A stretch of 64,000 nucleotides of DNA from Pseudomonadota bacterium (GTDB lineage Bacteria; Pseudomonadota; Gammaproteobacteria; Burkholderiales; Burkholderiaceae_C). Below are positions 1-64,000 of the stretch, in pieces. Both the position numbers and the translations under genes were made by a program. Below the pieces are notes generated by a model. The model had not been told where the DNA came from, made no database searches, and saw only the letters and a list, made by a program, of their open reading frames with translations. The first letter of the stretch is position 1; every line of letters starts with the position of its first letter. Where the stretch lies: assembly GCA_020161065.1 (NCBI GenBank), contig JAIUPH010000039.1, positions 62,001-126,000 on the forward strand, read 5' to 3'.

Positions 1-1067
1 TTCTGCACCGCGATCGAGCGCCCGGCGCCCATCAGGTTGTGGCCGCGGTGCTGCAGCAGCGCGTTCATCGGCACGATCAGGAAGCCGCACAGCGCGCCCA
101 GCAGCACCAGGAAGGGCGCGGCCACCCACACGTTGGTGATGACGTTGAGCCCGATCATCAGAAAGCCCACCGCGATGGCCAGCGGCAGCACGCGCGTGGC
201 CTTGTCGAGCTTCATCGTCGCCGACGCGGTGACCGCGCCGATCACCGAGCCGATGATCACCACCCCGGCCAGGCCCGAGGCCTGCGTGGTGGTGTAGCCC
301 AGCGCCGCCGCGGCCCAGGCGAAGACGATCAGCCGCAGGTTGCCGAAGATGCCCCACAGCAGCGTGGTGGTGGCCAGCGTGATCTGGCCCAGGCGGTCGG
401 CCCACAGCCGCGCGTTGCAGTGCGAGAAGTCGCGCACCATCGCCGCCACGCCGCCGGTCATCGGCTGCAGCGGCGCGTCGGTGCGCGGGATGTAGAGGTT
501 GAAGATCGCGGCGATCACGTAGATGAAGACGATCACCGAGATCGCGGCCTCGGGCGGCGTGTCGATGCCGGTGTCGATCCAGGGCAGGTCGAAGCCCAGC
601 AGCATCGGCGCCAGCTTCGGGCCGACCAACTGGCCGCCGAGCACGAAGCCCAGGATGATGGACGCGACCGTCAGCCCTTCGATCCAGCCGTTGCCCTTGA
701 CCAGTTGCGACGGCGGCAGCAGCTCGGTCAGGATGCCGTACTTGGCCGGCGAATACGCCGCGGCGCCCAGCCCCACCACCGCGTAGGACAGCAGCGGGTG
801 GCTGCCGAACAGCATCATCAGGCAGCCCACGACCTTGATCGTGTTCGAGATGAACATGACCGTGCCCTTGGGCATGCTGTCGGCGATGGCGCCGACGAAA
901 GGCGCCAGCACCACGTAGAACAGCGCGAACATCGGCGCCAGCGCCGGCGTCTGCCACGACGGGGCATGGTTCAAGCGCAGCAGCTCGACGGCAGCCACCA
1001 GCAACGCGCTGTCGGCCAGCGAGCTGAAGAACTGCGCCGACATGATGGTCGAGAAGCCTTTTTTCAT
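1..1067 (-). CDS. lplT: Lysophospholipid transporter LplT, partial (MFS)
   Basis: Inner-membrane major facilitator protein expected to flip lysophospholipids back across the inner membrane for re-acylation. About 355 residues are visible and the C-terminus runs off the left edge of the window. The protein starts MKKGFSTIMSAQFFSSLADS, typical of LplT, with the ATG read from 1067 downwards. Many hydrophobic helices follow, with the segment FSPAKYG-like AYSPAKYGILTELLPP around residue 100, a hallmark of this subfamily. It is divergent from alr with a 129-bp gap, an arrangement I recall as common in Burkholderiales. The family call rests on sequence pattern; the substrate is inferred from the family. 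Confidence 0.88.
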   Translation of the reverse strand, partial: MKKGFSTIMSAQFFSSLADSALLVAAVELLRLNHAPSWQTPALAPMFALFYVVLAPFVGAIADSMPKGTVMFISNTIKVVGCLMMLFGSHPLLSYAVVGLGAAAYSPAKYGILTELLPPSQLVKGNGWIEGLTVASIILGFVLGGQLVGPKLAPMLLGFDLPWIDTGIDTPPEAAISVIVFIYVIAAIFNLYIPRTDAPLQPMTGGVAAMVRDFSHCNARLWADRLGQITLATTTLLWGIFGNLRLIVFAWAAAALGYTTTQASGLAGVVIIGSVIGAVTASATMKLDKATRVLPLAIAVGFLMIGLNVITNVWVAAPFLVLLGALCGFLIVPMNALLQHRGHNLMGAGRSIAVQ

Positions 1068-1181
1068 TGTCTCGCGCGCGCTGCGGCACCCCCCGCATGC
1101 GGCCGGCGCTACTGTCTCCGTCTGGAAGGCGGCGGTTTATAGCATGGGGGTCGGGGCCGACCCCGGCGCGCGAGGCGCTGG

Positions 1182-1187
1182 CAGAAT
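1182..1187 (+). promoter_or_regulatory. Candidate -10 element for alr (near-leaderless)
   Basis: CAGAAT lies 9 nt before the alr ATG, so transcription would begin at or just before the start codon. No ribosome binding site is visible between it and the ATG. No convincing -35 hexamer is seen. Confidence 0.35.
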
Positions 1188-1196
1188 GCCGCGGCC

Positions 1197-2306
1197 ATGC
1201 CCCGTCCGATCGAAGCGCTGATCCATTCCGCGGCCCTGGCCGGCAACCTGGCCCGCGCGCGCGCCGCCGCGCCCGACGCCAAGGTGTGGGCCGTGGTCAA
1301 GGCCAACGCCTACGGCCACGGCATCGAGCGCGTCTACGAAGCCTTGCGCGGCGCCGACGGTTTTGCGCTGCTCGACCTGGCCGAGGCCGAGCGCATCCGC
1401 GCCCTCGGCTGGCGCGGCCCGGTGCTGCTGCTCGAAGGCTGCTTCGAACCGCGCGACCTGGAGCTGTGCTCGCGCCTGGACTTGTGGCACGCGGTGCATT
1501 GCGACGCGCAGATCGACTGGCTGGCCGTGCACAAGACGCACAAGCCGCACCGCGTGTTCCTGAAGATGAACAGCGGCATGAACCGCCTGGGCTTCACGCC
1601 GGCGGCCTACCGCGCCGCCTGGGCGCGGCTGAACGCGCTGCCGCAGGTCGACGAGATCTCGCTGATGACGCACTTCAGCGACGCCGATGGCCTGCGCGGC
1701 ATCGCCCACCAGTTGGCCGCCTTCGAGGCCGCCGTGCAGGACCTGCCGGGCGAGCGCAGCCTGGCCAACAGCGCGGCCATCCTGCGCCACGCGACGGCCG
1801 GCGACGGCCGCGCGGCCGTCCACCACGACTGGGTGCGCGCCGGCATCCTGGTCTACGGCAGCGCGCCCGACTTCCCCGAGCACGACATCGCCCACTGGGC
1901 CTTGCGGCCGGCGATGACGCTGCGCTCGCGGCTGATCGGCGTGCAGCCGCTGGAACGCGGCGACGCGGTCGGCTACGGCAGCAGCTTCACGGCGCCGGGG
2001 CCGATGCGCATCGGCATCGTCGCCTGCGGCTATGCCGACGGCTACCCGCGCCACGCCGCCAGCGGCACGCCGGTGCTGGTGGACGGCGTGCGCACGCGCA
2101 CGGTCGGCCGCGTGTCGATGGACATGCTGGCGGTCGACCTCACGGCGCTGCCGCAGGCCGGCCTCGGCAGCGAGGTCACGTTGTGGGGCCAGGGCCCGGG
2201 CGGCAGCCGGCTGGCGATCGACGACGTGGCGCAGGCCGCCGCGACGATCGGCTACGAACTGATGTGTGCACTGGCCCAGCGGGTGCCGGTGCGTCTGGTC
2301 GTCTGA
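1197..2306 (+). CDS. alr: Alanine racemase
   Basis: PLP enzyme converting L-alanine to D-alanine for peptidoglycan. It has 369 residues, normal for the family. The PLP lysine is K35 in [10 protein letters not shown] and the second catalytic base is Y260 in DAVGYGSSF. The PLP-phosphate-binding segment [10 protein letters not shown] and the substrate-side segment [11 protein letters not shown] are also present. The ATG is chosen because it places K35 where the family has it. radA follows after a small membrane gene. There is no Shine-Dalgarno sequence and a -10-like hexamer sits just upstream, so a leaderless message is possible. alr and dadX cannot be separated by sequence alone; I use alr because no dadA is adjacent. 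Confidence 0.95.
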
Positions 2307-2342
2307 TCCACCCGCCAACCGCCAACGTTCGAGGAGAGCTTC

Positions 2343-2600
2343 ATGCACTACGTCTGGATGGCCATCGTCGGCCTGATCGTCGGCGCCATCGCGCGCTTCC
2401 TGCTGCCGGGCGAGCAGAAGATGGGCTGGATCCTGACCAGCCTGCTGGGCATCGCCGGCTCGCTGATCGCCGGCTTCATCGGCCAGGCCATGGGCTGGTA
2501 CGCGCCGGGCCAGCCGGCGGGCTGGATCGCCTCGGTGATCGGTGCCATCGTGCTGCTGTTCATCGTGCAGAAGCTGCGCGGCAGCGGCAGTTCCGTCTGA
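2343..2600 (+). CDS. GlsB/YeaQ/YmgE-family small membrane protein
   Basis: An 85-residue integral membrane protein of the transglycosylase-associated (GlsB/YeaQ/YmgE) family, function unknown, often stress-linked. Three hydrophobic segments are visible: about 4-22, 29-47 and 57-76. Glycine-rich turns (GLIVGAIARFLLPGEQKMGW, then SLLGIAGSLIAGFIG) match the family pattern. GAGGAGAG just before the ATG is a good ribosome binding site. It sits between alr and radA on the same strand, with short gaps to both. The family name is historical and does not imply transglycosylase activity. Confidence 0.85.
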   Translation: MHYVWMAIVGLIVGAIARFLLPGEQKMGWILTSLLGIAGSLIAGFIGQAMGWYAPGQPAGWIASVIGAIVLLFIVQKLRGSGSSV

Positions 2601-2619
2601 CGGCTTAGACCCCGAGCGG

Positions 2620-3984
2620 ATGGCGGGCAAGTCGGTCTACACCTGCCGCGACTGCGGCGGCACCAGCCCCAAGTGGCTGGGCAAGTGCCCGCACTGCGGC
2701 GCCTGGAACACGCTGGACGAAGGGCCGGCGGAAGCCGCCGGCGGCAGCGCCAAGAACCGCTTCCAGGCGCTGGCGCGCAGCCAGCCGGTGGCCACGCTCA
2801 GCGAGATCGACGCCGCCGAGGTGGCGCGCACGCCCACCGGCCAGGAGGAGCTGGACCGCGTGCTCGGCGGCGGCATCGTGCCCGGCGGCGTGGTGCTGAT
2901 CGGCGGCGACCCCGGCATCGGCAAGAGCACGCTGCTGCTGCAGGCGCTGGACGCGCTGTCGGCGCAAATGAAGGTGCTCTACGTCACCGGCGAGGAAAGC
3001 GGCGCCCAGGTGGCCTTGCGCGCGCGCCGCCTGGGCCTGGCCGGCACGGGCGTGCGCGTGCAGGCCGAGATCCAGCTCGAACGCATCCTCGCCACGCTGG
3101 ACGCCGAGCGCCCGGCGTTCTGCGTGATCGACTCGATTCAAACCTTGTACAGCGAGCAGCTCAGCTCGGCCCCCGGCTCGGTGGCCCAGGTGCGCGAATG
3201 CGCCGCGCAGCTGACGCGCGCGGCCAAGACCAGCGGCTGTGCGATGGTGCTGGTCGGCCACGTCACGAAAGAAGGCGCGCTGGCCGGCCCGCGCGTGCTG
3301 GAGCACATCGTCGACACCGTGCTGTACTTCGAGGGCGACACGCACAGCAGCTTTCGCCTGGTGCGGGCGATCAAGAACCGCTTCGGCGCGGTCAACGAGA
3401 TCGGCGTCTTCGCGATGACCGAGAAGGGCCTGAAGGGCGTCAGCAACCCGAGCGCGATCTTTTTGTCGACGCACGGCGCGCCGGTGCCGGGCTCTTGCGT
3501 GCTGGTCACGCTGGAAGGCACGCGGCCGCTGCTGGTGGAGGTGCAGGCGCTGGTCGACAGCGGCGGCGCCAGCCCGCGGCGGCTGTCGGTCGGCCTCGAC
3601 CGCGACCGCCTGGCCATGCTGCTGGCCGTGCTGCACCGCCACGCCGGCGTGGCCTGCATGGACCAGGACGTGTTCGTCAACGCCGTGGGCGGCGTGCGCA
3701 TCGCCGAGCCGGCGGCCGACCTGGCGGTGCTGCTGGCCATCCAGAGCAGCCTGCGCGGCCGGCCGCTGCCGCGCGGCTTCATCGCCTTCGGCGAGGTCGG
3801 CCTGGCCGGCGAGGTGCGCCCCGCGCCGCGCGGCCAGGAGCGCCTGCGCGAAGCGGCCAAGCTCGGCTTCGGCATCGCCGTGGTCCCCAAGGCCAACGCG
3901 CCACGCAAGGCGCTGTTCGAAGGCCTGGAGATCCACGCGGTGGAGCGCATCGAGCAGGCGATGGACGTGGTGCGCGGCTTGTAG
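2620..3984 (+). CDS. radA: DNA repair protein RadA
   Basis: DnaB-like ATPase that helps branch migration in recombinational repair. It has 454 residues. The N-terminal C4 zinc finger has C9, C12, C23 and C26. A RecA-type ATPase follows, with Walker A GGDPGIGKST (K102). The RadA-specific KNRFG motif is at 252-256. The C-terminal third is a Lon-protease-like domain (VGGVRIAEPAADLAVLLA). The reading frame is open upstream to 2542, inside the preceding gene. I chose the ATG at 2620 because it puts the zinc finger at the usual distance from the N-terminus and gives the family length. Confidence 0.96.
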   Translation: MAGKSVYTCRDCGGTSPKWLGKCPHCGAWNTLDEGPAEAAGGSAKNRFQALARSQPVATLSEIDAAEVARTPTGQEELDRVLGGGIVPGGVVLIGGDPGIGKSTLLLQALDALSAQMKVLYVTGEESGAQVALRARRLGLAGTGVRVQAEIQLERILATLDAERPAFCVIDSIQTLYSEQLSSAPGSVAQVRECAAQLTRAAKTSGCAMVLVGHVTKEGALAGPRVLEHIVDTVLYFEGDTHSSFRLVRAIKNRFGAVNEIGVFAMTEKGLKGVSNPSAIFLSTHGAPVPGSCVLVTLEGTRPLLVEVQALVDSGGASPRRLSVGLDRDRLAMLLAVLHRHAGVACMDQDVFVNAVGGVRIAEPAADLAVLLAIQSSLRGRPLPRGFIAFGEVGLAGEVRPAPRGQERLREAAKLGFGIAVVPKANAPRKALFEGLEIHAVERIEQAMDVVRGL

Positions 3985-4105
3985 CGGCGTGTCGCGGCCT
4001 GCAGCCGCCGCCGTCGCGCCGCTTAACATCGCGGCCGCTCTGCCGAGGAAGCTCGTCCATGCGCGCGAACCGTCGATTGCCGCCCCCGTTGTCGAGGCCT
4101 TCCCG

Positions 4106-4516
4106 ATGAACCCCGTCATCGGCTGGGGCCTGGCCGCGCTGGCGCTGGCCGTGGGCTATGCGTCGTACGGCTGGCGCGGCGTCGTGCTGGGCGTCAGCGC
4201 CATCGTCTTCTGGCTGCTGCTGCAGTTCAGCCGCAGCCTGCGCGTGATGCGCAATGCCGCCGGCCGCCCGGTGGGCAGCATCGACAATGCGGTGATGCTG
4301 CATGCCAAGCTGCGCACCGGCATGCGGCTGCTGGAGATCCTGCCGCTGACGCACAGCCTGGGCCAGCGGGTGGCCGACGACCCCGAGACCTTCGTCTGGA
4401 CCGACGGCGGCGGCGACCGCGTGCGCGTGGAATTGCGCAACGGCCGCTGCACCGCGTTCGCGCTGGAGCGTGCCGACGCGGCGGCCGACGGCGGCGCGGC
4501 CGCGGCCGCGCCCTAA
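4106..4516 (+). CDS. Hypothetical membrane protein
   Basis: A 136-residue protein of unknown function. The N-terminal 40 residues form two hydrophobic segments (about 3-17 and 20-37: WGLAALALAVGYASYGW, then GVVLGVSAIVFWLLLQF), followed by a basic stretch FSRSLRVMRNAAGRPVGS and a soluble tail that ends in an Ala-rich run. The frame is open upstream to 3989, but the ATG at 4106 begins directly with the membrane segment. It lies between radA and ilvE on the same strand. Similar small proteins seem common in Burkholderiales, but I cannot name a family. Confidence 0.7.
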   Translation: MNPVIGWGLAALALAVGYASYGWRGVVLGVSAIVFWLLLQFSRSLRVMRNAAGRPVGSIDNAVMLHAKLRTGMRLLEILPLTHSLGQRVADDPETFVWTDGGGDRVRVELRNGRCTAFALERADAAADGGAAAAAP

Positions 4517-4519
4517 AAT
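4514..4519 (+). promoter_or_regulatory. Candidate -10 element for ilvE
   Basis: TAAAAT is followed by CCGCCGC and lies 34 nt before the ilvE ATG. The same TANAATCCGCCGC layout precedes tRNA-Arg and metH in this window. It overlaps the end of the preceding gene and no -35 consensus is visible. Confidence 0.4.
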
Positions 4520-4553
4520 CCGCCGCTTTCCCCCTGTACACCGAGGTAGACCC

Positions 4554-5477
4554 ATGTCGATGTCCGACCGCGACGGCAAGATCTGGATGGACGGCCAGAT
4601 GATCGACTGGCGCGACGCCAGGATCCACGTGCTGACGCACACGCTGCACTACGGCTGCGGCGCCTTCGAAGGCGTGCGCGCCTACAACACGGTGAACGGC
4701 ACCGCCATCTTCCGCCTGCGCGAGCACACCGAGCGCTTGTTCAACAGCGCCAAGATCCTGCGCATGAAGATCCCCTTCAGCTTCGAGCAGGTCTGCCAGG
4801 CGCAGCTCGACGTGGTGAAGGCCAACAAGCTGGAAAGCTGCTACCTGCGCCCGCTGGTGTGGATCGGCGACGAGAAGCTCGGCGTCAGCCCCAAGGGCAA
4901 CACCATCCACCTGATGGTTGCCGCCTGGCCCTGGGGCGCCTATCTCGGCGAAGAGGGGCTGAAGAAGGGCATCCGCGTCAAGACCAGCAGCTACACGCGC
5001 CACCACGTCAACATCACGATGACGCAGGCCAAGGCCGTCAGCAACTACAGCAACAGCATCCTGGCCAACATGGAAGCCACCGAAGACGGCTACGACGAGG
5101 CGCTGCTGCTCGACTCGGCCGGCTTCGTCTCCGAAGGCGCCGGCGAGAACATCTTCATCATCAAGGACGGCGTGGTCTACACGCCCGACCTGTCGGCCGG
5201 CGCGCTGAACGGCATCACGCGCAAGACGGTCACCGCGATCTGCGCCGACCTCGGCCTGAAGCTGGTGGAAAAGCGCATCACGCGCGACGAGGTCTACATC
5301 GCCGACGAGGCCTTCTTCACCGGCACCGCGGCCGAGGTGACGCCGATCCGCGAACTCGACCGCGTGCCCATCGGCGCCGGCCAGCGCGGCCCGGTGACCG
5401 AGAAGATCCAGGCCGCCTTCTTCGACATCGTCAACGGCCGCAACCCCAAGTACGCCGAATGGCTGACCAAGGTCTGA
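4554..5477 (+). CDS. ilvE: Branched-chain amino-acid aminotransferase
   Basis: PLP-dependent transaminase interconverting valine, leucine and isoleucine with their 2-oxo acids. It has 307 residues, the usual class IV length. The PLP lysine is K160 in MTQAKAVSNYSNS. The class IV signature covers LLLDSAGFVSEGAGENIFII. R and Y residues in YLRPLVWIGDEKLG fit the branched-chain type. The frame is open upstream to 4470. The ATG at 4554 is chosen because CCGAGGTAGACCC gives a ribosome binding site and MSMSDRDGKIWMDG is the conserved N-terminus. A zinc-finger protein gene follows 8 nt downstream, so the two are probably co-transcribed. Confidence 0.95.
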   Translation: MSMSDRDGKIWMDGQMIDWRDARIHVLTHTLHYGCGAFEGVRAYNTVNGTAIFRLREHTERLFNSAKILRMKIPFSFEQVCQAQLDVVKANKLESCYLRPLVWIGDEKLGVSPKGNTIHLMVAAWPWGAYLGEEGLKKGIRVKTSSYTRHHVNITMTQAKAVSNYSNSILANMEATEDGYDEALLLDSAGFVSEGAGENIFIIKDGVVYTPDLSAGALNGITRKTVTAICADLGLKLVEKRITRDEVYIADEAFFTGTAAEVTPIRELDRVPIGAGQRGPVTEKIQAAFFDIVNGRNPKYAEWLTKV

Positions 5478-5485
5478 GGCATCCG

Positions 5486-5707
5486 ATGAGCGCAACGAGC
5501 CCGATGAGCCAACCCCCCGCCGTCGTCGAACTGACCGCCCGCGAGCTGCACGGCGCCGGCGTCGCCTTCTGCCCCAACCCGGCCATGCCCTTGTGGAGCA
5601 ACCATCCGCGCGTCTACATCGACCTGGCGCATGGCGACGGCAAGTGCCCGTACTGCGGCACCGTCTACCGGCTGAAGGCGGGCGAGAAGCTGGCCTCGGC
5701 GCACTGA
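5486..5707 (+). CDS. CHCC-type zinc-finger domain protein
   Basis: A 73-residue protein with the zinc-finger arrangement of the NDUFS6/YcaR-like CHCC family: C29, H40, C54 and C57, the last two in KCPYCGTVYRL. The domain has the spacing seen in small betaproteobacterial proteins found next to ilvE. The function is unknown; in the mitochondrial homologue the domain belongs to a complex I subunit. It begins 8 nt after the ilvE stop. A second ATG 18 nt downstream (5504) is possible. Confidence 0.85.
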   Translation: MSATSPMSQPPAVVELTARELHGAGVAFCPNPAMPLWSNHPRVYIDLAHGDGKCPYCGTVYRLKAGEKLASAH

Positions 5708-5758
5708 GCGCGGCCGCGCCCGCGCCGCGTCGCCAATGCCCGCGCTGACGTGCGCCGC

Positions 5759-6199
5759 ATGAAGCCGCCCCAGGCCAGCCTGCTGGCCAGCGCCGACGAC
5801 GTGGAGGCGCAGTTCTACGAAGCGCTGCAGCAAGGCGACCTCGCGCGGCTGATGGCGGTGTGGGGCGACGACGACGAGATCGTCTGCGTCCACCCCGGCG
5901 GCGCGCGCGTGGTCGGCGGCGCGGCCATCCGCGCCAGCTTCGAGGCCCTCTTCGGCAACGGCGGCGTGCCCGTCGTGCCCGACCAGGTGCGCCGCCTGCA
6001 GGGTCTGGGCGTCGCCGTGCACCACCTGGTGGAGCGGCTGCGCCTGCCGCCGGGCCAGGGCGCCGAGCAGGCGTTCGTGCTGGCCACCAACGTCTACGTC
6101 AACACCGCGGCCGGCTGGCGGCTGGTGGCGCACCACGCCAGCCCCGGCCGCGCCGAGCCGCCGCCGGCCGTGCAGGAGTGGCCGTCGACCCTGCATTGA
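5759..6199 (+). CDS. SnoaL/NTF2-like domain protein
   Basis: A 146-residue protein with the ketosteroid-isomerase/NTF2-like fold: an N-terminal helix (DDVEAQFYEALQQGDLARLM), then WGDDDEIVCVHPGG, a strand with YVNT and a C-terminal WRLVAHHAS strand. These DUF4440/SnoaL-like proteins usually have no assigned reaction. I chose the ATG at 5759; a GTG in frame at 5750 is an alternative. The next gene overlaps its 3' end. I cannot assign a substrate. Confidence 0.82.
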   Translation: MKPPQASLLASADDVEAQFYEALQQGDLARLMAVWGDDDEIVCVHPGGARVVGGAAIRASFEALFGNGGVPVVPDQVRRLQGLGVAVHHLVERLRLPPGQGAEQAFVLATNVYVNTAAGWRLVAHHASPGRAEPPPAVQEWPSTLH

Positions 6200-7185
6200 C
6201 CGCCGCCGCCCGCGGCACGCTGGCCGACGCGCGCTACCGCGCGCCGCGCTGGCTGCCCGGCGGCAACCTGCAGACCATCTGGCCGGCACTGCTGTCACGG
6301 CGGCCGCCGCCGGTGGCGCTGCGGCGCGAGCGCTGGACCACGCCCGACGGCGACTTCGTCGACGTCGACCTGAACCTTGCCGCCGCCGGCGCGCCGGCGC
6401 TGGTGCTGTTCCACGGCCTCGAAGGTTCGTCGGCCAGCCCTTATGCGCAAGCCTTCGCCGCGCTGGCCGCGGCGCGCGGCTGGTCGGTCGCGCTGCCGCA
6501 CTTCCGCGGCTGCTCGGGCGAGCTCAACCGCGCGCCGCGCGCCTACCACTCGGGCGACCATGAAGAGATCGGCTGGCTGCTGGCGCGCCTGCGCGAGCGC
6601 TTCGCGCTGCCGCTGCTGGCCGCCGGCGTCTCGCTGGGCGGCAACGCCTTGCTGCGCTGGGCCGGCGAGGCCGGCGCCGGCGCGCCGGCGCTGGTGCGCG
6701 CGGTGGCCGCCATCTCGGCGCCGCTGGACCTGGCGGCCGCCGGCGCCGCCATCGACCGCGGCTTCAACCGCCTGGCCTATGCGCGGCTGTTCCTGTCGAC
6801 GATGAAGCCCAAGGCGCTGGCCAAGTGGCAGCAGCACCCGGGGCTGTTCGACCGCGAGCGCGTGCGCGCCGCGCGCACCATCTTCGCCTTCGACGATGCC
6901 TTCACCGCGCCGCTGCACGGCTTTGCCGGCGCCGCCGACTACTGGGCGCGCGCCTCGGCCAAGCCGCACCTGGCGCGCATCCGCGTGCCGGCGCTGGCGC
7001 TCAACGCGCGCAACGACCCCTTCGTGCCCGCCGCCTCGCTGCCCACCGCCGGCGAAGCCGGCCCGCGCCTGACGCTGTGGCAGCCGGCGCATGGCGGGCA
7101 TTGCGGTTTTCCGGCCGGGGGCTTTCCGGGCCATGTGATGGCCATGCCGATGGCCGTGTGCGACTGGTTCGCACGGCAGCCCTGA
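6178..7185 (+). CDS. YheT-family alpha/beta hydrolase
   Basis: Alpha/beta hydrolase of the YheT/EMB8 group, about 335 residues. The N-terminus YRAPRWLPGGNLQTIWPALL is diagnostic for this group. The nucleophile is S152 in GVSLGGN. The oxyanion region is LFHGLEGSSASPYAQ, the acid residue is probably in NARNDPFVP, and the His is in GGHCGFP. The start is uncertain. The GTG at 6178 overlaps the upstream gene by 22 nt, and a TTG at 6196 is also possible; no ATG is suitably placed. The physiological ester or thioester substrate is not known. Confidence 0.9.
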   Translation: MAVDPALTAAARGTLADARYRAPRWLPGGNLQTIWPALLSRRPPPVALRRERWTTPDGDFVDVDLNLAAAGAPALVLFHGLEGSSASPYAQAFAALAAARGWSVALPHFRGCSGELNRAPRAYHSGDHEEIGWLLARLRERFALPLLAAGVSLGGNALLRWAGEAGAGAPALVRAVAAISAPLDLAAAGAAIDRGFNRLAYARLFLSTMKPKALAKWQQHPGLFDRERVRAARTIFAFDDAFTAPLHGFAGAADYWARASAKPHLARIRVPALALNARNDPFVPAASLPTAGEAGPRLTLWQPAHGGHCGFPAGGFPGHVMAMPMAVCDWFARQP

Positions 7186-7206
7186 AGCGCCGACAATCGG
7201 CAGCCC

Positions 7207-7755
7207 ATGGACGAGATCGTCGAAGCCGCGCTGCGCAAGTGGCCCAACGTGCCGCACTGCTACGGCTGGCTGGCGCTGGACGCGCGCGGCGACTGGTACA
7301 TGCGCGACGACCGCATCCAGGCCGCAGGGCCGTTCCCGCAGGTCAAGGGCAGCGTGATCCGGCACGACAAGCTGCTGGGCTTCATCCAGCGCAACTACGC
7401 CGCCGACGGCGACGGCGCCTGGTACTTCCAGAACGGCCCGCAGCGCGTCTACGTCGAGCTGGAAGCCGCGCCCTGGGTCTGGCGGCTCGACGGCCAGGGT
7501 CGCCTCGACAGCCACACCGGCCGCGCGGCGCAGGCCGCCGGCGCCTGGCTGGACGATCGCGGCCGGCTGTTCCTGGACACCGACATCGGCTTCGGCCTGG
7601 TGCACAGCCTGGACATGGGCGCGGCCGCCGATGCCTTGCAGGCCGGCGCCTGGCCGCTGCAGGAACTGACCTTTGCCGAGATGCCGGCGCGCTTCGGCTA
7701 TCGGCTGCGGCCGCAGCCGGCGGCCGCGTCCGACGCGCGCGCCGCGCGTTCCTAG
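7207..7755 (+). CDS. Conserved hypothetical protein (Burkholderiales DUF)
   Basis: A 182-residue soluble protein of unknown function. I recognise the pattern MDEIV..ALRKWPNVPHCYGWL, then WYMRDDR and WYFQNGPQRVYVELE, as a conserved Burkholderiales family carried under a DUF name (DUF2944 or DUF2946; I am not sure which). It is rich in Trp and aromatic residues, with no signal peptide and no membrane segment. A GACAAT hexamer lies 9 nt before the ATG, which suggests a leaderless message. It lies between a hydrolase and a large regulator. Confidence 0.8.
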   Translation: MDEIVEAALRKWPNVPHCYGWLALDARGDWYMRDDRIQAAGPFPQVKGSVIRHDKLLGFIQRNYAADGDGAWYFQNGPQRVYVELEAAPWVWRLDGQGRLDSHTGRAAQAAGAWLDDRGRLFLDTDIGFGLVHSLDMGAAADALQAGAWPLQELTFAEMPARFGYRLRPQPAAASDARAARS

Positions 7756-7826
7756 CCGCGGGCCCGACCGCGGCGCGGCCGGCGTTCGGGCGCGACCGCG
7801 CGAAAAAGTAAGCGAGGGATTCGTCG

Positions 7827-10457
7827 TTGTCGTCAGCCGCCTCTCCAACGCAGCGCTTCGGCCCCGACGACCGCTATGAACTGCAGCCGCTGCAGCGCCA
7901 ACTGCTCGTCGACGGCAAGCCCGCCGCGCTGGGCGCGCGCGCCTTCGACCTGCTGCTGGCGCTGGCCGCGCAGCCTGGCGCGCTGCGCAGCAAGCACGAG
8001 CTGATCGAAGCGGTCTGGCCCGACGTCGTCGTCGAGGAAGGCAACCTCGCCACGCAGATCAGCGCGCTGCGCAAGGTGCTGGGCGGCGAGATCATCGCGA
8101 CCATTCCGGGGCGCGGCTATCGCTTCGCCACCGCGGTGTCGGATGGCACCGCGCCGGCGACCACCGCGGCGGCGGCGACCACGGCCACCACGGCCGCCCC
8201 GCCCGGCGCGCCCGCCGCCGAGACGGCCGCCCCGCTGCGAACCAACCTGCCGGGCGCGCTGCCGCCGCTGATCGGCCGCGCCGCCGAGCTGGCGGCGCTC
8301 GGCGAACTGGTCGACGACCACCGGCTCGTCACCTTGCTCGGCGCCGGCGGCATGGGCAAGACGCGGCTGGCGCAGGCGCTGCTGCACGGCCGCCGCGACG
8401 CCTATGCGCACGGCGTCTGCTGGGTCGACCTGTCGGCCGTCGGCGATGCGCAGGCCATCCCGACCACCATCGCGGCGGCGCTGGGCCTGGACATCGGCCG
8501 CGGCGAGCCGCTGGCGGCGCTTCGCGGCCTCGTCAAGCCGCTGGCGCTGCTGGTCGCGCTGGACAACGCCGAGCATCTGCTCGAAGCCACCGCCGCCGTC
8601 GCGCAGGCGCTGCTCGACGCGGCGCCCGCCTTGCGGCTGCTCGTCACCAGCCAGGCGCCGCTGAAGTTGCCGCTGGAATACGTCTACCGGCTCGAATCGC
8701 TGGCCGTGCCGCAGCGGCCGCTGCCGGCGGCGCAGGCGCTGGCCTTCGGCGCGGTGGCGCTGTTCGCCGAGCGCGCGCGCCAGGCCGACAACCGCTTCGT
8801 CTTCGACGACGGCAACGCCGGCGACGTGATCGAGCTGTGCCGCCAGCTCGACGGGCTGGCGCTGGCCATCGAGTTGGCCGCGGCGCGCGCCCCGATGCTG
8901 GGCGTGCACCTGCTGGCCACGTCGATGGCCGACCGCCTCAAGCTGCTCGGCGCCAGCCGCGGGCGCCCGGCGCCGGCGCGCCAGCAGACGCTGCGCGCCA
9001 CGCTCGAATGGAGCCACGGCTTGCTCGACCAGACCGAGCGCACCGTGTTCCGGCGGCTGGCCGTCTTTGCGGGCAGCGGCTCGCTGTCGATGGTGCGCCG
9101 CGTCGTCGCCGATGACCAGCTCGACGAATGGACCGTGCTCGACGCGCTGGCGCTGCTGGTCGAGCGCTCGCTGGTGGTGGCGATGGCCGTCGACGCGACC
9201 GACGAGCCGCGCTACCGGCTGCTGGAAACGCCGCGGCTGTTTGCGCTGGAACAGTTGCAGGCGGCGGGCGAGGAAGACGAGCTGCGGCGGCGCCATGCGC
9301 TGGCCTGCGCCGCGCGCTTCGACCGCGCCTGGGACGAGCGCTGGGTCGAGCACACCAGCCTGGACCGGCTGCTCCAACGCCTCGATCCGGACCTCGACAA
9401 CGCCGCGCAGGCCTGGGCCTGGGCTTGCGCCGCCGACGACCGCGTGACCGCCTTGCGGCTGGCCTCGGGCTGGCTGGTGGCGCTGACGCAGGTGTCACGG
9501 CGCAGCGGCGCCGCCGTGGCCCAGCGCTGCCGGCCCTGGCTCGACGAGATCGACGACGACGATTTGTTTGCGAGGACGGTCGAGGGCATCGCCGCGGCGA
9601 TCGAGGGCATCGCGGCGGCGGTCGAGGACGTCGACCGGCAGATGACCGTCGACCTGTTGCGCCGAGCCCTGGCGCGCTGGCCCGCCGGCGCGACGGCGCC
9701 GCCGCGCCGGCGCTGGATGCGCCAGCGCTTGTTGGGTCGGCTCGTCTCGGGGCTGGCGGCCTCGGGCGCCTTGCAAGAGGCCAAGGCGGCGCTCGACGAG
9801 TTGCGGCGCATCGATGGGGCGGACGCTTCGCCGTACGGCCGCTTGTCGATCGCCTCGGCCGCAGCGATCCTGGCGGCCGAGCAGGGCGAACTGGACACCG
9901 CCATCGCGCAGATGCAACTGGCGATCGCCGACGTCGAGTCGGTCGGCGGCGACTGGCAGATGTCGATGGTCACGCTGGTCGACCTGCAACTGGCCGCCGG
10001 CGACGCGGCGGCGGCCGCGCAGACCGGCACCCGGTTGCTGGCGCGATTGAGCGGCAGCCGCAAGCGGCTGGTGACGGCCCTCGCGCAGGCCAATCTGGCC
10101 GCCGCCTGGCTGGCGCAGGACGAGGTGGCCCGGGCGCGCACGCCGCTGCAAGACGGCTGGGCGCAGGCGCCCGCGCTCAACCTGGGGGGCGTATACGCCG
10201 ACTACCTGGCGCTGCTGGCCGCGCTGGAGTCGCGGCCGCGCGCGGCGGCCTTGCTGGCCGGTTGGGCCGACACCGCGAACGCGGCCTGGGGCCCGCGCCA
10301 GGGCAATGAAGCCGCCGCGATCGACCGCGCCCGGCGCCTGGCCCGCGCCGCGCTGGGCGACGCCGAATTCGACCGCCTGCACGCCGCAGGCGCCGCGCGG
10401 CTGCGCGAAGGCGACGTGGCGGCGCTGGCCTTCGCCGGCGACGACGCGCAGGCCTGA
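7827..10457 (+). CDS. Winged-helix/NB-ARC-type ATPase transcriptional regulator
   Basis: An 876-residue regulator built like the AfsR/LuxR-type STAND ATPases. An OmpR-type winged helix covers about 15-105 (SKHELIEAVWPDVVVEEGNL, ending in IPGRGYRFA). An Ala/Thr-rich linker follows, then an NB-ARC-like ATPase from about 145, with Walker A GAGGMGKTR near residue 171 and LVALDNAEHLLEA as Walker B. The C-terminal half is helical and Ala-rich, probably TPR-like. Such proteins sense a ligand with the C-terminal repeats and bind DNA when ATP-loaded. The start is TTG with AGCGAGGGA upstream; no in-frame ATG precedes the winged helix. Target genes are unknown. Confidence 0.87.
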   Translation: MSSAASPTQRFGPDDRYELQPLQRQLLVDGKPAALGARAFDLLLALAAQPGALRSKHELIEAVWPDVVVEEGNLATQISALRKVLGGEIIATIPGRGYRFATAVSDGTAPATTAAAATTATTAAPPGAPAAETAAPLRTNLPGALPPLIGRAAELAALGELVDDHRLVTLLGAGGMGKTRLAQALLHGRRDAYAHGVCWVDLSAVGDAQAIPTTIAAALGLDIGRGEPLAALRGLVKPLALLVALDNAEHLLEATAAVAQALLDAAPALRLLVTSQAPLKLPLEYVYRLESLAVPQRPLPAAQALAFGAVALFAERARQADNRFVFDDGNAGDVIELCRQLDGLALAIELAAARAPMLGVHLLATSMADRLKLLGASRGRPAPARQQTLRATLEWSHGLLDQTERTVFRRLAVFAGSGSLSMVRRVVADDQLDEWTVLDALALLVERSLVVAMAVDATDEPRYRLLETPRLFALEQLQAAGEEDELRRRHALACAARFDRAWDERWVEHTSLDRLLQRLDPDLDNAAQAWAWACAADDRVTALRLASGWLVALTQVSRRSGAAVAQRCRPWLDEIDDDDLFARTVEGIAAAIEGIAAAVEDVDRQMTVDLLRRALARWPAGATAPPRRRWMRQRLLGRLVSGLAASGALQEAKAALDELRRIDGADASPYGRLSIASAAAILAAEQGELDTAIAQMQLAIADVESVGGDWQMSMVTLVDLQLAAGDAAAAAQTGTRLLARLSGSRKRLVTALAQANLAAAWLAQDEVARARTPLQDGWAQAPALNLGGVYADYLALLAALESRPRAAALLAGWADTANAAWGPRQGNEAAAIDRARRLARAALGDAEFDRLHAAGAARLREGDVAALAFAGDDAQA

Positions 10458-10475
10458 TCGCTGTCGCACCAGGCG

Positions 10476-10530
10476 GCGCTGGGGCACCACGCGCCGGGGC
10501 ACCAGGCGCTGGGGCACCACGCGCCGGCGC
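10476..10530. repeat. Short tandem repeat, 15/30-bp period
   Basis: A 15-bp unit alternates between two versions (GCGCTGGGGCACCAC and GCGCCGGGGCACCAG), giving a 30-bp higher-order period with nearly four half-units. It lies just after the regulator stop codon and outside any gene. Confidence 0.8.
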
Positions 10531-10695
10531 AAACCCGCTGGCGGCGTGCGCGCCGCGGCCGATTCATGACGCTTCAGAACGCTTGAGACCGGCTCCAGGA
10601 CGCTGCAGGGGCTGCGGGCGGACAGTCACGTCACCGCAGCAGACCTCCCGACCCCCACCGCCTGCCGCGACCCACCGAACCGACTGGAGCCCGCC

Positions 10696-10860
10696 ATGAA
10701 CGCCATCCGCAACGCCGCCATCGTCCGCCTGACCGCCGCCGTCGCCAGCCTGCTGGTCTCGACGACGCTGATCGGCAGCGTCGTCATCGGCTTCACCTCG
10801 CAGGCGCCGCAAGCCGACGCCGCGATGGTGGCCGCGCCTGCCGCGTCGCACCGCGCCTGA
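10696..10860 (+). CDS. Small single-span membrane peptide, hypothetical
   Basis: A 54-codon open frame begins MNAIRNAAIVRLTAAVASLL and continues as one hydrophobic helix of about 20 residues before an Ala-rich tail. CTGGAG 6 nt before the ATG is a fair ribosome binding site. The positively charged N-terminus followed by a helix fits a small inner-membrane or exported peptide. I recognise no family. It stands alone, with the regulator gene about 240 bp upstream and a cytochrome gene convergent downstream. Confidence 0.55.
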   Translation: MNAIRNAAIVRLTAAVASLLVSTTLIGSVVIGFTSQAPQADAAMVAAPAASHRA

Positions 10861-10934
10861 CCCCGACCGCAGCGAGGCCGAAGCGCCGCAGCCGCGCCGA
10901 CGCCGGCCGGCGCGACCGGCCGACGAACAGACCT

Positions 10935-11486
10935 TCAGTTCGGCGCGCTGGCCGCCGAGGCCGCCGCGTCGGGCGCCTTCGGCTCGGCCAGCTTGCCGCC
11001 GGCCTGGTTGGCCATGTAGACCACGCCGCGGCCGATCTCGAAGTCGGAGAACTCGCCGCCGCCTTGCGGCGACATCGCGCCCTTGCCCTTCAGCGCCGAA
11101 TGCAGCAGCGCGTCGAAGCCGGTGGCGATGCGCGGCGCCCAAGCCGCGGCGTCGCCCAGCTTGGGCGCGCCGGCGGCGCCGGTGCCATGGCAGGCCGAGC
11201 ACTGGCCCTGGTACACCTGCTCGCCGGTGCGCAACACCGCGGGGCCCGAGGCGTCGCGCAATTCGATGGTGCCCACCGGCTGGAGGCGGCGCGCGATCGC
11301 TTCCTCGCTGAAGCCCTCGCTGCCGGCCGCCGGCTTGCTTTCGTTGGAAACGAAGTGCGTCAGCATGATGATGATGAGCACCGGCACGACGAAGGCCGCT
11401 ACAACGGTCCAGATGAGCTGCTTGGGCGTCTTGATCGGCCCTTCGTGGGCATCGTGGGTTTCGGCGGCGTGGGTCGAGTCGCTCAT
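10935..11486 (-). CDS. Membrane-anchored c-type cytochrome (c5 type)
   Basis: A 183-residue electron-transfer protein. One membrane helix spans about 26-46 (WTVVAAFVVPVLIIIMLTHF). A heme-binding CSACH follows at 96-100. A probable axial Met lies in GKGAMSPQGG. The domain length and the spacing to GVVYMANQAGG match cytochrome c5-like proteins in which the heme domain is periplasmic. The frame is open further upstream. I chose the ATG at 11486 because GAGGAA precedes it and the membrane helix then falls near the N-terminus. No oxidase or reductase gene is adjacent, so the redox partner is unknown. Confidence 0.9.
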   Translation of the reverse strand: MSDSTHAAETHDAHEGPIKTPKQLIWTVVAAFVVPVLIIIMLTHFVSNESKPAAGSEGFSEEAIARRLQPVGTIELRDASGPAVLRTGEQVYQGQCSACHGTGAAGAPKLGDAAAWAPRIATGFDALLHSALKGKGAMSPQGGGEFSDFEIGRGVVYMANQAGGKLAEPKAPDAAASAASAPN

Positions 11487-11548
11487 GGGTTCCTCAGGGC
11501 TGCGGCGGCGGCTGGCGCAAAACCAAAAAATTATAGCCAGCGGGGGCC

Positions 11549-11554
11549 TACAAT
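11549..11554 (+). promoter_or_regulatory. Candidate -10 element for tRNA-Arg
   Basis: TACAAT followed by CCGCCGC lies 14 nt before the tRNA 5' end. An A/T-rich stretch (AAAAAATTATAG, about 11525-11536) sits in the -35 to UP-element region. Confidence 0.55.
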
Positions 11555-11568
11555 CCGCCGCTTGGCGT

Positions 11569-11643
11569 GCGACCGTGGTGAAGTGGATATCATGCGGCCC
11601 TCCGAAGGCCACGTCGCAAGTTCGATTCTTGCCGGTCGCGCCA
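11569..11643 (+). tRNA. tRNA-Arg(CCG)
   Basis: A 75-nt cloverleaf including an encoded CCA end. The acceptor stem pairs GCGACCG with CGGTCGC. The anticodon stem GGCC/GGCC closes the loop CTCCGAA, giving anticodon CCG, which reads CGG codons. The T arm is GCAAG-TTCGATT-CTTGC. The discriminator base is G. CGG is a frequent Arg codon in a genome this GC-rich. No integrase or att-like duplication follows. Confidence 0.95.
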
Positions 11644-11728
11644 ACCGCACGTCAGCGCACCTCAGCGCCCTTTATCCTTCGCCGCGCGGCGCCCCCTGCC
11701 GCCCCCCATCCCGCGCGAAGGAGCTTCC

Positions 11729-12520
11729 ATGCCGATCGACCGAAACCCGCGCCGCGCCTGGCTGGCGGCCGCCTGCGCGCTGGCGCTGCTGCCGCTGGCG
11801 TTGCCGGCCGAAGCCGGCCCGCGGCTGGACCGCGTGCTGGCCGCCAAGGTGCTGCGCGTCGGCACGCCGGGTGACTACCGGCCGTTCGCGATCAAGGGCG
11901 ACGCCGGCTACTCGGGCCACGACATCGATCTCGTCGAGCAGATGGCGCGCGAGATGGGCGTCAAGGTCGAGTACGTGCCGACGAGCTGGCCCAAGCTGCT
12001 GGCGGACCTCCAGGCCGACAAGTTCGACATCGCGGTGGGCGGCATCACGCGCAACGTCAACCGGCTGAAGGTGGTGGACATGCTGCCCGGCTACGCGCCC
12101 TTCGGCAAGGTGGCGCTGGTGCGCGCCGCCGACCGCGACAAGTTCCGCCGCCGCGAAGACCTCGACCAGGCCGGCGTGCGCGTCATCAAGAACCCCGGCG
12201 GCACCAACGAGGCCTGGGTGCTGGACAACCTGAAGGCCGCGCAGGTCGGCACGCACGAGAAGAACGCCGAGATCCCGGCGCTGATCGCCGAGGGCAAGGG
12301 CGACGTGATGATCACCGAGACCTACGAGGCGCTGCACTACGCGCGTACCGATCCGCGGCTGGCCGCGCTGTTCATCGACGCGCCGCTGACGCCGCCCAAC
12401 ACGCTGGGCTTCATGATCCCGACCGACGATGCCGACTACGCGCGCGTGGTCCGCTTCACCTGGGAGCTGCTGGACAGCCGCGGCGCCCTCAAGCAGGCGG
12501 CCGACAAGTGGCTGAAGTAG
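11729..12520 (+). CDS. Periplasmic family-3 binding-protein fold, cyclohexadienyl dehydratase-like
   Basis: A 263-residue exported protein with a signal peptide (about 1-29, ending ALPAEA). It has the bilobed fold of amino-acid binding proteins. The motifs RVGTPGDYRPF, GHDIDLVEQMA, FDIAVGGIT and NPGGTNEAW resemble the PheC cyclohexadienyl dehydratase branch, in which the binding fold became an enzyme that turns arogenate or prephenate into phenylalanine or phenylpyruvate. GGAG is present before the ATG. No permease or ATPase is adjacent, which fits an enzyme better than a transporter part. A plain amino-acid binding protein remains possible. Confidence 0.75.
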   Translation: MPIDRNPRRAWLAAACALALLPLALPAEAGPRLDRVLAAKVLRVGTPGDYRPFAIKGDAGYSGHDIDLVEQMAREMGVKVEYVPTSWPKLLADLQADKFDIAVGGITRNVNRLKVVDMLPGYAPFGKVALVRAADRDKFRRREDLDQAGVRVIKNPGGTNEAWVLDNLKAAQVGTHEKNAEIPALIAEGKGDVMITETYEALHYARTDPRLAALFIDAPLTPPNTLGFMIPTDDADYARVVRFTWELLDSRGALKQAADKWLK

Positions 12521-12527
12521 TCGCCGC

Positions 12528-13208
12528 TTGAAGCGGCTCACGCGCGCGGCGCCGCTGGCCCTGCTGCTGGCGCTGGCCGCCTGCAGCACGCAGCAGCGGC
12601 AGCCGCCGCGCGACGGCCCCGGCGCGCACATTCCGCCGGGGCTGGCGCAGGTGCCCGACGCCGAGCCGCGCGTCGAGCCGCTGCGCAGCGGCGGCCCCAA
12701 CAAGCCCTACGAGGTGGCGGGCCGCTGGTACGCGCCGGCCAGCAGCGACGTGGCCTGGCGCGAAACGGGGCTGGCCTCGTGGTACGGCGCGCGCTTTCAT
12801 GGCCGGCCGACGGCGCTGGGCGAGACCTACGACATGTTCGCGATGACGGCGGCGCACAAGACCCTGCCGCTGCCCAGTTATGTGCGCGTACGCAACCCGG
12901 CCAACGGGCGCGAGGTGGTGCTGCGCGTCAACGACCGCGGCCCCTTCGTCGACGGCCGCGTGATCGACCTCAGCTACACCGCGGCGCTGAAGCTGGGCCT
13001 GCTGGCCGGCGTGGCGGTGGTGGAGCTGGAGCGCATCACGCACGCGCAGATCCGCAGCGGGCTGTGGCGCCGCGGCAGCGGGCCGGCGCCACTGCCGGCC
13101 CCGGCCCCGGCCGACCCGCTGCGCGACCTGCTGGTCGACCGCGGACTGTTGTCGCCCTTGCCGCCGTCGTCGTCACCGCTGCCGGTGTCGCCTAGCGACC
13201 TCCCGTGA
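12528..13208 (+). CDS. rlpA: RlpA-like septal ring lipoprotein (DPBB domain)
   Basis: A 226-residue lipoprotein with the double-psi beta-barrel domain of RlpA lytic transglycosylases, which trim peptidoglycan lacking stem peptides at the septum. The lipobox is LAAC (Cys about residue 19). The catalytic-domain signatures are ASWYGARFHGRPTA, ETYDMFAMTAAHKTLPL and VNDRGPFVDGRVIDLS. The usual C-terminal SPOR domain is missing; a Pro/Ala/Ser-rich tail replaces it. The start is TTG, 7 nt after the upstream stop. Convergent with the SDR gene, whose 3' end overlaps it by 17 nt. Confidence 0.9.
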   Translation: MKRLTRAAPLALLLALAACSTQQRQPPRDGPGAHIPPGLAQVPDAEPRVEPLRSGGPNKPYEVAGRWYAPASSDVAWRETGLASWYGARFHGRPTALGETYDMFAMTAAHKTLPLPSYVRVRNPANGREVVLRVNDRGPFVDGRVIDLSYTAALKLGLLAGVAVVELERITHAQIRSGLWRRGSGPAPLPAPAPADPLRDLLVDRGLLSPLPPSSSPLPVSPSDLP

Positions 13209-13986
13209 CGTCGAGCAGCGCGCCGGTGGTGTAGCCGGCCTCGTCCGACAGCAGCCACAGCACCGCGGCGGCCACCTCTTCGGCGCGGCCGGCGCGCTGC
13301 ATCGGCAGTTGCGGCGCCATCGCCTGGGCGCGGTCGGGCGCGCCGCCGCTGGCGTGCATCTCGGTGTCGATGATGCCGGGCCGCACCGCGTTGACGCGGA
13401 TGCCTTCGGCCGCCACCTCGCGCGCCAGGCCGAGGGTGAAGCTGTCGATCGCGCCCTTGCTGGCCGCGTAGTCGACGTATTGCGCCGGCGAGCCCAGCCG
13501 CGACGCGGCCGAGCCGAGGTTGACGATGGCGCCGCCGCGGCCGCCGCCGGCGCTGGCCCAGGCGCCGCCGTGGTCGCGCGTGCTCATGCGGCGCACCGCC
13601 TCGCGCGCGCAGACCACGCTGCCGAAGATGTTGGTGTCGAACATGCGCCTCAGCCGCGCGCCGCTCATCTGCGCCAGGCGCAGCGGCTGGTCGACGATGC
13701 CGGCGCTGTTGACCAGCCCGGCCAGCGGCCCCAGCTCGGCGTCGATCAGCTTGAACATCGCCAGCACCTGGCCTTCGTCGGCCACGTCGGCCTGCACGGT
13801 GATGGCGCGGCGGCCCAGGCTGCGCACGGCCACCGCCACCGCCTCGGCGGCGACGGCATCGCGCGCGTAGTTGACGGCCACGTCCCAGCCCTGCAGGGCC
13901 GCGCCGCGGCAGCAGGCGGCGCCGATGCCGCGGCTGCCGCCGGTCACCAGCAGCACGCGGCGCGCGGTCTTCGCGTCGGTGGTCAT
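13192..13986 (-). CDS. SDR-family oxidoreductase
   Basis: A 264-residue classical short-chain dehydrogenase. The NAD(P)-binding motif is TGGSRGIG near residue 15. NSAG follows, then the catalytic Ser in NLGSAAS and the YxxxK pair in YVDYAASKG. VRPGIIDTEMH and the C-terminal TGALLDVTGGR complete the fold. The annotation resembles 3-oxoacyl-ACP or glucose/ribitol-type reductases, but the substrate cannot be fixed from sequence. The ATG at 13986 is chosen because it places the cofactor motif correctly. A 17-nt stretch at 13545-13556 encodes a Gly/Ala-rich insertion between the N-terminal half and the catalytic Ser. Confidence 0.9.
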   Translation of the reverse strand: MTTDAKTARRVLLVTGGSRGIGAACCRGAALQGWDVAVNYARDAVAAEAVAVAVRSLGRRAITVQADVADEGQVLAMFKLIDAELGPLAGLVNSAGIVDQPLRLAQMSGARLRRMFDTNIFGSVVCAREAVRRMSTRDHGGAWASAGGGRGGAIVNLGSAASRLGSPAQYVDYAASKGAIDSFTLGLAREVAAEGIRVNAVRPGIIDTEMHASGGAPDRAQAMAPQLPMQRAGRAEEVAAAVLWLLSDEAGYTTGALLDVTGGR

Positions 13987-14041
13987 CGAGCGCCCTGCCG
14001 GTCCCTGGACGACACGCGCGCGCGGGCCGGCCCGATCGCGC

Positions 14042-14854
14042 TCAACCCTGCACCATGCGCGTGATGGTGCTCGGCATCGGCGCCGGCCAGCCGGCTTCCT
14101 TGCAGGTGCGCACGATGGCTTCGTTGGTGTCGAAGTAGACCTGCCAGTAGTGGTCGGTGTGCGCATAGGGGCGCACCGCGATCACCGGGCCGTTGAGGTT
14201 GATGTCGAGCAGCGTCACCTCGGGCGCCTTCTTGGCGCTGACGTTGGGGATGCGGGCGACGGCGGCCTTGAAGCGCTCGATCGCCTCCAGCGGGTCGACG
14301 CTGCCGGCCAGCTGCGCGGTGCGCTCGATGCGGCGCTCGGGCAGCGCCGAGTAGTTCTGGATGACGTCGCCGAACACCTTGCCGTTGCCGACGATGGTCA
14401 GCACGTTGTCGGGCGTGACCAGCGTGGTGCCGAACAGGCCCAGCTCGTGCACGGTGCCGGTGACGCCGCCCACCTGCACGAAGTCGCCCACCTTGAACGG
14501 CCGCAGCACCAGCATGAAGGCGCCGGCCGCGAAGTTGCCGAGCATGCCGCTCCAGGCCGCGCCGATGGCCACGCCGGCGCCGGCCAGCATGGCCGCGAAC
14601 GAAGTGGTCTGGATCCCGAAGTAGCCCAGGATGCCGAGCACCAGCGCGATGTTCAAAGCGATGGCGACGATCGAGCCGAGGTACTTGGTCAGCGTTGGGT
14701 CGACGTGGTTGCGCGCCATCGCGTTCTGGATGACGCTGACCACCTTGCCGATCAGCCAGCGGCCGATGACCCAGAAGGCGACGGCGGCGGCGATCTTGAT
14801 TGCCAGCTCGGTCGCGGTGGTGCTCAGAAAGAGCTTGATCGCATCGATGTCCAT
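14042..14854 (-). CDS. mscS: Small-conductance mechanosensitive channel MscS
   Basis: A 270-residue channel that releases osmolytes under hypo-osmotic shock. Three N-terminal membrane helices are visible, the third being the glycine/alanine-rich pore helix (FAAMLAGAGVAIGAAWSG then NFAAGAFML). The beta domain carries PFKVGDFVQVGGVTGTV, the MscS signature. The C-terminal alpha/beta domain ends near TITRMVQG. AGGAGGG sits 7-8 nt before the ATG at 14854, which decides the start. The length compares with 286 residues in Escherichia coli. Confidence 0.93.
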   Translation of the reverse strand: MDIDAIKLFLSTTATELAIKIAAAVAFWVIGRWLIGKVVSVIQNAMARNHVDPTLTKYLGSIVAIALNIALVLGILGYFGIQTTSFAAMLAGAGVAIGAAWSGMLGNFAAGAFMLVLRPFKVGDFVQVGGVTGTVHELGLFGTTLVTPDNVLTIVGNGKVFGDVIQNYSALPERRIERTAQLAGSVDPLEAIERFKAAVARIPNVSAKKAPEVTLLDINLNGPVIAVRPYAHTDHYWQVYFDTNEAIVRTCKEAGWPAPMPSTITRMVQG

Positions 14855-15032
14855 GGAAAACCCTCCTGGCCGCCGAGGCTCGGCGGAAACCGCGGGCGAT
14901 CGTAGTGGCCGCTGCCGCGGCGGCAAGGGCGTGGGCGCAGTTTCAGGGGATCCCCGAGGCGGCGTCGGGGCCGCTTTGGCGCGCGGTAGAGTGCCGGCCT
15001 CGCCCGCGAGGGCCTTCGACCGGGAGACTGCC

Positions 15033-16061
15033 TTGCAACGCCGACACCTCCTTGCCGCCGGCGCGGCCGCCGCGCTGGCCGCGCCCCACGTGCTGCGCGC
15101 CCAGGCGCTGGAAAAGCCCAAGCTCAGCATCGCCGTCGGCGGCAAGAACCTGCTGTACTACCTGCCGCTGACCATTGCCGAGCAGCGCGGCTACTTCAAG
15201 GCCGAGGGGCTGGACGTCACCATCGTCGATTTCGCCGGCGGCTCGCAGGCGCTGCGCGCGGTGGTCGGCGGCAGCGCTGACGTCGTCAGCGGCGCCTTCG
15301 AGCACACCGTCAACATGCAGCACAAGGGCCAGCGGCTGCGCGCCTTCGCGCTGCAGGGCCGCGCGCCGCAGATCGTGCTGGGCGTCAACCCGCGCACCAT
15401 GGCCGGCTACAAGGCGCCGGCCGACCTGAAGGGCAAGAAGATCGGCGTCACCGCGCCGGGCTCGTCGACCAACGTGATGGTCAACTTCTTCATCGCCAAG
15501 ACCGGGCTCAAGCCGAGCGACGTCAGCATCATCGGCGTGGGTGCCGGCAACGGCGCGGTGGCGGCCATGCGCTCGGGGCAGATCGACGCCATCAGCAACC
15601 TCGATCCGGTGATCACGCTGCTGCAGCGCTCGGGCGACTTGAAGATCATCTCCGACACGCGCGTGCTGGCCGAGGCCGACAAGGTGTTCGGCGGCCCGAT
15701 GCCCGCGGCCTGCCTGTACGCGCCGCAGGCCTTCGTCGACAAGCACCCGGCCACCACGCAGGCGCTGGCCAACGCCATCGTGCGCGCCGACAAGTGGATC
15801 CAGGCCGCCGGCGCGCGCGACATCATCGGCAACGTGCCCGAGAGCTACCTGCTGGGCGACCGCGCCGTCTACATCGACGCCTTCCTGGCCGCCAAGGGCG
15901 CGCTGTCGCCCGACGGCGCCTTCCCCGAGAAGGGCGCCGAGACGGCCTTCCGCGCGCTGGCCAGCATCGACCCCGAGATCGCCAAGGCCCAGCTCGACCT
16001 CGCCGCGGTGTGGACCAACGACTTCGTCAAGCGAGCCAACGCGAAGTACCCGAAGGGCTGA
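15033..16061 (+). CDS. ABC transporter substrate-binding protein (nitrate/sulfonate/taurine type)
   Basis: A 342-residue periplasmic protein of the NMT1/SsuA-like fold. The N-terminus QRRHLLAAGAAAALAAPHVL is a signal peptide. GGKNLLYYLPLTIAEQRGYF and FAGGSQALRAVVGGSADVVSG are the ligand-cleft signatures of this class. VTAPGSSTN follows, and the Leu/Val-rich C-lobe. The start is TTG at 15033, with CGGGAGA upstream. It lies 2.4 kb from the matching ATPase (18421) and permease (19236) with two unrelated genes between. It is probably the binding subunit of that transporter. The substrate is unknown. Confidence 0.87.
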   Translation: MQRRHLLAAGAAAALAAPHVLRAQALEKPKLSIAVGGKNLLYYLPLTIAEQRGYFKAEGLDVTIVDFAGGSQALRAVVGGSADVVSGAFEHTVNMQHKGQRLRAFALQGRAPQIVLGVNPRTMAGYKAPADLKGKKIGVTAPGSSTNVMVNFFIAKTGLKPSDVSIIGVGAGNGAVAAMRSGQIDAISNLDPVITLLQRSGDLKIISDTRVLAEADKVFGGPMPAACLYAPQAFVDKHPATTQALANAIVRADKWIQAAGARDIIGNVPESYLLGDRAVYIDAFLAAKGALSPDGAFPEKGAETAFRALASIDPEIAKAQLDLAAVWTNDFVKRANAKYPKG

Positions 16062-16065
16062 GCCG

Positions 16066-17160
16066 ATGTTGACCGGCGCCCAGGTCATCGTGCTGGCGAC
16101 GCCGGTGTTCCTGGCGCTGATCGCCATCGAGTACGTGGTCGGCCGCCGCCGCGGGCGCGACACCTACCGCTGGCCCGACGCGATGGCCAGCATCGGCCTG
16201 GGCGTCGTCAGCCAGCTCGTCGCGGTGGGCACGCGGCTGTTCGGCATCGGCCTGTACGCGCTGGCCTTCGAGCACCTCGCGCTGTGGCGGCTGCCGGCCG
16301 ATTCACCGTGGGTGTGGGCGGCGGCGCTGCTGGGCTACGACTTCCTGTACTACTGGTACCACCGCTTCGGCCACCGCGTGGCGCTGGGCTGGGCGGCGCA
16401 CGCGGTGCACCACCAGAGCGAGGACTACAACCTCTCCACCGCGCTGCGCCAGACCGGCACCGGCTTCCTGCTGGGCTGGCTCTTCTACCTGCCGCTGGCC
16501 GTGCTGGGCGTGCCGCCGGTGGTGTTCGCGACGGTGGCGCTGATCGACCTGCTCTACCAGTTCTGGGTGCACACGCAGCAGATCGGCCGCCTCGGCTGGT
16601 TCGACCGCTGGTTCTGCAGCCCCAGCAACCACCGCGTGCACCACGCGGTGAACGAGCGCTATCTCGACCGCAACTACGGCGGCATCCTGATCATCTGGGA
16701 CCGGTTGTTCGGCAGCTTCATCGACGAGGACGACGCCGAGCCCTGCGTCTACGGCACGCGCAGCCCGCTGCGCAGCTGGAACCCCATTGCCGCCAACGTG
16801 CAGATCTACCGCGAGCTGTGGCAGGCCGGCCGGCGCTGCAGCACGCTGGCCGACCGCCTGCGGCTGTGGATCAAGCCGCCCGGCTGGCAGCCGGCCGAGC
16901 TGGCGGCGCGCGAGCCCGGGCCGCCGTTCGATGTGAATCAGGTCGAGCGTTATGACCCGCCGCAGCGCCCGGCCGCGCTGGCGCTGGCCGGCGCCTTGTT
17001 CGCCCTGGCGCTGGCGGCCACCAGCGCGCTGCTGTGGCAGGCGCACGCCTGGCCGGCGGCCGCCGTCGCCGGCGCGGCGCTGACCATCGTGGCGCTGCTG
17101 TGCGGCGTGGCGCGGCTCACCGCGGGGCCGCGGCCGGCAGCAGCGCCTCGATGCGCTTGA
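16066..17160 (+). CDS. Sterol desaturase / fatty-acid hydroxylase family membrane protein
   Basis: A 364-residue di-iron membrane oxygenase-family protein. The histidine clusters are HRFGH, HAVHHQSEDYN and HRVHHAVN, and they form the metal site. Hydrophobic helices occur at about 5-22, 45-65, 80-95 and 130-160, with two more at the C-terminus (295-350) that are unusual additions. It begins 4 nt after the binding-protein stop, so it is likely co-transcribed with it. Homologues hydroxylate or desaturate lipids such as ornithine lipids, hopanoids or carotenoids; the substrate here is not known. Its end overlaps the convergent glycosyltransferase gene by 44 nt. Confidence 0.88.
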   Translation: MLTGAQVIVLATPVFLALIAIEYVVGRRRGRDTYRWPDAMASIGLGVVSQLVAVGTRLFGIGLYALAFEHLALWRLPADSPWVWAAALLGYDFLYYWYHRFGHRVALGWAAHAVHHQSEDYNLSTALRQTGTGFLLGWLFYLPLAVLGVPPVVFATVALIDLLYQFWVHTQQIGRLGWFDRWFCSPSNHRVHHAVNERYLDRNYGGILIIWDRLFGSFIDEDDAEPCVYGTRSPLRSWNPIAANVQIYRELWQAGRRCSTLADRLRLWIKPPGWQPAELAAREPGPPFDVNQVERYDPPQRPAALALAGALFALALAATSALLWQAHAWPAAAVAGAALTIVALLCGVARLTAGPRPAAAPRCA

Positions 17161-18331
17161 TCACCGCGGCCAGCGTGCGCGCGTCGCTCTGCTCGCGGTG
17201 GCGTTCGGCAAAGGCCTGCGCGGCGGCGGCATAGGCCGGGTCGGCCAGCAGCTCGTGCAGCGCGGCGCCCAGCGCGGCGGCGTCGGGGGCCGCCGTGGCG
17301 CCGTCGATCAGCCGCCCGGCGCCCAAGGCGGCGACGCGGCGCGCCAGCATGCCTTGCTCCAGCAGCGTGGGCAGCAGCAGCAAGGGCTTGCCGGCGAGCA
17401 GCAGCGCCTGCGTGATCGCGGTGTGGCCGTCGCTCACCGCGTGGCTGGCCTCGGCGCGCACCTGGTCCAGCGGCACGGGGGTGCGGGCGACGGCGATGCC
17501 GTCGCGGCTGAGCGCCGCCGCCTGCTCGGGCGTGCCGTCGGCCAGTTGCAGCACGGCGCGCCGGCCGCGCTGGCGCAGCGCTTCCACCAGCGCCGGCAGC
17601 AGCGGGTGCTGGGCGCGCAGCGCGACGAAGCAGCACGGCGCGTCGCCGGCGGGCCAGGGCGTCGCAGCGCCTTCGTCGGCGGCGGTCAGCGCGCCGCAGT
17701 AGTCGCCGTGCGCTCGCTCGGCGTAGGCGTCCAGCTCGGGCAGCACGCACAAGGCCTCGGCTTCCGGGCGCAGCAGCTCGGCCACGCTGTCGGCCGGCGG
17801 CAGGCCCAGCTCCGTGGCGGCCAGGTTGGCCACGTGCAGCGCGTTGCGCTCGCCGATCAGGTCGAAGGGCTCGGGCGTCGGGTCCCACCAGCTCATCGCC
17901 GGCATCGGCACGGCCAGCGGCGGGCAGCCGAAGCCGTCGCCGAAGCGCAGCCGCGGCACGCCCAGGCCGCGCGTGGCGAACAGCGCCACCGGCGCGTGGT
18001 CGAGCGCCAGCACGTCGGGCTGGAGCAGGCGCACCAGGTCGCGCCAGGCGCGCGCCACGCCGCGCAGGCCGATGGCCTGCGCGAAGCCGTAGCGCAGCAG
18101 GATGTCGGTGTAGGTGTGCACCGGCGGCAGGCCGCCGACGCGGCTGCGCCACAGCGGGCACTGCAGCACCGGCAGGCCGAAGTCGGCCAGCGCCGGCTCG
18201 GCGCGCGGCAGGTCGTTGAGCGCCAGCACCGGCTCGTGGCCGCGCTCGCGCAAGGCCAGCGCCAGCGGCAGCGCGCGGCGCAGCGGCGCATCGCCGTGGC
18301 CCAGCTCGTTCGCCAGCAACACACGCGCCAC
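17117..18331 (-). CDS. UGT/MGT-like glycosyltransferase
   Basis: A roughly 404-residue GT-B-type glycosyltransferase. The N-terminus ARVLLANELGHGDAPLRRAL forms the first Rossmann strand and loop. The C-lobe carries SHAVSDGHTAITQALLLAGK, which corresponds to the nucleotide-sugar signature of the MurG/UGT class, followed by LLLLPTLLEQGMLARRV. The GTG at 18331 is chosen because GGAGA lies 6 nt upstream; a GTG at 18337 would leave no spacing. Acceptor and sugar are unknown. Its location between a lipid desaturase-like gene and an ABC transporter suggests lipid or polyketide glycosylation, but that is only inference. Confidence 0.78.
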   Translation of the reverse strand: MARVLLANELGHGDAPLRRALPLALALRERGHEPVLALNDLPRAEPALADFGLPVLQCPLWRSRVGGLPPVHTYTDILLRYGFAQAIGLRGVARAWRDLVRLLQPDVLALDHAPVALFATRGLGVPRLRFGDGFGCPPLAVPMPAMSWWDPTPEPFDLIGERNALHVANLAATELGLPPADSVAELLRPEAEALCVLPELDAYAERAHGDYCGALTAADEGAATPWPAGDAPCCFVALRAQHPLLPALVEALRQRGRRAVLQLADGTPEQAAALSRDGIAVARTPVPLDQVRAEASHAVSDGHTAITQALLLAGKPLLLLPTLLEQGMLARRVAALGAGRLIDGATAAPDAAALGAALHELLADPAYAAAAQAFAERHREQSDARTLAAVIKRIEALLPAAAPR

Positions 18332-18404
18332 GCGCACTCTCCGGCTCGACTGCAGTTGCGAACCATCGTATCAAGCGGCGGACCGGGTGCGATGGCGGCC
18401 CGCT

Positions 18405-18410
18405 ATGCTT
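18405..18410 (+). promoter_or_regulatory. Candidate -10 element before the ABC ATPase gene
   Basis: TATGCT lies 10 nt before the ATG at 18421, with no ribosome binding site between, another near-leaderless layout. Confidence 0.3.
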
Positions 18411-18420
18411 CGCACCCTCC

Positions 18421-19236
18421 ATGGCTTTGCAGCAACCCCCTGCGCTGGCGTTCGCCGGCGTGTCGTGCACCTTCGTCAGCCGCGACAACCCCGGCCAGCG
18501 CTACACCGCCGTGGCGCAGGTCGACCTGGCGTTGCAGCCCGGCGAGTTCGTCTCGGTGGTCGGCCCCACCGGCTGCGGCAAGAGCACGCTGCTGAACATG
18601 GCCGCCGGGCTGCTGCAGCCCAGCAGCGGCGAGGTGCACGTGTTCGGCCGGCCGCTGGCCGGCATCAACGATCGCGCCGGCTACATGTTCCAGGCCGAGA
18701 GCCTGATGCCCTGGCGCACCGCGCTCGGCAACGTGATGGCGGGGCTGGAGTTCCGCGGCGCGCCCGATGCGCGCGCGCAGGCCGAGGCCTGGCTGCGCCG
18801 CGTCGGCCTCGGCGCCTTCGGCGACCGCTACCCGCACCAGTTGTCGGGCGGCATGCGCAAGCGCGCCAGCCTGGCGCAGACGCTGGCGCTGGACCCCGAC
18901 ATCATCCTGATGGACGAGCCCTTCTCGGCGCTGGACGTGCAGACCCGGCAGTTGATGGAAAACGAAGTGCTCGACCTGTGGGCGACGAAGAAGAAGGCGG
19001 TGCTCTTCATCACGCACGACCTCGATGAAGCCATCGCGATGAGCGACCGCGTGCTGGTGCTGTCGGCCGGGCCGGCGTCGCACCCGATCGGCGAGTTCGC
19101 GATCGACCTCGAACGCCCGCGCGACGTGGCCGAGGTGCGCAGCACGCCGCGCTTCATCGAGCTGCACCGCGCGATCTGGGCCGTGCTGCGCGACGAAGTG
19201 CTCAAGGGCTACGCCCAGCAACTGAAGGCAAGCTGA
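18421..19236 (+). CDS. ABC transporter ATPase (nitrate/sulfonate/taurine type)
   Basis: A 271-residue ATP-binding subunit. Walker A GPTGCGKST is at 48-56 (K54). The Q-loop is MFQAESLMPW. The signature LSGGMRKRASLAQ and Walker B IILMDEPFSALD follow, then the switch His in FITHDLDEA. Family and length match SsuB/TauB/NrtD-type ATPases. Its stop overlaps the permease start by one base (TGATG), so the two are translationally coupled. The missing binding subunit is likely the gene at 15033. Confidence 0.92.
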   Translation: MALQQPPALAFAGVSCTFVSRDNPGQRYTAVAQVDLALQPGEFVSVVGPTGCGKSTLLNMAAGLLQPSSGEVHVFGRPLAGINDRAGYMFQAESLMPWRTALGNVMAGLEFRGAPDARAQAEAWLRRVGLGAFGDRYPHQLSGGMRKRASLAQTLALDPDIILMDEPFSALDVQTRQLMENEVLDLWATKKKAVLFITHDLDEAIAMSDRVLVLSAGPASHPIGEFAIDLERPRDVAEVRSTPRFIELHRAIWAVLRDEVLKGYAQQLKAS

Positions 19237-20039
19237 TGCGGCACCTGCGCGTCTACCAACTGGCCCTGCTGCTGGCGCTGATCGCCTTCTGGCACGTGAT
19301 GACGGCGCCCGGGCTGCTGCCGCCCTTCATGTTCGACAACGACCGCCAGGCGGCGTTCTTCTTCGGCCAGCCGCTGCAGGTGGCCGGCCGCATCTGGACC
19401 TGGTTCGTGGTCGACGCCGACATCTACCGCCACCTGGCCGTCACGCTGGTCGAGACCGTGCTGGCCTTTGCCGCCGGCTCGGTGCTGGGCCTGGCCTGCG
19501 GGCTGTGGCTGGCGCTGGCGCCGCTGGCCAGCGCGGTGCTGGAGCCCTACATCAAGGCGCTGAACTCGATGCCGCGCATCATCCTGGCGCCGATCTTCGC
19601 GGTCTGGTTCGGGCTGGGCATCGGCTCCAAGGTGGCGCTCGGCGTCACGCTGGTCTTCTTCATCGTCTTCTTCAACGTCTACCAGGGCGTGAAAGAGGTC
19701 AGCCCGGTGGTGCTGGCCAATGCGCGCATGCTGGGCGCCAGCCGGCGCCAGCTGCTGCGCCACGTCTACCTGCCGAGCGCGACGAGCTGGGTCTTCAGCA
19801 GCCTGCACACCAGCGTCGGGCTGGCCTTCGTCGGCGCGGTGGTCGGCGAGTACCTGGGCTCCAGCCAAGGCGTGGGCTACCTGATCCTGCAGGCCGAGGG
19901 CAGCTTCGACATCAACACCGTGATGGCCGGCATCGTCGTGCTGACGGCCTTTGCGCTGCTGCTCGACGCCGCGGTCGGCCGCATCGAGAAGCGGCTGATG
20001 AAGTGGCAGCCGCGGGCCGGGGAAAGCGAGAAGCTATGA
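19236..20039 (+). CDS. ABC transporter permease (nitrate/sulfonate/taurine type)
   Basis: A 267-residue inner-membrane permease of the BPD_transp_1 class with six predicted helices. The EAA loop that contacts the ATPase is around ANARMLGASRRQLLRHVYLP, about residues 165-185. The start ATG overlaps the ATPase stop. Downstream a 95-bp gap with a 6-bp inverted repeat separates it from a PhoX-like gene. The substrate is not predictable. Confidence 0.92.
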   Translation: MRHLRVYQLALLLALIAFWHVMTAPGLLPPFMFDNDRQAAFFFGQPLQVAGRIWTWFVVDADIYRHLAVTLVETVLAFAAGSVLGLACGLWLALAPLASAVLEPYIKALNSMPRIILAPIFAVWFGLGIGSKVALGVTLVFFIVFFNVYQGVKEVSPVVLANARMLGASRRQLLRHVYLPSATSWVFSSLHTSVGLAFVGAVVGEYLGSSQGVGYLILQAEGSFDINTVMAGIVVLTAFALLLDAAVGRIEKRLMKWQPRAGESEKL

Positions 20040-20133
20040 GCACGATCCGCGTCTCCCGGTCGCGCTCGCGCCCCAGGACCAGTAGGGTCCCCTGCTGGGA
20101 CCGGGGGACGGCGCGCGGCGCCAAGGGGGCGGC

Positions 20134-22050
20134 ATGAGCAGGGCGGATCGGCACTTCTCCGCCAGCGCCGACGATCACAACCGCAGCGCCAACCTGAGCA
20201 TCCACGAGGTGTCCGATCCCGCGCGGCGCATCGTGCTGCGCGGCGGCCTCGGCGCGCTGGCCGGCGGCCTGTTCGCGCCCTGGCTGGCCGGTTGCGCCAG
20301 CCCCGGCGGCGGCGCGGCGGCGCTGGGCTTCACGGCGGTGCCGCCGAGCACCGCCGACGCGCTGCGGCTGCCGCCCGGCTACGCGGCCGAGGTGCTCGCG
20401 CGCTGGGGCGACCCGGTCGGCCTGGCGGCCGGCATGCCGTCGTTCCGCGAAGACGCCGGCAACAGCGCCGCCGAGCAGGCGCTGCAGTTCGGCATGCACC
20501 ACGACGGCATGCAGTTCTATCCGCTCGGCGATGGCTCTGACCACGGCCTGCTGGCCATCAACCACGAGTACACCGACGACGGCCTGCTGCACCCCGACGG
20601 CCTGGCGCCGTGGACCGCCGACAAGGTGAAGAAGGCGCAGGCCGCGGTCGGCCTGTCGGTCTGCGAGCTGCGGCTGCAAGGCGGGCGCTGGCAGCTCGTG
20701 CGCCCCTCGCGCTACGCGCGCCGCACGACGATGGCCACGCCTTTTGCCATCGGCGGCCCGGCCGCCGGCCACCCGTTGATGCGCACCGCGGCCGACCCCC
20801 AGGGCCGCACCGTGCTGGGCACCATGGCCAACTGCGCCAGCGGCCGCACGCCCTGGGGCACCTACCTGTCGGGCGAGGAGAACTTCCACTTCCTGTTCGG
20901 CGGCGGTGACAACCCCACCGCCGACCAGCGCCGCTGGGGCCTGGTGCGCACCGCCTGGTACCGCTGGGCCGAGCACGACGAGCGCTTCGACGTGCGCCGC
21001 CACCCCAACGAGTTCCACCGCTTCGGCTGGGTCGTCGAGCTCGATCCGATGGACCCCACCAGCACGCCCGTCAAGCGCACCGCGCTCGGCCGCGCGATGC
21101 ACGAAGGCGCCTGGGTCGCCGTCACGCGCGATGGCCGCGCCGTGGTCTACAGCGGCGAGGACGCGGCCTTCGAGTACCTCTACAAGTTCGTCAGCCGCGA
21201 CCGCATCCGCCCCGGCGGCGCCAAGCCTAACGCCGATCTGCTGGACCACGGCACGCTGTACGTCGCCCGCTTCGACGGCGACGGCAGCGGCCGCTGGCTG
21301 CCGCTGGTGCACGGCCAGGGCCCGCTCACCGCGGCCAACGGCTTTGCCGACCAGGGCGAGGTGGTGATCAAGACGCGCCAGGCCAGCGACCTGCTGGGCG
21401 CCACCAAGATGGACCGCCCCGAGTGGCTGGCGATCGACCCGCGCAGCGGCGAGGTCTACTGCACCCTGACCAACAACGACCGCCGCGGCGCCCCCGGCCA
21501 GCTCGGCGTGGACGCCGCCAACCCGCGCGCCAACAACACCATGGGCCACGTCATCCGCTGGAAGGACGACGGCGATTTCGACGGCCGCAGCCTGCGCTGG
21601 AACCACCTCGTGCTGGCCGGCGACGCCCAGCAGCCGCGGCCCGAGGCGCGCGGCAACATCAAGGGCGACGCCTTCGCCTGCCCCGACGGCCTGGCCTTCG
21701 ACCCCGCGGGCCGGCTGTGGATCTGCACCGACGTCGGCCCGCGCGCGCTGAACCAGGGCGAGATGGCCGCCCTCGGCAACAACCAGCTGCTGGCCTGCGA
21801 CGTGGCCAGCGGCGAGGTGCGGCGCTTCCTCACCGGCCCGGCGGGCTGCGAGATCACCGGCCCCGCCTTCACGCCCGACGGCCGCACGCTGTTCATCAAC
21901 ATCCAGCACCCTGGCGAAACGGCGGGCGAGCGCAACGACCCGCTGCAGCCGCGCCGCGTCTCGAACTGGCCCGACTTCAGCCCCACCGGCCGCCCGCGTT
22001 CGGCCACCGTGGCGATCCGCCGCCGCGACGGCGGCGTCGTCGGCAGCTGA
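20134..22050 (+). CDS. PhoX-like phosphatase (DUF839)
   Basis: A 638-residue protein of the PhoX alkaline-phosphatase family, normally exported by Tat and dependent on calcium and iron. The N-terminus reads RRIVLRGGLGALAGGLFAPW followed by LAGCAS, an export signal that resembles Tat and also has a lipobox-like LAGC. Family motifs include NHEY, NCASGRTPWGTYLSGEEN, YSGEDAAFEYLYKF, RPEWLAIDP and TNNDRRG. AAGGGGG before the ATG is a clear ribosome binding site. Whether it is regulated by phosphate is not visible; no pho-box is evident in the short upstream gap. Confidence 0.88.
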   Translation: MSRADRHFSASADDHNRSANLSIHEVSDPARRIVLRGGLGALAGGLFAPWLAGCASPGGGAAALGFTAVPPSTADALRLPPGYAAEVLARWGDPVGLAAGMPSFREDAGNSAAEQALQFGMHHDGMQFYPLGDGSDHGLLAINHEYTDDGLLHPDGLAPWTADKVKKAQAAVGLSVCELRLQGGRWQLVRPSRYARRTTMATPFAIGGPAAGHPLMRTAADPQGRTVLGTMANCASGRTPWGTYLSGEENFHFLFGGGDNPTADQRRWGLVRTAWYRWAEHDERFDVRRHPNEFHRFGWVVELDPMDPTSTPVKRTALGRAMHEGAWVAVTRDGRAVVYSGEDAAFEYLYKFVSRDRIRPGGAKPNADLLDHGTLYVARFDGDGSGRWLPLVHGQGPLTAANGFADQGEVVIKTRQASDLLGATKMDRPEWLAIDPRSGEVYCTLTNNDRRGAPGQLGVDAANPRANNTMGHVIRWKDDGDFDGRSLRWNHLVLAGDAQQPRPEARGNIKGDAFACPDGLAFDPAGRLWICTDVGPRALNQGEMAALGNNQLLACDVASGEVRRFLTGPAGCEITGPAFTPDGRTLFINIQHPGETAGERNDPLQPRRVSNWPDFSPTGRPRSATVAIRRRDGGVVGS

Positions 22051-22080
22051 AGCGCCGCCGTCGCGCACGCCTCGCCGCCC

Positions 22081-23685
22081 ATGTCCGAGCCGCCGACCCT
22101 GGACGCGCTGCTGCTGCAGGCCGAGGCCGCGCGCGCCGACGGCCGGCTGCCCGAAGGCCTGGCCGCGGCCGAGCAGGCCTGGCCGCTCAGCACCGACGCG
22201 CCGCCGGCGCAGCGCCTGCGCGCCGGCTTGCTGCTGCTGTACTTCCGCTACCGCGCCGGCGCGCTCAACACCGTGGTCGACACCGGGCTGCAGTTGCTGC
22301 CGCTGCTGCGCGAGGCGCCGGCGCTGGACGTGCAGCTCGACGAAACGCTGCGCATGCTGGTGCTCAGCGCCACCGACGTCGGCCGCTTCGAGGAAGCCCT
22401 GGCCTTCGGCCACGAGGTGCACCAGCGCGCGCTGCACGACGGCGACAGCGTGCGCCTGTCGCTGGCCACCAACGCGCTGGGCTGCGTCTACGAGCGCATG
22501 GGCGACCCCTGGCACGGCGAGCGGTTGATGCTCGACGGCCTGGCGCTGGCGCGCCAGCAGCGCCACCCGCACGCCATGCTGGTGGCGCTGAACAACCTCA
22601 TCGCCACCCTCAGCGGCGCCCACTACCTGCTGCAAGGCAGCGTGCCGCCCGACCAGGCGGCCCAGGTGCTGCTGCGCGCGCTGCCCTACGCCGCCGAGGC
22701 GATGCAGATCGCCACCGTGCGCGGCGAGCCCTACCCGCTGGCGCTGGTGCAGGGCAACCGCGGCGAGCTGCTGACGCTGCTGGGCCGCCTCGACGAAGCC
22801 TGGCCCGACCTCGCCGCCGCCGCCGAGCTGGCGCGGCGCCACGGCTTCGACGCGCTGGCCTGGCGCATCGCCTGCTCCACCGGCGAACACCACCTGCGCA
22901 GCGGCGCGCCCGAGGCGGCGTGGCAGTTGCTGCAGCAGACGCTGCAAGCCTCGGCCGCGGCGGCCGCCGAAGCGCGCATGACGCGGCTGCGTTTGCACCA
23001 CGCCGCCTACCGCGCGGCGCGCGCACTCGGCCGGCCGCACCAGGCGCTGGAGCAGCTGGAGCAGTACCAGCATCTCGAACGCGCGCGGCTGCTGTCGCAA
23101 CTGCGCGGCCGCTCGCAGCTCTTCGTAACCACGGTCGAGGCCGAGCAGGTGCGCCTGGAAGCCCGCCGCGCCGGCGAACGCGCCGCGCGCGCCGAGGTCA
23201 GCGCCCGCATCGACCAGCTCACCGGCCTGGGCAACCGCCGCGAGCTGGAACAGCGCTGGACGCCGCTGGTGCAGCGCCTGCAGGACGAGCAGCGGCCGCT
23301 GGCGCTGGCGATGCTGGACCTCGACCACTTCAAGCAGGTCAACGACCGCTTCGGCCACGCCGTCGGCGACCACGTGCTGGTGGCCCTGGCCGGGCTGCTG
23401 CGCGACAACATGCGCGGCGACGACCTCATCATCCGCACCGGCGGCGAAGAGTTCCTGCTGGTGCTGCCCGAGGCCGACCGCGACGCCGCGCTGCACATCT
23501 GCGACCGCATGCGCCAGCGCGTGGCGGCGCACGACTGGGGGCGGCTGCACGCGGGGCTGACGGTCAGCGTCAGCGTCGGCGTGGCCGCCGCGCCGCCGTA
23601 CGAGCTGCGCGCGCTGATCGTGCGCGCCGACGTCGCGCTGTACGAAGCCAAGCGCGCCGGGCGCGACTGCGTGCGCGCCGGCTGA
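22081..23685 (+). CDS. Diguanylate cyclase with TPR-like N-terminal domain
   Basis: A 534-residue cytoplasmic protein. Residues 1-350 are helical repeats of TPR type (for example NALGCVYERMGDP, QGNRGELLTLLGRLDEAW). A helix leads into the GGDEF domain from about 378 (IDQLTGLGNRREL). The active-site motif is GGEEF at 454-458, so it should make cyclic di-GMP. RGDD at 445-448 is an RxxD inhibitory site at the standard 5-residue spacing, so product inhibition is expected. No membrane segments are seen. It lies alone on the + strand between a phosphatase and a peptidase-like gene. Confidence 0.92.
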   Translation: MSEPPTLDALLLQAEAARADGRLPEGLAAAEQAWPLSTDAPPAQRLRAGLLLLYFRYRAGALNTVVDTGLQLLPLLREAPALDVQLDETLRMLVLSATDVGRFEEALAFGHEVHQRALHDGDSVRLSLATNALGCVYERMGDPWHGERLMLDGLALARQQRHPHAMLVALNNLIATLSGAHYLLQGSVPPDQAAQVLLRALPYAAEAMQIATVRGEPYPLALVQGNRGELLTLLGRLDEAWPDLAAAAELARRHGFDALAWRIACSTGEHHLRSGAPEAAWQLLQQTLQASAAAAAEARMTRLRLHHAAYRAARALGRPHQALEQLEQYQHLERARLLSQLRGRSQLFVTTVEAEQVRLEARRAGERAARAEVSARIDQLTGLGNRRELEQRWTPLVQRLQDEQRPLALAMLDLDHFKQVNDRFGHAVGDHVLVALAGLLRDNMRGDDLIIRTGGEEFLLVLPEADRDAALHICDRMRQRVAAHDWGRLHAGLTVSVSVGVAAAPPYELRALIVRADVALYEAKRAGRDCVRAG

Positions 23686-23712
23686 CGCGGGCGCCGCGCG
23701 CGGGCTCGCGCG

Positions 23713-23732
23713 CCGTTCACGCACCGTTCACG
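23713..23732. promoter_or_regulatory. Two 11-bp-spaced direct repeats (CCGTTCACG)
   Basis: CCGTTCACG occurs twice, one helical turn apart, in the gap after the diguanylate cyclase gene. The core TTCACGC is also found, in the other orientation, three times at the same 11-bp spacing before gshA. This spacing is typical of OmpR-family regulators. The regulator is unknown. Confidence 0.35.
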
Positions 23733-23871
23733 CGCCGGCTTTGCCGCGGCTGCGGTATCACCTGCCGGCACCGACCGGCGCGGCGTGCGCCACCGCGGCG
23801 GCCGCACTGGCGGCGCGGCGCGGCAGCGCCGATGCTGGCGGCCATTGCCACCACCCGAGCGCCTGCCTGCC

Positions 23872-24630
23872 ATGCCTGCCTTGCCATCGTTGCTGACCCG
23901 CGTGCTGCTCGTCGCCGCCGCGCTGGGGCCCTGCCTCGCGGCCGCCGCGGCGCCGCTGCCCTCGCCGGCGTTGACGCCCTTGCCGGCCGTGCCGGCATCG
24001 CTGGCCGTGCCGGCCGTGCCGACCTCGCTGGCCGTGCCGGCCGTGCCGGCATCGGCGCCCGTGCTGCCGCCGCTGGCGGTCGGCGACCTCGTCTTCATCC
24101 GCGTGCCCTGGCGGCCCTTCGTCGAGGTGGCCGCGGCCACCGGCTCGTGGACCAACCACGTCGGCATCGTCGTCGACACCGGCGGGCCCGAGCCGCTGGT
24201 GGCCGAAAGCACCTTTCCGCTGGCGCGCGCCACGCCGCTGTCGCGCTTCGTCGCCCGTTCCGAGGGCGCCCGCGTCGCCGTGCGGCGGCTGGCGCAGCCG
24301 CTGGACGAAGCACAGGCCGCGCGGCTGAAGGCCGCGGCCCAGGCGCGCTACGGCGCGCTCTACGACACCGGCTTCGACCTGCGCTCGCCGCGGCGCCAGT
24401 TCTGCTCGCGCTTCGTGCACGAGGTGCTGCTGCAGGCCACCGGCGCCACCGTCGGCGAGGTGGAACGCTTCGAGACCCTGCTGCGCCGCCGTCCCGACGC
24501 CAACCTCGGCTTCTGGCGGCTGTGGTACTTCGGCCGCATCCCCTGGCAGCGCCAGACCGTCACGCCGGCCAGCGTGCTGGCCAGCCCGCTGCTGCGGCCG
24601 GTGTTCGACGGCCGCTGGCAACGCTCATGA
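23872..24630 (+). CDS. YiiX-like permuted papain-fold hydrolase, exported
   Basis: A 252-residue exported protein. A signal peptide covers about 1-26 (LLTRVLLVAAALGPCLAAAA). A low-complexity Pro/Val/Ala linker follows (about 27-64), built from 9-residue repeats. The catalytic domain starts at LAVGDLVFIRVPWRP. The likely catalytic His is in WTNHVGIVVD and the Cys in FCSRFVHEVL, the order of permuted NlpC/P60 (YiiX/YebB) amidases. The frame is open upstream to 23785. I took the ATG at 23872 because the signal peptide begins there. Role in cell-wall or lipid amide hydrolysis is inferred. Confidence 0.82.
   Translation: MPALPSLLTRVLLVAAALGPCLAAAAAPLPSPALTPLPAVPASLAVPAVPTSLAVPAVPASAPVLPPLAVGDLVFIRVPWRPFVEVAAATGSWTNHVGIVVDTGGPEPLVAESTFPLARATPLSRFVARSEGARVAVRRLAQPLDEAQAARLKAAAQARYGALYDTGFDLRSPRRQFCSRFVHEVLLQATGATVGEVERFETLLRRRPDANLGFWRLWYFGRIPWQRQTVTPASVLASPLLRPVFDGRWQRS
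23980..24054. repeat. 27-bp coding tandem repeat
   Basis: CTGGCCGTGCCGGCCGTGCC plus seven more bases is present as two full units (24001-24027 and 24028-24054), with a 21-bp partial unit before them. They encode the Pro/Val/Ala linker of the YiiX-like protein and can vary in copy number. Confidence 0.75.
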
Positions 24631-24658
24631 GCCTTCGACCGCCGCCGGCCGCAGCGCG

Positions 24659-24675
24659 CGCGATCATTGATCGCG
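24659..24675. promoter_or_regulatory. 17-bp palindrome CGCGATCA-T-TGATCGCG
   Basis: Perfect 8-bp arms around one central base. It lies between the convergent ends of the YiiX-like gene and the antitoxin-like gene. It may act as a terminator stem or as an operator; there is no T tract. Confidence 0.4.
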
Positions 24676-24697
24676 GCGACGGGCTTCGAGCGGCCGA

Positions 24698-25033
24698 TCA
24701 GGCATCGCTTCGCGTGGTCCGCCGCGTGGCGCGCTTGGCGGCCGGCTTCGCCGGCCCGGTGCCCCGCTTGCGCTCCTGCAGCCGGCCGGTCACGTACTTG
24801 TGCAAGACGCTGGCGATCAAGGTCTGATAAGGCATGCCTTCCGCCAGCGCCCTGGCCTGGATGTCCTGCAGGTCGCCGGCCGACAGCCTGATGTTGACGC
24901 GGCGGTCCTTGATGGCCGTGGCTCGCGCCGCCGCACGCAGCCTGGCGATCTCGGCCTTGCTGCCCACCGAGATGAGCCGGCCGGCCTCATAGGCGGCGAG
25001 GATCTCCGCTTCATCCGTGTCCAGTCTGGACAT
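24698..25033 (-). CDS. CopG/BrnA-like antitoxin, apparently orphan
   Basis: A 111-residue protein with features of type II antitoxins in the CopG/BrnA group. An acidic N-terminal helix (TDEAEILAAYEAG) precedes DRRVNIRLSAGDLQDIQARA, a ribbon-helix-helix-like core, then EGMPYQTLIASVLHKYV. The C-terminus is strongly basic (KPAAKRATRRTTRSD). AAGGACG just upstream of ATG is the ribosome binding site. A toxin gene would normally be adjacent. No complete toxin frame is present in 25034-25233 or in 24631-24697, so it looks unpaired. Confidence 0.72.
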   Translation of the reverse strand: MSRLDTDEAEILAAYEAGRLISVGSKAEIARLRAAARATAIKDRRVNIRLSAGDLQDIQARALAEGMPYQTLIASVLHKYVTGRLQERKRGTGPAKPAAKRATRRTTRSDA

Positions 25034-25233
25034 CGTCCTTGCCTTTCTTCAGAAAGTCCCGCGTGGCCTTGCGGCTGGGGATGGAACCTGCTTTTGCGAC
25101 CGCCTGCTGTCACCCGGTTCGCGGCGACAGACACGCCAGCCCGCAGGATCACGCAAACCTCGGCGAGTGCGGCGGCGGACATGACCGCGCCGCACCACTG
25201 AACGCAGCCCGCTCGCCTCACGACGACCGCCGC

Positions 25234-26217
25234 CTATTCGGTCTTCACCTTCGCTTCGCGCACGATGTCCGCGAACTGCTTCAGGCTCTTGCGCATGTGG
25301 GCGTCGAACTGCTCGGGCGTGGAGCCGGTGACGGTCAGGCCCATCTCCTTCAGGCGCGGGGCCAGCGCTTCGGAGCGGATGGCCTTGTTCACGTCGGCGT
25401 TGACCTTGGCGATGATCTCGGGCGGCGTCGCGCGCGGCAGGCCGATGCCGAGGTTGGACGCGAAGTCGAAGTCGGGGAAGGTCTCGCCGGCGGCCGGGAT
25501 CTGCGGTGCCGAGGGGTCGCGCGTCAGGCCGGCGACGGCGATCGGCTTCAGCCGGCCCGACTTGACGTGCGGCATCGAGCTGAACAGCGGGTCGAGCAGC
25601 AGGTCGACGCGGCCGTCGAACACGTCGCCGTAGGCGCCGCCGGCGCCCTTGTAGGGGATGTGCACCATCTCGATGCCGGTCAGCAGGTTGAGCTTCTCGC
25701 CGGCCAGGTGCATCGAGCTGCCGGCGCCGGCGGTGGCGTAGCTGAGCTTGCCCTTGTTGGCCTTGCCGTAGGCGACCAGCCCGGCGAGGTCGTTGAACGG
25801 CGCCTTGGGCGACGCCGACAGCAGGATGTTGCCGACCACCAGCATCGTGCCCGAGAGGTCGCGCAGCGTGTCGAATGGCATGTCCTTGCGCAGCGCCGGC
25901 TGGATGCCCAGCACGCCGATCGCCAGGATGCCCAGCGTGTAGCCGTCGGGCGCCGACTTGGCGACGTAGTCGGTGCCGCTGATGGTGCCGGCGCCGGGCT
26001 TGAACTCGACGATGATGGGCTGCTTCCAGGTCTTGCCGAGTTCCGATTCGAGCAGCCGCGCCAGGATGTCCAGCGCGCCGCCGGGCACGTTGGGCACGAT
26101 GATGCGCACCGGCTTGGCCGGCCAGTTGGCGGCCGCGCCCTGGGCGCGGGCGAGCAGCGGCGCGCCCAGCAGCGCGCCGCCGGCGGCCTGCAGCAGTTGC
26201 CGGCGATGGTGGTTCAT
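25234..26217 (-). CDS. TctC/Bug-family periplasmic binding protein
   Basis: A 327-residue extracytoplasmic binding protein of the tripartite tricarboxylate transporter family. The Arg-rich signal NHHRRQLLQAAGGALLGAPL comes first. Family signatures are KPVRIIVPNVPGGALDILAR, FKPGAGTISGTDYVAKSAPDGYT, YKGAGGAYGDVFDG and FDAHMR near the end. No membrane subunits (TctA/TctB) are near, as is common for Bug proteins. Its ATG overlaps the stop of the aconitase-X small subunit by 4 nt, so it is the last gene of the five-gene operon. Ligands of the family are small carboxylates. Confidence 0.92.
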   Translation of the reverse strand: MNHHRRQLLQAAGGALLGAPLLARAQGAAANWPAKPVRIIVPNVPGGALDILARLLESELGKTWKQPIIVEFKPGAGTISGTDYVAKSAPDGYTLGILAIGVLGIQPALRKDMPFDTLRDLSGTMLVVGNILLSASPKAPFNDLAGLVAYGKANKGKLSYATAGAGSSMHLAGEKLNLLTGIEMVHIPYKGAGGAYGDVFDGRVDLLLDPLFSSMPHVKSGRLKPIAVAGLTRDPSAPQIPAAGETFPDFDFASNLGIGLPRATPPEIIAKVNADVNKAIRSEALAPRLKEMGLTVTGSTPEQFDAHMRKSLKQFADIVREAKVKTE

Positions 26218-26663
26218 GGCGATTCGTCTCCTGCGGCGGAAGGCGGTTTGCGGATCTCGACGATGCCGCGCTCGGCATCGACGCTCACCCAGTCGCCGCT
26301 GGCGATGCAGTCCAGCGGGTCGCGGTCGAAGTCGGTCATCGCCGGCGCGCGCGTGACCACGGCGCCGAGCGCGATCTTGGTCGTCATCTCGTTGAACAGC
26401 AGCGCCGCCGGCGCCACGCCTAACGAGCGTGTCAGGTGGAAGGCGTTGGACCAGCCCGAGCTGCCCTTGGCGCCGGGGAACACCAGCACCTTGCCGGCGA
26501 AGCTGATGCCGCGCAGCTCGTGCCGGGTCTCGACGATGGTGCCGGTGCGCGAGTCGATGCCGCCCCAGCCCGAGATGTGCATGCGCGTCACCAGCGCCGG
26601 GCCTTCGGCGCGACCGGGCACGACGCAGCGGCCGCGCAGCACGAGCGTGCGGCCGCCGCTCAT
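26214..26663 (-). CDS. Aconitase X small subunit (DUF126)
   Basis: A 149-residue DUF126 protein, the swivelling small subunit of the type II aconitase X. Motifs: GISFAGKVLVFPGAKGSSGW and FNEMTTKIALGAVVTRAPAM. Partner large subunits in this family dehydrate cis-3-hydroxy-L-proline or mevalonate-5-phosphate; the substrate here is unknown. It overlaps both neighbours by 4 nt (ATGA), so stoichiometric synthesis with the large subunit is expected. The start at 26663 is fixed by this overlap and by the conserved RGRCVVPGRAEGPAL N-terminus. Confidence 0.9.
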   Translation of the reverse strand: MSGGRTLVLRGRCVVPGRAEGPALVTRMHISGWGGIDSRTGTIVETRHELRGISFAGKVLVFPGAKGSSGWSNAFHLTRSLGVAPAALLFNEMTTKIALGAVVTRAPAMTDFDRDPLDCIASGDWVSVDAERGIVEIRKPPSAAGDESP

Positions 26664-27943
26664 CGCAGGCCGCCGCTCCAGCGGCCGCTGCAGGCGGCGT
26701 CGATGCAATCGGCGGTGCTGCCGAACCAGGCCTGCAGGCCCAGGATGGCAGGCAGGTAATGCGCCTGCTTGGCCGAGTCCAGCGCCACCACGCGCGTGCC
26801 TTTGGGCGCGGCGCGGCTCATCGCCGAGCAACTGTCGCTCATCAGCACGCCGCCGGCGGCCTCGATGGTGGCGGTGTAGCCGTTCTGGTCGGCCAGCGCC
26901 TTGATGGCGCGCGGCGTGAAGATCCACAGCGCGCAGTCGGCGTGCACCTTGCGGCCCTGCAGCAGTTGCGCCGCGTGCCAGACCTGCTCGATCGAGTAGT
27001 GCGGGCAGCCCAGCATCACGTAGTCGACGCGGCGCTCGCTGGCGGTGGCGTTGAGCCGCTCGTAGGCTTCGCGCCGTTCGCGCTCGCCGTAGACCAGGCG
27101 TTCGCGCGCGGCCTGGCCGCCGAACGCCGCCTCGGCGCTGGGCGCCTCGGGCGTGATGCCCACCAGGTGGTACATCTCGAGGCCGCCCGACGACGACGCG
27201 GCGGCGCCGAAATGCTTCAGCCGCGCCAGGTCGGGCCGGCGGCCGAAGCCTTCGACCACCGGCACGCGCTCCTGCACGCGATCGCCGATCCAGTAGCCCA
27301 GCAGGCCCCAGTCGGCCGTGGTCTCGGCGGCGGCCTGCACCTGCACGTGGTGGCTGCCGCGGCGGTTGGCGTCGAGGTGGTAGCCCCAGTACGGGATGCG
27401 GCGCGTCAGCATCGCGGCGCCCACGCTCTCGCGGCCCTCGGTGTTGGTGCGCGCGCCCAGCACCGAGTTGCAGTAGATCACCGCCGACGATTCCATCCAC
27501 GCGCAATGCTCGCCGCGCACCGGCAGGTTGCCCAGCAGGTAGGGCGTGCAGGTGTTGGAGGCCTGCACGCCGAGGCCGGCGGTCCAGGCCTCGCCCTGGC
27601 GATAAAAGCGCACCGTCTCTTCGTCGACGCCCATGCGCGCCGCCTGCGCGGGGTCGAAGCCGAGCTGCGTGTGCATCGTGAAAGCGCGCGCCGGCGGAAT
27701 CGGCAGCACGGCGTCGCTGTCCAGGCTGAACTCGCTGAACACCGCGTCCATGCCGCCGCCGCGCTGCGCGTAGCCGCGCATGAAGGGCGTGGTGGCGCTG
27801 ATCGAGGCGACGACGTTGTCGGTCTCCACCAGCCGCTCGGCGCCCAGCGCGCGGCCGTAGCGCAGCAGCAGGTCCATCGCCGCGGCCACGGCGGGGCCGT
27901 CGCGGCCGTCGGTCATGGCGCTTTCTTCGGCGGTTAGCTTCAT
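26660..27943 (-). CDS. Aconitase X large (catalytic) subunit (DUF521)
   Basis: A 427-residue catalytic subunit of aconitase X, an iron-sulfur dehydratase. The N-terminus begins MKLTAEESAMTDGRDGPAVA, which is the family start. Cys residues able to hold the cluster lie in SNTCTPYLLGN, LGCPHYSIEQV and SDSCSAM. YCNSVLGARTNTEG is the conserved substrate-loop motif. It is encoded separately from the small subunit, as in bacterial type II enzymes. Its start overlaps the FAD-oxidoreductase stop by 4 nt. The reaction is inferred from the family, and which hydroxy acid is used cannot be read from sequence. Confidence 0.9.
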   Translation of the reverse strand: MKLTAEESAMTDGRDGPAVAAAMDLLLRYGRALGAERLVETDNVVASISATTPFMRGYAQRGGGMDAVFSEFSLDSDAVLPIPPARAFTMHTQLGFDPAQAARMGVDEETVRFYRQGEAWTAGLGVQASNTCTPYLLGNLPVRGEHCAWMESSAVIYCNSVLGARTNTEGRESVGAAMLTRRIPYWGYHLDANRRGSHHVQVQAAAETTADWGLLGYWIGDRVQERVPVVEGFGRRPDLARLKHFGAAASSSGGLEMYHLVGITPEAPSAEAAFGGQAARERLVYGERERREAYERLNATASERRVDYVMLGCPHYSIEQVWHAAQLLQGRKVHADCALWIFTPRAIKALADQNGYTATIEAAGGVLMSDSCSAMSRAAPKGTRVVALDSAKQAHYLPAILGLQAWFGSTADCIDAACSGRWSGGLR

Positions 27944-29397
27944 GCCGCCGCCACGGTCTCGGCGCTGCGCAGGTACACGCCTTGCTGCTGCAGCGTGCGC
28001 TGCAGGCGCGCCACGTCCACCGCGCGCGGCGCCACGCCGGCGCCGGCGGCCAGTGCGGCGGCCACGCCGGCGGCCTGGCCGGTGATCCAGCATTGCGGAA
28101 TCTCGCGCATGAAGCCGTGCGAGTTCTTGTCGCAGCTGATGTGGCGGCCGCAGGCCAGCAGCCCGTCCAGCGCCTGCGGCAGCAACGCGCCGTAGGGGAT
28201 GCTGATGTTCGGGAAGGCCGGGCTCACCGCCGGCGTGACGCCGATCTCGTCGGGCCGCGGCGTGCCTTCGGGCCAGCGGCTGCGCAGCACCGCGTCCACG
28301 CCCTTCAGCCGCCGCGCGTGGCGCACGCCGATCTGCGGCGCCGACAGCATCATGAAAGCCTGCTCGAAGCCCGGCGCATGGGCGCGGTAGTGCTCCAGGT
28401 GCTGGCGCATCGCGTGGTGCGAGCGCACCTCCACCGCGGTGAGGTCGTCGACGTCCAGCGCCGAGTAGCCGGTCTGCCGCGGGCCCATGAACAGCGCGAT
28501 GTCGTCGCGCCAGCTGACGAAGGGGCGCTCGAACAGGCCGCAGGCGGCGCGGCCCTGCTCCATGAACTGCGCATAACGCTCGGGTTCGCCGGCCCTGAAG
28601 GCGATCCAGCGTCGCATGTCGACGCCGCCGAACAGCCAGGCGGTGTTCATGCAGTGGTGCACGTCGGCGGCTTCGATGTCGTTGTCGAAGGCGGCGCCGG
28701 CGCGCGCGAACAGGTCGCCGTCGCCGGTGGCGTCGACCACCACCTCGGCGCGGATCGCCATGCGGCCTTCCTTGCTCTCGAAGATCACGCCCTTGACGGC
28801 GCCGCCCTCGACGATGGGCTCGGTGCCCCAGCCGTGGTAGACCAGCTTGACGCCGCGTTCGAGCACCAGGTCCTGGCTGAGCAGCTTCAGCCGCTCGGGG
28901 TCGATGGTCGGCGACCACGTCACCACGCCGTGGTAGGCCGCGGTGCGCTGCGCCCAGTGCGCCGCCTTGGCCGCGTCGCGCGAGCCCCAGTCGGCGCGCG
29001 GCGGGCCGGCCACCGCGTCGGCCGGCAGGCGGTCGAACAGTTCCTCGGCGAAGCCGCGGATCACCAGCTGGCCCTGCCAGTCGCTCATGCGGTCGATCCA
29101 GATCACCAGCCCGCCGGTGGAAAGCCCGCCCAGGTGGTTGTAACGTTCGAGAAGCGTCACGTCGGCGCCCGCCTGGGCCGCCGCCGCCGCCGCCGCGGTG
29201 CCCGAGGGCCCGCCGCCGACCACCAGCACGCCGGTGCGGTGATACACCGGGATGCGGCGCGCCGCCTCTTCGTGCCAGCCGTGGTCGGCGCGCGGCGCGC
29301 GCTGCTGCTCGCGGCCGAAGATGTCGGACTGCAGGATGCGCTCGTCGCTGCGCACCGTGGTGTGGACCGTGGGGTGCACGGTGGAACGCACGGTCAT
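27940..29397 (-). CDS. FAD-dependent oxidoreductase (PF12831-type)
   Basis: A 485-residue flavoprotein. The N-terminal region has a dinucleotide-binding motif, VVGGGPSGTAAAAAAAQAGA, about 55-75, then LLERYNHLGG. The FAD-closing motif is VVDATGDGDLFARAGA, and CGRHISCDKNSHGFMRE with WITGQAAGVAAALAA is the C-terminal FAD contact. This architecture marks FAD_oxidored proteins related to fumarate-reductase-like and tetracycline-type flavoproteins. The roughly 45-residue N-terminal extension is Thr/His/Val-rich and unusual. It overlaps both neighbours by 4 nt. The electron acceptor and substrate are unknown. Confidence 0.88.
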   Translation of the reverse strand: MTVRSTVHPTVHTTVRSDERILQSDIFGREQQRAPRADHGWHEEAARRIPVYHRTGVLVVGGGPSGTAAAAAAAQAGADVTLLERYNHLGGLSTGGLVIWIDRMSDWQGQLVIRGFAEELFDRLPADAVAGPPRADWGSRDAAKAAHWAQRTAAYHGVVTWSPTIDPERLKLLSQDLVLERGVKLVYHGWGTEPIVEGGAVKGVIFESKEGRMAIRAEVVVDATGDGDLFARAGAAFDNDIEAADVHHCMNTAWLFGGVDMRRWIAFRAGEPERYAQFMEQGRAACGLFERPFVSWRDDIALFMGPRQTGYSALDVDDLTAVEVRSHHAMRQHLEHYRAHAPGFEQAFMMLSAPQIGVRHARRLKGVDAVLRSRWPEGTPRPDEIGVTPAVSPAFPNISIPYGALLPQALDGLLACGRHISCDKNSHGFMREIPQCWITGQAAGVAAALAAGAGVAPRAVDVARLQRTLQQQGVYLRSAETVAAA

Positions 29398-31088
29398 CTC
29401 GGCTCGCGGGTCAGCACCGCGCCTTCGGCCAGCGGCCCCACGCTGCGGCGGTAGATCTGCAGCCAGCCGCGGTCGAACAACGGCGCGGCGGGGCGCCAGG
29501 CGGCGCGGCGGCGCTCCAGCTCGGCGGCGTCGACCACCAGGTCGCAGCGCCGCGTGTCGAGGTCGATGCTGATGGTGTCGCCGTCGTGCACCAGCGCCAG
29601 CGGGCCGCAGACCGCGCCTTCGGGCGCCACCTCGGCGACCACCAGGCCCTTGCAGACCAGGCCCGACAAATGGCCGTCGGTCAGCATCGCCACCTGCTCG
29701 GCGAGGCCGGCGCCGTCGATCGCGAACACCACGCGCGAGGCGCCGCCGCCCATGCCCGGGCCGCCGCAGACGCCGGCGCCGCGCATCACCAGCACCTGGC
29801 CGGGGCGCACGCCGCCGTCCTGCAGCGCCTGGATGGCGGCGTCGCTGCTGTCGAAGCAGACCGCCGGGCCGCTGAAGCGCCGCGTCTTGCGCGGCGCGAT
29901 GCCGGTCTTGACGATGCCGAAGCCCGGCGCCAGCGTGCCGCGCAGCAGCGTGATCGCCTCGCGCGCGGCCACCGGGCGGTGCAGCGGGCGGATCACCTCG
30001 GCATCGGCCACCGCGGCCGCCGCCAGGTTGGCGGCCAGCGTGGCGCCGCTGACGGTGGGCGCCTCGCCATCCAGCAGCGGCAGCAACTGCTGCAGCAGCG
30101 CGCGGCAGCCGCCGGCGGCGTCGAACTGCTCGATGGTGTGCAGCCCCACCGGCCGCACGCCGGCCAGCACCGGCGTCTGCGGCGCCAGGGTCTCGAACAG
30201 GCCGTAGACGTCGACCGCGCTGGCGGCCTCGGTGGCCACCGCCTGCAGGTGCTTGATGCAGTTGACCGAGCCACCCACCGCCAGCACCGCGCGCACCGCG
30301 TTGGCGAAGGCGCCGGGCGTCAGGATGTCGCGCGGCTTGAGGTCGCTCCAGACCATGGCCACGATGCGCGCGCCGGCGGCGCGCACCGCGGCCCACATCG
30401 CCGCGCCGTTGGCCGCCACCGGCGTGCTGCCGGGTAGCGCCAGGCCCAGCGCCTCGGTCGCGATGTGCATCGAGTTGGCGGTGCCCATGCCCGAGCAGAC
30501 GCCGGGCCCGCGGATGGCCTGGCGGCTCATGCCGACGACGCGCTCGACGTCGAGCCGGCCGACCTGGGCGTGCATCGCGGCGACAAACACGTCCTCGATG
30601 TCGACATGCTCGCCGTCGTACTCGCCGCTCGGCTGGTAGCCGGTGCAGACCAGCAGCGTGGGGATGTTCAGCCGCGCCGCGGCCATCAACTGCCCCGGCA
30701 CGGTCTTGTCGCACGAGGCCAGGCAGACCATGCCGTCGAGCAGCGCGCCTTCGACCTGGGCCTCGATGTCGTTGGTGACGAGGTCGCGGCTGGCCAGCAT
30801 GTAGGCGCCGCGGCCGCCGGCGCCGACGACGAAGTCGCTCGGCGCCGTGGTGCGCACTTCCAGCGGCACGCCGCCGGCAGCGCGGATGGCCTCCTTCAGG
30901 ACCGGCACGATGCCGTCGAGGTGCGCATAGCAGGCGGCCAGCCCCGAGCTGCTGTTGACGATGGCGATCTTGGGCTTCTCGGCATCGGCCTCGGACAGGC
31001 CCATGCCCTGCCACTGCGCATTGCGCACCGCCCAGAGGTAGGAGCCGCGGGGGAAGTTGCTGCGCAGCTTGCGCGCCGGAGAGCTCAT
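29394..31088 (-). CDS. IlvD/Edd-family dehydratase
   Basis: A 564-residue iron-sulfur dehydratase that removes water from a sugar acid or 2,3-dihydroxy acid. Cluster ligands are in CLASCDKTVPGQLMA and GPGVCSGMGTANSMH. KPKIAIVNSSSGLAACYAHL, GFGIVKTGIAPRKTRRF, VMRGAGVCGGPGMGG and LTDGHLSGLVCKGLVV are the conserved segments. The genomic context differs from biosynthetic ilvD, so a catabolic dehydratase is more likely. The ATG at 31088 is preferred over 31106, which would overlap the divergent regulator start. It is the first gene of the operon controlled by the repeat at 31100-31126. Confidence 0.92.
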   Translation of the reverse strand: MSSPARKLRSNFPRGSYLWAVRNAQWQGMGLSEADAEKPKIAIVNSSSGLAACYAHLDGIVPVLKEAIRAAGGVPLEVRTTAPSDFVVGAGGRGAYMLASRDLVTNDIEAQVEGALLDGMVCLASCDKTVPGQLMAAARLNIPTLLVCTGYQPSGEYDGEHVDIEDVFVAAMHAQVGRLDVERVVGMSRQAIRGPGVCSGMGTANSMHIATEALGLALPGSTPVAANGAAMWAAVRAAGARIVAMVWSDLKPRDILTPGAFANAVRAVLAVGGSVNCIKHLQAVATEAASAVDVYGLFETLAPQTPVLAGVRPVGLHTIEQFDAAGGCRALLQQLLPLLDGEAPTVSGATLAANLAAAAVADAEVIRPLHRPVAAREAITLLRGTLAPGFGIVKTGIAPRKTRRFSGPAVCFDSSDAAIQALQDGGVRPGQVLVMRGAGVCGGPGMGGGASRVVFAIDGAGLAEQVAMLTDGHLSGLVCKGLVVAEVAPEGAVCGPLALVHDGDTISIDLDTRRCDLVVDAAELERRRAAWRPAAPLFDRGWLQIYRRSVGPLAEGAVLTREPR

Positions 31089-31099
31089 CGCATTTAATA

Positions 31100-31126
31100 T
31101 TGACATGTCCACAAAAGACGTGTCAA
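31100..31126. promoter_or_regulatory. Inverted-repeat operator, marR/ilvD-type divergent control
   Basis: TTGACATGTC and GACGTGTCAA are inverted arms that match at 9 of 10 positions and are separated by 7 bp. The left arm contains the regulator ATG (31105). On the minus strand the right arm reads TTGACA, a -35 consensus for the operon. A MarR dimer bound here would block both genes. An A/T-rich -10-like TAATAT lies at 31095-31100. Confidence 0.65.
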
Positions 31127-31608
31127 GGCGCAAGACCGCCGCCCGCACGGCGCCGACGCCGGGCCGCGAGGCCGAGGTCAACCGCTACCTGGCCGCCTAC
31201 ATCATGGGCGTGGCCAACCGGCTGGCGGCCGGCGCGTCCAGCCACTACCGGCGCCACTTCAACCTGGGCATGTCGGAGTGGCGAACGCTGATGGCCATCG
31301 GCAGCAGCCGCCACCGCATCATGCGCGAGGTGGCGCAGATGGCCGACCTCGACGTCGCGCTGGCCAGCAAGAGCCTGAAGCTGCTGCAGCAGCGCGGCTG
31401 GGTCGCCATCGAGCCGACGCAGGGCCGCGGCCGCGCCTCGCGCGTCAGCCTCACGGCCGCGGGCCTGGACATCCATCGCCAGCTGCGCGCCTCGGCGCAG
31501 CGCCGCCAGCGCCGGCTGCTCTCGGCCTTCAGCGAAGCCGAGGCGCAGGCGCTGTGGTCGCTGCTGCAGCGGGTGGAAGAACGGGTGGCCTACATCAACG
31601 ACCGCTGA
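31105..31608 (+). CDS. MarR-family transcriptional regulator
   Basis: A 167-residue winged-helix regulator. The core runs from AYIMGVANRLAAG through RRHFNLGMSEWRTLMAIGS, MREVAQMADLDVALASKSLK (recognition helix) and QRGWVAIEPTQGRGRASRVS (wing), and ends in a dimerization helix. It faces the five-gene operon and its start codon lies in an inverted repeat, so autorepression and control of the operon are likely. The ligand is probably a pathway intermediate. An upstream frame is open to 31057, but the ATG at 31105 gives the usual N-terminus. No ribosome binding site is clear. Confidence 0.9.
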   Translation: MSTKDVSRRKTAARTAPTPGREAEVNRYLAAYIMGVANRLAAGASSHYRRHFNLGMSEWRTLMAIGSSRHRIMREVAQMADLDVALASKSLKLLQQRGWVAIEPTQGRGRASRVSLTAAGLDIHRQLRASAQRRQRRLLSAFSEAEAQALWSLLQRVEERVAYINDR

Positions 31609-31638
31609 TGCGCGGGCCGCAGCCGAGACCGCCGCCAC

Positions 31639-33276
31639 TCAGCGCCAGTCGTCGATCTTCACCGTCTTCGCGCGCGCGAAGTTGCCGCCCACCATCTTCC
31701 ACGCCGCCTGCGTCTCGCCGCCCAGCACCACCACGCTGATGTCCTGCGCGCGGTACTTGCGCACCATCTGTTCGGGCGGCGCGGCGTGCATCGAGGCCCA
31801 GGGCTCGACGCCGGCCACCGCGTGCGGCTTGATCAGCGTCTGCACCCAGGGGTCGTCCCAGTATTCGCGGGCGCTGACCCGGGCGTTCTCGGCCAGCCAG
31901 TCGATCAGTTGCTGCTTGGCGTGGAAGCCGCGCTCGACGAAGCCGCGCGCGGCGCTGGGGTCGAGCAGCAGGATCGGCGGGCTGTAGGGCTCGCAGGCGG
32001 CCAGCGCGTGGCGGAAGCGCTGCTCCCAGGTGTCGCGCGGGCCGTAGCCGCTGATGGTGTACCAGCCGCCCAGGAAGACGGTGACGGTGCTGTCCGCCGC
32101 TTCGTAGCCATGCTGCACGTGCAGCGGCTCCCAGGGGCTGCGCTCTTCGTTCTCGGCCCAGGTGCAGGCGTAGTTGTAGGCGTTGCCCAGGCTGCCCATG
32201 TAGGTGTCGCCGATCACCGAGCCGCCCTGCAGGTTCTGGCTCAGCAGCGCGTGCGCGCGGCCGATGGTCGCGTTGGCGTGGCTGTAGGGCCCCATCGCGC
32301 CGATGCCGCAGTGCATGCCGATCTCGTGGCGGATCGGCCCGTTGACGATGGCCGGCGCCGCCCAGCTGGTGGTGCTGCTCTGGCGCGCCGTCATGCCGCT
32401 GGCGGCCATCGCCAGGATGACGGGCAGGTACGCCGGCCGCGCGCCGGCCATCACCGCGTTGACGGCGACCTTTTCCACCGTGTACTGCCAGGCCTCGCGG
32501 TAGTTGGTGGGGCGCATCTGGCCGACCACTTCGTCGGGCCGGCGGCGGGTGCCGGCCAGCATCGCGGCCACGCGTTCCTCGGTGGGCAGCACGATGGGCA
32601 GGTGGTCGGTCCAGCGTTCCTGCTCGAAGCGCGCCAGCAGCTCGTCTTCGGGCGCCGGCGGCAGCAAACGCGGCGTGTCTCGGTCGAAGCCCACGCCGGC
32701 CAGGTCTTCGGCGGTCAGCTCGCCGGTCAGGCCTTCCAGCAGCACCTGCAGGAAGGGGCGCTTGTTGATTGGGTCTTCGCCTTCGATGTAGGCGCGCAAC
32801 TGTTCGGGCGGCACGCCGACCACGGGCTGCGGCACGAAGGCCTGGCGCAGCGTGGGCGTGCCATTGACCCGCGCCGCCTGGCGCGCCAGGCGGGCGAAGA
32901 CATGGGTGTGAACGGCGACGGTGGGAACCCCGTCAGCCTCGACAGCCATTGCGAGCCCGGCGACCGTCGGGCAGCAAGTGCTTCAGAGGCCGACGGCGAA
33001 CACCGCGGCGTCGGCTTCCCGGACGACGCGCGCGCGCATCGCGGGGTCGTCGACCCAGCTTTCGCGCGGCTTGACGATGGCGGTCTTCACGCCGGGCAGG
33101 TGGGCGGCGAACCAGGCCTGCAACTGCTGCATGAAGACTTCGGAGTTGTCGAACAGGCAGTCCACCAGGTGCAGCGTCTTGCCTTCCAGCGTAGCCAGGC
33201 GCGGCGCCAGGCGCTTGGCCGAGACCTGGGGCGCATAACCGCGCGGGTCGTGCACCGTGAGCAGGGGGGACGTCAT
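31639..33276 (-). CDS. UGSC-like selenoprotein (in-frame TGA read as Sec98), fused to an unknown C-terminal domain
   Basis: One reading frame of 546 codons is broken by a single TGA at 32983-32985. The residues before it (AVFAVGL) and after it (STCCPTVAGLAMAV, then GVPTVAVHTHVFARLARQAA and VPQPVVGVPPEQL) fit one fold, the UGSC redox family. That family carries Sec at this place, in U-x-x-C. Here the motif is U98-S-T-C101. The upstream half alone would be a 97-residue fragment lacking the redox site. From about 150 to 545 a second domain follows (REAWQYTVEKVAVNAVMAGA, SSTTSWAAPAIVNGP, YNYACTWAENEER) that I do not recognise. A SECIS-like hairpin starts 5 nt after the TGA. AAGGA precedes the ATG. 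A thioredoxin-reductase-like gene lies 37 nt upstream. A nonsense mutation or two separate genes are the alternatives. Confidence 0.8.
32949..32977 (-). promoter_or_regulatory. Bacterial SECIS-like hairpin after in-frame TGA
   Basis: Numbering from the first base after the TGA, bases 6-9 pair with 31-34, base 10 (U) is bulged opposite two bases, and 11-15 (GCCCG) pair with 24-28 (CGGGC). C17-G22 closes a GGUC apical loop at 18-21. In Escherichia coli fdhF the GGUC loop is at about 19-22 after the UGA, with a bulged U below the upper stem. Distance, bulge and loop therefore all agree with SelB recognition. It was folded by eye. Confidence 0.72.
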
Positions 33277-33313
33277 GGCAGTGGTCCTTTCCGTGGTTCT
33301 TGCGGTTCTTCGT

Positions 33314-34231
33314 TCAAGCCAGAAACTCGTCGGCGGCGCGGGCGGCGGCGACGGCTTCGTCGATCGCCGTCGCCGCCTGGCCGTCGTTGCCGCGGCGCGC
33401 CGTGCCGGCGGCGAACAGGCCTTGCGCCGCATCGTCGGCGATGCGGCCGTCGCTGTCCAGCGCGACCGTGGCCGGCGCGCCGGCCAGCCATTCGGTGGCC
33501 GGCTGCAGGCCGATGTAGATGAACACGGCGTCGACCGCCAGCGTGCGCCCGTCGCGCAGGCGCAGGCCGCCGACGGCGGCGTCGCCCAGCACCTCGGCCA
33601 CTTCGGTGCGCGGCTGCAGGTCGATGCGCGGCTGCGCCTGCACCCGCTGCTGCCACGCCGGCCGCGCGCGCAAGGCCTCGCCGCGCAGCAGCAGGTGCAC
33701 CCGCGCCGCGTGGGCGGCCAGCGTCAGCGCTTCCTGGCAGGCGGCGTCGCCGCCGCCGACCACGGCCACCGTCTTGCCGCGCAGCAGCGGCGCGTCGCAG
33801 CTGGCGCAGTGGCTCACGCCCTTGCCGGCCAGGCGTTCCTCGCCGGGCACGCCCAGCGCGCGCAAGCGGCTGCCGGGCGCCAGGATCAGCGCGCGGGCGC
33901 TGACGGCGTTGATGGCGTTGACGGCGCTCAGCGCCGCATCGGCGCCGCGCACGAGCCAGCGCCCGCCGTCGCGCTGCACGGCGCCGGCCTCGTCGGCGAT
34001 GCAGGCGGCGCCGGCGTCCATCGCCGCTTCCTGCGCCATCGGGCACAGGTCGTAGCCGGCAATGCCGTCGGGATGCTCGGGCAGGCCTTGCACCGCTTCG
34101 ATCGACAGCAGCAGCCCGCCGGGCAAAGCGCCGGTGAAGACCTGCACGCGCCGGCCCCGGCGCGCCGCTTCGGCGGCGGCCGTCAGCGCGGCGATGCCGC
34201 CGCCGACGACGGCGATGTCGGCCTCAATCAA
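33314..34231 (-). CDS. Thioredoxin-reductase-like NAD(P)H flavoprotein
   Basis: A 305-residue pyridine-nucleotide-disulfide oxidoreductase resembling TrxB. FAD-binding AVVGGGIAALTAAAEAARRG is at the N-terminus. The redox pair is CASC in GVSHCASCDAPLL. The NAD(P)H site is VAVVGGGDAACQEA, and GLFAAGTARRG near the end contacts FAD. The start is a TTG at 34231 that overlaps the TctC stop by 8 nt; no ATG is suitably placed. It lies directly upstream of the selenoprotein gene, so it may supply electrons to its U-x-x-C site. Whether it acts on thioredoxin is unknown. Confidence 0.88.
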   Translation of the reverse strand: MIEADIAVVGGGIAALTAAAEAARRGRRVQVFTGALPGGLLLSIEAVQGLPEHPDGIAGYDLCPMAQEAAMDAGAACIADEAGAVQRDGGRWLVRGADAALSAVNAINAVSARALILAPGSRLRALGVPGEERLAGKGVSHCASCDAPLLRGKTVAVVGGGDAACQEALTLAAHAARVHLLLRGEALRARPAWQQRVQAQPRIDLQPRTEVAEVLGDAAVGGLRLRDGRTLAVDAVFIYIGLQPATEWLAGAPATVALDSDGRIADDAAQGLFAAGTARRGNDGQAATAIDEAVAAARAADEFLA

Positions 34232-35189
34232 GCTTGATGCCGGCGCGCTTGACGACGCCGCTCCACTTGTCGATCTCGCTGCGGATCAGCGCGTCGTACT
34301 CGTCGGCGCTGGAGCCCACCGGCTCCATGCCCAGCGCCACCATGCGCTCGTGCAGCTCGGGCGACTTGACGGCGCGCGCGATGTCGGCGCCCAGGCGCTG
34401 GCGCAGCTCGCGCGGCACGCCGGCCGGCGCGATGACGCCGATGATGCTCATCGCGCTGAAGCCCGGCACCGCCTCGGCGATCAACCCGATCTCGGGGTTG
34501 GCCGCGGCGCGCCGCGGGCTGGACAGCGCCAGCACCTTCAGCCGACCGTCCTTGACGAAGGGCAGCGACGAGAACAGCACGTCGAACAGCAGCGGCACGC
34601 GGCCGCCGATCACGTCCTGCTGCGCCGGCGCGCTGCCCTTGTAGGGCACGTGCACGAGGTCGAGCCCGGCCATCGCGTTGAGCATCTCGCCGGCCAGGTG
34701 GGTGCCGGTGCCGACGCCCGGCGTCGCGTAGCTCAGCTTGCCGGGGTGCTGCTTGGCGTAGGCGATCAGCTCGGTGATGTTGGCCACCGGCAGCGACGGG
34801 TGCGCGAACAGCCCGAAATGCCCCAGCGCCAGCTGCGAGACGCCGGCCAGGTCGCGCGTGGTGTCGTAGGGCAGCCGCGGCTGCAGCGCCGGGTTGATCA
34901 TGTGGGCGCTGATCGCCATGCCCAGCGTGTAGCCGTCGGGCGGCGACTGCGCCACGAACTGCGTGCCCAGGATGGTGCCGGCCCCGGGCTTGTAGTCGAT
35001 CACCACGGTCTGCTTCCAGATCGACTGCATGCGCTCGGCCAGCAGCCGGGCCACGGTGTCGGTGGGTCCGCCGGGCGCGAAAGGCACGATCAGCTTGACC
35101 GGCCTTGATGGCGCCCACGCGGTCTCTTGCGCGCGCAGCGCGCCGGGCGCGGCGGCCAGCGCCAGCAGCAGGTGGCGGCGGTTGGGCAT
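34224..35189 (-). CDS. TctC/Bug-family periplasmic binding protein (second copy type)
   Basis: A 321-residue binding protein with the signal peptide NRRHLLLALAAAPGALRA. Family signatures are RPVKLIVPFAPGGPTDTVAR, YKPGAGTILGTQFVAQSPPD and VPYKGSAPAQQDVIGG. It is clearly related to the protein at 25234 but shares only moderate identity, so it is not a recent duplicate. ATG at 35189 is preferred; a TTG at 35198 is possible. It is the first gene of the reductase-selenoprotein group. No TctA/TctB subunits are in the window. Confidence 0.92.
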   Translation of the reverse strand: MPNRRHLLLALAAAPGALRAQETAWAPSRPVKLIVPFAPGGPTDTVARLLAERMQSIWKQTVVIDYKPGAGTILGTQFVAQSPPDGYTLGMAISAHMINPALQPRLPYDTTRDLAGVSQLALGHFGLFAHPSLPVANITELIAYAKQHPGKLSYATPGVGTGTHLAGEMLNAMAGLDLVHVPYKGSAPAQQDVIGGRVPLLFDVLFSSLPFVKDGRLKVLALSSPRRAAANPEIGLIAEAVPGFSAMSIIGVIAPAGVPRELRQRLGADIARAVKSPELHERMVALGMEPVGSSADEYDALIRSEIDKWSGVVKRAGIKLD

Positions 35190-35370
35190 GAGTGGCAAGC
35201 CTTGCGGTGACGGTGGATCGACAGCGCCCCAGTGTGCCGGCTTCGCGCCGGCGGCCGAAGGGGTGCAACCCTCGGGTGGCCATCATGCAGAATCCGCGGC
35301 GCCGCGCCCGCTGGAGGCCTGCCGCCGCTGGGGCGGCCCGCGCGCCGCGCGCTTGGGGGAGAACCGCCGC

Positions 35371-37071
35371 ATGTCCTATCTGTGGAGCTCGCAGGGCCCT
35401 GCTTTCCAGTACCCGGCTTGCTACCGCATCGAGAACCGCTTCCTGACGCTGCGCGCGGCCATGCTGATCGTGGCCGCGCTGGCGGTGTTCTGGGTGGCGC
35501 TGTCCGATGCCGATCCGGCGGGCATCGGCGGTGCCGTGCAATTGCAGCTGCGCGGCGAGCGCGGCAGCGCCACGCCGCACGTGCTGATGGCCTTGCTGAT
35601 GCTGCTGCTCGGCGGCATCGACCTGCTGACCGCCGCGCGCCAGCGCCGCGTGCTGCTGGTGCCGGGCCAGCCGGCGTCGCTGACCAGCGAGGTGACGCGC
35701 CGCGCCAGCGGCACCAGCAGCGGCGCCGCCTGGCTGATGCAGGTGATGCGCGACGGCCAGGTGCCCGCCGCCGAGCCGCAGGGCGAATACGCCGGCGCCT
35801 TGCGCGCGCTGGCCGGCCCGCTGCAGCACGCCCCCGGCTCGCTGCTGCCCTACCTGCGCGTGCGGGTGGCGCACCTGATCGCCGGCGCCGGCCTGCTGCT
35901 GGCGCTGGCGCTGACCTGGCCGGCCGCCGCGCAGCCGGCCACGCTGGCGCTGGCCGCGCTGCTGTATGCCGCGCTGGCCGCGGCGCTGGTGGCGCGCAGC
36001 GCCTGGATCGCCAAGGACGCGCCGTCGCCTTTCGCCCTGGGCGCGGCGCTGCTGGGGACGCTGCTGGTCGGCGTCGGCATCGCGCTGTTCGGCGAAGGCG
36101 TGCCGCGCGTCGAGCGGCTCAAGTCGCTGGCGCTGCCGCAGGCCACGCTGCTGGTGCTGGTGTGCCTGCTGCTGATCGAAGGCCTCGGCCTGCTGGCCGC
36201 GCGCCAGCAGCGCGGCGCCGCGCCGCGCGCCGACCTGCAGGGCGCCGACGCCAGTGCCGACGTCGACGCCGAGCCGGCGCTGCTGATGCACGAGGTCGAG
36301 CGCGAGCTGCACCGCTTCTGGGCCGAAGGCATCCCCAACCGCCGCCATGCCTGGGAGCCGCCGGCCGAAGCGCGGGGTGGCCCCGCCGAGCCGGCCGCCG
36401 TGGTGCTGGAGGAATCGCAGCCGATGCCGGCCGCCGACCCGGCGCCCACGTCGCACACCGCGTTGCTGGCGCTGGGGATGCTGGGGCTGGCCTTCACCGC
36501 CGTCGGCGCCGTGCTGTGGGTGCGGCTGGCCAACGAACAGATGAACGCGCTGCCCGCCGCGTCGTGGTTCACCGCGGCGCCGGCGCTGGTGCTGCTGGTG
36601 GCCGGCGGCTATGCGGTGCGCGTCGGCCATCTGCTGTGGAGCCGCGTCGAGGTCGACTCCACGCTGCTGTGGCTGACCGTGCAGGCCGCGCCGGCCGCCG
36701 CCCGCGAAGGGCTGCTGCAGCTGAAGGCGCGCGTGCTGAAGGCGCGCTCGGTCTTCCACGTCGCCGGCGAGCACGAGCTGGGCAGCCGCGTGCTGCTGCA
36801 ACTGGCCGGCGACGGCGCCGTGGCGCGGCGCCTGGTGCAGCAGGTGCAAGGCTTTGCCGAACGGGCAGGCGGCGGCGCCGCGCCGGCGCCCGCCGCGCCG
36901 CAGAGCGCCGCACGGCCGGCCGCCGCCACGGCGCCGGCCCGCCCGGCGCCGGCGGCCGCCGCGGCGCCGCGCGCGGCAGCGGCGGCGCGCTTTTGCCCCG
37001 CCTGCGGTACGGCGCAGCCGGCCGGCGCGCGCTTTTGTCCGCGCTGCGGCGCGGCGCAGCCGGGCCATTGA
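35371..37071 (+). CDS. Polytopic membrane protein with C-terminal double zinc ribbon
   Basis: A 566-residue protein of unknown function. About seven hydrophobic segments are visible (for example 30-46, 69-86, 170-190, 195-215, 225-245, 250-270 and two near 370-420). A Pro/Ala-rich linker leads to a C-terminal metal-binding unit: FCPACG and FCPRCG, two CxxC pairs 16 residues apart, the double zinc ribbon pattern. An upstream frame extends to 35029, but the ATG at 35371 begins the protein (MSYLWSSQGPAFQYPACYR), with GGGGGAGAACC before it. Neighbours give no hint of function. Confidence 0.75.
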   Translation: MSYLWSSQGPAFQYPACYRIENRFLTLRAAMLIVAALAVFWVALSDADPAGIGGAVQLQLRGERGSATPHVLMALLMLLLGGIDLLTAARQRRVLLVPGQPASLTSEVTRRASGTSSGAAWLMQVMRDGQVPAAEPQGEYAGALRALAGPLQHAPGSLLPYLRVRVAHLIAGAGLLLALALTWPAAAQPATLALAALLYAALAAALVARSAWIAKDAPSPFALGAALLGTLLVGVGIALFGEGVPRVERLKSLALPQATLLVLVCLLLIEGLGLLAARQQRGAAPRADLQGADASADVDAEPALLMHEVERELHRFWAEGIPNRRHAWEPPAEARGGPAEPAAVVLEESQPMPAADPAPTSHTALLALGMLGLAFTAVGAVLWVRLANEQMNALPAASWFTAAPALVLLVAGGYAVRVGHLLWSRVEVDSTLLWLTVQAAPAAAREGLLQLKARVLKARSVFHVAGEHELGSRVLLQLAGDGAVARRLVQQVQGFAERAGGGAAPAPAAPQSAARPAAATAPARPAPAAAAAPRAAAAARFCPACGTAQPAGARFCPRCGAAQPGH

Positions 37072-37098
37072 CGCTAACTTCAATAACGAACGGCTTCG

Positions 37099-38667
37099 AT
37101 GACCCTGCGCCGCGCGCAGCGCCGGCGTTCAGGCAAGCTCGGGGCCCTCGCAACGCCCGGGTCTTCTGCCTTGCCTGCTTCCTTGTTCACCTTCGACAAC
37201 AGCTACGCCCGCGAGCTGCCGGGCTTCTACGTGGCGTGGCAGCCGGCGGCGGTGCCGGCGCCGCGCCTGCTGCGCTTGAACGCCGCGCTGGCCGAAGAAC
37301 TGGGGCTGGACGCGCAGGCCCTGGCCGCGCCCGACGGCGTGCAGGTGCTGGCCGGCAACCGCGTGCCCGAAGGCGCGTCGCCGCTGGCCCAGGCCTACGC
37401 GGGCCACCAGTTCGGCGGCTTCTCGCCGCAGCTCGGCGACGGCCGCGCGCTGCTGCTCGGCGAGGTGATGGACCGCCACGGCCGCCGGCGCGACATCGCG
37501 CTCAAGGGCTCGGGCCGCACGCCGTTCTCGCGCGGCGGCGACGGCAAGGCCGCCGTCGGCCCGGTGCTGCGCGAATACCTCATCGGCGAGGCCATGCAGG
37601 CGCTGGGCATCCCCACCACGCGCGCGCTGGCCGCGGTGGCCACCGGCGAGGCGGTGCAGCGCGAGCGCGCGCTGCCCGGCGCCGTGCTGACGCGCGTGGC
37701 CGCCAGCCACGTGCGCGTGGGCACCTTCCAGTTCTTCGCCGCGCGCGGCCAGCACGACGACGTGCGCCGCCTGGCCGACTACGTCATCGCCCGCCACGAC
37801 CCCGATCTGGCCGCCGCGCCCGACCGCTACCTGGGCCTGCTGCGCCGCGTCGCGCAGCGCCAGGCGGCGCTGATCGCGCAGTGGATGAACGTCGGCTTCA
37901 TCCACGGCGTGATGAACACCGACAACATGACGATCAGCGGCGAGACCATCGACTACGGCCCTTGCGCCTACATGGAAAGTTATGACCCCGAGGCCGTGTT
38001 CAGCTCCATCGACCACGGCGGCCGCTACGCCTACCGCAACCAGCCGCTGATCGCCCGCTGGAACCTCGCCCGCCTGGCCGAGACGCTGCTGCCGCTGCTG
38101 GCCGTCGACGGGGTGACGCCCGACGACGCGGTGGCGCAGGTCACCGAGGTGATCGATGCCTTCCCCGCCTGGTACGACGCGCACTGGCGCGCCGGCCAGC
38201 GCGCCAAGCTGGGCCTGCAGACCGCGCAGCCCGAAGACGCCGCGCTGGCCGACGACTGGCTGGCGCTGCTGCACGCGCAGCAGGTCGACTTCACGCTGGC
38301 CTGGCGGCACCTTGCCGATGCGGCCGATGCGGGCGAACGCCGCGCCGAGCCGCTGCGCGACCTGTTCGTCGACCGCGCCGCCGCCGACGCCTGGCTGCAG
38401 CGCTGGCGCGCGCGCAGCGACGCTGAAGGCGCCGACACCAGCGCGCGCGCCGCGGCGATGCGCGCCGTCAACCCGATCGTGATCCCGCGCAACCACCTCG
38501 TCGAGGAAGCGCTGGCCGCCGCCGCCGACCACGACGACCTGGCGCCTTTCGAGCGGCTGCTCGACGCCGTGACGCAGCCCTTCACCGAGCGCGCCGGTTT
38601 CGAGCGTTATGCCGAACCGGCGCCGCGCGAGCTGACGGCCGGCTACCGCACCTTCTGCGGCACCTGA
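37099..38667 (+). CDS. selO: Protein adenylyltransferase SelO (YdiU)
   Basis: A 522-residue pseudokinase-fold enzyme that AMPylates proteins during oxidative stress. [13 protein letters not shown] at residue 32 is the family N-terminus. [18 protein letters not shown] is the glycine-rich segment, [20 protein letters not shown] holds the nucleotide-binding Lys, and [18 protein letters not shown] holds the catalytic Asn and Asp. The C-terminus TFCGT has the conserved Cys of the regulatory disulfide. In this homologue the protein ends there, without selenocysteine. The start is the first ATG; the first 20 residues are basic and poorly conserved, so a later start is possible. Confidence 0.93.
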
Positions 38668-38686
38668 GCGGCGCGCGCGCCGCCGG

Positions 38687-39073
38687 TCACGCCGGCTGGT
38701 GGCAGACCGCCTCGATGTTGTGCCCGTCGGGGTCCAGCACGAAAGCGCCGTAGTAGTTCGGGTGGTAGTGCGGCCGCAGCCCCGGCGCGCCGTTGTCGCG
38801 CCCGCCGGCGGCCAGCGCGGCGCGGTGGAAGGCATCGACGACGCTGCGCGACGGCACGCGGAACGCCACGTGGATCGGCGGCTGGTTCGCCTGGCCGCTG
38901 CTTATCCAGAAGTCGGGCTTCGGCGCTTCACCGAAGCCGGCCACGTCCGCATGGCCCGTCACCGCGGCCGGGATCTCGGCCAGCAGCGTGTAGCCGATCG
39001 GCGCCAGCGCGGCCACGTAGAAAGCCTTGCTCTTGGCGTAGTTGCTGACGGTGACGCCGGTGTGGTCGATCAT
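38687..39073 (-). CDS. VOC-superfamily (glyoxalase-like) protein
   Basis: A 128-residue dioxygenase/glyoxalase-fold protein. MIDHTGVTVSNYAKSKAFY gives the first metal-ligand His (H3). IHVAFRVPSRSVVDAFHRAA gives the middle strand and helix. HPNYYGAFVLDPDGHNIEAV ends with the Glu ligand. The function is not predictable: such proteins include lactoylglutathione lyases, resistance proteins and extradiol enzymes. The next gene on the strand begins 6 nt upstream, so the two may be co-transcribed. Confidence 0.85.
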   Translation of the reverse strand: MIDHTGVTVSNYAKSKAFYVAALAPIGYTLLAEIPAAVTGHADVAGFGEAPKPDFWISSGQANQPPIHVAFRVPSRSVVDAFHRAALAAGGRDNGAPGLRPHYHPNYYGAFVLDPDGHNIEAVCHQPA

Positions 39074-39079
39074 GGGTCT

Positions 39080-39658
39080 TCACCTTTCGTGTTCTGCCGT
39101 CGGCAACGGCACGCGATAGCGCAGCCCCGGCTGGCTGCCGAACGACGCCGGCTCGACGAAGCGCTCGTGCAGCACGCCGCCGGCGGCCATGATCACGCGC
39201 TGCGACGCGGTGTTCTCCGGATCGGTGGTGATCTCGACGTAGGGCAACGCCGCGACGGCCCTGACCTCGTTCAGCATCAGCCGCAGCGCTGCCGTGGCGT
39301 AGCCCAGCCGCTGCTTCCACGGCACCACCGCGTAGCCGATGTGGCCCAGGCAGTAGGGCGGCAGCGCCGTGGTGCCGGGCTGCCAGCGAAAGCCGATGCT
39401 GCCGGCGAACTCGCCGTCCCACATCCACCGCCGGAAGCCCGGCAGGCGCGGCACGACCGACCCGTCGGGCAGCGTGACCGGCGCGCCCTGTCCGCCCAGG
39501 TGGTCGAGGCTGGCGAGAAAGGCCGAAGCATCGGCGCGAATGCGCGCCAGCTCTTCCGCGGCCGCGGCGGCCCCGCGCACGTTGTCCGCCGACCAGCCGC
39601 GCTCCAGTGCGTCGACATAGCTGGGCAGGTGGACGGTCGAGGGGCGGACGAGTTGCAT
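39080..39658 (-). CDS. GNAT-family N-acetyltransferase
   Basis: A 192-residue acetyltransferase. The acetyl-CoA site is IGYAVVPWKQRLGYATAALR, with the Q/R-x-x-G-x-A/G motif. The strand ITTDPENTASQRVIMAAGG follows with the Asn typical of RimI-like proteins. The N-terminal 80 residues are less conserved. The substrate is unknown. It lies 6 nt from the VOC gene. A second hypothetical gene lies upstream. Confidence 0.85.
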   Translation of the reverse strand: MQLVRPSTVHLPSYVDALERGWSADNVRGAAAAAEELARIRADASAFLASLDHLGGQGAPVTLPDGSVVPRLPGFRRWMWDGEFAGSIGFRWQPGTTALPPYCLGHIGYAVVPWKQRLGYATAALRLMLNEVRAVAALPYVEITTDPENTASQRVIMAAGGVLHERFVEPASFGSQPGLRYRVPLPTAEHER

Positions 39659-39679
39659 GGCACGAGCCGTCGGCGCGGA

Positions 39680-40207
39680 TCAGCCGTCGTTGACCTTGAG
39701 GGAGGCGACGCTTCGCCGCAAGGCCGGCTCCATCTGCTCGAAGTCGCGCTTGGTCGAGTTGAAGTTGAGGGTCAGCATCCGGCCTCGAAACGAGGTGATC
39801 AGCATGATGTTGTAGATGTCGCTGTCGATCGCATTCGAGGTCAGCTCCATCATCACCCACTTGCGGCCGGCCAGTTCGACCATCTCCCGCCGCTTCCAGA
39901 CGATGCCCGGCACGATGCGACTGAAGACGGCTTCGAAGGCCTTCAGCGCCTGGTCGAGATTTTCTGCCCGCAGGGGATTGGCTTTCAGGTCGTAGGCGAT
40001 CGAGGTCGAGCGCTTCGGGTTGCCGACGGCAAAGCTCGGCGGCGACGCCGACGTGGGCCACTTCTGCTTGATCTCGTCGCTCGAGAACGTCGTGAACTCG
40101 TCGGGCACCGTGAAGCTGACGATCGAGTCCGGCGTCACGACTTCCGCCGCATGGGCGGCCAGCGCCAGGCAGAGCGGCAATAGCAGGGCGATCAGGCGGT
40201 TCAACAT
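39680..40207 (-). CDS. Exported hypothetical protein
   Basis: A 175-residue protein with a signal peptide (LIALLLPLCLALAAHA). The mature part has a beta-rich look (SIVSFTVPDEFTTFSSDEIK, KWVMMELTSNAIDSDIYN, LNFNSTKRDFEQMEPALRRS). It is a single-domain periplasmic protein of unknown role. I chose the ATG at 40207. An ATG at 40240 overlaps the upstream stop by one base (TGATG) and would add 11 residues before the signal peptide, so coupled translation is possible. Base composition is somewhat lower in GC than the neighbours. Confidence 0.72.
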   Translation of the reverse strand: MLNRLIALLLPLCLALAAHAAEVVTPDSIVSFTVPDEFTTFSSDEIKQKWPTSASPPSFAVGNPKRSTSIAYDLKANPLRAENLDQALKAFEAVFSRIVPGIVWKRREMVELAGRKWVMMELTSNAIDSDIYNIMLITSFRGRMLTLNFNSTKRDFEQMEPALRRSVASLKVNDG

Positions 40208-40239
40208 GGTGCTGGGGTGGGCGTTGCAGTGGGTGGTCA

Positions 40240-40845
40240 TCACAAATCCGCCGCGTACCGGCGCTCCATGTCCTCGCGAGACTCCGCGGGCGAATGCAGC
40301 CCGGTCTGGTCGCCGATGATCTGCCCAATCGTCGGCAGCGCGCTGCGCGCCACCTGCGCGTCCGCCGCCCACAGCCGCGAGCGCATGAAGGCTTTGGCGC
40401 AATGCAGATAGACGGCCTCCGGTGCGACGCGGATGACCAGCTTGGGCGCGCGCCGCTCGGTCGTGCAGGCGGCGATGTCCGACGCCTCGGTCGACAGCCG
40501 CGCGCGGCCGTTGACGCGCAGCGTCTCGTCGAACCCCGGGATGAGGAACAGCAGACCGATGCGGCCGGTCTGCACGATGTTCTCCAGCGAGTCCAGCCGG
40601 TTGTTGCCGGGGGCATCCGGGATCAGCAGTTCGCCATCGCCTCCGACCTTGACGAACCCCGGACCCCCGCCGCGCGGCGACGCATCGAGCGCGCCCTGCG
40701 GATCGCCCGTGGACAGCACGACGAAAGGCGAGAGCGCGATGAAGTTCCGGCAATGGACATCCAGCGCCGCAATCTGCTTGCGCACGGCGCGCTCGCCCGG
40801 CGGCGCGTAGAGCGCGCGGAGTTCGGTGATCGTTTGGATCGGCAT
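40240..40845 (-). CDS. Pyridoxamine-phosphate-oxidase-fold (FMN) protein
   Basis: A 201-residue split-barrel FMN-binding protein of the PPOX superfamily. The motifs FIALSPFVVLSTGDPQGALD, PRGGGPGFVKV and LLIPDAPGNNRLDSLENI match the MSMEG_1061-type subgroup. AKLVIRVAPEAVYLHCAKAF is the C-terminal strand pair. CTGGAGGTCC before the ATG at 40845 is a strong ribosome binding site and fixes the start. Members reduce or bind FMN-linked substrates, and the specific reaction is unknown. Confidence 0.85.
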   Translation of the reverse strand: MPIQTITELRALYAPPGERAVRKQIAALDVHCRNFIALSPFVVLSTGDPQGALDASPRGGGPGFVKVGGDGELLIPDAPGNNRLDSLENIVQTGRIGLLFLIPGFDETLRVNGRARLSTEASDIAACTTERRAPKLVIRVAPEAVYLHCAKAFMRSRLWAADAQVARSALPTIGQIIGDQTGLHSPAESREDMERRYAADL

Positions 40846-40912
40846 CGGGTGGACCTCCAGCTCAAGCCTTACTGTGCCATCCGCTCGACTGCCAGTGCGT
40901 CGATGTGCCGTG

Positions 40913-41353
40913 CTAGCCGGCACTCTCGACCTCGCACGTCCGCTTGGAAAACTTGGAACGCAAAGAGACGTGATACAGCGACGCCGCTCCAAGTGCGCAT
41001 AGCCAGCAAGACAGCAGCCCAAGAGGACTTGTCAAATAGGTCAGAAATAGATAGGACGCAGCTGCATTCAAGGCGAGACCAAACAGGCCTGCCCGGCGAG
41101 AACGGGGCGATGATCGAGGAACGTACCGTGACAGCAGGGCGAGTGGAAGACTTAGCGTGGCAAGCGCCAGCCCTGCAAGCATAGGCCAGGCAGCAAGCTG
41201 CCAAGCGAGAACCATCTTGAGCTGATGGAACCGTTGGAGTCCGCCGCCGAAGACGAGCCAAGCCAACCCTGACAGCGGGACATGGAGGCTGGCGACGAGA
41301 AGCGGCTCAACCCAGGGGAGTCGAAGCGAAAGTAAGGATCGGAGCATCTTCAT
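40913..41353 (-). CDS. Hypothetical four-helix membrane protein
   Basis: A 146-residue integral membrane protein. Hydrophobic helices occur near 15-37, 47-72, 85-107 and 107-128 (LLSCWLCALGAASLYHVSL). The region's GC content is lower than the rest and its codon use differs, a sign of recent acquisition. No family is recognised. It lies just 3' of the reverse-transcriptase remnant on the same strand. Confidence 0.6.
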   Translation of the reverse strand: MKMLRSLLSLRLPWVEPLLVASLHVPLSGLAWLVFGGGLQRFHQLKMVLAWQLAAWPMLAGLALATLSLPLALLSRYVPRSSPRSRRAGLFGLALNAAASYLFLTYLTSPLGLLSCWLCALGAASLYHVSLRSKFSKRTCEVESAG

Positions 41354-41374
41354 GCGCCAGAGCAGCGGGCTGCG

Positions 41375-42025
41375 TCAACGCCGCCAGTCGATGCGCTCGA
41401 ACAGGCGCTGCAGCCGCTGCGCCTTGCCGGCGTTGAGCTGCGCGGCCCAGGCCAGCTGCCCGCGCAGGTGGTCCTGGAAGCGGGCGTGGCCGTCGCGGTT
41501 GTGCGCCGCAGGCCCGTCGACCACGCAGCGGTGCAGCAAGGCCTTCAGGCGGTCGAACCGTTCGCGCGGCAGGTTGGGCTGGCGGTTGACGACGATGCCG
41601 CAGACCTGCTGGCGTTTGCCCGCGCGGCGGCAGCGGGTCTTGCGGTGGTTGAGCGCGAAGCCTTCGTCGCGCGCGATGCGCGCCACCCAGGCCTCGATGC
41701 GAAGCCGCGCCGCGGCCAGCGAGCGCGGGCCCGAGATCACGATGTCATCTGCATAACGTGTATAGCGCACCTCCAGCGCGCGTGCCAGGCCGTCCAGCCG
41801 CAGGTCCAGCCCGAAGGCGCACAGATTGGCCAGCGCCGGCGAGGTGGGCGCGCCCTGCGGGTGATGCATGAGCAGCCTGGCGTGGAGCGCCATCAGGCTC
41901 ACGCCCCGGATGTGCCAGACGATGGATCGACGGCGGGGCTGCCCCGCCGCGCGAAGAAGGCTTCGCCGAAGCGCCGCTTCGCTTGAACCCTGAGCCGGTG
42001 GCCGCGGGGCGATGATACGCAGCAT
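41375..42025 (-). pseudogene. 5'-truncated retron-type reverse transcriptase remnant
   Basis: Open frame whose last 173 codons are the C-terminal half of a reverse transcriptase. HPQGAPTSPALANLCAF is the RT4 motif. YTRYADDIVIS holds the catalytic YADD (41744-41755). GFALNHRKTR follows, then GIVVNRQPNLPRERFDRL and the C-terminal LFERIDW that ends such proteins. RT0-RT3, including the first catalytic Asp, are absent. The N-terminal 45 residues are unrelated and run through a palindrome cluster. The first half was therefore deleted and the fragment is probably inactive. It directly follows deoA. Confidence 0.75.
41932..41984. repeat. Cluster of overlapping palindromes next to the RT remnant
   Basis: Three adjacent perfect inverted repeats: GGCGGGGC-T-GCCCCGCC (41932-41948), GCGAAG-AAGG-CTTCGC (about 41951-41966) and CGAAGCG-C-CGCTTCG (about 41968-41982). 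The region would fold into stable hairpins. It may be a REP-like element, a scar, or what is left of an RT-linked structured RNA. Confidence 0.6.
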
Positions 42026-42044
42026 CGGGGGCATCCTCTGCCGC

Positions 42045-43367
42045 TCAGGCGCTGCCGACCCGGCCGGCCACCAGCGGCTGCAGTTCTGGCGCCCCATCGC
42101 CGATCGTGAACGCGGCCTGCACCGCGGCCACGGTTTCGTCGGCCGCGCCTTCGTCGGCCGCATGCACCTGGGCCAGCAGCTCGCCGGCCTGCACGGCCCG
42201 GCCCGGCGGCAGCAGGTGCGACAGGCCGACGCGGGGGTCGATGCGGTCGCCCGGCCGCCGGCGGCCGCCGCCGAGGGCGACGACGGCCAGGCCCAGCGCG
42301 CGCACGTCGCAGGCTTGCAGCGTGCCGCCGTGCGGCGCGGGGACGGGGCGGACGACCGGGGCCTGCGGCAACCGGGCATCGCGTAGCACGTCGGACGGGC
42401 CGCCCAGCAGCGCCACCATGCGCGCAAAGCGCTCGGCGGCCGCGCCGCTGTCCAGCGTGGCCTGCAGCGCGGCGGTGGCCGCTGCGGCGTCGGCATGCAG
42501 GCCGCCGTTGACGAGCAGTTCGGCGCCCAGCGCCAGCGTCAATGCCAGCGTGCGCGGCTCGCGCGCGCCGCGGCCCGTGAGGAAGTCGATCGCGTCGCGC
42601 AATTCCAGCGCGTTGCCGGCGGTGGCGCCCAGCACCTGGTTCATGTCGCTCAAGAGCGCCGTCGCGCGCAGGCCGGCGCCGGCGGCGGTGGCCACCAGGC
42701 TCTGCGCCAGCGTGCGCGCCGCGTCCAAGGTTCGGCAAAAGGCGCCGCTACCCAGCTTGACATCGAGCACCAGGCCTTGCAGCCCGGCGGCCAGCTTCTT
42801 GGACAGGATGCTGGCGGTGATCAACGGTACCGATTCGACGGTGGCCGTGACGTCGCGGATGGCGTAGAGCCGGCGGTCGGCCGGCGCCAGGTCGGCCGAG
42901 GCGCCGACGATCGCGCAGCCGCAGGTTTGCAGCGTTAGCCGCAGGCGCTGGTCGCCGGGGTCGACGGTGTAGCCGGACAGCGCCTCCAGCTTGTCCAGCG
43001 TGCCGCCGGTGTGCCCGAGGCCGCGGCCGCTGATCATCGGCACCCAGGCGCCGCAGGCGGCGAGCATCGGCGCCAGCATCAGGCTGAGTTTGTCGCCCAC
43101 GCCGCCGGTGCTGTGCTTGTCCAGCACCGGGCCGGCGGCGTGGGCCCAGGCCAGCACGCGGCCGCTGTCGCGCATGGCCAGCGTCAGCGCGGTGGTCTCG
43201 GCGGTGCTCATGCCGCGGCAGACGATGGCCATCGCCAGCGCGCCGGCTTGCGCGTCGCTGAACGATCCGTCGGTCAGGCCGCGCGCGATGGCGCCGATCT
43301 CGCCCGCCGTCAGCGCCTGGCCGTCGCGCTTGCGGCGGATCAGCTCGGCCGGCGCGGCGTCCGCCAT
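42045..43367 (-). CDS. deoA: Thymidine phosphorylase
   Basis: A 440-residue enzyme that cleaves thymidine with phosphate to give thymine and 2-deoxyribose-1-phosphate. LDKHSTGGVGDKLSLMLAPM is the family phosphate-binding signature, about residues 85-105. ISGRGLGHTGGTLDKLEAL and SILSKKLAAGLQGLVLDVK are also conserved. The ATG at 43367 overlaps the upstream 5'-nucleotidase gene, whose stop codon begins at 43370. It is the last enzyme of the cdd-PNP-nucleotidase-deoA run, so nucleoside salvage is the likely role. Confidence 0.94.
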   Translation of the reverse strand: MADAAPAELIRRKRDGQALTAGEIGAIARGLTDGSFSDAQAGALAMAIVCRGMSTAETTALTLAMRDSGRVLAWAHAAGPVLDKHSTGGVGDKLSLMLAPMLAACGAWVPMISGRGLGHTGGTLDKLEALSGYTVDPGDQRLRLTLQTCGCAIVGASADLAPADRRLYAIRDVTATVESVPLITASILSKKLAAGLQGLVLDVKLGSGAFCRTLDAARTLAQSLVATAAGAGLRATALLSDMNQVLGATAGNALELRDAIDFLTGRGAREPRTLALTLALGAELLVNGGLHADAAAATAALQATLDSGAAAERFARMVALLGGPSDVLRDARLPQAPVVRPVPAPHGGTLQACDVRALGLAVVALGGGRRRPGDRIDPRVGLSHLLPPGRAVQAGELLAQVHAADEGAADETVAAVQAAFTIGDGAPELQPLVAGRVGSA

Positions 43368-43369
43368 GC

Positions 43370-45040
43370 TCAGTTCAACCGCGCCACGCGGTCGGGCGCG
43401 CCGGGCGTCAGGCCGGGGTTGGCCTTGACGAAGGCTTCCAGCGCGTCGATGTCCATCATGCCGGTGCGCGCGTCGCGGCCCTGCTTCAGCACGGTGAAGT
43501 TGTCGCCGCCGCTGGCCAGGAAGCCGTTGACGGTGACGCGCACGGCATCGCCCGCGGCGATGGGTTTGCCGTCGAGCTTCAGGCTGTCGGCCAGCACGCG
43601 CTGGCCCAGCGGGCGCGCGGCGTCCCAGGTGTAGCCGAAGCCCTTGCTGACCTGCAGCACGCGGCCGGCGGCGCTGGGCTGGCCCTGCCACTGCTGCTCC
43701 AGCACCTGCACGAGCTGGGCGCCGGTCAGCGTCAGCGTGACCAGGTTGTTATAGAAGGGCTGCACCGAGAACAGGTTCTCGTAGCGCACCTGGCCGTCGG
43801 CCGGCATCGGCAGCGGGGCGCGGATGCCGCCGGGGTTCATCAGCGCGATCTGCGCGCCGGCGTCGCGCGTGGCGGCGAGCTGGGCGTCGGCGATCACCTG
43901 GCCCAGCGGGCTTTCGCCGTTGGGCGCGGCGGTCGGCGCCAGCGCGCCGCCGATGCGGCCCACCACGCGCTCGGCCAGCGGGCGCGAGAGTTTCTCGTAC
44001 GCGGCGATCAGCGCGGTCTGCCGCGGGTCTTTGGCGAAGGATTCGGTGCGTACGATCTGGTTGTTAGCCTGGGCGCTGGTGACGTCGCCGGTCTTCGGGT
44101 CCAGCACCAGGTCGATCTCGGTGACGATGGTGCCGTACTTGTCGCCGCTGGTGACCAGGCGGCCGTCGATGCGGCAGTTGTAGGCGCGGTGCGTGTGGCC
44201 GCTGATCACCAGGTCCACCGCCTTGTCGAGCTTCTTCACGATGTCGACGATGGGGCCGCTGATGCCGGGGCATTCGTTGTAGTCGCCGGTCGGCGTGCCG
44301 CCTTCGTGGATGAGCACGACGATGGCCTCGATGCCCTGGCGCCGAAGCTCGGGCACCAGCGCGTTGACGGTCTCGGCCTCGTCGCGGAACTGCAGGCCTT
44401 TCACGCCGTCGGGCACCACGATGGTCGGCGTGTCTTTCAGCGTCAACCCGATGAAGGCGACCGGAATGCCCTGGAAGCGCTTGACGTAGTACGGCGCGAA
44501 CAGCGTCTTGCCGGTGGCGGTGTCCAGCGTGCTGGCCGCCAGGTAGCGGTACTGCGCGCCCTTGAACGGCGCCGGGCCCTTGCAGCCGTCGGCCGCACAG
44601 CCGCCGTTCTGCATGCGCAGCAGCTCGGCGGCGCCCTTGTCGAACTCGTGGTTGCCCACGGCCGAGGTCTCCAGCCCCATCAGCGACAGCGACTCGACGG
44701 TGGGCTCGTCCTTGAACAGCGCCGACAGCAGCGGCGAGGCGCCGATCAGGTCGCCAGCGGCCACGAAGATGTGGTTGGGGTTCTTGGCGCGCAGCTGTTG
44801 CACCGCGGTGGCCAGGTGCTCGGCGCCGCCGGCCTTGACGACGACGGTCTTCGTGGGGTCGGCCGGGTCCTTGATGCGGATGCCGCCGGCCGAGGGCAGC
44901 AGGTTGCCGTGGAAGTCGTTGATCGCCAGGATCTTGACGTTGACCGGCTCGCTGGGCCGCAGCGGCGGCAGCGCGGCGCAGCCGGACAGCAGCGCGGCGA
45001 CGGCGAGGGCGATGACGATCGAAGGCGTGCGCTTTGACAT
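43370..45040 (-). CDS. UshA-like metallophosphatase/5'-nucleotidase lipoprotein
   Basis: A 556-residue exported enzyme that hydrolyses nucleotides to nucleosides and phosphate outside the cytoplasm. The lipobox LLSGC has C21. The metallophosphatase domain has NDFHGNLLP, GDLIGASPLLS, GNHEFDKG and SGHTHRAYNC. The C-terminal nucleotidase domain has MNPGGIRAPLP and NGFLASGGDNFTVLKQG. It can feed nucleosides to the BMP-type transporter encoded nearby. It lies between the PNP and deoA genes with short gaps. Confidence 0.92.
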   Translation of the reverse strand: MSKRTPSIVIALAVAALLSGCAALPPLRPSEPVNVKILAINDFHGNLLPSAGGIRIKDPADPTKTVVVKAGGAEHLATAVQQLRAKNPNHIFVAAGDLIGASPLLSALFKDEPTVESLSLMGLETSAVGNHEFDKGAAELLRMQNGGCAADGCKGPAPFKGAQYRYLAASTLDTATGKTLFAPYYVKRFQGIPVAFIGLTLKDTPTIVVPDGVKGLQFRDEAETVNALVPELRRQGIEAIVVLIHEGGTPTGDYNECPGISGPIVDIVKKLDKAVDLVISGHTHRAYNCRIDGRLVTSGDKYGTIVTEIDLVLDPKTGDVTSAQANNQIVRTESFAKDPRQTALIAAYEKLSRPLAERVVGRIGGALAPTAAPNGESPLGQVIADAQLAATRDAGAQIALMNPGGIRAPLPMPADGQVRYENLFSVQPFYNNLVTLTLTGAQLVQVLEQQWQGQPSAAGRVLQVSKGFGYTWDAARPLGQRVLADSLKLDGKPIAAGDAVRVTVNGFLASGGDNFTVLKQGRDARTGMMDIDALEAFVKANPGLTPGAPDRVARLN

Positions 45041-45061
45041 GGCGTTAGCAACTTTCAGAAA

Positions 45062-45880
45062 TCAGATCTCGATCGCCGCCAGCACCGCGCGCATGAGCTG
45101 CAGCGCCTGCGCCTCGCCGGCCTTGGCGGTGGCCAGAGTATGCGCGTGGCTCAGCGCCTGGCGGTCCATGCCGGCGGCCATGTTGGTCAGCAGGCTCAAA
45201 CCCATCACCTTCATCCCGGCGTGGCGCGCCAGGATGGTCTCGGGCACCGTGCTCATGCCCACCGCCTGCGCGCCCAGCAGCCGCGCCATGCGGATCTCGG
45301 CCGGCGTCTCGAACTGCGGTCCCAGAAACCAGGCGTAGACGCCTTCGTGCAGCGTGATGCCCGCGGCCTGCGCCGCGGCCCGGGCCTGCGCGCGAAGGGC
45401 GGCGTCGTAGGCATCGGACAGGTCGACGAAGCGGTCGTCGCCGGGCTCGCCGAACAGCGGCGAGCGCTGCGACAGGTTGAGGTGGTCGCTGATCAGCATC
45501 AGCGAGGCGGGGCGCATCTGTTCGTCGCAGCTGCCGGCGGCGTTGGTCTGCACCAGCAGCTTCACGCCGCAGGCGGCCAGCGTGCGGATGGCGCCTTTCA
45601 TGCCGTCGGCCTCGCCGGTCTCGTAGGCGTGCTTGCGGCCGGCCAGCACCAGCACTTGGCGGCCTTCGATCATGCCGGCGCGCAGCAGCCCCGAATGCCC
45701 GCCGACGCTAAGCCGCGGGAAGGCCGGCAGCTCGGCATAAGGCACCTCGACGGCGTCGGCCACCTGCGCGGCCACCGCGCCCCAGCCCGAGCCGAGCAGG
45801 ATGGCCACCGCGGGGCGGCGGTCGCCCAGATGCTGCGTCAGCCGCGCGCGGCTGGTTTCGATGTCGTCGGCAATGCTCAT
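45062..45880 (-). CDS. Purine-nucleoside phosphorylase
   Basis: A 272-residue phosphorolytic enzyme of the trimeric PNP class (PunA/XapA type). Phosphate-site motifs are LLGSGWG near residue 28, GGHSG and AGRKHAYETGE. The base-binding region has TNAAGSCDEQM and WFLGPQFETPAE, then MSTVPETILARH. The ATG at 45880 overlaps the cdd stop by 4 nt, so translation is coupled. Specificity (guanosine/inosine or xanthosine) is not certain. Confidence 0.93.
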   Translation of the reverse strand: MSIADDIETSRARLTQHLGDRRPAVAILLGSGWGAVAAQVADAVEVPYAELPAFPRLSVGGHSGLLRAGMIEGRQVLVLAGRKHAYETGEADGMKGAIRTLAACGVKLLVQTNAAGSCDEQMRPASLMLISDHLNLSQRSPLFGEPGDDRFVDLSDAYDAALRAQARAAAQAAGITLHEGVYAWFLGPQFETPAEIRMARLLGAQAVGMSTVPETILARHAGMKVMGLSLLTNMAAGMDRQALSHAHTLATAKAGEAQALQLMRAVLAAIEI

Positions 45881-46317
45881 GCGCAAGCGTCCTTCTGCAG
45901 GTGATCGGGTCCGAAGCTGGCCGGCAGCAGCTCGCCCAGCGTGAAGCGCGCGCGCAGGCCGCTGGGGTCGGCAATCAACACCGGAAGGTCGTCGCTGCCG
46001 AACTCGCGCAGCCGCTGCCGGCAGCCGCCGCAAGGCGTGCACAGCGCGGCGCCTTCGCCGACCACCAGCGCCGCCCGCAGCCGCCGCCCGCCGGCCAGCA
46101 CCAGCGCCGACAAGGCGCCGGCCTCGGCACACGCGCCCTGCGGATAGGCCGCGTTCTCGACGTTGCAGCCGGCATGGATGCGCCCCTGCTCGTCCAGCAG
46201 CGCGGCGCCGACCTTGAAGCGCGAGTAGGGCGCGTAGGCCCGCTCGCGAGCGGCGGTGGCGGCGGCAAGCAGGTCGGCCAGCAGTTGCGGCGCTAAGGGT
46301 TCTGATGCAGCGTTCAT
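45877..46317 (-). CDS. cdd: Cytidine deaminase
   Basis: A 146-residue zinc enzyme turning cytidine and deoxycytidine into uridine forms. The catalytic motif C63-A-E65 follows CNVENAAYPQGA. The other zinc ligands are C96 and C99 in PCGGCRQ. YAPYSRFKVGAALL is the N-terminal substrate-binding strand. It heads a run of nucleoside-salvage genes with overlapping starts and stops. The ATG at 46317 gives the tetrameric-type length. Confidence 0.94.
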   Translation of the reverse strand: MNAASEPLAPQLLADLLAAATAARERAYAPYSRFKVGAALLDEQGRIHAGCNVENAAYPQGACAEAGALSALVLAGGRRLRAALVVGEGAALCTPCGGCRQRLREFGSDDLPVLIADPSGLRARFTLGELLPASFGPDHLQKDACA

Positions 46318-46755
46318 TCTTCGATGAAGGGCTTCGGCAGAGTGGCGCGGCGCCGTCCGACGCGCCGCTTGCGGGTCGAACGTTTCGGTGATTTGGTGGG
46401 AACGGGCGACCGGGTTGCAATGATGCGGCAGATGTCGGCCCGGCCCTGCCCCGGCATCGCGCCCGGATTCTGGAGCGGCAGGCACCGCGGCAGCAACGGC
46501 GGTCTCCCGACGTGGCGCGGCGGGGTCTGCCCAGGCGTCGACCTCTCGGCTTTGCTTCCGGCATGCACAATCGTCAAGAAACGCACCGCCATTGCCCGTT
46601 CATGTCGAACGTCAGCTTCGTTGTCGCGCACTTGGTAAGACAGGGCCGAGCGCCGTCGCCTTTCCGAGGACGTGCAGCGACGCTCAACCGGAGTGGTTTC
46701 GGTTAAAGTGTTAGGCAGGATCAGCCGAACGCTGCCGCTCACCGAATCGATCCCA
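46318..46755. other. Gene-poor interval upstream of cdd
   Basis: 438 bp without a gene I can support. GC content is lower than average, and short open frames on both strands show no recognisable motif. It must hold the promoter of the cdd operon (minus strand) and of the gene at 46756 (plus strand). A GTTAGGC heptamer near 46709 has no partner and is not taken as an integron site. Confidence 0.5.
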
Positions 46756-47109
46756 ATGTATAACTGCCCAGCTTGCGGTCAACGCGGTATTCGAGCAGCC
46801 GCGAAGTGGTGGTCGTGGTCGGCCTGTCCTGGCAAATGCCGGCACTGCAAGACCCACGTCTGTGTGTCGGATCGCGACGACGGCGTTCATGTGGTCGCCA
46901 GCGGGCTGCTCCTGACCGCAGGCGGGTTCTTGGCGCTGAGCGTCCAGTCCTCGCTGCCGCTGTGGCTCGCGCTGGCGGCGGCCGTGTTCGTCGTCTTCTG
47001 CAGATGGCACACGCAGCCGCTTGCGCCGCTCACGTCGAAGCAGGTCACGGCGTCTCGCATCGCCGAAGCCGGCTTGTGGACCCTACTGCTGGCCAGCATG
47101 TTTGGCTAA
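46756..47109 (+). CDS. Small zinc-ribbon membrane protein
   Basis: A 117-residue protein. MYNCPACGQRGIRAAAKWW at the N-terminus and PGKCRHCKTHVCVSD supply four Cys residues for zinc (C4, C7, C25, C28 type). Two hydrophobic helices follow (about 43-61 and 64-82), then a short tail. It is a membrane-anchored zinc-ribbon protein of unknown role. Lower GC than its neighbours. The frame is open upstream, but the ATG at 46756 gives the ribbon at the expected place. Confidence 0.68.
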   Translation: MYNCPACGQRGIRAAAKWWSWSACPGKCRHCKTHVCVSDRDDGVHVVASGLLLTAGGFLALSVQSSLPLWLALAAAVFVVFCRWHTQPLAPLTSKQVTASRIAEAGLWTLLLASMFG

Positions 47110-47170
47110 GTGACCTCCGCCCACGGCAATCGCTCCCGGCCATTCGGCTGGCCGCCCCCAAGGAAAGGCC

Positions 47171-47632
47171 ATGCCTTCGCTTGACCACCGCGTTCCGCCG
47201 CCCGCACTCGCGGCGGTGCTCGCCGCTTGCATTTGGGGGCTGTCCCACGTCTTGCCCGGCGTCGACGTGCCGACTTCTGCGCGCGTCGCGCTTACGGTCG
47301 TGATCGCGTTCACCGGCCTGTCGTTCGGCATCGCCGGCACGCTGGCCTTTCGCAAGGCCAGGACCACGGTGAACCCGTTGCGGCCCGAACGCGCCAGCAG
47401 CCTCGTGCTCACCGGCGTCTACCGAATCTCCCGCAACCCGATGTACGTCGGCATGGCGCTGGCGCTGCTGTCCTGGGCCGTGTACCTGGCGTCGCCGCTG
47501 GCCTTGCTGGGGCCGGCGCTCTTCATCGCCTACATCACGCGATTCCAGATCAAGCCCGAAGAGCAAGCCTTGCTGGCCAAGTTCGGCCGGCCCTACGAGC
47601 AGTACATGGCCCGCGTGCGCCGCTGGATCTGA
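47171..47632 (+). CDS. Isoprenylcysteine carboxyl methyltransferase-like membrane protein
   Basis: A 153-residue membrane methyltransferase-family protein (ICMT/PEMT). The signature VYRISRNPMYVGMALALLSW and the C-terminal FGRPYEQYMARVRRWI match bacterial ICMT-like proteins. Four hydrophobic helices are visible. The SAM-binding Pro/Glu motif is in KPEEQALLAKFG. GGAAAGGCC precedes the ATG. The methyl acceptor is unknown. It lies in the lower-GC stretch with the gene at 46756 and is convergent with the nucleoside permease gene. Confidence 0.85.
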   Translation: MPSLDHRVPPPALAAVLAACIWGLSHVLPGVDVPTSARVALTVVIAFTGLSFGIAGTLAFRKARTTVNPLRPERASSLVLTGVYRISRNPMYVGMALALLSWAVYLASPLALLGPALFIAYITRFQIKPEEQALLAKFGRPYEQYMARVRRWI

Positions 47633-47677
47633 GGCCCGGCATGTCGCGCTGGCTGGCCGCGGTGCCGCCGGCCCTGA

Positions 47678-48685
47678 TTACCGCTCCTTGATGTACGGCG
47701 TCCCCAGCGCCTTCGGCGCCGCGGCGCGGCCGATGAAGCCGGCCAGCAGCACCACGGTCATCAAGTAGGGCAGCGCCTGGATGGCCTGTACCGGCACCTG
47801 CCCGCCGCCCAGCGCGGCGGGCAGGGCTACGCCTTGCAGCCGGATGGCCACGGCTTCCAGAAAGCCGAACAGCAGGCAGGCCGCCAGCGCGCCCAGCGGG
47901 TGCCATTTGCCGAAGATCATCGCCGCCAGCGCCATGTAGCCGCGGCCGGCGGTCATGTTGGGGATGAAGCTGGGCGTCAGCGCCAGCACGAGATAACTGC
48001 CGGCCAGTGCGCTGAGCACGCCGTTCAAGGCCAGCGCGGCATAACGCATGCCTTTGACGGACACGCCGGCGGCGTCGATCATCGCCGGGTTCTCGCCGGC
48101 GGCGCGCAGCCGCAGCCCGAAGCGCGTGCGGTACAGCAGCCACCAGACCACGGCCACCGCCGCCAGCGCGAGGTAGACGAAGCCGTCGTGCGACAGCAGC
48201 CCCAGCCCCAGCAGCGGGCCGACCAGCGGCCAGCCCTTCACCGCATCGGCCACGCCCGGCAGCAGCGGGCCCAGGCGCACCGCGTCGGGCAGCGGCGGCG
48301 TCTGGCCGCCCTGCTTGAACCAGGCGATGCCCAGCACCACGGTGAGGCCGGCGGCCGTCATCGTGATGGCCATGCCCAGCACGACCTGGTCGCCGCGGTG
48401 GCTGACGCAGGCGTAGCCGTGCAGCATCGACAAGGCCACGCCCACCGCAATGGCCGCCGCCAGCGCCAGCACCAGCGAGCCGGCGGCCACGCCCATGGCC
48501 GCGGCGGCAAAGGCGCACATCAGCATCTTGCCTTCCAGCCCGAGGTCGATGACGCCCGAGCGTTCGCTCAAGGTGCCGGCCAGCGCGCACAGGATGAGCG
48601 GCGTCGACACGCGCAGCGTCGACGCCAGCACGGTGGCGACCGTCACCTCGTCCACGACGTCACCTCGTCCACGACATCCCCTCAT
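47678..48685 (-). CDS. Nucleoside ABC transporter permease 2
   Basis: A permease of the NupQ/YufQ type, up to 335 residues, with ten or so hydrophobic segments. Conserved STLRVSTPLILCALAGTLSE and GVIDLGLEGKMLM are family marks. YLVLALTPSFIPNMTAGRGY precedes the cytoplasmic loop. It could start at ATG 48685, which overlaps the upstream permease stop by 4 nt, or at GTG 48655 (then DEVTVATVL). A 17-bp duplication lies between the two candidates. Part of the BMP-ATPase-permease-permease operon. Confidence 0.9.
   Translation of the reverse strand: MRGCRGRGDVVDEVTVATVLASTLRVSTPLILCALAGTLSERSGVIDLGLEGKMLMCAFAAAAMGVAAGSLVLALAAAIAVGVALSMLHGYACVSHRGDQVVLGMAITMTAAGLTVVLGIAWFKQGGQTPPLPDAVRLGPLLPGVADAVKGWPLVGPLLGLGLLSHDGFVYLALAAVAVVWWLLYRTRFGLRLRAAGENPAMIDAAGVSVKGMRYAALALNGVLSALAGSYLVLALTPSFIPNMTAGRGYMALAAMIFGKWHPLGALAACLLFGFLEAVAIRLQGVALPAALGGGQVPVQAIQALPYLMTVVLLAGFIGRAAAPKALGTPYIKER
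48642..48675. repeat. 17-bp perfect tandem duplication at the permease start
   Basis: GTCACCTCGTCCACGAC occurs twice in a row (48642-48658, 48659-48675). Because 17 is not a multiple of three it shifts the frame of anything upstream, so the true start of this permease depends on it. Confidence 0.85.
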
Positions 48686-49800
48686 CCATGCGCCGCCTCG
48701 CGCGGCCGCCGCAGCGTGCGGTGCAGGCGCGCCAGCGCCGGCGCCGCCACCTGCGACATGGCGCCGGCGAACAGCACGATCAGCCCCTGCAGCGTGAACA
48801 CCATCTCGCGGCTGAAGCCCTGGATCTCGAAGGCCAGCTCGGCGCCGCCCTGGTACAGCGCGCCGAACAGCAGCGACGCCAGCACGATGCCCAGCGGGTG
48901 GTTGCGCCCGATCAGCGACACCGCGATGCCGGCGAAGCCCGCGCCGGCGACGAACTCGGCCAGCAGCCGGCCCTGCACGCCGGCCAGCTCGTTGATGGCC
49001 ACCAGCCCGGCCAGCGCGCCCGACAGCATCATCGAGCGCATGATCTGCGTGCGCGGCGCGATGCCGGCATAACGCGCTGCCTCAGGGGAGAAGCCGACGG
49101 CGCGCAGCGCATAGCCCGGCTGCGAGCGGAACAGCGCCAGCGCCACGCCCACCGCGGCGGCCAGCGCCAGCAGCAGGCTCAGGTTGAGCGGCGTCTTCGG
49201 CCAGTCCACGCCCAGCCAGGCCATCAGCTCGTGCCAGCCCGGCATGCGCGCGCTGTCGCCGAAGGCGCGGCTCTCGGGCGCCATGTTGCCCGGCTCTTTC
49301 AGCGGGCCCACCAGCAGGTAGCCCAGCAGCGCCGCGGCGAGGAAATTGAACATGATGGTGGTGATCACCACGTGGCTGCCGCGCCAGGCCTGCAGCGCCG
49401 CCGGCACCGCGGCCCAGGCCAGGCCGAAGGCCATGGCGGCGACGATCATCAGCGGCAGCGTCAGCACCGCCGGCAGATGCGGCGCGAAGGCCAGCGCCGC
49501 CAGCGTGGCGCCCAGCCCGCCCATCATCGCCTGGCCCTCGCCGCCGATGTTGAACAGCCCGCCGTGGAAGGCCACCGCCACCGCCAGCCCGGTGAAGACG
49601 AAGGTGGTGGCGTAGTACAGCGTGTAGCTCAGGCCCGCCTTGGAGCCGAAGGCGCCCTTGACCAGCAGCCCCAGCACCTGGCCGGGATCGTGGCCGACGA
49701 TCAGCAGCACGATGGCGCTGACGGCCAGCGCCATGCCCAGATTCACCGCCGGCAGCAGCACCAGGTCCATCCAGCGCGGCAGCTCGGTCGGCTGACTCAT
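48682..49800 (-). CDS. Nucleoside ABC transporter permease 1
   Basis: A 372-residue permease of the NupP/YufP type. It has around ten membrane helices. FHGGLFNIGGEGQAMMGGLG is the conserved family segment, and ELAGVQGRLLAEFVAGAGFAG follows later. It is paired with the second permease to form the channel for nucleosides. A gap of 4 nt separates it from the ATPase stop, and it overlaps the next gene by 4 nt. Confidence 0.92.
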   Translation of the reverse strand: MSQPTELPRWMDLVLLPAVNLGMALAVSAIVLLIVGHDPGQVLGLLVKGAFGSKAGLSYTLYYATTFVFTGLAVAVAFHGGLFNIGGEGQAMMGGLGATLAALAFAPHLPAVLTLPLMIVAAMAFGLAWAAVPAALQAWRGSHVVITTIMFNFLAAALLGYLLVGPLKEPGNMAPESRAFGDSARMPGWHELMAWLGVDWPKTPLNLSLLLALAAAVGVALALFRSQPGYALRAVGFSPEAARYAGIAPRTQIMRSMMLSGALAGLVAINELAGVQGRLLAEFVAGAGFAGIAVSLIGRNHPLGIVLASLLFGALYQGGAELAFEIQGFSREMVFTLQGLIVLFAGAMSQVAAPALARLHRTLRRPREAAHG

Positions 49801-49804
49801 GACG

Positions 49805-51342
<1,538 letters not shown>

Positions 51343-51343
<1 letters not shown>

Positions 51344-52311
51344 CAGTTGCAGGCGTTCTTGGCCATGTAGTCCGTCACCACGATCTTGCCGGCGATGATG
51401 TCGGCTTTGGCGGCGTCCACCTTGCGCTTCATCTCGGCGCTCACCAGCTTGGCGTTGTTGTCGTCCAGCGCGTAGTCGACGCCGCCTTCCTTCAGGCCCA
51501 GCACCGTCACGCCCGGCGTCGTGCCCTTGAAGGCGTTGTAGACCGCCACGTCCACGCGCTTGACCATGCTGGTCAGCATCGTGCCCGGGTGCAGGTGGTT
51601 CTGGTTGCTGTCGACGCCGATGGCCAGCTTGCCGGCGTCCTTGGCCGCCTGGTACACGCCCACGCCGGTGCCGCCGGCGGCGGCGAAGACCACGTCCACG
51701 CCCTTGGCGAACTGCGCCTTGGCCAGCTCGGCGCCGCGCGCCGGGTCGTTCCAGGCCGCGGGCGTGGTGCCGGTCATGTTGGCGCTGACCTCCACCTTGG
51801 GGTTGGCGTACTTGGCGCCCTGCTCGTAGCCGCACTGGAACTTGCGGATCAGCGGGATGTCCATGCCGCCCACGAAGCCCACCTTGCCGGTCTTGCTGGC
51901 CATGGCCGCCATCATGCCGACCAGGAAGCTGCCTTCGTGCTCCTTGAAGACGATGCTTTGCACGTTGGGCAGGTTGACCACCGAGTCGACGATGGCGAAC
52001 TGCAGCTTCGGGAACTCCTTGGCCACCTTCTCCATGCTGCTGCCCTGCGAGAAGCCGATGCCCACGATGGGGTTGGCGCCGCGCTCGGCCATGCGGCGCT
52101 TGGCCTGCTCGCGCTGCGCGGGGTTGCTGATCTCGAATTCGAGGTAGGGCTTGCCGGTTTCCTTCTTCCAGCGCTCGGCGCCGTCGTAGGCGGCCTGGTT
52201 GAAGGACTTGTCGAACTTGCCGCCCATGTCGTAGATGACGGCGGGCTCGGCCCGGGCGGCGGTGGCCGCGGCGGCCAGGGCGATGGCGAGCAGGACGGGC
52301 TTGGCGTTCAT
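51343..52311 (-). CDS. BMP-family nucleoside-binding protein
   Basis: A 322-residue periplasmic binding protein of the basic-membrane-protein family. Signal peptide LLAIALAAAATAARA. Family motifs: VIYDMGGKFDKSFNQAAYDG, GIGFSQGSSMEKVAKEFP, HEGSFLVGMMAAMAS, VGFVGGMDIPLIRKFQ and FAAAGGTGVGVYQAAKDAG. The ligand is probably a purine or pyrimidine nucleoside, judging by the neighbouring salvage enzymes. CCGGAGAAAG upstream of the ATG is the ribosome binding site. It heads the transporter operon and is divergent from the adenosine deaminase gene. Confidence 0.92.
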
Positions 52312-52332
52312 GGGCGGCTCTTTCTTTCTCCG

Positions 52333-52346
52333 GCGCCAAATGGCGC
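52333..52346. promoter_or_regulatory. Palindrome GCGCCA-AA-TGGCGC in the BMP/add intergenic region
   Basis: Perfect 6-bp arms with a 2-bp centre, in the 75-bp gap between the two divergent genes. It falls between the likely BMP -10 (TATCCT on the minus strand, 52353-52358) and its start codon, a position for a repressor. The regulator is not known. Confidence 0.4.
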
Positions 52347-52386
52347 GGCGGCAGGATAGCAAGACTCGGCACTAGCATGAACACCC

Positions 52387-53439
52387 ATGACGCCGCCCGA
52401 CTTCGCCCTCGCCCTGCCCAAGGTGCTGCTGCATGAACACCTGGACGGCGGCCTGCGCGTGGCCACGCTGCTGGACTTGCTGCGCCAGCGCGGCCTGGCC
52501 GCGCCGGCGGCCGACGCCGAAGGGCTGGCCGCCTGGTTCCAGGCGCGCGCGCATGCCGGCAGCCTGGTGGAGTACTTGAAAGGCTTCGAGCTGACCGTGG
52601 CCGCCATGGCCAGCCCGGCGGCGCTGCAGCGCGTGGCCTTCGAAGCCGCCGAAGACGCGCGCGCCCAGGGCTGCGTGCTGGCCGAGTTCCGCATCGCGCC
52701 GCTGCTGTTCGAGGCCCACGGCATCGCGCCCGACGAGGCGGTGCGCGCACTGCTGGCCGGGCTGGCGCAATCGGCGCTGCCCAGCGGGCTGATCGTCTGC
52801 GCGATGCGGCAGCTGCCGGTGGCAGACACCTTGCGCGCCGCCGAGCTGGCCTTGCGCTGGCAGGGCCGCGGCGTCGTCGGCTTCGACCTCGCGGGGCCCG
52901 AGCGCGGCTTTCCGCCGGCGCTGCACGCCGCCGCGCTGCAGCGCGTGCGCGACGCCGGGCTGCCGATCACGCTGCACGCCGGCGAAGCCGACGAGGCCGA
53001 GCGCGTGGTGGAGGCCGGCCGCCTGGGTGCGCGCCGCATCGGCCACGGCGTGCATCTGGCGCAGGCGCTGGCCGACCCGGCGCGCCGGCAGCTGGTCGAC
53101 GAGGCCAGGAACCTGGGCCTGCACCTGGAGGTCTGCCCCACCAGCAACGTGCACACCGGCGTGGCGCCCGAGCTGGCGCGCCACCCCATCACGGCGCTGT
53201 GGCGGGCCGGGCTGTCTTTGAGCTTCCACACCGACAACACGCTGATGAGCTGCATCACGCTGGCCGGCGAAGCGCGCGCCTTGCTGGCCGAGACGCCGCT
53301 GACGGCCGCCGACCTCGTGCAGATGCAATGGCAGGCGGCCGGCGCCTCGTTCCTGGGCGCCGAGCGGCGCGCCGCGGCGCGCGCGGCGATTGCCGACTTT
53401 GCACGCGAGCGGGCCATCGCCTTGCCGCCGCTGGTCTAG
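52387..53439 (+). CDS. add: Adenosine deaminase
   Basis: A 350-residue zinc hydrolase that turns adenosine into inosine. Zinc-ligand His are in LLHEHLDGG (H16, H18). The second motif is LHAGEADEAE (H197, catalytic E200). RIGHGVHLA gives another His, and SFHTDN the Asp. CPTSNVHTGV is also typical. It is divergent from the nucleoside transporter and completes the salvage set with the PNP. A TAGCAT hexamer lies 8 nt before the ATG, so the message may be leaderless. Confidence 0.93.
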   Translation: MTPPDFALALPKVLLHEHLDGGLRVATLLDLLRQRGLAAPAADAEGLAAWFQARAHAGSLVEYLKGFELTVAAMASPAALQRVAFEAAEDARAQGCVLAEFRIAPLLFEAHGIAPDEAVRALLAGLAQSALPSGLIVCAMRQLPVADTLRAAELALRWQGRGVVGFDLAGPERGFPPALHAAALQRVRDAGLPITLHAGEADEAERVVEAGRLGARRIGHGVHLAQALADPARRQLVDEARNLGLHLEVCPTSNVHTGVAPELARHPITALWRAGLSLSFHTDNTLMSCITLAGEARALLAETPLTAADLVQMQWQAAGASFLGAERRAAARAAIADFARERAIALPPLV

Positions 53440-53550
53440 GCCCTCCCCCCTTTGCGGGGCGCCGCGGCGTCGCCGCCGGCGCCCGCCGGACGCAGAATAG
53501 GCGGCTGGTGTACTGGTTAGGGCAGGCACCGCAGACAAGGGAGCTTCGAC

Positions 53551-54768
53551 GTGACCGATCGCATGACAGAGGGCATGGCGCATCGACCGGACGACCGCCG
53601 GCGGGCCTGGCTGGCGCGGCTGGGTGCCGGCATCGGCATCGGCCTGGCGGTGCTGGCGCTGGGCGGCTGCAAGACGCCGCCGCCGCCCCCGCCGCCGCCG
53701 GTGGACGAAACGCTGGAAGGCGCCATCAACGGCGTGCTGCTGGACATGGCCCGCCAGCTCGGCGCCCAGGCCGGCACCGAGCGCAGCGCGGTGATCGACC
53801 CGCTGCTCGACGGCCGCAGCGGCCAGCAGACGCGGGCCACCGAGCGCGTGGTGCAGGCGCTGCAGGCCGGCGTGCCGCGCGTGCTGCCCAAGGTGCGGTT
53901 GTTGCCGTTCGACGAAACCGGCGCCAAGGAATCGCGCTGGCTGTTCAACGGCACCCTCACCGCGCAGGAGGGCGCGCCCGGCACCTACAAGCTGACGGTG
54001 GCGCTGTCCGACCGCGCCGGCGGCGTCGTCATCGCGCGCGGCGTGGCGCCGCTGAAGGACAGCCAGCTCGACCTGTCGCCGACGCGCTTTTATTCCGAGA
54101 GTCCGTCGCTGGTGCGCGACCGCGCGGTGCAGGGCTACCTGGCCACCACCGAGCAGCCGGTGGGGCAGGCGGCCGACCGCGTGTACCTCGACCAGATTCC
54201 CACCTCGGCGCTGCTGGCCGAGGCGCAGGACGCCTACAACCACGAGCGCTGGGACCGCGCGCTGGAGCTGATGTCCACGGCCGCCGGCCGCGACGACGGC
54301 CAGCAGCTGCGCACCTTCAACGGCCTGTACATGGCCAACATGAAGCTCGGCCGCACGGCCGACGCCGAGGCCGCGTTCGGCAAGATCGCCGCCTTGGGCC
54401 TGGCCACCAGCAACCTGGCGGTGAAGATCCTGTTCCGCCCCGGCACCACCGAGTTCATGAGCGACGCGCCCATCTACACGATGTGGCTGCGCCAGATCGC
54501 CCGCGCCGCGCAGGCCTCGGAGCTGTGCCTGACGGTGGTCGGCCACACCAGCAAGACCGGCACCGAGGCCGTCAACAAGGCCTTGTCGCTGCGCCGCGCG
54601 CAGGCCATGCGTGAGCGGCTGGCGCGCGACGCGCCGGCGCTGGGCCGCGGCCAGCGCGTGCGCACCGAAGGCCGAGGCTGGGACGAGACCATCGTCGGCA
54701 CCGGCACCGACGATTTGCGTGACGCCCTCGACCGGCGGGTGGAATTCAAGGTCGACAACTGCGTCTGA
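53551..54768 (+). CDS. OmpA-domain lipoprotein
   Basis: A 405-residue lipoprotein. The lipobox LALGGC has C40, followed by eight prolines. The middle part (about 50-290) has no recognised domain; it contains YNHERWDRALELM and LYMANMKLGRTADAEAAF, which look like a TPR pair. The C-terminal OmpA-like peptidoglycan-binding domain begins near NLAVKILFRPGTTEFMSD and holds ELCLTVVGHTSKTGTEAVN and LSLRRAQAMRERL. The start is GTG with AAGGGAGC upstream. It is probably anchored in the outer membrane and bound to peptidoglycan. Confidence 0.86.
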   Translation: MTDRMTEGMAHRPDDRRRAWLARLGAGIGIGLAVLALGGCKTPPPPPPPPVDETLEGAINGVLLDMARQLGAQAGTERSAVIDPLLDGRSGQQTRATERVVQALQAGVPRVLPKVRLLPFDETGAKESRWLFNGTLTAQEGAPGTYKLTVALSDRAGGVVIARGVAPLKDSQLDLSPTRFYSESPSLVRDRAVQGYLATTEQPVGQAADRVYLDQIPTSALLAEAQDAYNHERWDRALELMSTAAGRDDGQQLRTFNGLYMANMKLGRTADAEAAFGKIAALGLATSNLAVKILFRPGTTEFMSDAPIYTMWLRQIARAAQASELCLTVVGHTSKTGTEAVNKALSLRRAQAMRERLARDAPALGRGQRVRTEGRGWDETIVGTGTDDLRDALDRRVEFKVDNCV

Positions 54769-54782
54769 GCCGGCCGGCCCTC

Positions 54783-54788
54783 TAGAAT
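54783..54788 (+). promoter_or_regulatory. Candidate -10 element for metH
   Basis: TAGAAT, followed by CCGCCGC, lies 10 nt before the riboswitch start. This puts the transcription start at the beginning of the aptamer, as expected. Confidence 0.55.
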
Positions 54789-54798
54789 CCGCCGCCTT

Positions 54799-54888
54799 CC
54801 CGAGGAGCGTTGCAACGGCTGCCCAGCGCAGCCGCCAGGCTCGGGCCGCCGCACCCGCCGGGCGCGGCGCCGCAACGGCGCTCACCTC
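54799..54888 (+). promoter_or_regulatory. S-adenosylhomocysteine (SAH) riboswitch
   Basis: The conserved SAH aptamer is complete: CCCGAGGAGCG (54799-54809), TTGCAACGG, a variable stem, GCCAGGCTCGGG (54834-54845), and AACGGCGCTCACC near the end. P1 pairs CCCGAG with CTCGGG. GAGCG at 54804-54808 can pair with CGCTC at 54879-54883 to make the pseudoknot. It lies between the promoter and metH. High SAH should switch on metH so that homocysteine is remethylated. Confidence 0.93.
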
Positions 54889-54906
54889 CAGCATCCGACG
54901 TGAGCC

Positions 54907-57653
<2,747 letters not shown>

Positions 57654-57657
<4 letters not shown>

Positions 57658-58871
57658 CGAAGCGCACCCCGTTCGCGGCCTTGCTCGCGGATTGGCGGTT
57701 GCGCTTACGGCTGGCCTTGCTGGCCGGCGCGGCCGTCGCGCTCGCCGGCTGCAGCACGCTGCCCGGCTGGATGGTGCTGCAGGGCCGCGCGGCCATCACC
57801 GACTACCGGCATTTCGACAACGCCGGCATCGCGCGCGCAGCCGAGCCTTCGCCGCTGCCGGCCGCGCCGCAGGCGCTGCGCTGGCCCGGCGGCCTGGACG
57901 ACGCCGCTGCCGAGGCCGACCTCGCGCAGCGCGGCACCGTCGCGCTGCTGGTGGCGCGCCGCGGGCAGCTGGTCTACGAGCGCTACTTCAACGGCTACCA
58001 GCGCGACAGCGTGGCCACCAGCTTCTCGATGGCCAAGTCGGTGCTCTCGCTGCTGCTCGGCCAGGCCATCGCCGAGGGCCGCATCGCCGGCGTCGACGAC
58101 CCGCTGACGCGCTACCTGCCCGAGCTGCTGGACAACGACCCGCGCTTCGCGCGCATCACGCTGCGCCACCTGCTCACCATGCGCAGCGGCATCCGCTTCG
58201 ACGAGAGCTATGGCACGCCGTTCAGCGAAGCCGGGCGCTTCTACCTCGCCGACGACCTCAAGCGCCAGGTGGCGGGGCTGCGCATCGCGCGCGAGCCCGA
58301 CCAGGCCTACGCCTATTCCAGCGGCGACAGCCAGTTGCTGGGCATGGCCATCGAGCGCGCCACCTCCCAACCCTTGGCGCAACTCGTCGAGCAGCGCCTG
58401 TGGCAACCGCTCGGCGCGCAATACGACGCCAGCTGGAGCCTGGACAGCGCCGGCCACGGCGTGGCGCGCGGCTTTTGCTGCCTGAACGCGCGCGCCGTCG
58501 ACTACCTGCGAGTGGGCCTGATGGTGCTGAACGAGGGCCGCTGGAACGGCCGCCAGGTGGTGCCCGCCGAATGGCTGCGCCTGAGCACCGCCGCCCAGTC
58601 CGGCCTGCCCGGCGCCGACGACGCGGCGCGCCGCAACATCGAGAGCCCGGGCACGCCGAAGGCCGCGTTCTACGCCTGGCAATGGCGGCGCCGGCCGCAG
58701 CCCGGCAGCAACCCGCTGCAGCCCGGCGAGGCCGTCTACGCGCAAGGCCTGCTCGGCCAGTTCCTCTACATCGACCCGCCGACGCAGACCGTGGTGCTGC
58801 GCCTGGGCCAGCGCGGCGGCGACCGGCCTTGGCCCGGCTGGATCGAGGCGCTGCTGCAGCTCAACCCCTGA
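57654..58871 (+). CDS. Beta-lactamase-fold serine hydrolase, lipoprotein
   Basis: A 405-residue class C beta-lactamase/DD-peptidase-like protein. A basic N-terminus leads to a lipobox, LAGC (C33). The nucleophile motif SMAK has S125 and K128. YSSGD gives the Tyr-containing second motif. Members include esterases, D-aminopeptidases and proteins of unknown role; antibiotic resistance should not be assumed. Its ATG overlaps the metH stop by 4 nt, so it is co-translated with metH, which is functionally odd. Confidence 0.88.
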
Positions 58872-58910
58872 GCGGCACCCCGCGATACCGCGCGGCGCCC
58901 CGTGCCGCGC

Positions 58911-60428
58911 TCACCCCAGCGCGCGCTGCGTCTGCAAGGCCTCGGCCACGTGGGGCAAGGCCACGGTCTCGGCGGCGGCCAGGTCGGCGATGGTGCGCGC
59001 CACCTTCAGCGTGCGGTGCAGCCGTCGGCCCGACCAGCCCAGCCGTTCGGCGGCCTGGCGCAGGAAGGCGACCGCCGCGTCCTCCAGGCGGCCGTGGGCG
59101 TCGATGCCGGCGGCGTCCAGCAAGGCGTTGGCGCGGCCCTGGCGCTGCCGCTGGCGCTCTCGCGCGGCGGCCACGCGCGCCGCCACCACCGCGCTGGGTT
59201 CGCCGTCGGGCAGCGCCAGCAGTTCGGCCGGCGCCAGCGCCGGCACTTCGATGCGCAGGTCGATGCGGTCGAGCAGCGGGCCCGACAGTCGCCCCTGATA
59301 ACGCGCCACCTGGTCGGGCGTGCAGCGGCAGGCGCGGGCGCTGCCGATCGGCGCGCCCAGCCAGCCGCAAGGGCAGGGGTTCATCGCCGCCACCAGCAGG
59401 AAGCGCGCGGGGTAGTGGGCCTGGCGCGCGGCGCGCGAGATGGTGATGCGGCCGCTCTCCAGCGGCTCGCGCAGCGCCTCCAGCGCGTGGCGCGGCAGCT
59501 CGGGCAGCTCGTCGAGGAAGAGCACGCCGCCGTGTGCCAGCGAGATTTCGCCCGGCCGCGGTGGCGAGCCGCCGCCCACCAGCGCCGCGGCGCTGGCCGA
59601 ATGGTGCGGCGCGCGCACCGGCCGCCGGCCGAAGCTGGCGGGGTCGAAATGGCTGCTGGCCAGGCTGCGCAGGGCGGCGCTGGCCAGCGCTTCGTCGTCG
59701 TCCATCGGCGGCAGCAGGCCGGGCAGCCGTTCGGCCAGCATCGACTTGCCGCTGCCCGGCGGGCCGATCAGCAGCAAGCTGTGGCCGCCGGCGGCGGCGA
59801 TCTCCAGCGCGCGCTTGGGCAGGGCCTGGCCTTTCACGTCGCGCAGGTCGCTCGCGTGGCGCGGCGCCGCGGGTGCAGCCACCGGTGGCGGCGTGGGCAG
59901 CGGCGGGCCGTCGGGCAGCAGCGAGCGCACCACCTCGGCCAGGTGGCCGGCGGCGCGCACCGCCAACCCCGGCACCAGCGCGGCGGCGGTGGCGCTCTCG
60001 GCCGGCAGCACCAGCGTGCGCGCGCTGCCGGCGCGGCGCAGCGCCAGGGCTAACGCCAGTGCACCGCGTACCGGTCGCAGCTCGCCGGCCAGCGAGAGTT
60101 CGCCGGCGAACTCGTAGGGCGCCAGCGCGGCCGGGTCGATGACGCCGCCGGCGGCCAGGATGCCCAGCGCGATCGGCAGGTCGAAGCGGCCCGAGTCCTT
60201 GGGCAGGTCGGCCGGCGCCAGGTTGACGGTGATGCGCTGGTTGTGCGGGAACGCGAAGCCGCTTTGCTGCAAGGCCGCGCGCACGCGCTCGCGCGATTCC
60301 TTGACCTCGGTCTCGGCCAGGCCCACCAGCGTGAAGCTGGGCAACCCGTTGGCAAGCTGCACCTCCACCTGCACCTCGGGCGCCGAGAGCCCGTCCAGCG
60401 CCCGGCTGGCGACCACGGCCAGTGACAT
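58911..60428 (-). CDS. comM: YifB/ComM-family AAA+ ATPase (Mg-chelatase-like)
   Basis: A 505-residue AAA+ protein. The N-terminal Lon-like domain (VVASRALDGLSAPEV, FTLVGLAETEVKESRERVRA) is followed by a Mg-chelatase-type ATPase: Walker A GPPGSGKSMLAERL, then PHHSASAAALVGGG and VLFLDELPEL. CPCGWLG and CRCTPDQVARYQGRLSGPLL mark the C-terminal part. ComM hexamers promote branch migration during natural transformation, so this locus suggests competence. The ATG at 60428 gives the conserved SLAVVASRAL start. Divergent from the porin gene. Confidence 0.93.
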   Translation of the reverse strand: MSLAVVASRALDGLSAPEVQVEVQLANGLPSFTLVGLAETEVKESRERVRAALQQSGFAFPHNQRITVNLAPADLPKDSGRFDLPIALGILAAGGVIDPAALAPYEFAGELSLAGELRPVRGALALALALRRAGSARTLVLPAESATAAALVPGLAVRAAGHLAEVVRSLLPDGPPLPTPPPVAAPAAPRHASDLRDVKGQALPKRALEIAAAGGHSLLLIGPPGSGKSMLAERLPGLLPPMDDDEALASAALRSLASSHFDPASFGRRPVRAPHHSASAAALVGGGSPPRPGEISLAHGGVLFLDELPELPRHALEALREPLESGRITISRAARQAHYPARFLLVAAMNPCPCGWLGAPIGSARACRCTPDQVARYQGRLSGPLLDRIDLRIEVPALAPAELLALPDGEPSAVVAARVAAARERQRQRQGRANALLDAAGIDAHGRLEDAAVAFLRQAAERLGWSGRRLHRTLKVARTIADLAAAETVALPHVAEALQTQRALG

Positions 60429-60470
60429 CGTCGGCATCCTCCCCGGGCGGCGATTGTGCCGGCCCGCTGC

Positions 60471-60510
60471 CCGCCGTCGCGCGCCGTCGCCCGCCATCGC
60501 GCGCCATCGC
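60471..60510. repeat. Four-copy 10-bp tandem repeat
   Basis: Four consecutive decamers: CCGCCGTCGC, GCGCCGTCGC, CCGCCATCGC and GCGCCATCGC. All share a CGCCRTCGC core at one-helical-turn spacing. They lie in the 267-bp divergent gap between comM and the porin gene. Confidence 0.75.
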
Positions 60511-60695
60511 GCGGTACCGCCGGCCGCGCACCGGCGCAGTGCGGGCGGCCGCCGTTCACCACATCGGTGCGCGTGCGCCGCCGTTCGGGCGGCCGCCATG
60601 CACCGCGGGCGGGGCCGCGGCCGGCGCGGCCGGTGGCACGGAAGCTGCAAACCGGGTGGCTGAAGAAACCTCGCCACCCATCCGGAGATCATTCG

Positions 60696-61421
60696 ATGAA
60701 GCAAGCCCTCCTGTCCCTGGCCGCCGCGCTGGCCGCCTCGGCGTTGCCGATCGCGGCCCATGCCGACCTGGCCTACAACATCGGCGGCGCCACCGAGTAC
60801 CGCTACCGCGGCATCTCGCAGTCGCGCTTCAAGCCGGCCGTGCAGGGCGGCGTCGATTTCTCGGCCGGCGGGTTCTACCTGGGCGCCTGGGCCTCGTCGA
60901 TCAAGTGGATCAAGGACGCCGGCGGCGACGCCTCGGCCGAGGTCGACGTCTACGCCGGCTACAAGGGCGAGATCGCCAAGGACTCGCTGTCGTACGACGT
61001 GGGCGTGCTCAGCTACCAGTACCCCAGCCACCAGCTCGCCGTGAGCCCGGTGACCACCGAGATCTACGGCGCGCTGACCTTCGGCCCGGCAACGCTGAAG
61101 TACTCGCACAGCGTGAGCAACCTGTTCGGCTTCGCCGACAGCAAGAACAGCGGCTACCTCGACCTGAGCGCCAGCTTCGACGTCGGCAGCGGCGTGATGG
61201 TGGCGCCGCACATCGGCTACCAGAAGGTGGCGCATAACGGCGATTATTCGTATACCGACTTCTCGCTCGCCGTCAGCAAGGACTTCAACGGCCTGGTGCC
61301 CAGCCTGACGCTGTACGCCACCGACACCAAGAAGATCAACGGCGGCTACGCCTACGTCAGCCCGTCGGGCAAGAACCTCGGCCGCACCGGCGTCGTGCTG
61401 GCCGTCAAGTACAACTTCTGA
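60696..61421 (+). CDS. TorF-family putative porin
   Basis: A 241-residue outer-membrane protein. The signal peptide ends ASALPIAAHA. The mature N-terminus has NIGGATEYRYRGISQSRFKP, the mark of this porin-like family. Alternating strands follow, with aromatic residues (SLSYDVGVLSYQYPS, KNSGYLDLSASFDVG), and the protein ends in VVLAVKYNF, a terminal-Phe outer-membrane sorting signal. CCGGAGATC precedes the ATG at 60696. It is directly upstream of glnK-amtB, which suggests a role in ammonium or other nitrogen uptake. Confidence 0.88.
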   Translation: MKQALLSLAAALAASALPIAAHADLAYNIGGATEYRYRGISQSRFKPAVQGGVDFSAGGFYLGAWASSIKWIKDAGGDASAEVDVYAGYKGEIAKDSLSYDVGVLSYQYPSHQLAVSPVTTEIYGALTFGPATLKYSHSVSNLFGFADSKNSGYLDLSASFDVGSGVMVAPHIGYQKVAHNGDYSYTDFSLAVSKDFNGLVPSLTLYATDTKKINGGYAYVSPSGKNLGRTGVVLAVKYNF

Positions 61422-61778
<357 letters not shown>

Positions 61779-61808
61779 CGACCAGCCCCGAAAGAACCAC
61801 CGAACACC

Positions 61809-63347
61809 ATGAAGCAACTTCTAGCGATCTGTGCCCTCGGCCTGGCGGCCCTGGGCTTCAACGGCGCCGCCTCGGCGCAGGACGCGGCCTCGGCCGCCGC
61901 GGCAGCGCCGGCGGCCGAAGCCTCGGCGCCGATGCCCGCGGCGCCGACCGCCGCACCCGCACCCGCGGCCGCCGCGGCAGTGGCCGCCCCGGCGGCGCCC
62001 GCCTCGGCCGCCGCCGCGCCGGTGCCCAACAAGGGCGACGTCAGCTGGATGATGGTGTCCACGCTGCTGGTCATCATGATGTCCATCCCCGGCCTGGCGC
62101 TGTTCTACGGCGGCCTGGTGCGCAGCAAGAACATGCTGTCGGTGCTGATGCAGGTGTTCGTCACCTTCTCGCTGATCAGCGTGCTGTGGTTCGTCTACGG
62201 CTACAGCCTGGCGTTCACCGAGGGCAACGCCTTCATCGGCGGCCTCGACCGGCTGTTCCTGAAAGGCGTGTTCGACCCCGTCAAGGGCGAGTTCGCGATG
62301 GCCGCCACCTTCAGCAAGGGCGTGGTCATCCCCGAGATCGTGTTCGTGGTGTTCCAGGCCACCTTCGCGGCCATCACCTGCGGGCTGATCGTCGGTGCCT
62401 TCGCCGAGCGCGCGAAGTTCAGCGCCGTGCTGCTGTTCATGGTGATCTGGTTCACCTTCAGCTACGCGCCGATCGCCCACATGGTGTGGTTCTGGATGGG
62501 CCCCGACGCCTACACCGGCAAGGAGGTGGTCGACGCGATGAACGCCAAGGCCGGGCTGATCTGGCAGTGGGGCGCGCTCGACTTCGCCGGCGGCACCGTG
62601 GTGCACATCAACGCCGCCGTGGCCGGCCTGGTGGGCGCCTACATGGTGGGCAAGCGCGTCGGCTACGGCCGCGAGGCGATGGCGCCGCACAGCCTGACGC
62701 TGACGATGGTCGGCGCCTCGCTGCTGTGGGTGGGCTGGTTCGGCTTCAACGCCGGCTCGGCGCTGGAGGCCGGCAACAGCGCGGCGCTGGCCTTCCTCAA
62801 CACCTTCTCGGCCACCGCCTGCGCGGTGCTGGCCTGGTGCGTGGGCGAGTCGCTGATGAAGGGCAAGGCCTCGATGCTGGGCGCCGCCTCGGGCGCGGTG
62901 GCCGGGCTGGTGGCCATCACGCCGGCGGCCGGCAACGTGGGCATCGTCGGCGCGCTGGTCATCGGGCTGGTCGCCGGCTTCGCCGGGCTGTGGGGCGTCA
63001 ACGGCCTCAAGCGGCTGCTCGGCGCCGACGACTCGCTGGACGTCTTCGGCGTGCACGGCGTGTGCGGCATCGTCGGCGCGCTGCTGACCGGCGTCTTCAA
63101 CAACCAGGCGCTCGGCGGGCCGGGGCTGGTGACCGACTGGGTCAGCGCCGCGGTGGGCAGCAATGGCATCGGCGCGCAGGTGTGGATCCAGGCCAAGGCG
63201 GTGCTGCTGACGGTGGTCTGGTCGGCCGTGGTCGCCGCCATCGCCTACAAGATCGTCGACCTGACGATCGGCCTGCGCGTCGCCGAGGACGAAGAGCGCG
63301 AGGGCCTGGACATCAGCTCGCACGGCGAGACGGCGTACAACAAGTAG
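61809..63347 (+). CDS. amtB: Ammonium transporter AmtB
   Basis: A 512-residue ammonium channel. A signal peptide (LLAICALGLAALGFNGAASA) is followed by an Ala/Pro-rich linker (about 21-75) and then eleven helices starting at WMMVSTLLVIMMSIPGLALF. FAGGTVVHINAAVAGLVGAY holds the first pore His and GVHGVCGIVGALLTGVF the second. The periplasmic linker is longer than in Escherichia coli. AAAGAACC precedes the ATG. Its activity is regulated by GlnK, encoded just upstream. Confidence 0.95.
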   Translation: MKQLLAICALGLAALGFNGAASAQDAASAAAAAPAAEASAPMPAAPTAAPAPAAAAAVAAPAAPASAAAAPVPNKGDVSWMMVSTLLVIMMSIPGLALFYGGLVRSKNMLSVLMQVFVTFSLISVLWFVYGYSLAFTEGNAFIGGLDRLFLKGVFDPVKGEFAMAATFSKGVVIPEIVFVVFQATFAAITCGLIVGAFAERAKFSAVLLFMVIWFTFSYAPIAHMVWFWMGPDAYTGKEVVDAMNAKAGLIWQWGALDFAGGTVVHINAAVAGLVGAYMVGKRVGYGREAMAPHSLTLTMVGASLLWVGWFGFNAGSALEAGNSAALAFLNTFSATACAVLAWCVGESLMKGKASMLGAASGAVAGLVAITPAAGNVGIVGALVIGLVAGFAGLWGVNGLKRLLGADDSLDVFGVHGVCGIVGALLTGVFNNQALGGPGLVTDWVSAAVGSNGIGAQVWIQAKAVLLTVVWSAVVAAIAYKIVDLTIGLRVAEDEEREGLDISSHGETAYNK

Positions 63348-63418
63348 CCTGCACGGTCGTATCGCGGCCGGCGGTTCCCGCGCGCAGCGGGCCGCCGGCC
63401 GCGGCGCGCGACCGCCGG

Positions 63419-63445
63419 GTGAAGGGCGCGTGAAGGCCGCGTGAA
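63419..63445 (+). promoter_or_regulatory. Three 11-bp direct repeats (GTGAA core) before gshA
   Basis: GTGAA occurs at 63419, 63430 and 63441, exactly 11 bp apart, inside CGCGTGAAGGC-like units. The third copy sits where a -35 element would be, 18 bp before TAGAAT at 63464-63469. This fits an activator of the OmpR/PhoB type replacing a -35. Confidence 0.5.
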
Positions 63446-63463
63446 TGCCGGGCGCCGCCTGCC

Positions 63464-63469
63464 TAGAAT
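63464..63469 (+). promoter_or_regulatory. Candidate -10 element for gshA
   Basis: TAGAAT, 27 nt before the gshA ATG. No -35 consensus lies upstream; a direct-repeat array occupies that place. Confidence 0.5.
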
Positions 63470-63496
63470 GAGGACCATGGCGCGCTGCGAGACCGC

Positions 63497-64000
63497 ATGG
63501 TTCCCCACCTGATCACCGCCCTCACCGGGCCCATCAACGAGCTGGAACAGCGCATCCTCGAATCGATGCCGGCGATCGAACGCTGGTTCCGGCTCGAATG
63601 GATGGAGCACACGCCGCCGTTCTACACCGCGGTGGACCTGCGCAACGCCGGCTTCAAGCTGGCGCCGGTGGACACCGACCTCTTCCCCGAGGGCTTCAAC
63701 CACCTCACGCCGCAGATGCTGCCGCTGGCCGTGCAGGCGGCGATGGCGGCGATCGAGAAGATCTGCCCCGAGGCCAAGAACCTGCTGCTGCTGCCCGGCG
63801 CGCGCTGCGACAACAGCTTCTACCGCATGCACCTGCAGCGGCTGGTGCAGATCTTCACGCAGGCCGGGCTCAACGTGCGGCTGGGCTCGTTCGACCCGGC
63901 GCTGACCGAGCCGCGCCCGGTGCCGCTGCCCGACGGCAGCGAGCTGCTGATCGAGCCGCTGGTGCGCAAGCGCACGCGGCTGGGCCTGAAGGACTTCGAC
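63497..64000 (+). CDS. gshA: Glutamate-cysteine ligase, betaproteobacterial type, partial
   Basis: The first 168 residues of a glutathione-synthesis enzyme that joins glutamate and cysteine; the gene runs off the right edge. MVPHLITALTGPINELEQRI begins the protein. FRLEWMEHTPPFYTAVDLRN, LFPEGFNHLTPQMLPLAVQA and LLLLPGARCDNSFYRMHLQ match the Burkholderia/Neisseria-type GshA. The ATG at 63497 follows a weak GGACC-type spacing region. Glutathione would support the oxidative-stress functions suggested by SelO and the redox genes of this window, but that link is only thematic. Confidence 0.92.
   Translation, partial: MVPHLITALTGPINELEQRILESMPAIERWFRLEWMEHTPPFYTAVDLRNAGFKLAPVDTDLFPEGFNHLTPQMLPLAVQAAMAAIEKICPEAKNLLLLPGARCDNSFYRMHLQRLVQIFTQAGLNVRLGSFDPALTEPRPVPLPDGSELLIEPLVRKRTRLGLKDFD

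What the first reader, a model, noticed from the sequence alone, without database searches (positions are those of the whole stretch)
31639..33276. Candidate selenoprotein: one gene split by an in-frame TGA (UGSC-like, U98-S-T-C101)
Two adjacent minus-strand frames share the same phase and are separated by a single TGA plus 11 sense codons. Read through, the junction AVFAVGL-U-STCC continues into GVPTVAVHTHVFARLARQAA and VPQPVVGVPPEQL. That is the layout of the UGSC redox family, in which this position is selenocysteine. The motif here is U-S-T-C rather than U-G-S-C, and the family domain is fused to a roughly 390-residue domain that I do not recognise. The fusion and the motif variant appear new to me.
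Basis: partly seen in the sequence, partly recalled or inferred. Interest (0 to 1): 0.92.

Follow-up and report, generated by a model that had tools for sequence, protein, structure and literature searches.

The report
Selenium-containing redox enzyme (UGSC family)
A bacterial gene that looks broken by a stop signal is almost certainly one intact gene in which that signal is read as the rare selenium amino acid; it belongs to a known but functionally uncharacterised family.

Summary
Confirmed. Window 33276-31639 (minus) is one 545-codon frame with a single internal TGA (32985-32983, residue 98, U-S-T-C); its N-terminal domain is Pfam UGSC. The genome has selA, selB, tRNA-Sec, selD and a formate dehydrogenase gene with an internal TGA. 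At 93 places in this family, the window's included, the codon is TGA in 79, Cys in 11, other in 3. A GGUC-loop hairpin follows the TGA in Sec copies and is lost in Cys copies. None of 24 close TGA copies has a Shine-Dalgarno-like site before a restart codon. The read-through protein models well (pLDDT 95.5). New as far as my searches show: the Sec half of the UGSC domain is a distant relative of GrdB/PrdB. A thioredoxin-reductase-like gene is a recurrent neighbour, and the genome has a second SelB beside an unfused UGSC pair. Function is unknown; I favour a reductase fed by that flavoprotein.

The parts
31639..33276 (-). Selenoprotein gene: 545 residues read through TGA at residue 98; final stop 31641-31639
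   Evidence: Pfam UGSC; 82-84% identical full-length relatives with the same TGA
32983..32985 (-). In-frame TGA read as selenocysteine (U98 of U-S-T-C)
   Evidence: TGA in 79, Cys codon in 11, other in 3 of 93 places, this one included
32955..32972 (-). Apical hairpin of the SECIS-like element, GGUC loop at 32965-32962 (+18 to +21 after the TGA); one A.C mismatch in this copy
   Evidence: pairing in 24 Sec sequences (20 distinct), lost in 9 Cys sequences
32710..33276 (-). UGSC domain (PF24696), residues 1-189; its Sec half resembles the Sec domain of GrdB/PrdB proteins
31642..32670 (-). Second domain, residues 203-545; no Pfam or NCBIfam match shared by its members; also exists as a separate protein elsewhere
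33314..34231 (-). Upstream neighbour: thioredoxin-reductase-like FAD/NAD(P) oxidoreductase with a CxxC (CASC), likely electron donor
   Evidence: TIGR01292 E 9.7e-58, 195.3 bits, below that model's cut-off of 343.45; PF07992; found in 20 of 79 related loci, co-directional in 19
34224..35198 (-). TctC-type carboxylate-binding protein, same direction, overlapping the previous gene by a few bases
   Evidence: PF03401 E 1e-69
31057..31608 (+). MarR-type regulator, opposite strand, downstream
   Evidence: PF12802

Best explanation
The gene encodes one two-domain selenoprotein of the UGSC family. UGA at codon 98 is decoded as selenocysteine by the genome's SelB and tRNA-Sec, helped by the hairpin that begins about 10 bases after it (strongly supported by comparison; probability about 0.97). 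The Sec sits after a beta strand, just before the helix that starts at Cys101, so U98 and C101 form a redox pair (inferred from model and motif). I infer that the neighbouring thioredoxin-reductase-like flavoprotein passes NAD(P)H electrons to this pair, and that U98 acts on a small, probably carboxylic, substrate bound between the two domains by chemistry like that of GrdB/PrdB, i.e. reductive cleavage or reduction at the carbon next to an acid group (about 0.4). Shown: reading frame, conservation, sel genes, hairpin, distant GrdB/PrdB similarity, neighbour. Inferred: Sec insertion in vivo, electron donor, substrate and reaction.
For: selA, selB, tRNA-Sec (76.5 bits) and selD above cut-off in the same genome. 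FdhA with an internal TGA 2.7 kb upstream of selA. TGA 79, Cys 11, other 3 of 93 places. The 7-pair hairpin forms in 80.0% of cells in Sec rows (shuffle mean 73.3, 0 of 500 reach it), with pairs 12-27, 15-24 and 16-23 changed on both sides; in Cys rows 30.2%, no better than shuffles. No Shine-Dalgarno-like 4-mer before any start codon in the 16 codons after the TGA in 24 of 24 close TGA rows. AlphaFold pLDDT 95.5, pTM 0.93 for the read-through protein. Sec/Cys98, C101 and P118 invariant in 41 UGSC domains (four rows lacking Cys98 or C101 were not among them; in the 62-protein alignment that includes them both are 90% or more). UGSC profile against four GrdB/PrdB-type sequences: hhalign probability 95.7, score 61.0, against 19.3 for the best of 100 column shuffles, 19.0 with the template reversed and 20.3 with the query reversed. 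Thioredoxin-reductase-like neighbour in 20 of 79 loci.
Against: The window's own 66-base fold is unremarkable (z -1.32; 17 of 200 shuffles as good), has one A.C mismatch, and a 48-base cut prefers another fold. In the 7-pair test, two of five measures do not beat the shuffles (pairs changed on both sides 127 of 500, pair types 336 of 500), and a slide of -1 gives nearly the same covariation score (0.218 against 0.225) though only 47.1% of cells pair. The 4-pair core slid by -3 pairs in 95.0% of cells, with no change on both sides. NCBIfam UGSC score (54.6) is below its cut-off of 125. Three relatives have Leu or Met at the Sec position, and one Cys relative (L025) has an in-frame TGA elsewhere (codon 377). 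The ATG at codon 12 is kept in 14 of 24 close TGA rows. No protein evidence. PF07355 did not hit this protein at E 0.001; singly, only L139 of the four GrdB/PrdB sequences scores well. 59 of 79 loci show no flavoprotein neighbour, some because contigs end.
Confidence: 0.9

Rival explanations
1. Two separate genes in one phase: a short UGSC N-terminal protein ending at the TGA and a 436-residue protein starting at the ATG 11 codons later.
For: The ATG at codon 12 is kept in 14 of 24 close TGA rows. In other genomes the two domains are separate, the break lying after the UGSC domain (L026, L031; own contig C16).
Against: The split would fall inside the UGSC fold, between a strand and its helix. 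The codons between TGA and ATG are conserved as protein. Eleven relatives have Cys there, and nine of them appear as frames without any stop. No Shine-Dalgarno-like 4-mer precedes any restart codon in 24 of 24 close TGA rows, and 10 of 24 lack the ATG at codon 12. The natural splits seen lie at the domain boundary, not here.
Confidence: 0.02
2. A pseudogene or sequencing error: a Cys or other codon mutated or misread to TGA.
For: A single-base change separates TGA from TGC/TGT, and Cys versions exist. One relative (L025) has a TGA at another place, so stray TGA codons do occur in this family.
Against: The same TGA occurs in many separately assembled genomes from different phyla with the frame otherwise open, and with the hairpin where TGA is present but not where Cys is.
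Confidence: 0.01
3. A selenoprotein, but a general thiol/peroxide redox protein of thioredoxin-like behaviour rather than a GrdB/PrdB-like substrate reductase.
For: UxxC motif; thioredoxin-reductase-like neighbour; PMC2398784 suggests a Trx-like fold for UGSC (section 9 read).
Against: In the model the UGSC domain's best-scoring rows are flavodoxin- or receiver-like, with no thioredoxin among the 50 rows shown (not an exclusion). Profile similarity is to GrdB/PrdB. The gene sits with carboxylate-binding and dehydratase genes and carries a conserved second domain.
Confidence: 0.3

Closest known systems
UGSC family (seleno)protein, PF24696 / NF041046
   Same: N-terminal domain hits PF24696 at 89.8 bits (cut-off 25), UxxC with Sec at the family position.
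   Different: U-S-T-C instead of U-G-S-C; below the NF041046 cut-off; fused to a second domain in one chain. U-S-T-C and the fusion recur widely.
UGSC/Unknown_1 fusion of PMC2398784 (2008)
   Same: A UGSC selenoprotein fused to a conserved domain of unknown function, from ocean metagenomes (section 9 read).
   Different: Not established: Figure S1 was not available, so identity of Unknown_1 with this second domain is likely but unproven.
GrdB / PrdB (glycine and D-proline reductase selenoproteins, PF07355)
   Same: The Sec half of the domain (residues 85-189) aligns by profile; U-x-x-C, then helix, then a GIPTV-like strand.
   Different: No PF07355 hit at E 0.001; domain 2 shows no similarity to the GrdB/PrdB set (score 19.0, at control level); no PF07355 match at E 1e-5 in this genome.

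Membership tests
UGSC family (PF24696) | Score above Pfam gathering threshold | tested here: met
   89.8 bits against 25
UGSC family (NF041046 equivalog) | Score above NCBIfam cut-off | tested here: not met
   54.6 bits against 125, E 1.1e-14
UGSC family | UxxC with Sec or Cys at the first position | tested here: met
   U98-S-T-C101; TGA 79, Cys 11, other 3 of 93
Bacterial selenoprotein | Genome has selA, selB, selC, selD | tested here: met
   all above cut-off
Bacterial selenoprotein | Hairpin just downstream of UGA with a G-U containing apical loop, kept with Sec and not with Cys | tested here: met
   80.0% of cells paired in Sec rows, 30.2% in Cys rows; the window's own fold alone is weak, and some measures and slides do not separate
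Bacterial selenoprotein | Sec present in the protein | not testable with these tools
   needs 75Se labelling or mass spectrometry
GrdB/PrdB (PF07355) | Match to PF07355 | tested here: not met
   absent from Pfam hits at E 0.001
GrdB/PrdB superfamily | Profile similarity of the Sec-bearing domain beyond shuffled controls | tested here: met
   score 61.0 against at most 19.3 in 100 shuffles and 20.3 in reversals; only four template sequences; 43.7 with the three PrdB-like ones alone
GrdB/PrdB | Reductive cleavage of an amino acid substrate | not testable with these tools
   no assay
Thioredoxin fold | Fold of the UGSC domain | tested here: inconclusive

The most novel reading that the evidence does not exclude
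UGSC proteins are a distinct branch of the GrdB/PrdB selenoenzyme superfamily that, together with a second catalytic domain of unknown fold and a dedicated thioredoxin-reductase-like flavoprotein, reductively cleave a carboxylic substrate in bacteria that need not be amino-acid fermenters; in some genomes the cassette travels with its own SelA/SelB.
Probability: 0.3. Interest if true: 0.72.

Novelty: new member of a known kind. Interest (0 to 1): 0.42.

Why it matters
UGSC is reported as one of the more abundant selenoprotein families in aquatic metagenomes (PMC2398784 and PMC9402790, passages seen), and a 2026 review counts it among families whose functions remain largely uncharacterised (PMC13188914, passages seen). 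A case with full sel genes, a conserved hairpin, Cys relatives, a recurrent reductase-like neighbour and a sequence link to GrdB/PrdB gives a concrete, testable biochemical hypothesis. It also shows a gene that reads as two ORFs, or as broken, if TGA is taken only as a stop.

Tried and rejected

Literature: 4 searches of open PMC papers. No listing or passage that I saw links UGSC to GrdB/PrdB, but subscription papers and supplements were not searched. Of PMC2398784 I read section 9 and passages; of PMC13188914, PMC9312934, PMC9402790, PMC5029168 and PMC7539508 passages only; of the rest the search listing.

Full report
Observation. The minus strand from 33276 to 31639 is one frame of 545 codons plus stop with one internal TGA at 32985-32983 (residue 98), followed by 11 sense codons and an ATG at 32949. 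Because the DNA is GC-rich and long spurious frames abound, I relied on comparison rather than frame length.

Family. The read-through protein matches Pfam PF24696 (UGSC) at 89.8 bits over residues 8-162, well above the gathering score; the piece after the TGA alone matches only the end of the model (35.1 bits, residues 2-53 of the shorter ORF). NCBIfam NF041046 also matches (E 1.1e-14) but below its strict cut-off. So it is a divergent UGSC member. The domain after residue 203 matches no Pfam or NCBIfam family shared by its members: at E 0.1, 7 and 4 families, each hit by one of 52 members.

Selenocysteine machinery. The window's genome (41 contigs, 98.7% complete) has selA, selB, tRNA-Sec and selD, each above its family cut-off, and a formate dehydrogenase alpha gene with an internal TGA 2.7 kb upstream of selA. 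Absence of the machinery, the first would-be refutation, is excluded.

Relatives. In 399 genomes of the order, 42 have a match at E 1e-10, many matches being to the second domain only; the 11 other same-family genomes listed have none. Of 111 loci from both sets, 95 have a match covering the Sec position. After dropping two repeats and re-reading three misaligned ones, 93 places, the window's own gene included, give TGA 79, TGC 9, TGT 2, TTA 1, CTG 1, ATG 1. The motif is USTC in 24, UGSC in 20, UDGC in 10, CSTC in 9, with UGTC, USSC, UPGC and others. Exchange between Sec and Cys and almost nothing else is the classic signature of selenocysteine. These places were found by similarity to this protein, so USTC is over-represented. 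Of the 66 loci with a single long match, 65 have no TAA or TAG and at most one TGA; the exception is L122. Among the 11 Cys rows, nine are stop-free, L132 was too short for that list, and L025 has a TGA at codon 377 where relatives have Trp, which I cannot explain.

SECIS-like hairpin. In 24 Sec sequences (20 distinct), seven pairs around a GGUC loop at +18 to +21 form in 80.0% of cells (shuffle mean 73.3, 0 of 500 reach it; covariation score also 0 of 500); pair 15-24 occurs as GC, CG and AU, and pair 16-23 as AU and GC. The inner four pairs form in 92.5%. In 9 Cys sequences the same structures form in 30.2% and 44.4% of cells, not above shuffles. Against this: the numbers of pairs changed on both sides and of pair types are ordinary (127 and 336 of 500 shuffles reach them), a slide of -1 has nearly the same covariation score (0.218 against 0.225) with 47.1% paired, and in the 4-pair test a slide of -3 pairs in 95.0% of cells, with no change on both sides. 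Shuffle counts also ignore relatedness. The window's own copy has one A.C mismatch and folds only slightly better than shuffles (z -1.32, 17 of 200 as good), so the hairpin case rests on the family and on the contrast with Cys copies. The loop resembles that of E. coli fdhF as I recall it.

No restart. In 24 close TGA rows, 14 have the ATG at codon 12 after the TGA, and none has a Shine-Dalgarno-like 4-mer before any start codon in the next 16 codons. Where the two domains are separate genes the break lies after the UGSC domain, not at the Sec codon (L026 and L031). AlphaFold with 62 sequences gives the read-through protein pLDDT 95.5 and pTM 0.93, with U98 between a strand (90-96) and a helix (101-114). 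A split at the TGA would cut the fold.

Surroundings. Upstream on the same strand are a TctC-type binding protein (34224-35198) and a thioredoxin-reductase-like flavoprotein (33314-34231) with a CASC motif. Downstream lie a MarR regulator on the other strand, an IlvD/EDD-type dehydratase, an FAD oxidoreductase, both aconitase X parts and another TctC protein. In 79 related loci (tblastn E 1e-10, 45% coverage, flanks often cut by contig ends) the flavoprotein is found in 20, co-directional in 19; TctC in 6, SelB in 4, SelA in 3, IlvD in 1, the MarR and aconitase X queries in none. Of the genes queried the flavoprotein is therefore the most recurrent partner, mostly among the closer relatives; the dehydratase and aconitase X genes look local.

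Most likely working. NAD(P)H electrons reach the U98-C101 pair through the flavoprotein, and the selenol acts on a small carboxylic substrate in a site shared by both domains, by chemistry of the GrdB/PrdB kind. The reading frame, the Sec codon, the hairpin and the neighbour are shown; Sec insertion in vivo, the electron route, the substrate and the reaction are inferred.

Known or new. UGSC selenoproteins are known, abundant in aquatic metagenomes and functionally uncharacterised (PMC2398784, PMC9402790 and PMC13188914, passages seen). A UGSC fusion to a conserved 'Unknown_1' domain was reported in 2008, where a Trx-like fold was suggested (section 9 read); I could not open the figure to compare the domain. 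In passages seen, PMC2398784 lists UGSC (no Pfam domain) and PrdB/GrdB (pfam07355) as separate families. The gene is therefore a new member of a known kind. What I did not find in print, within four searches of open papers, is the link between UGSC and GrdB/PrdB.

Noticed in passing
genome contig C16, 67957-69849 (L053): The genome has a second SelB (314.8 bits, 42% identical to the main one) near an unfused UGSC gene with its own TGA (72093-72599), an unfused domain-2 gene (match 73075-73686) and an ADP-forming acyl-CoA synthetase-like gene; only one tRNA-Sec exceeds the cut-off. Two SelB in one genome could mean divided labour between SECIS types.
   Followed up: partly
L063, L064, L109, L119: selB (all four) and selA (three) lie within the fetched flanks of the UGSC gene, suggesting a cassette that travels with its own decoding genes.
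   Followed up: no
L025, codon 377 of the minus-strand frame 1501-3126: A relative with Cys at the Sec position has an in-frame TGA where aligned relatives have Trp (SPWEP); a real defect, an assembly error or something else.
   Followed up: no
L087, L091, L105: Relatives with Leu-Asp-Thr-Cys or Met-Asp-Thr-Leu at the Sec motif, apparently having lost the selenium/sulfur residue while keeping both domains; L087 and L091 have a further family copy nearby on the other strand, L105 two further copies on the same strand.
   Followed up: no
26214-31181 and 25234-26217: Aconitase X large and small parts, IlvD/EDD-type dehydratase, FAD oxidoreductase and a TctC protein look like a carboxylate catabolic cluster beside the selenoprotein.
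   Followed up: partly
37099-38667: A SelO-type protein adenylyltransferase gene lies nearby; as I recall, bacterial SelO is linked to selenium in name only.
   Followed up: no
31786-33522: A 578-codon open frame on the plus strand covers the gene; I take it for a by-product of codon bias.
   Followed up: no
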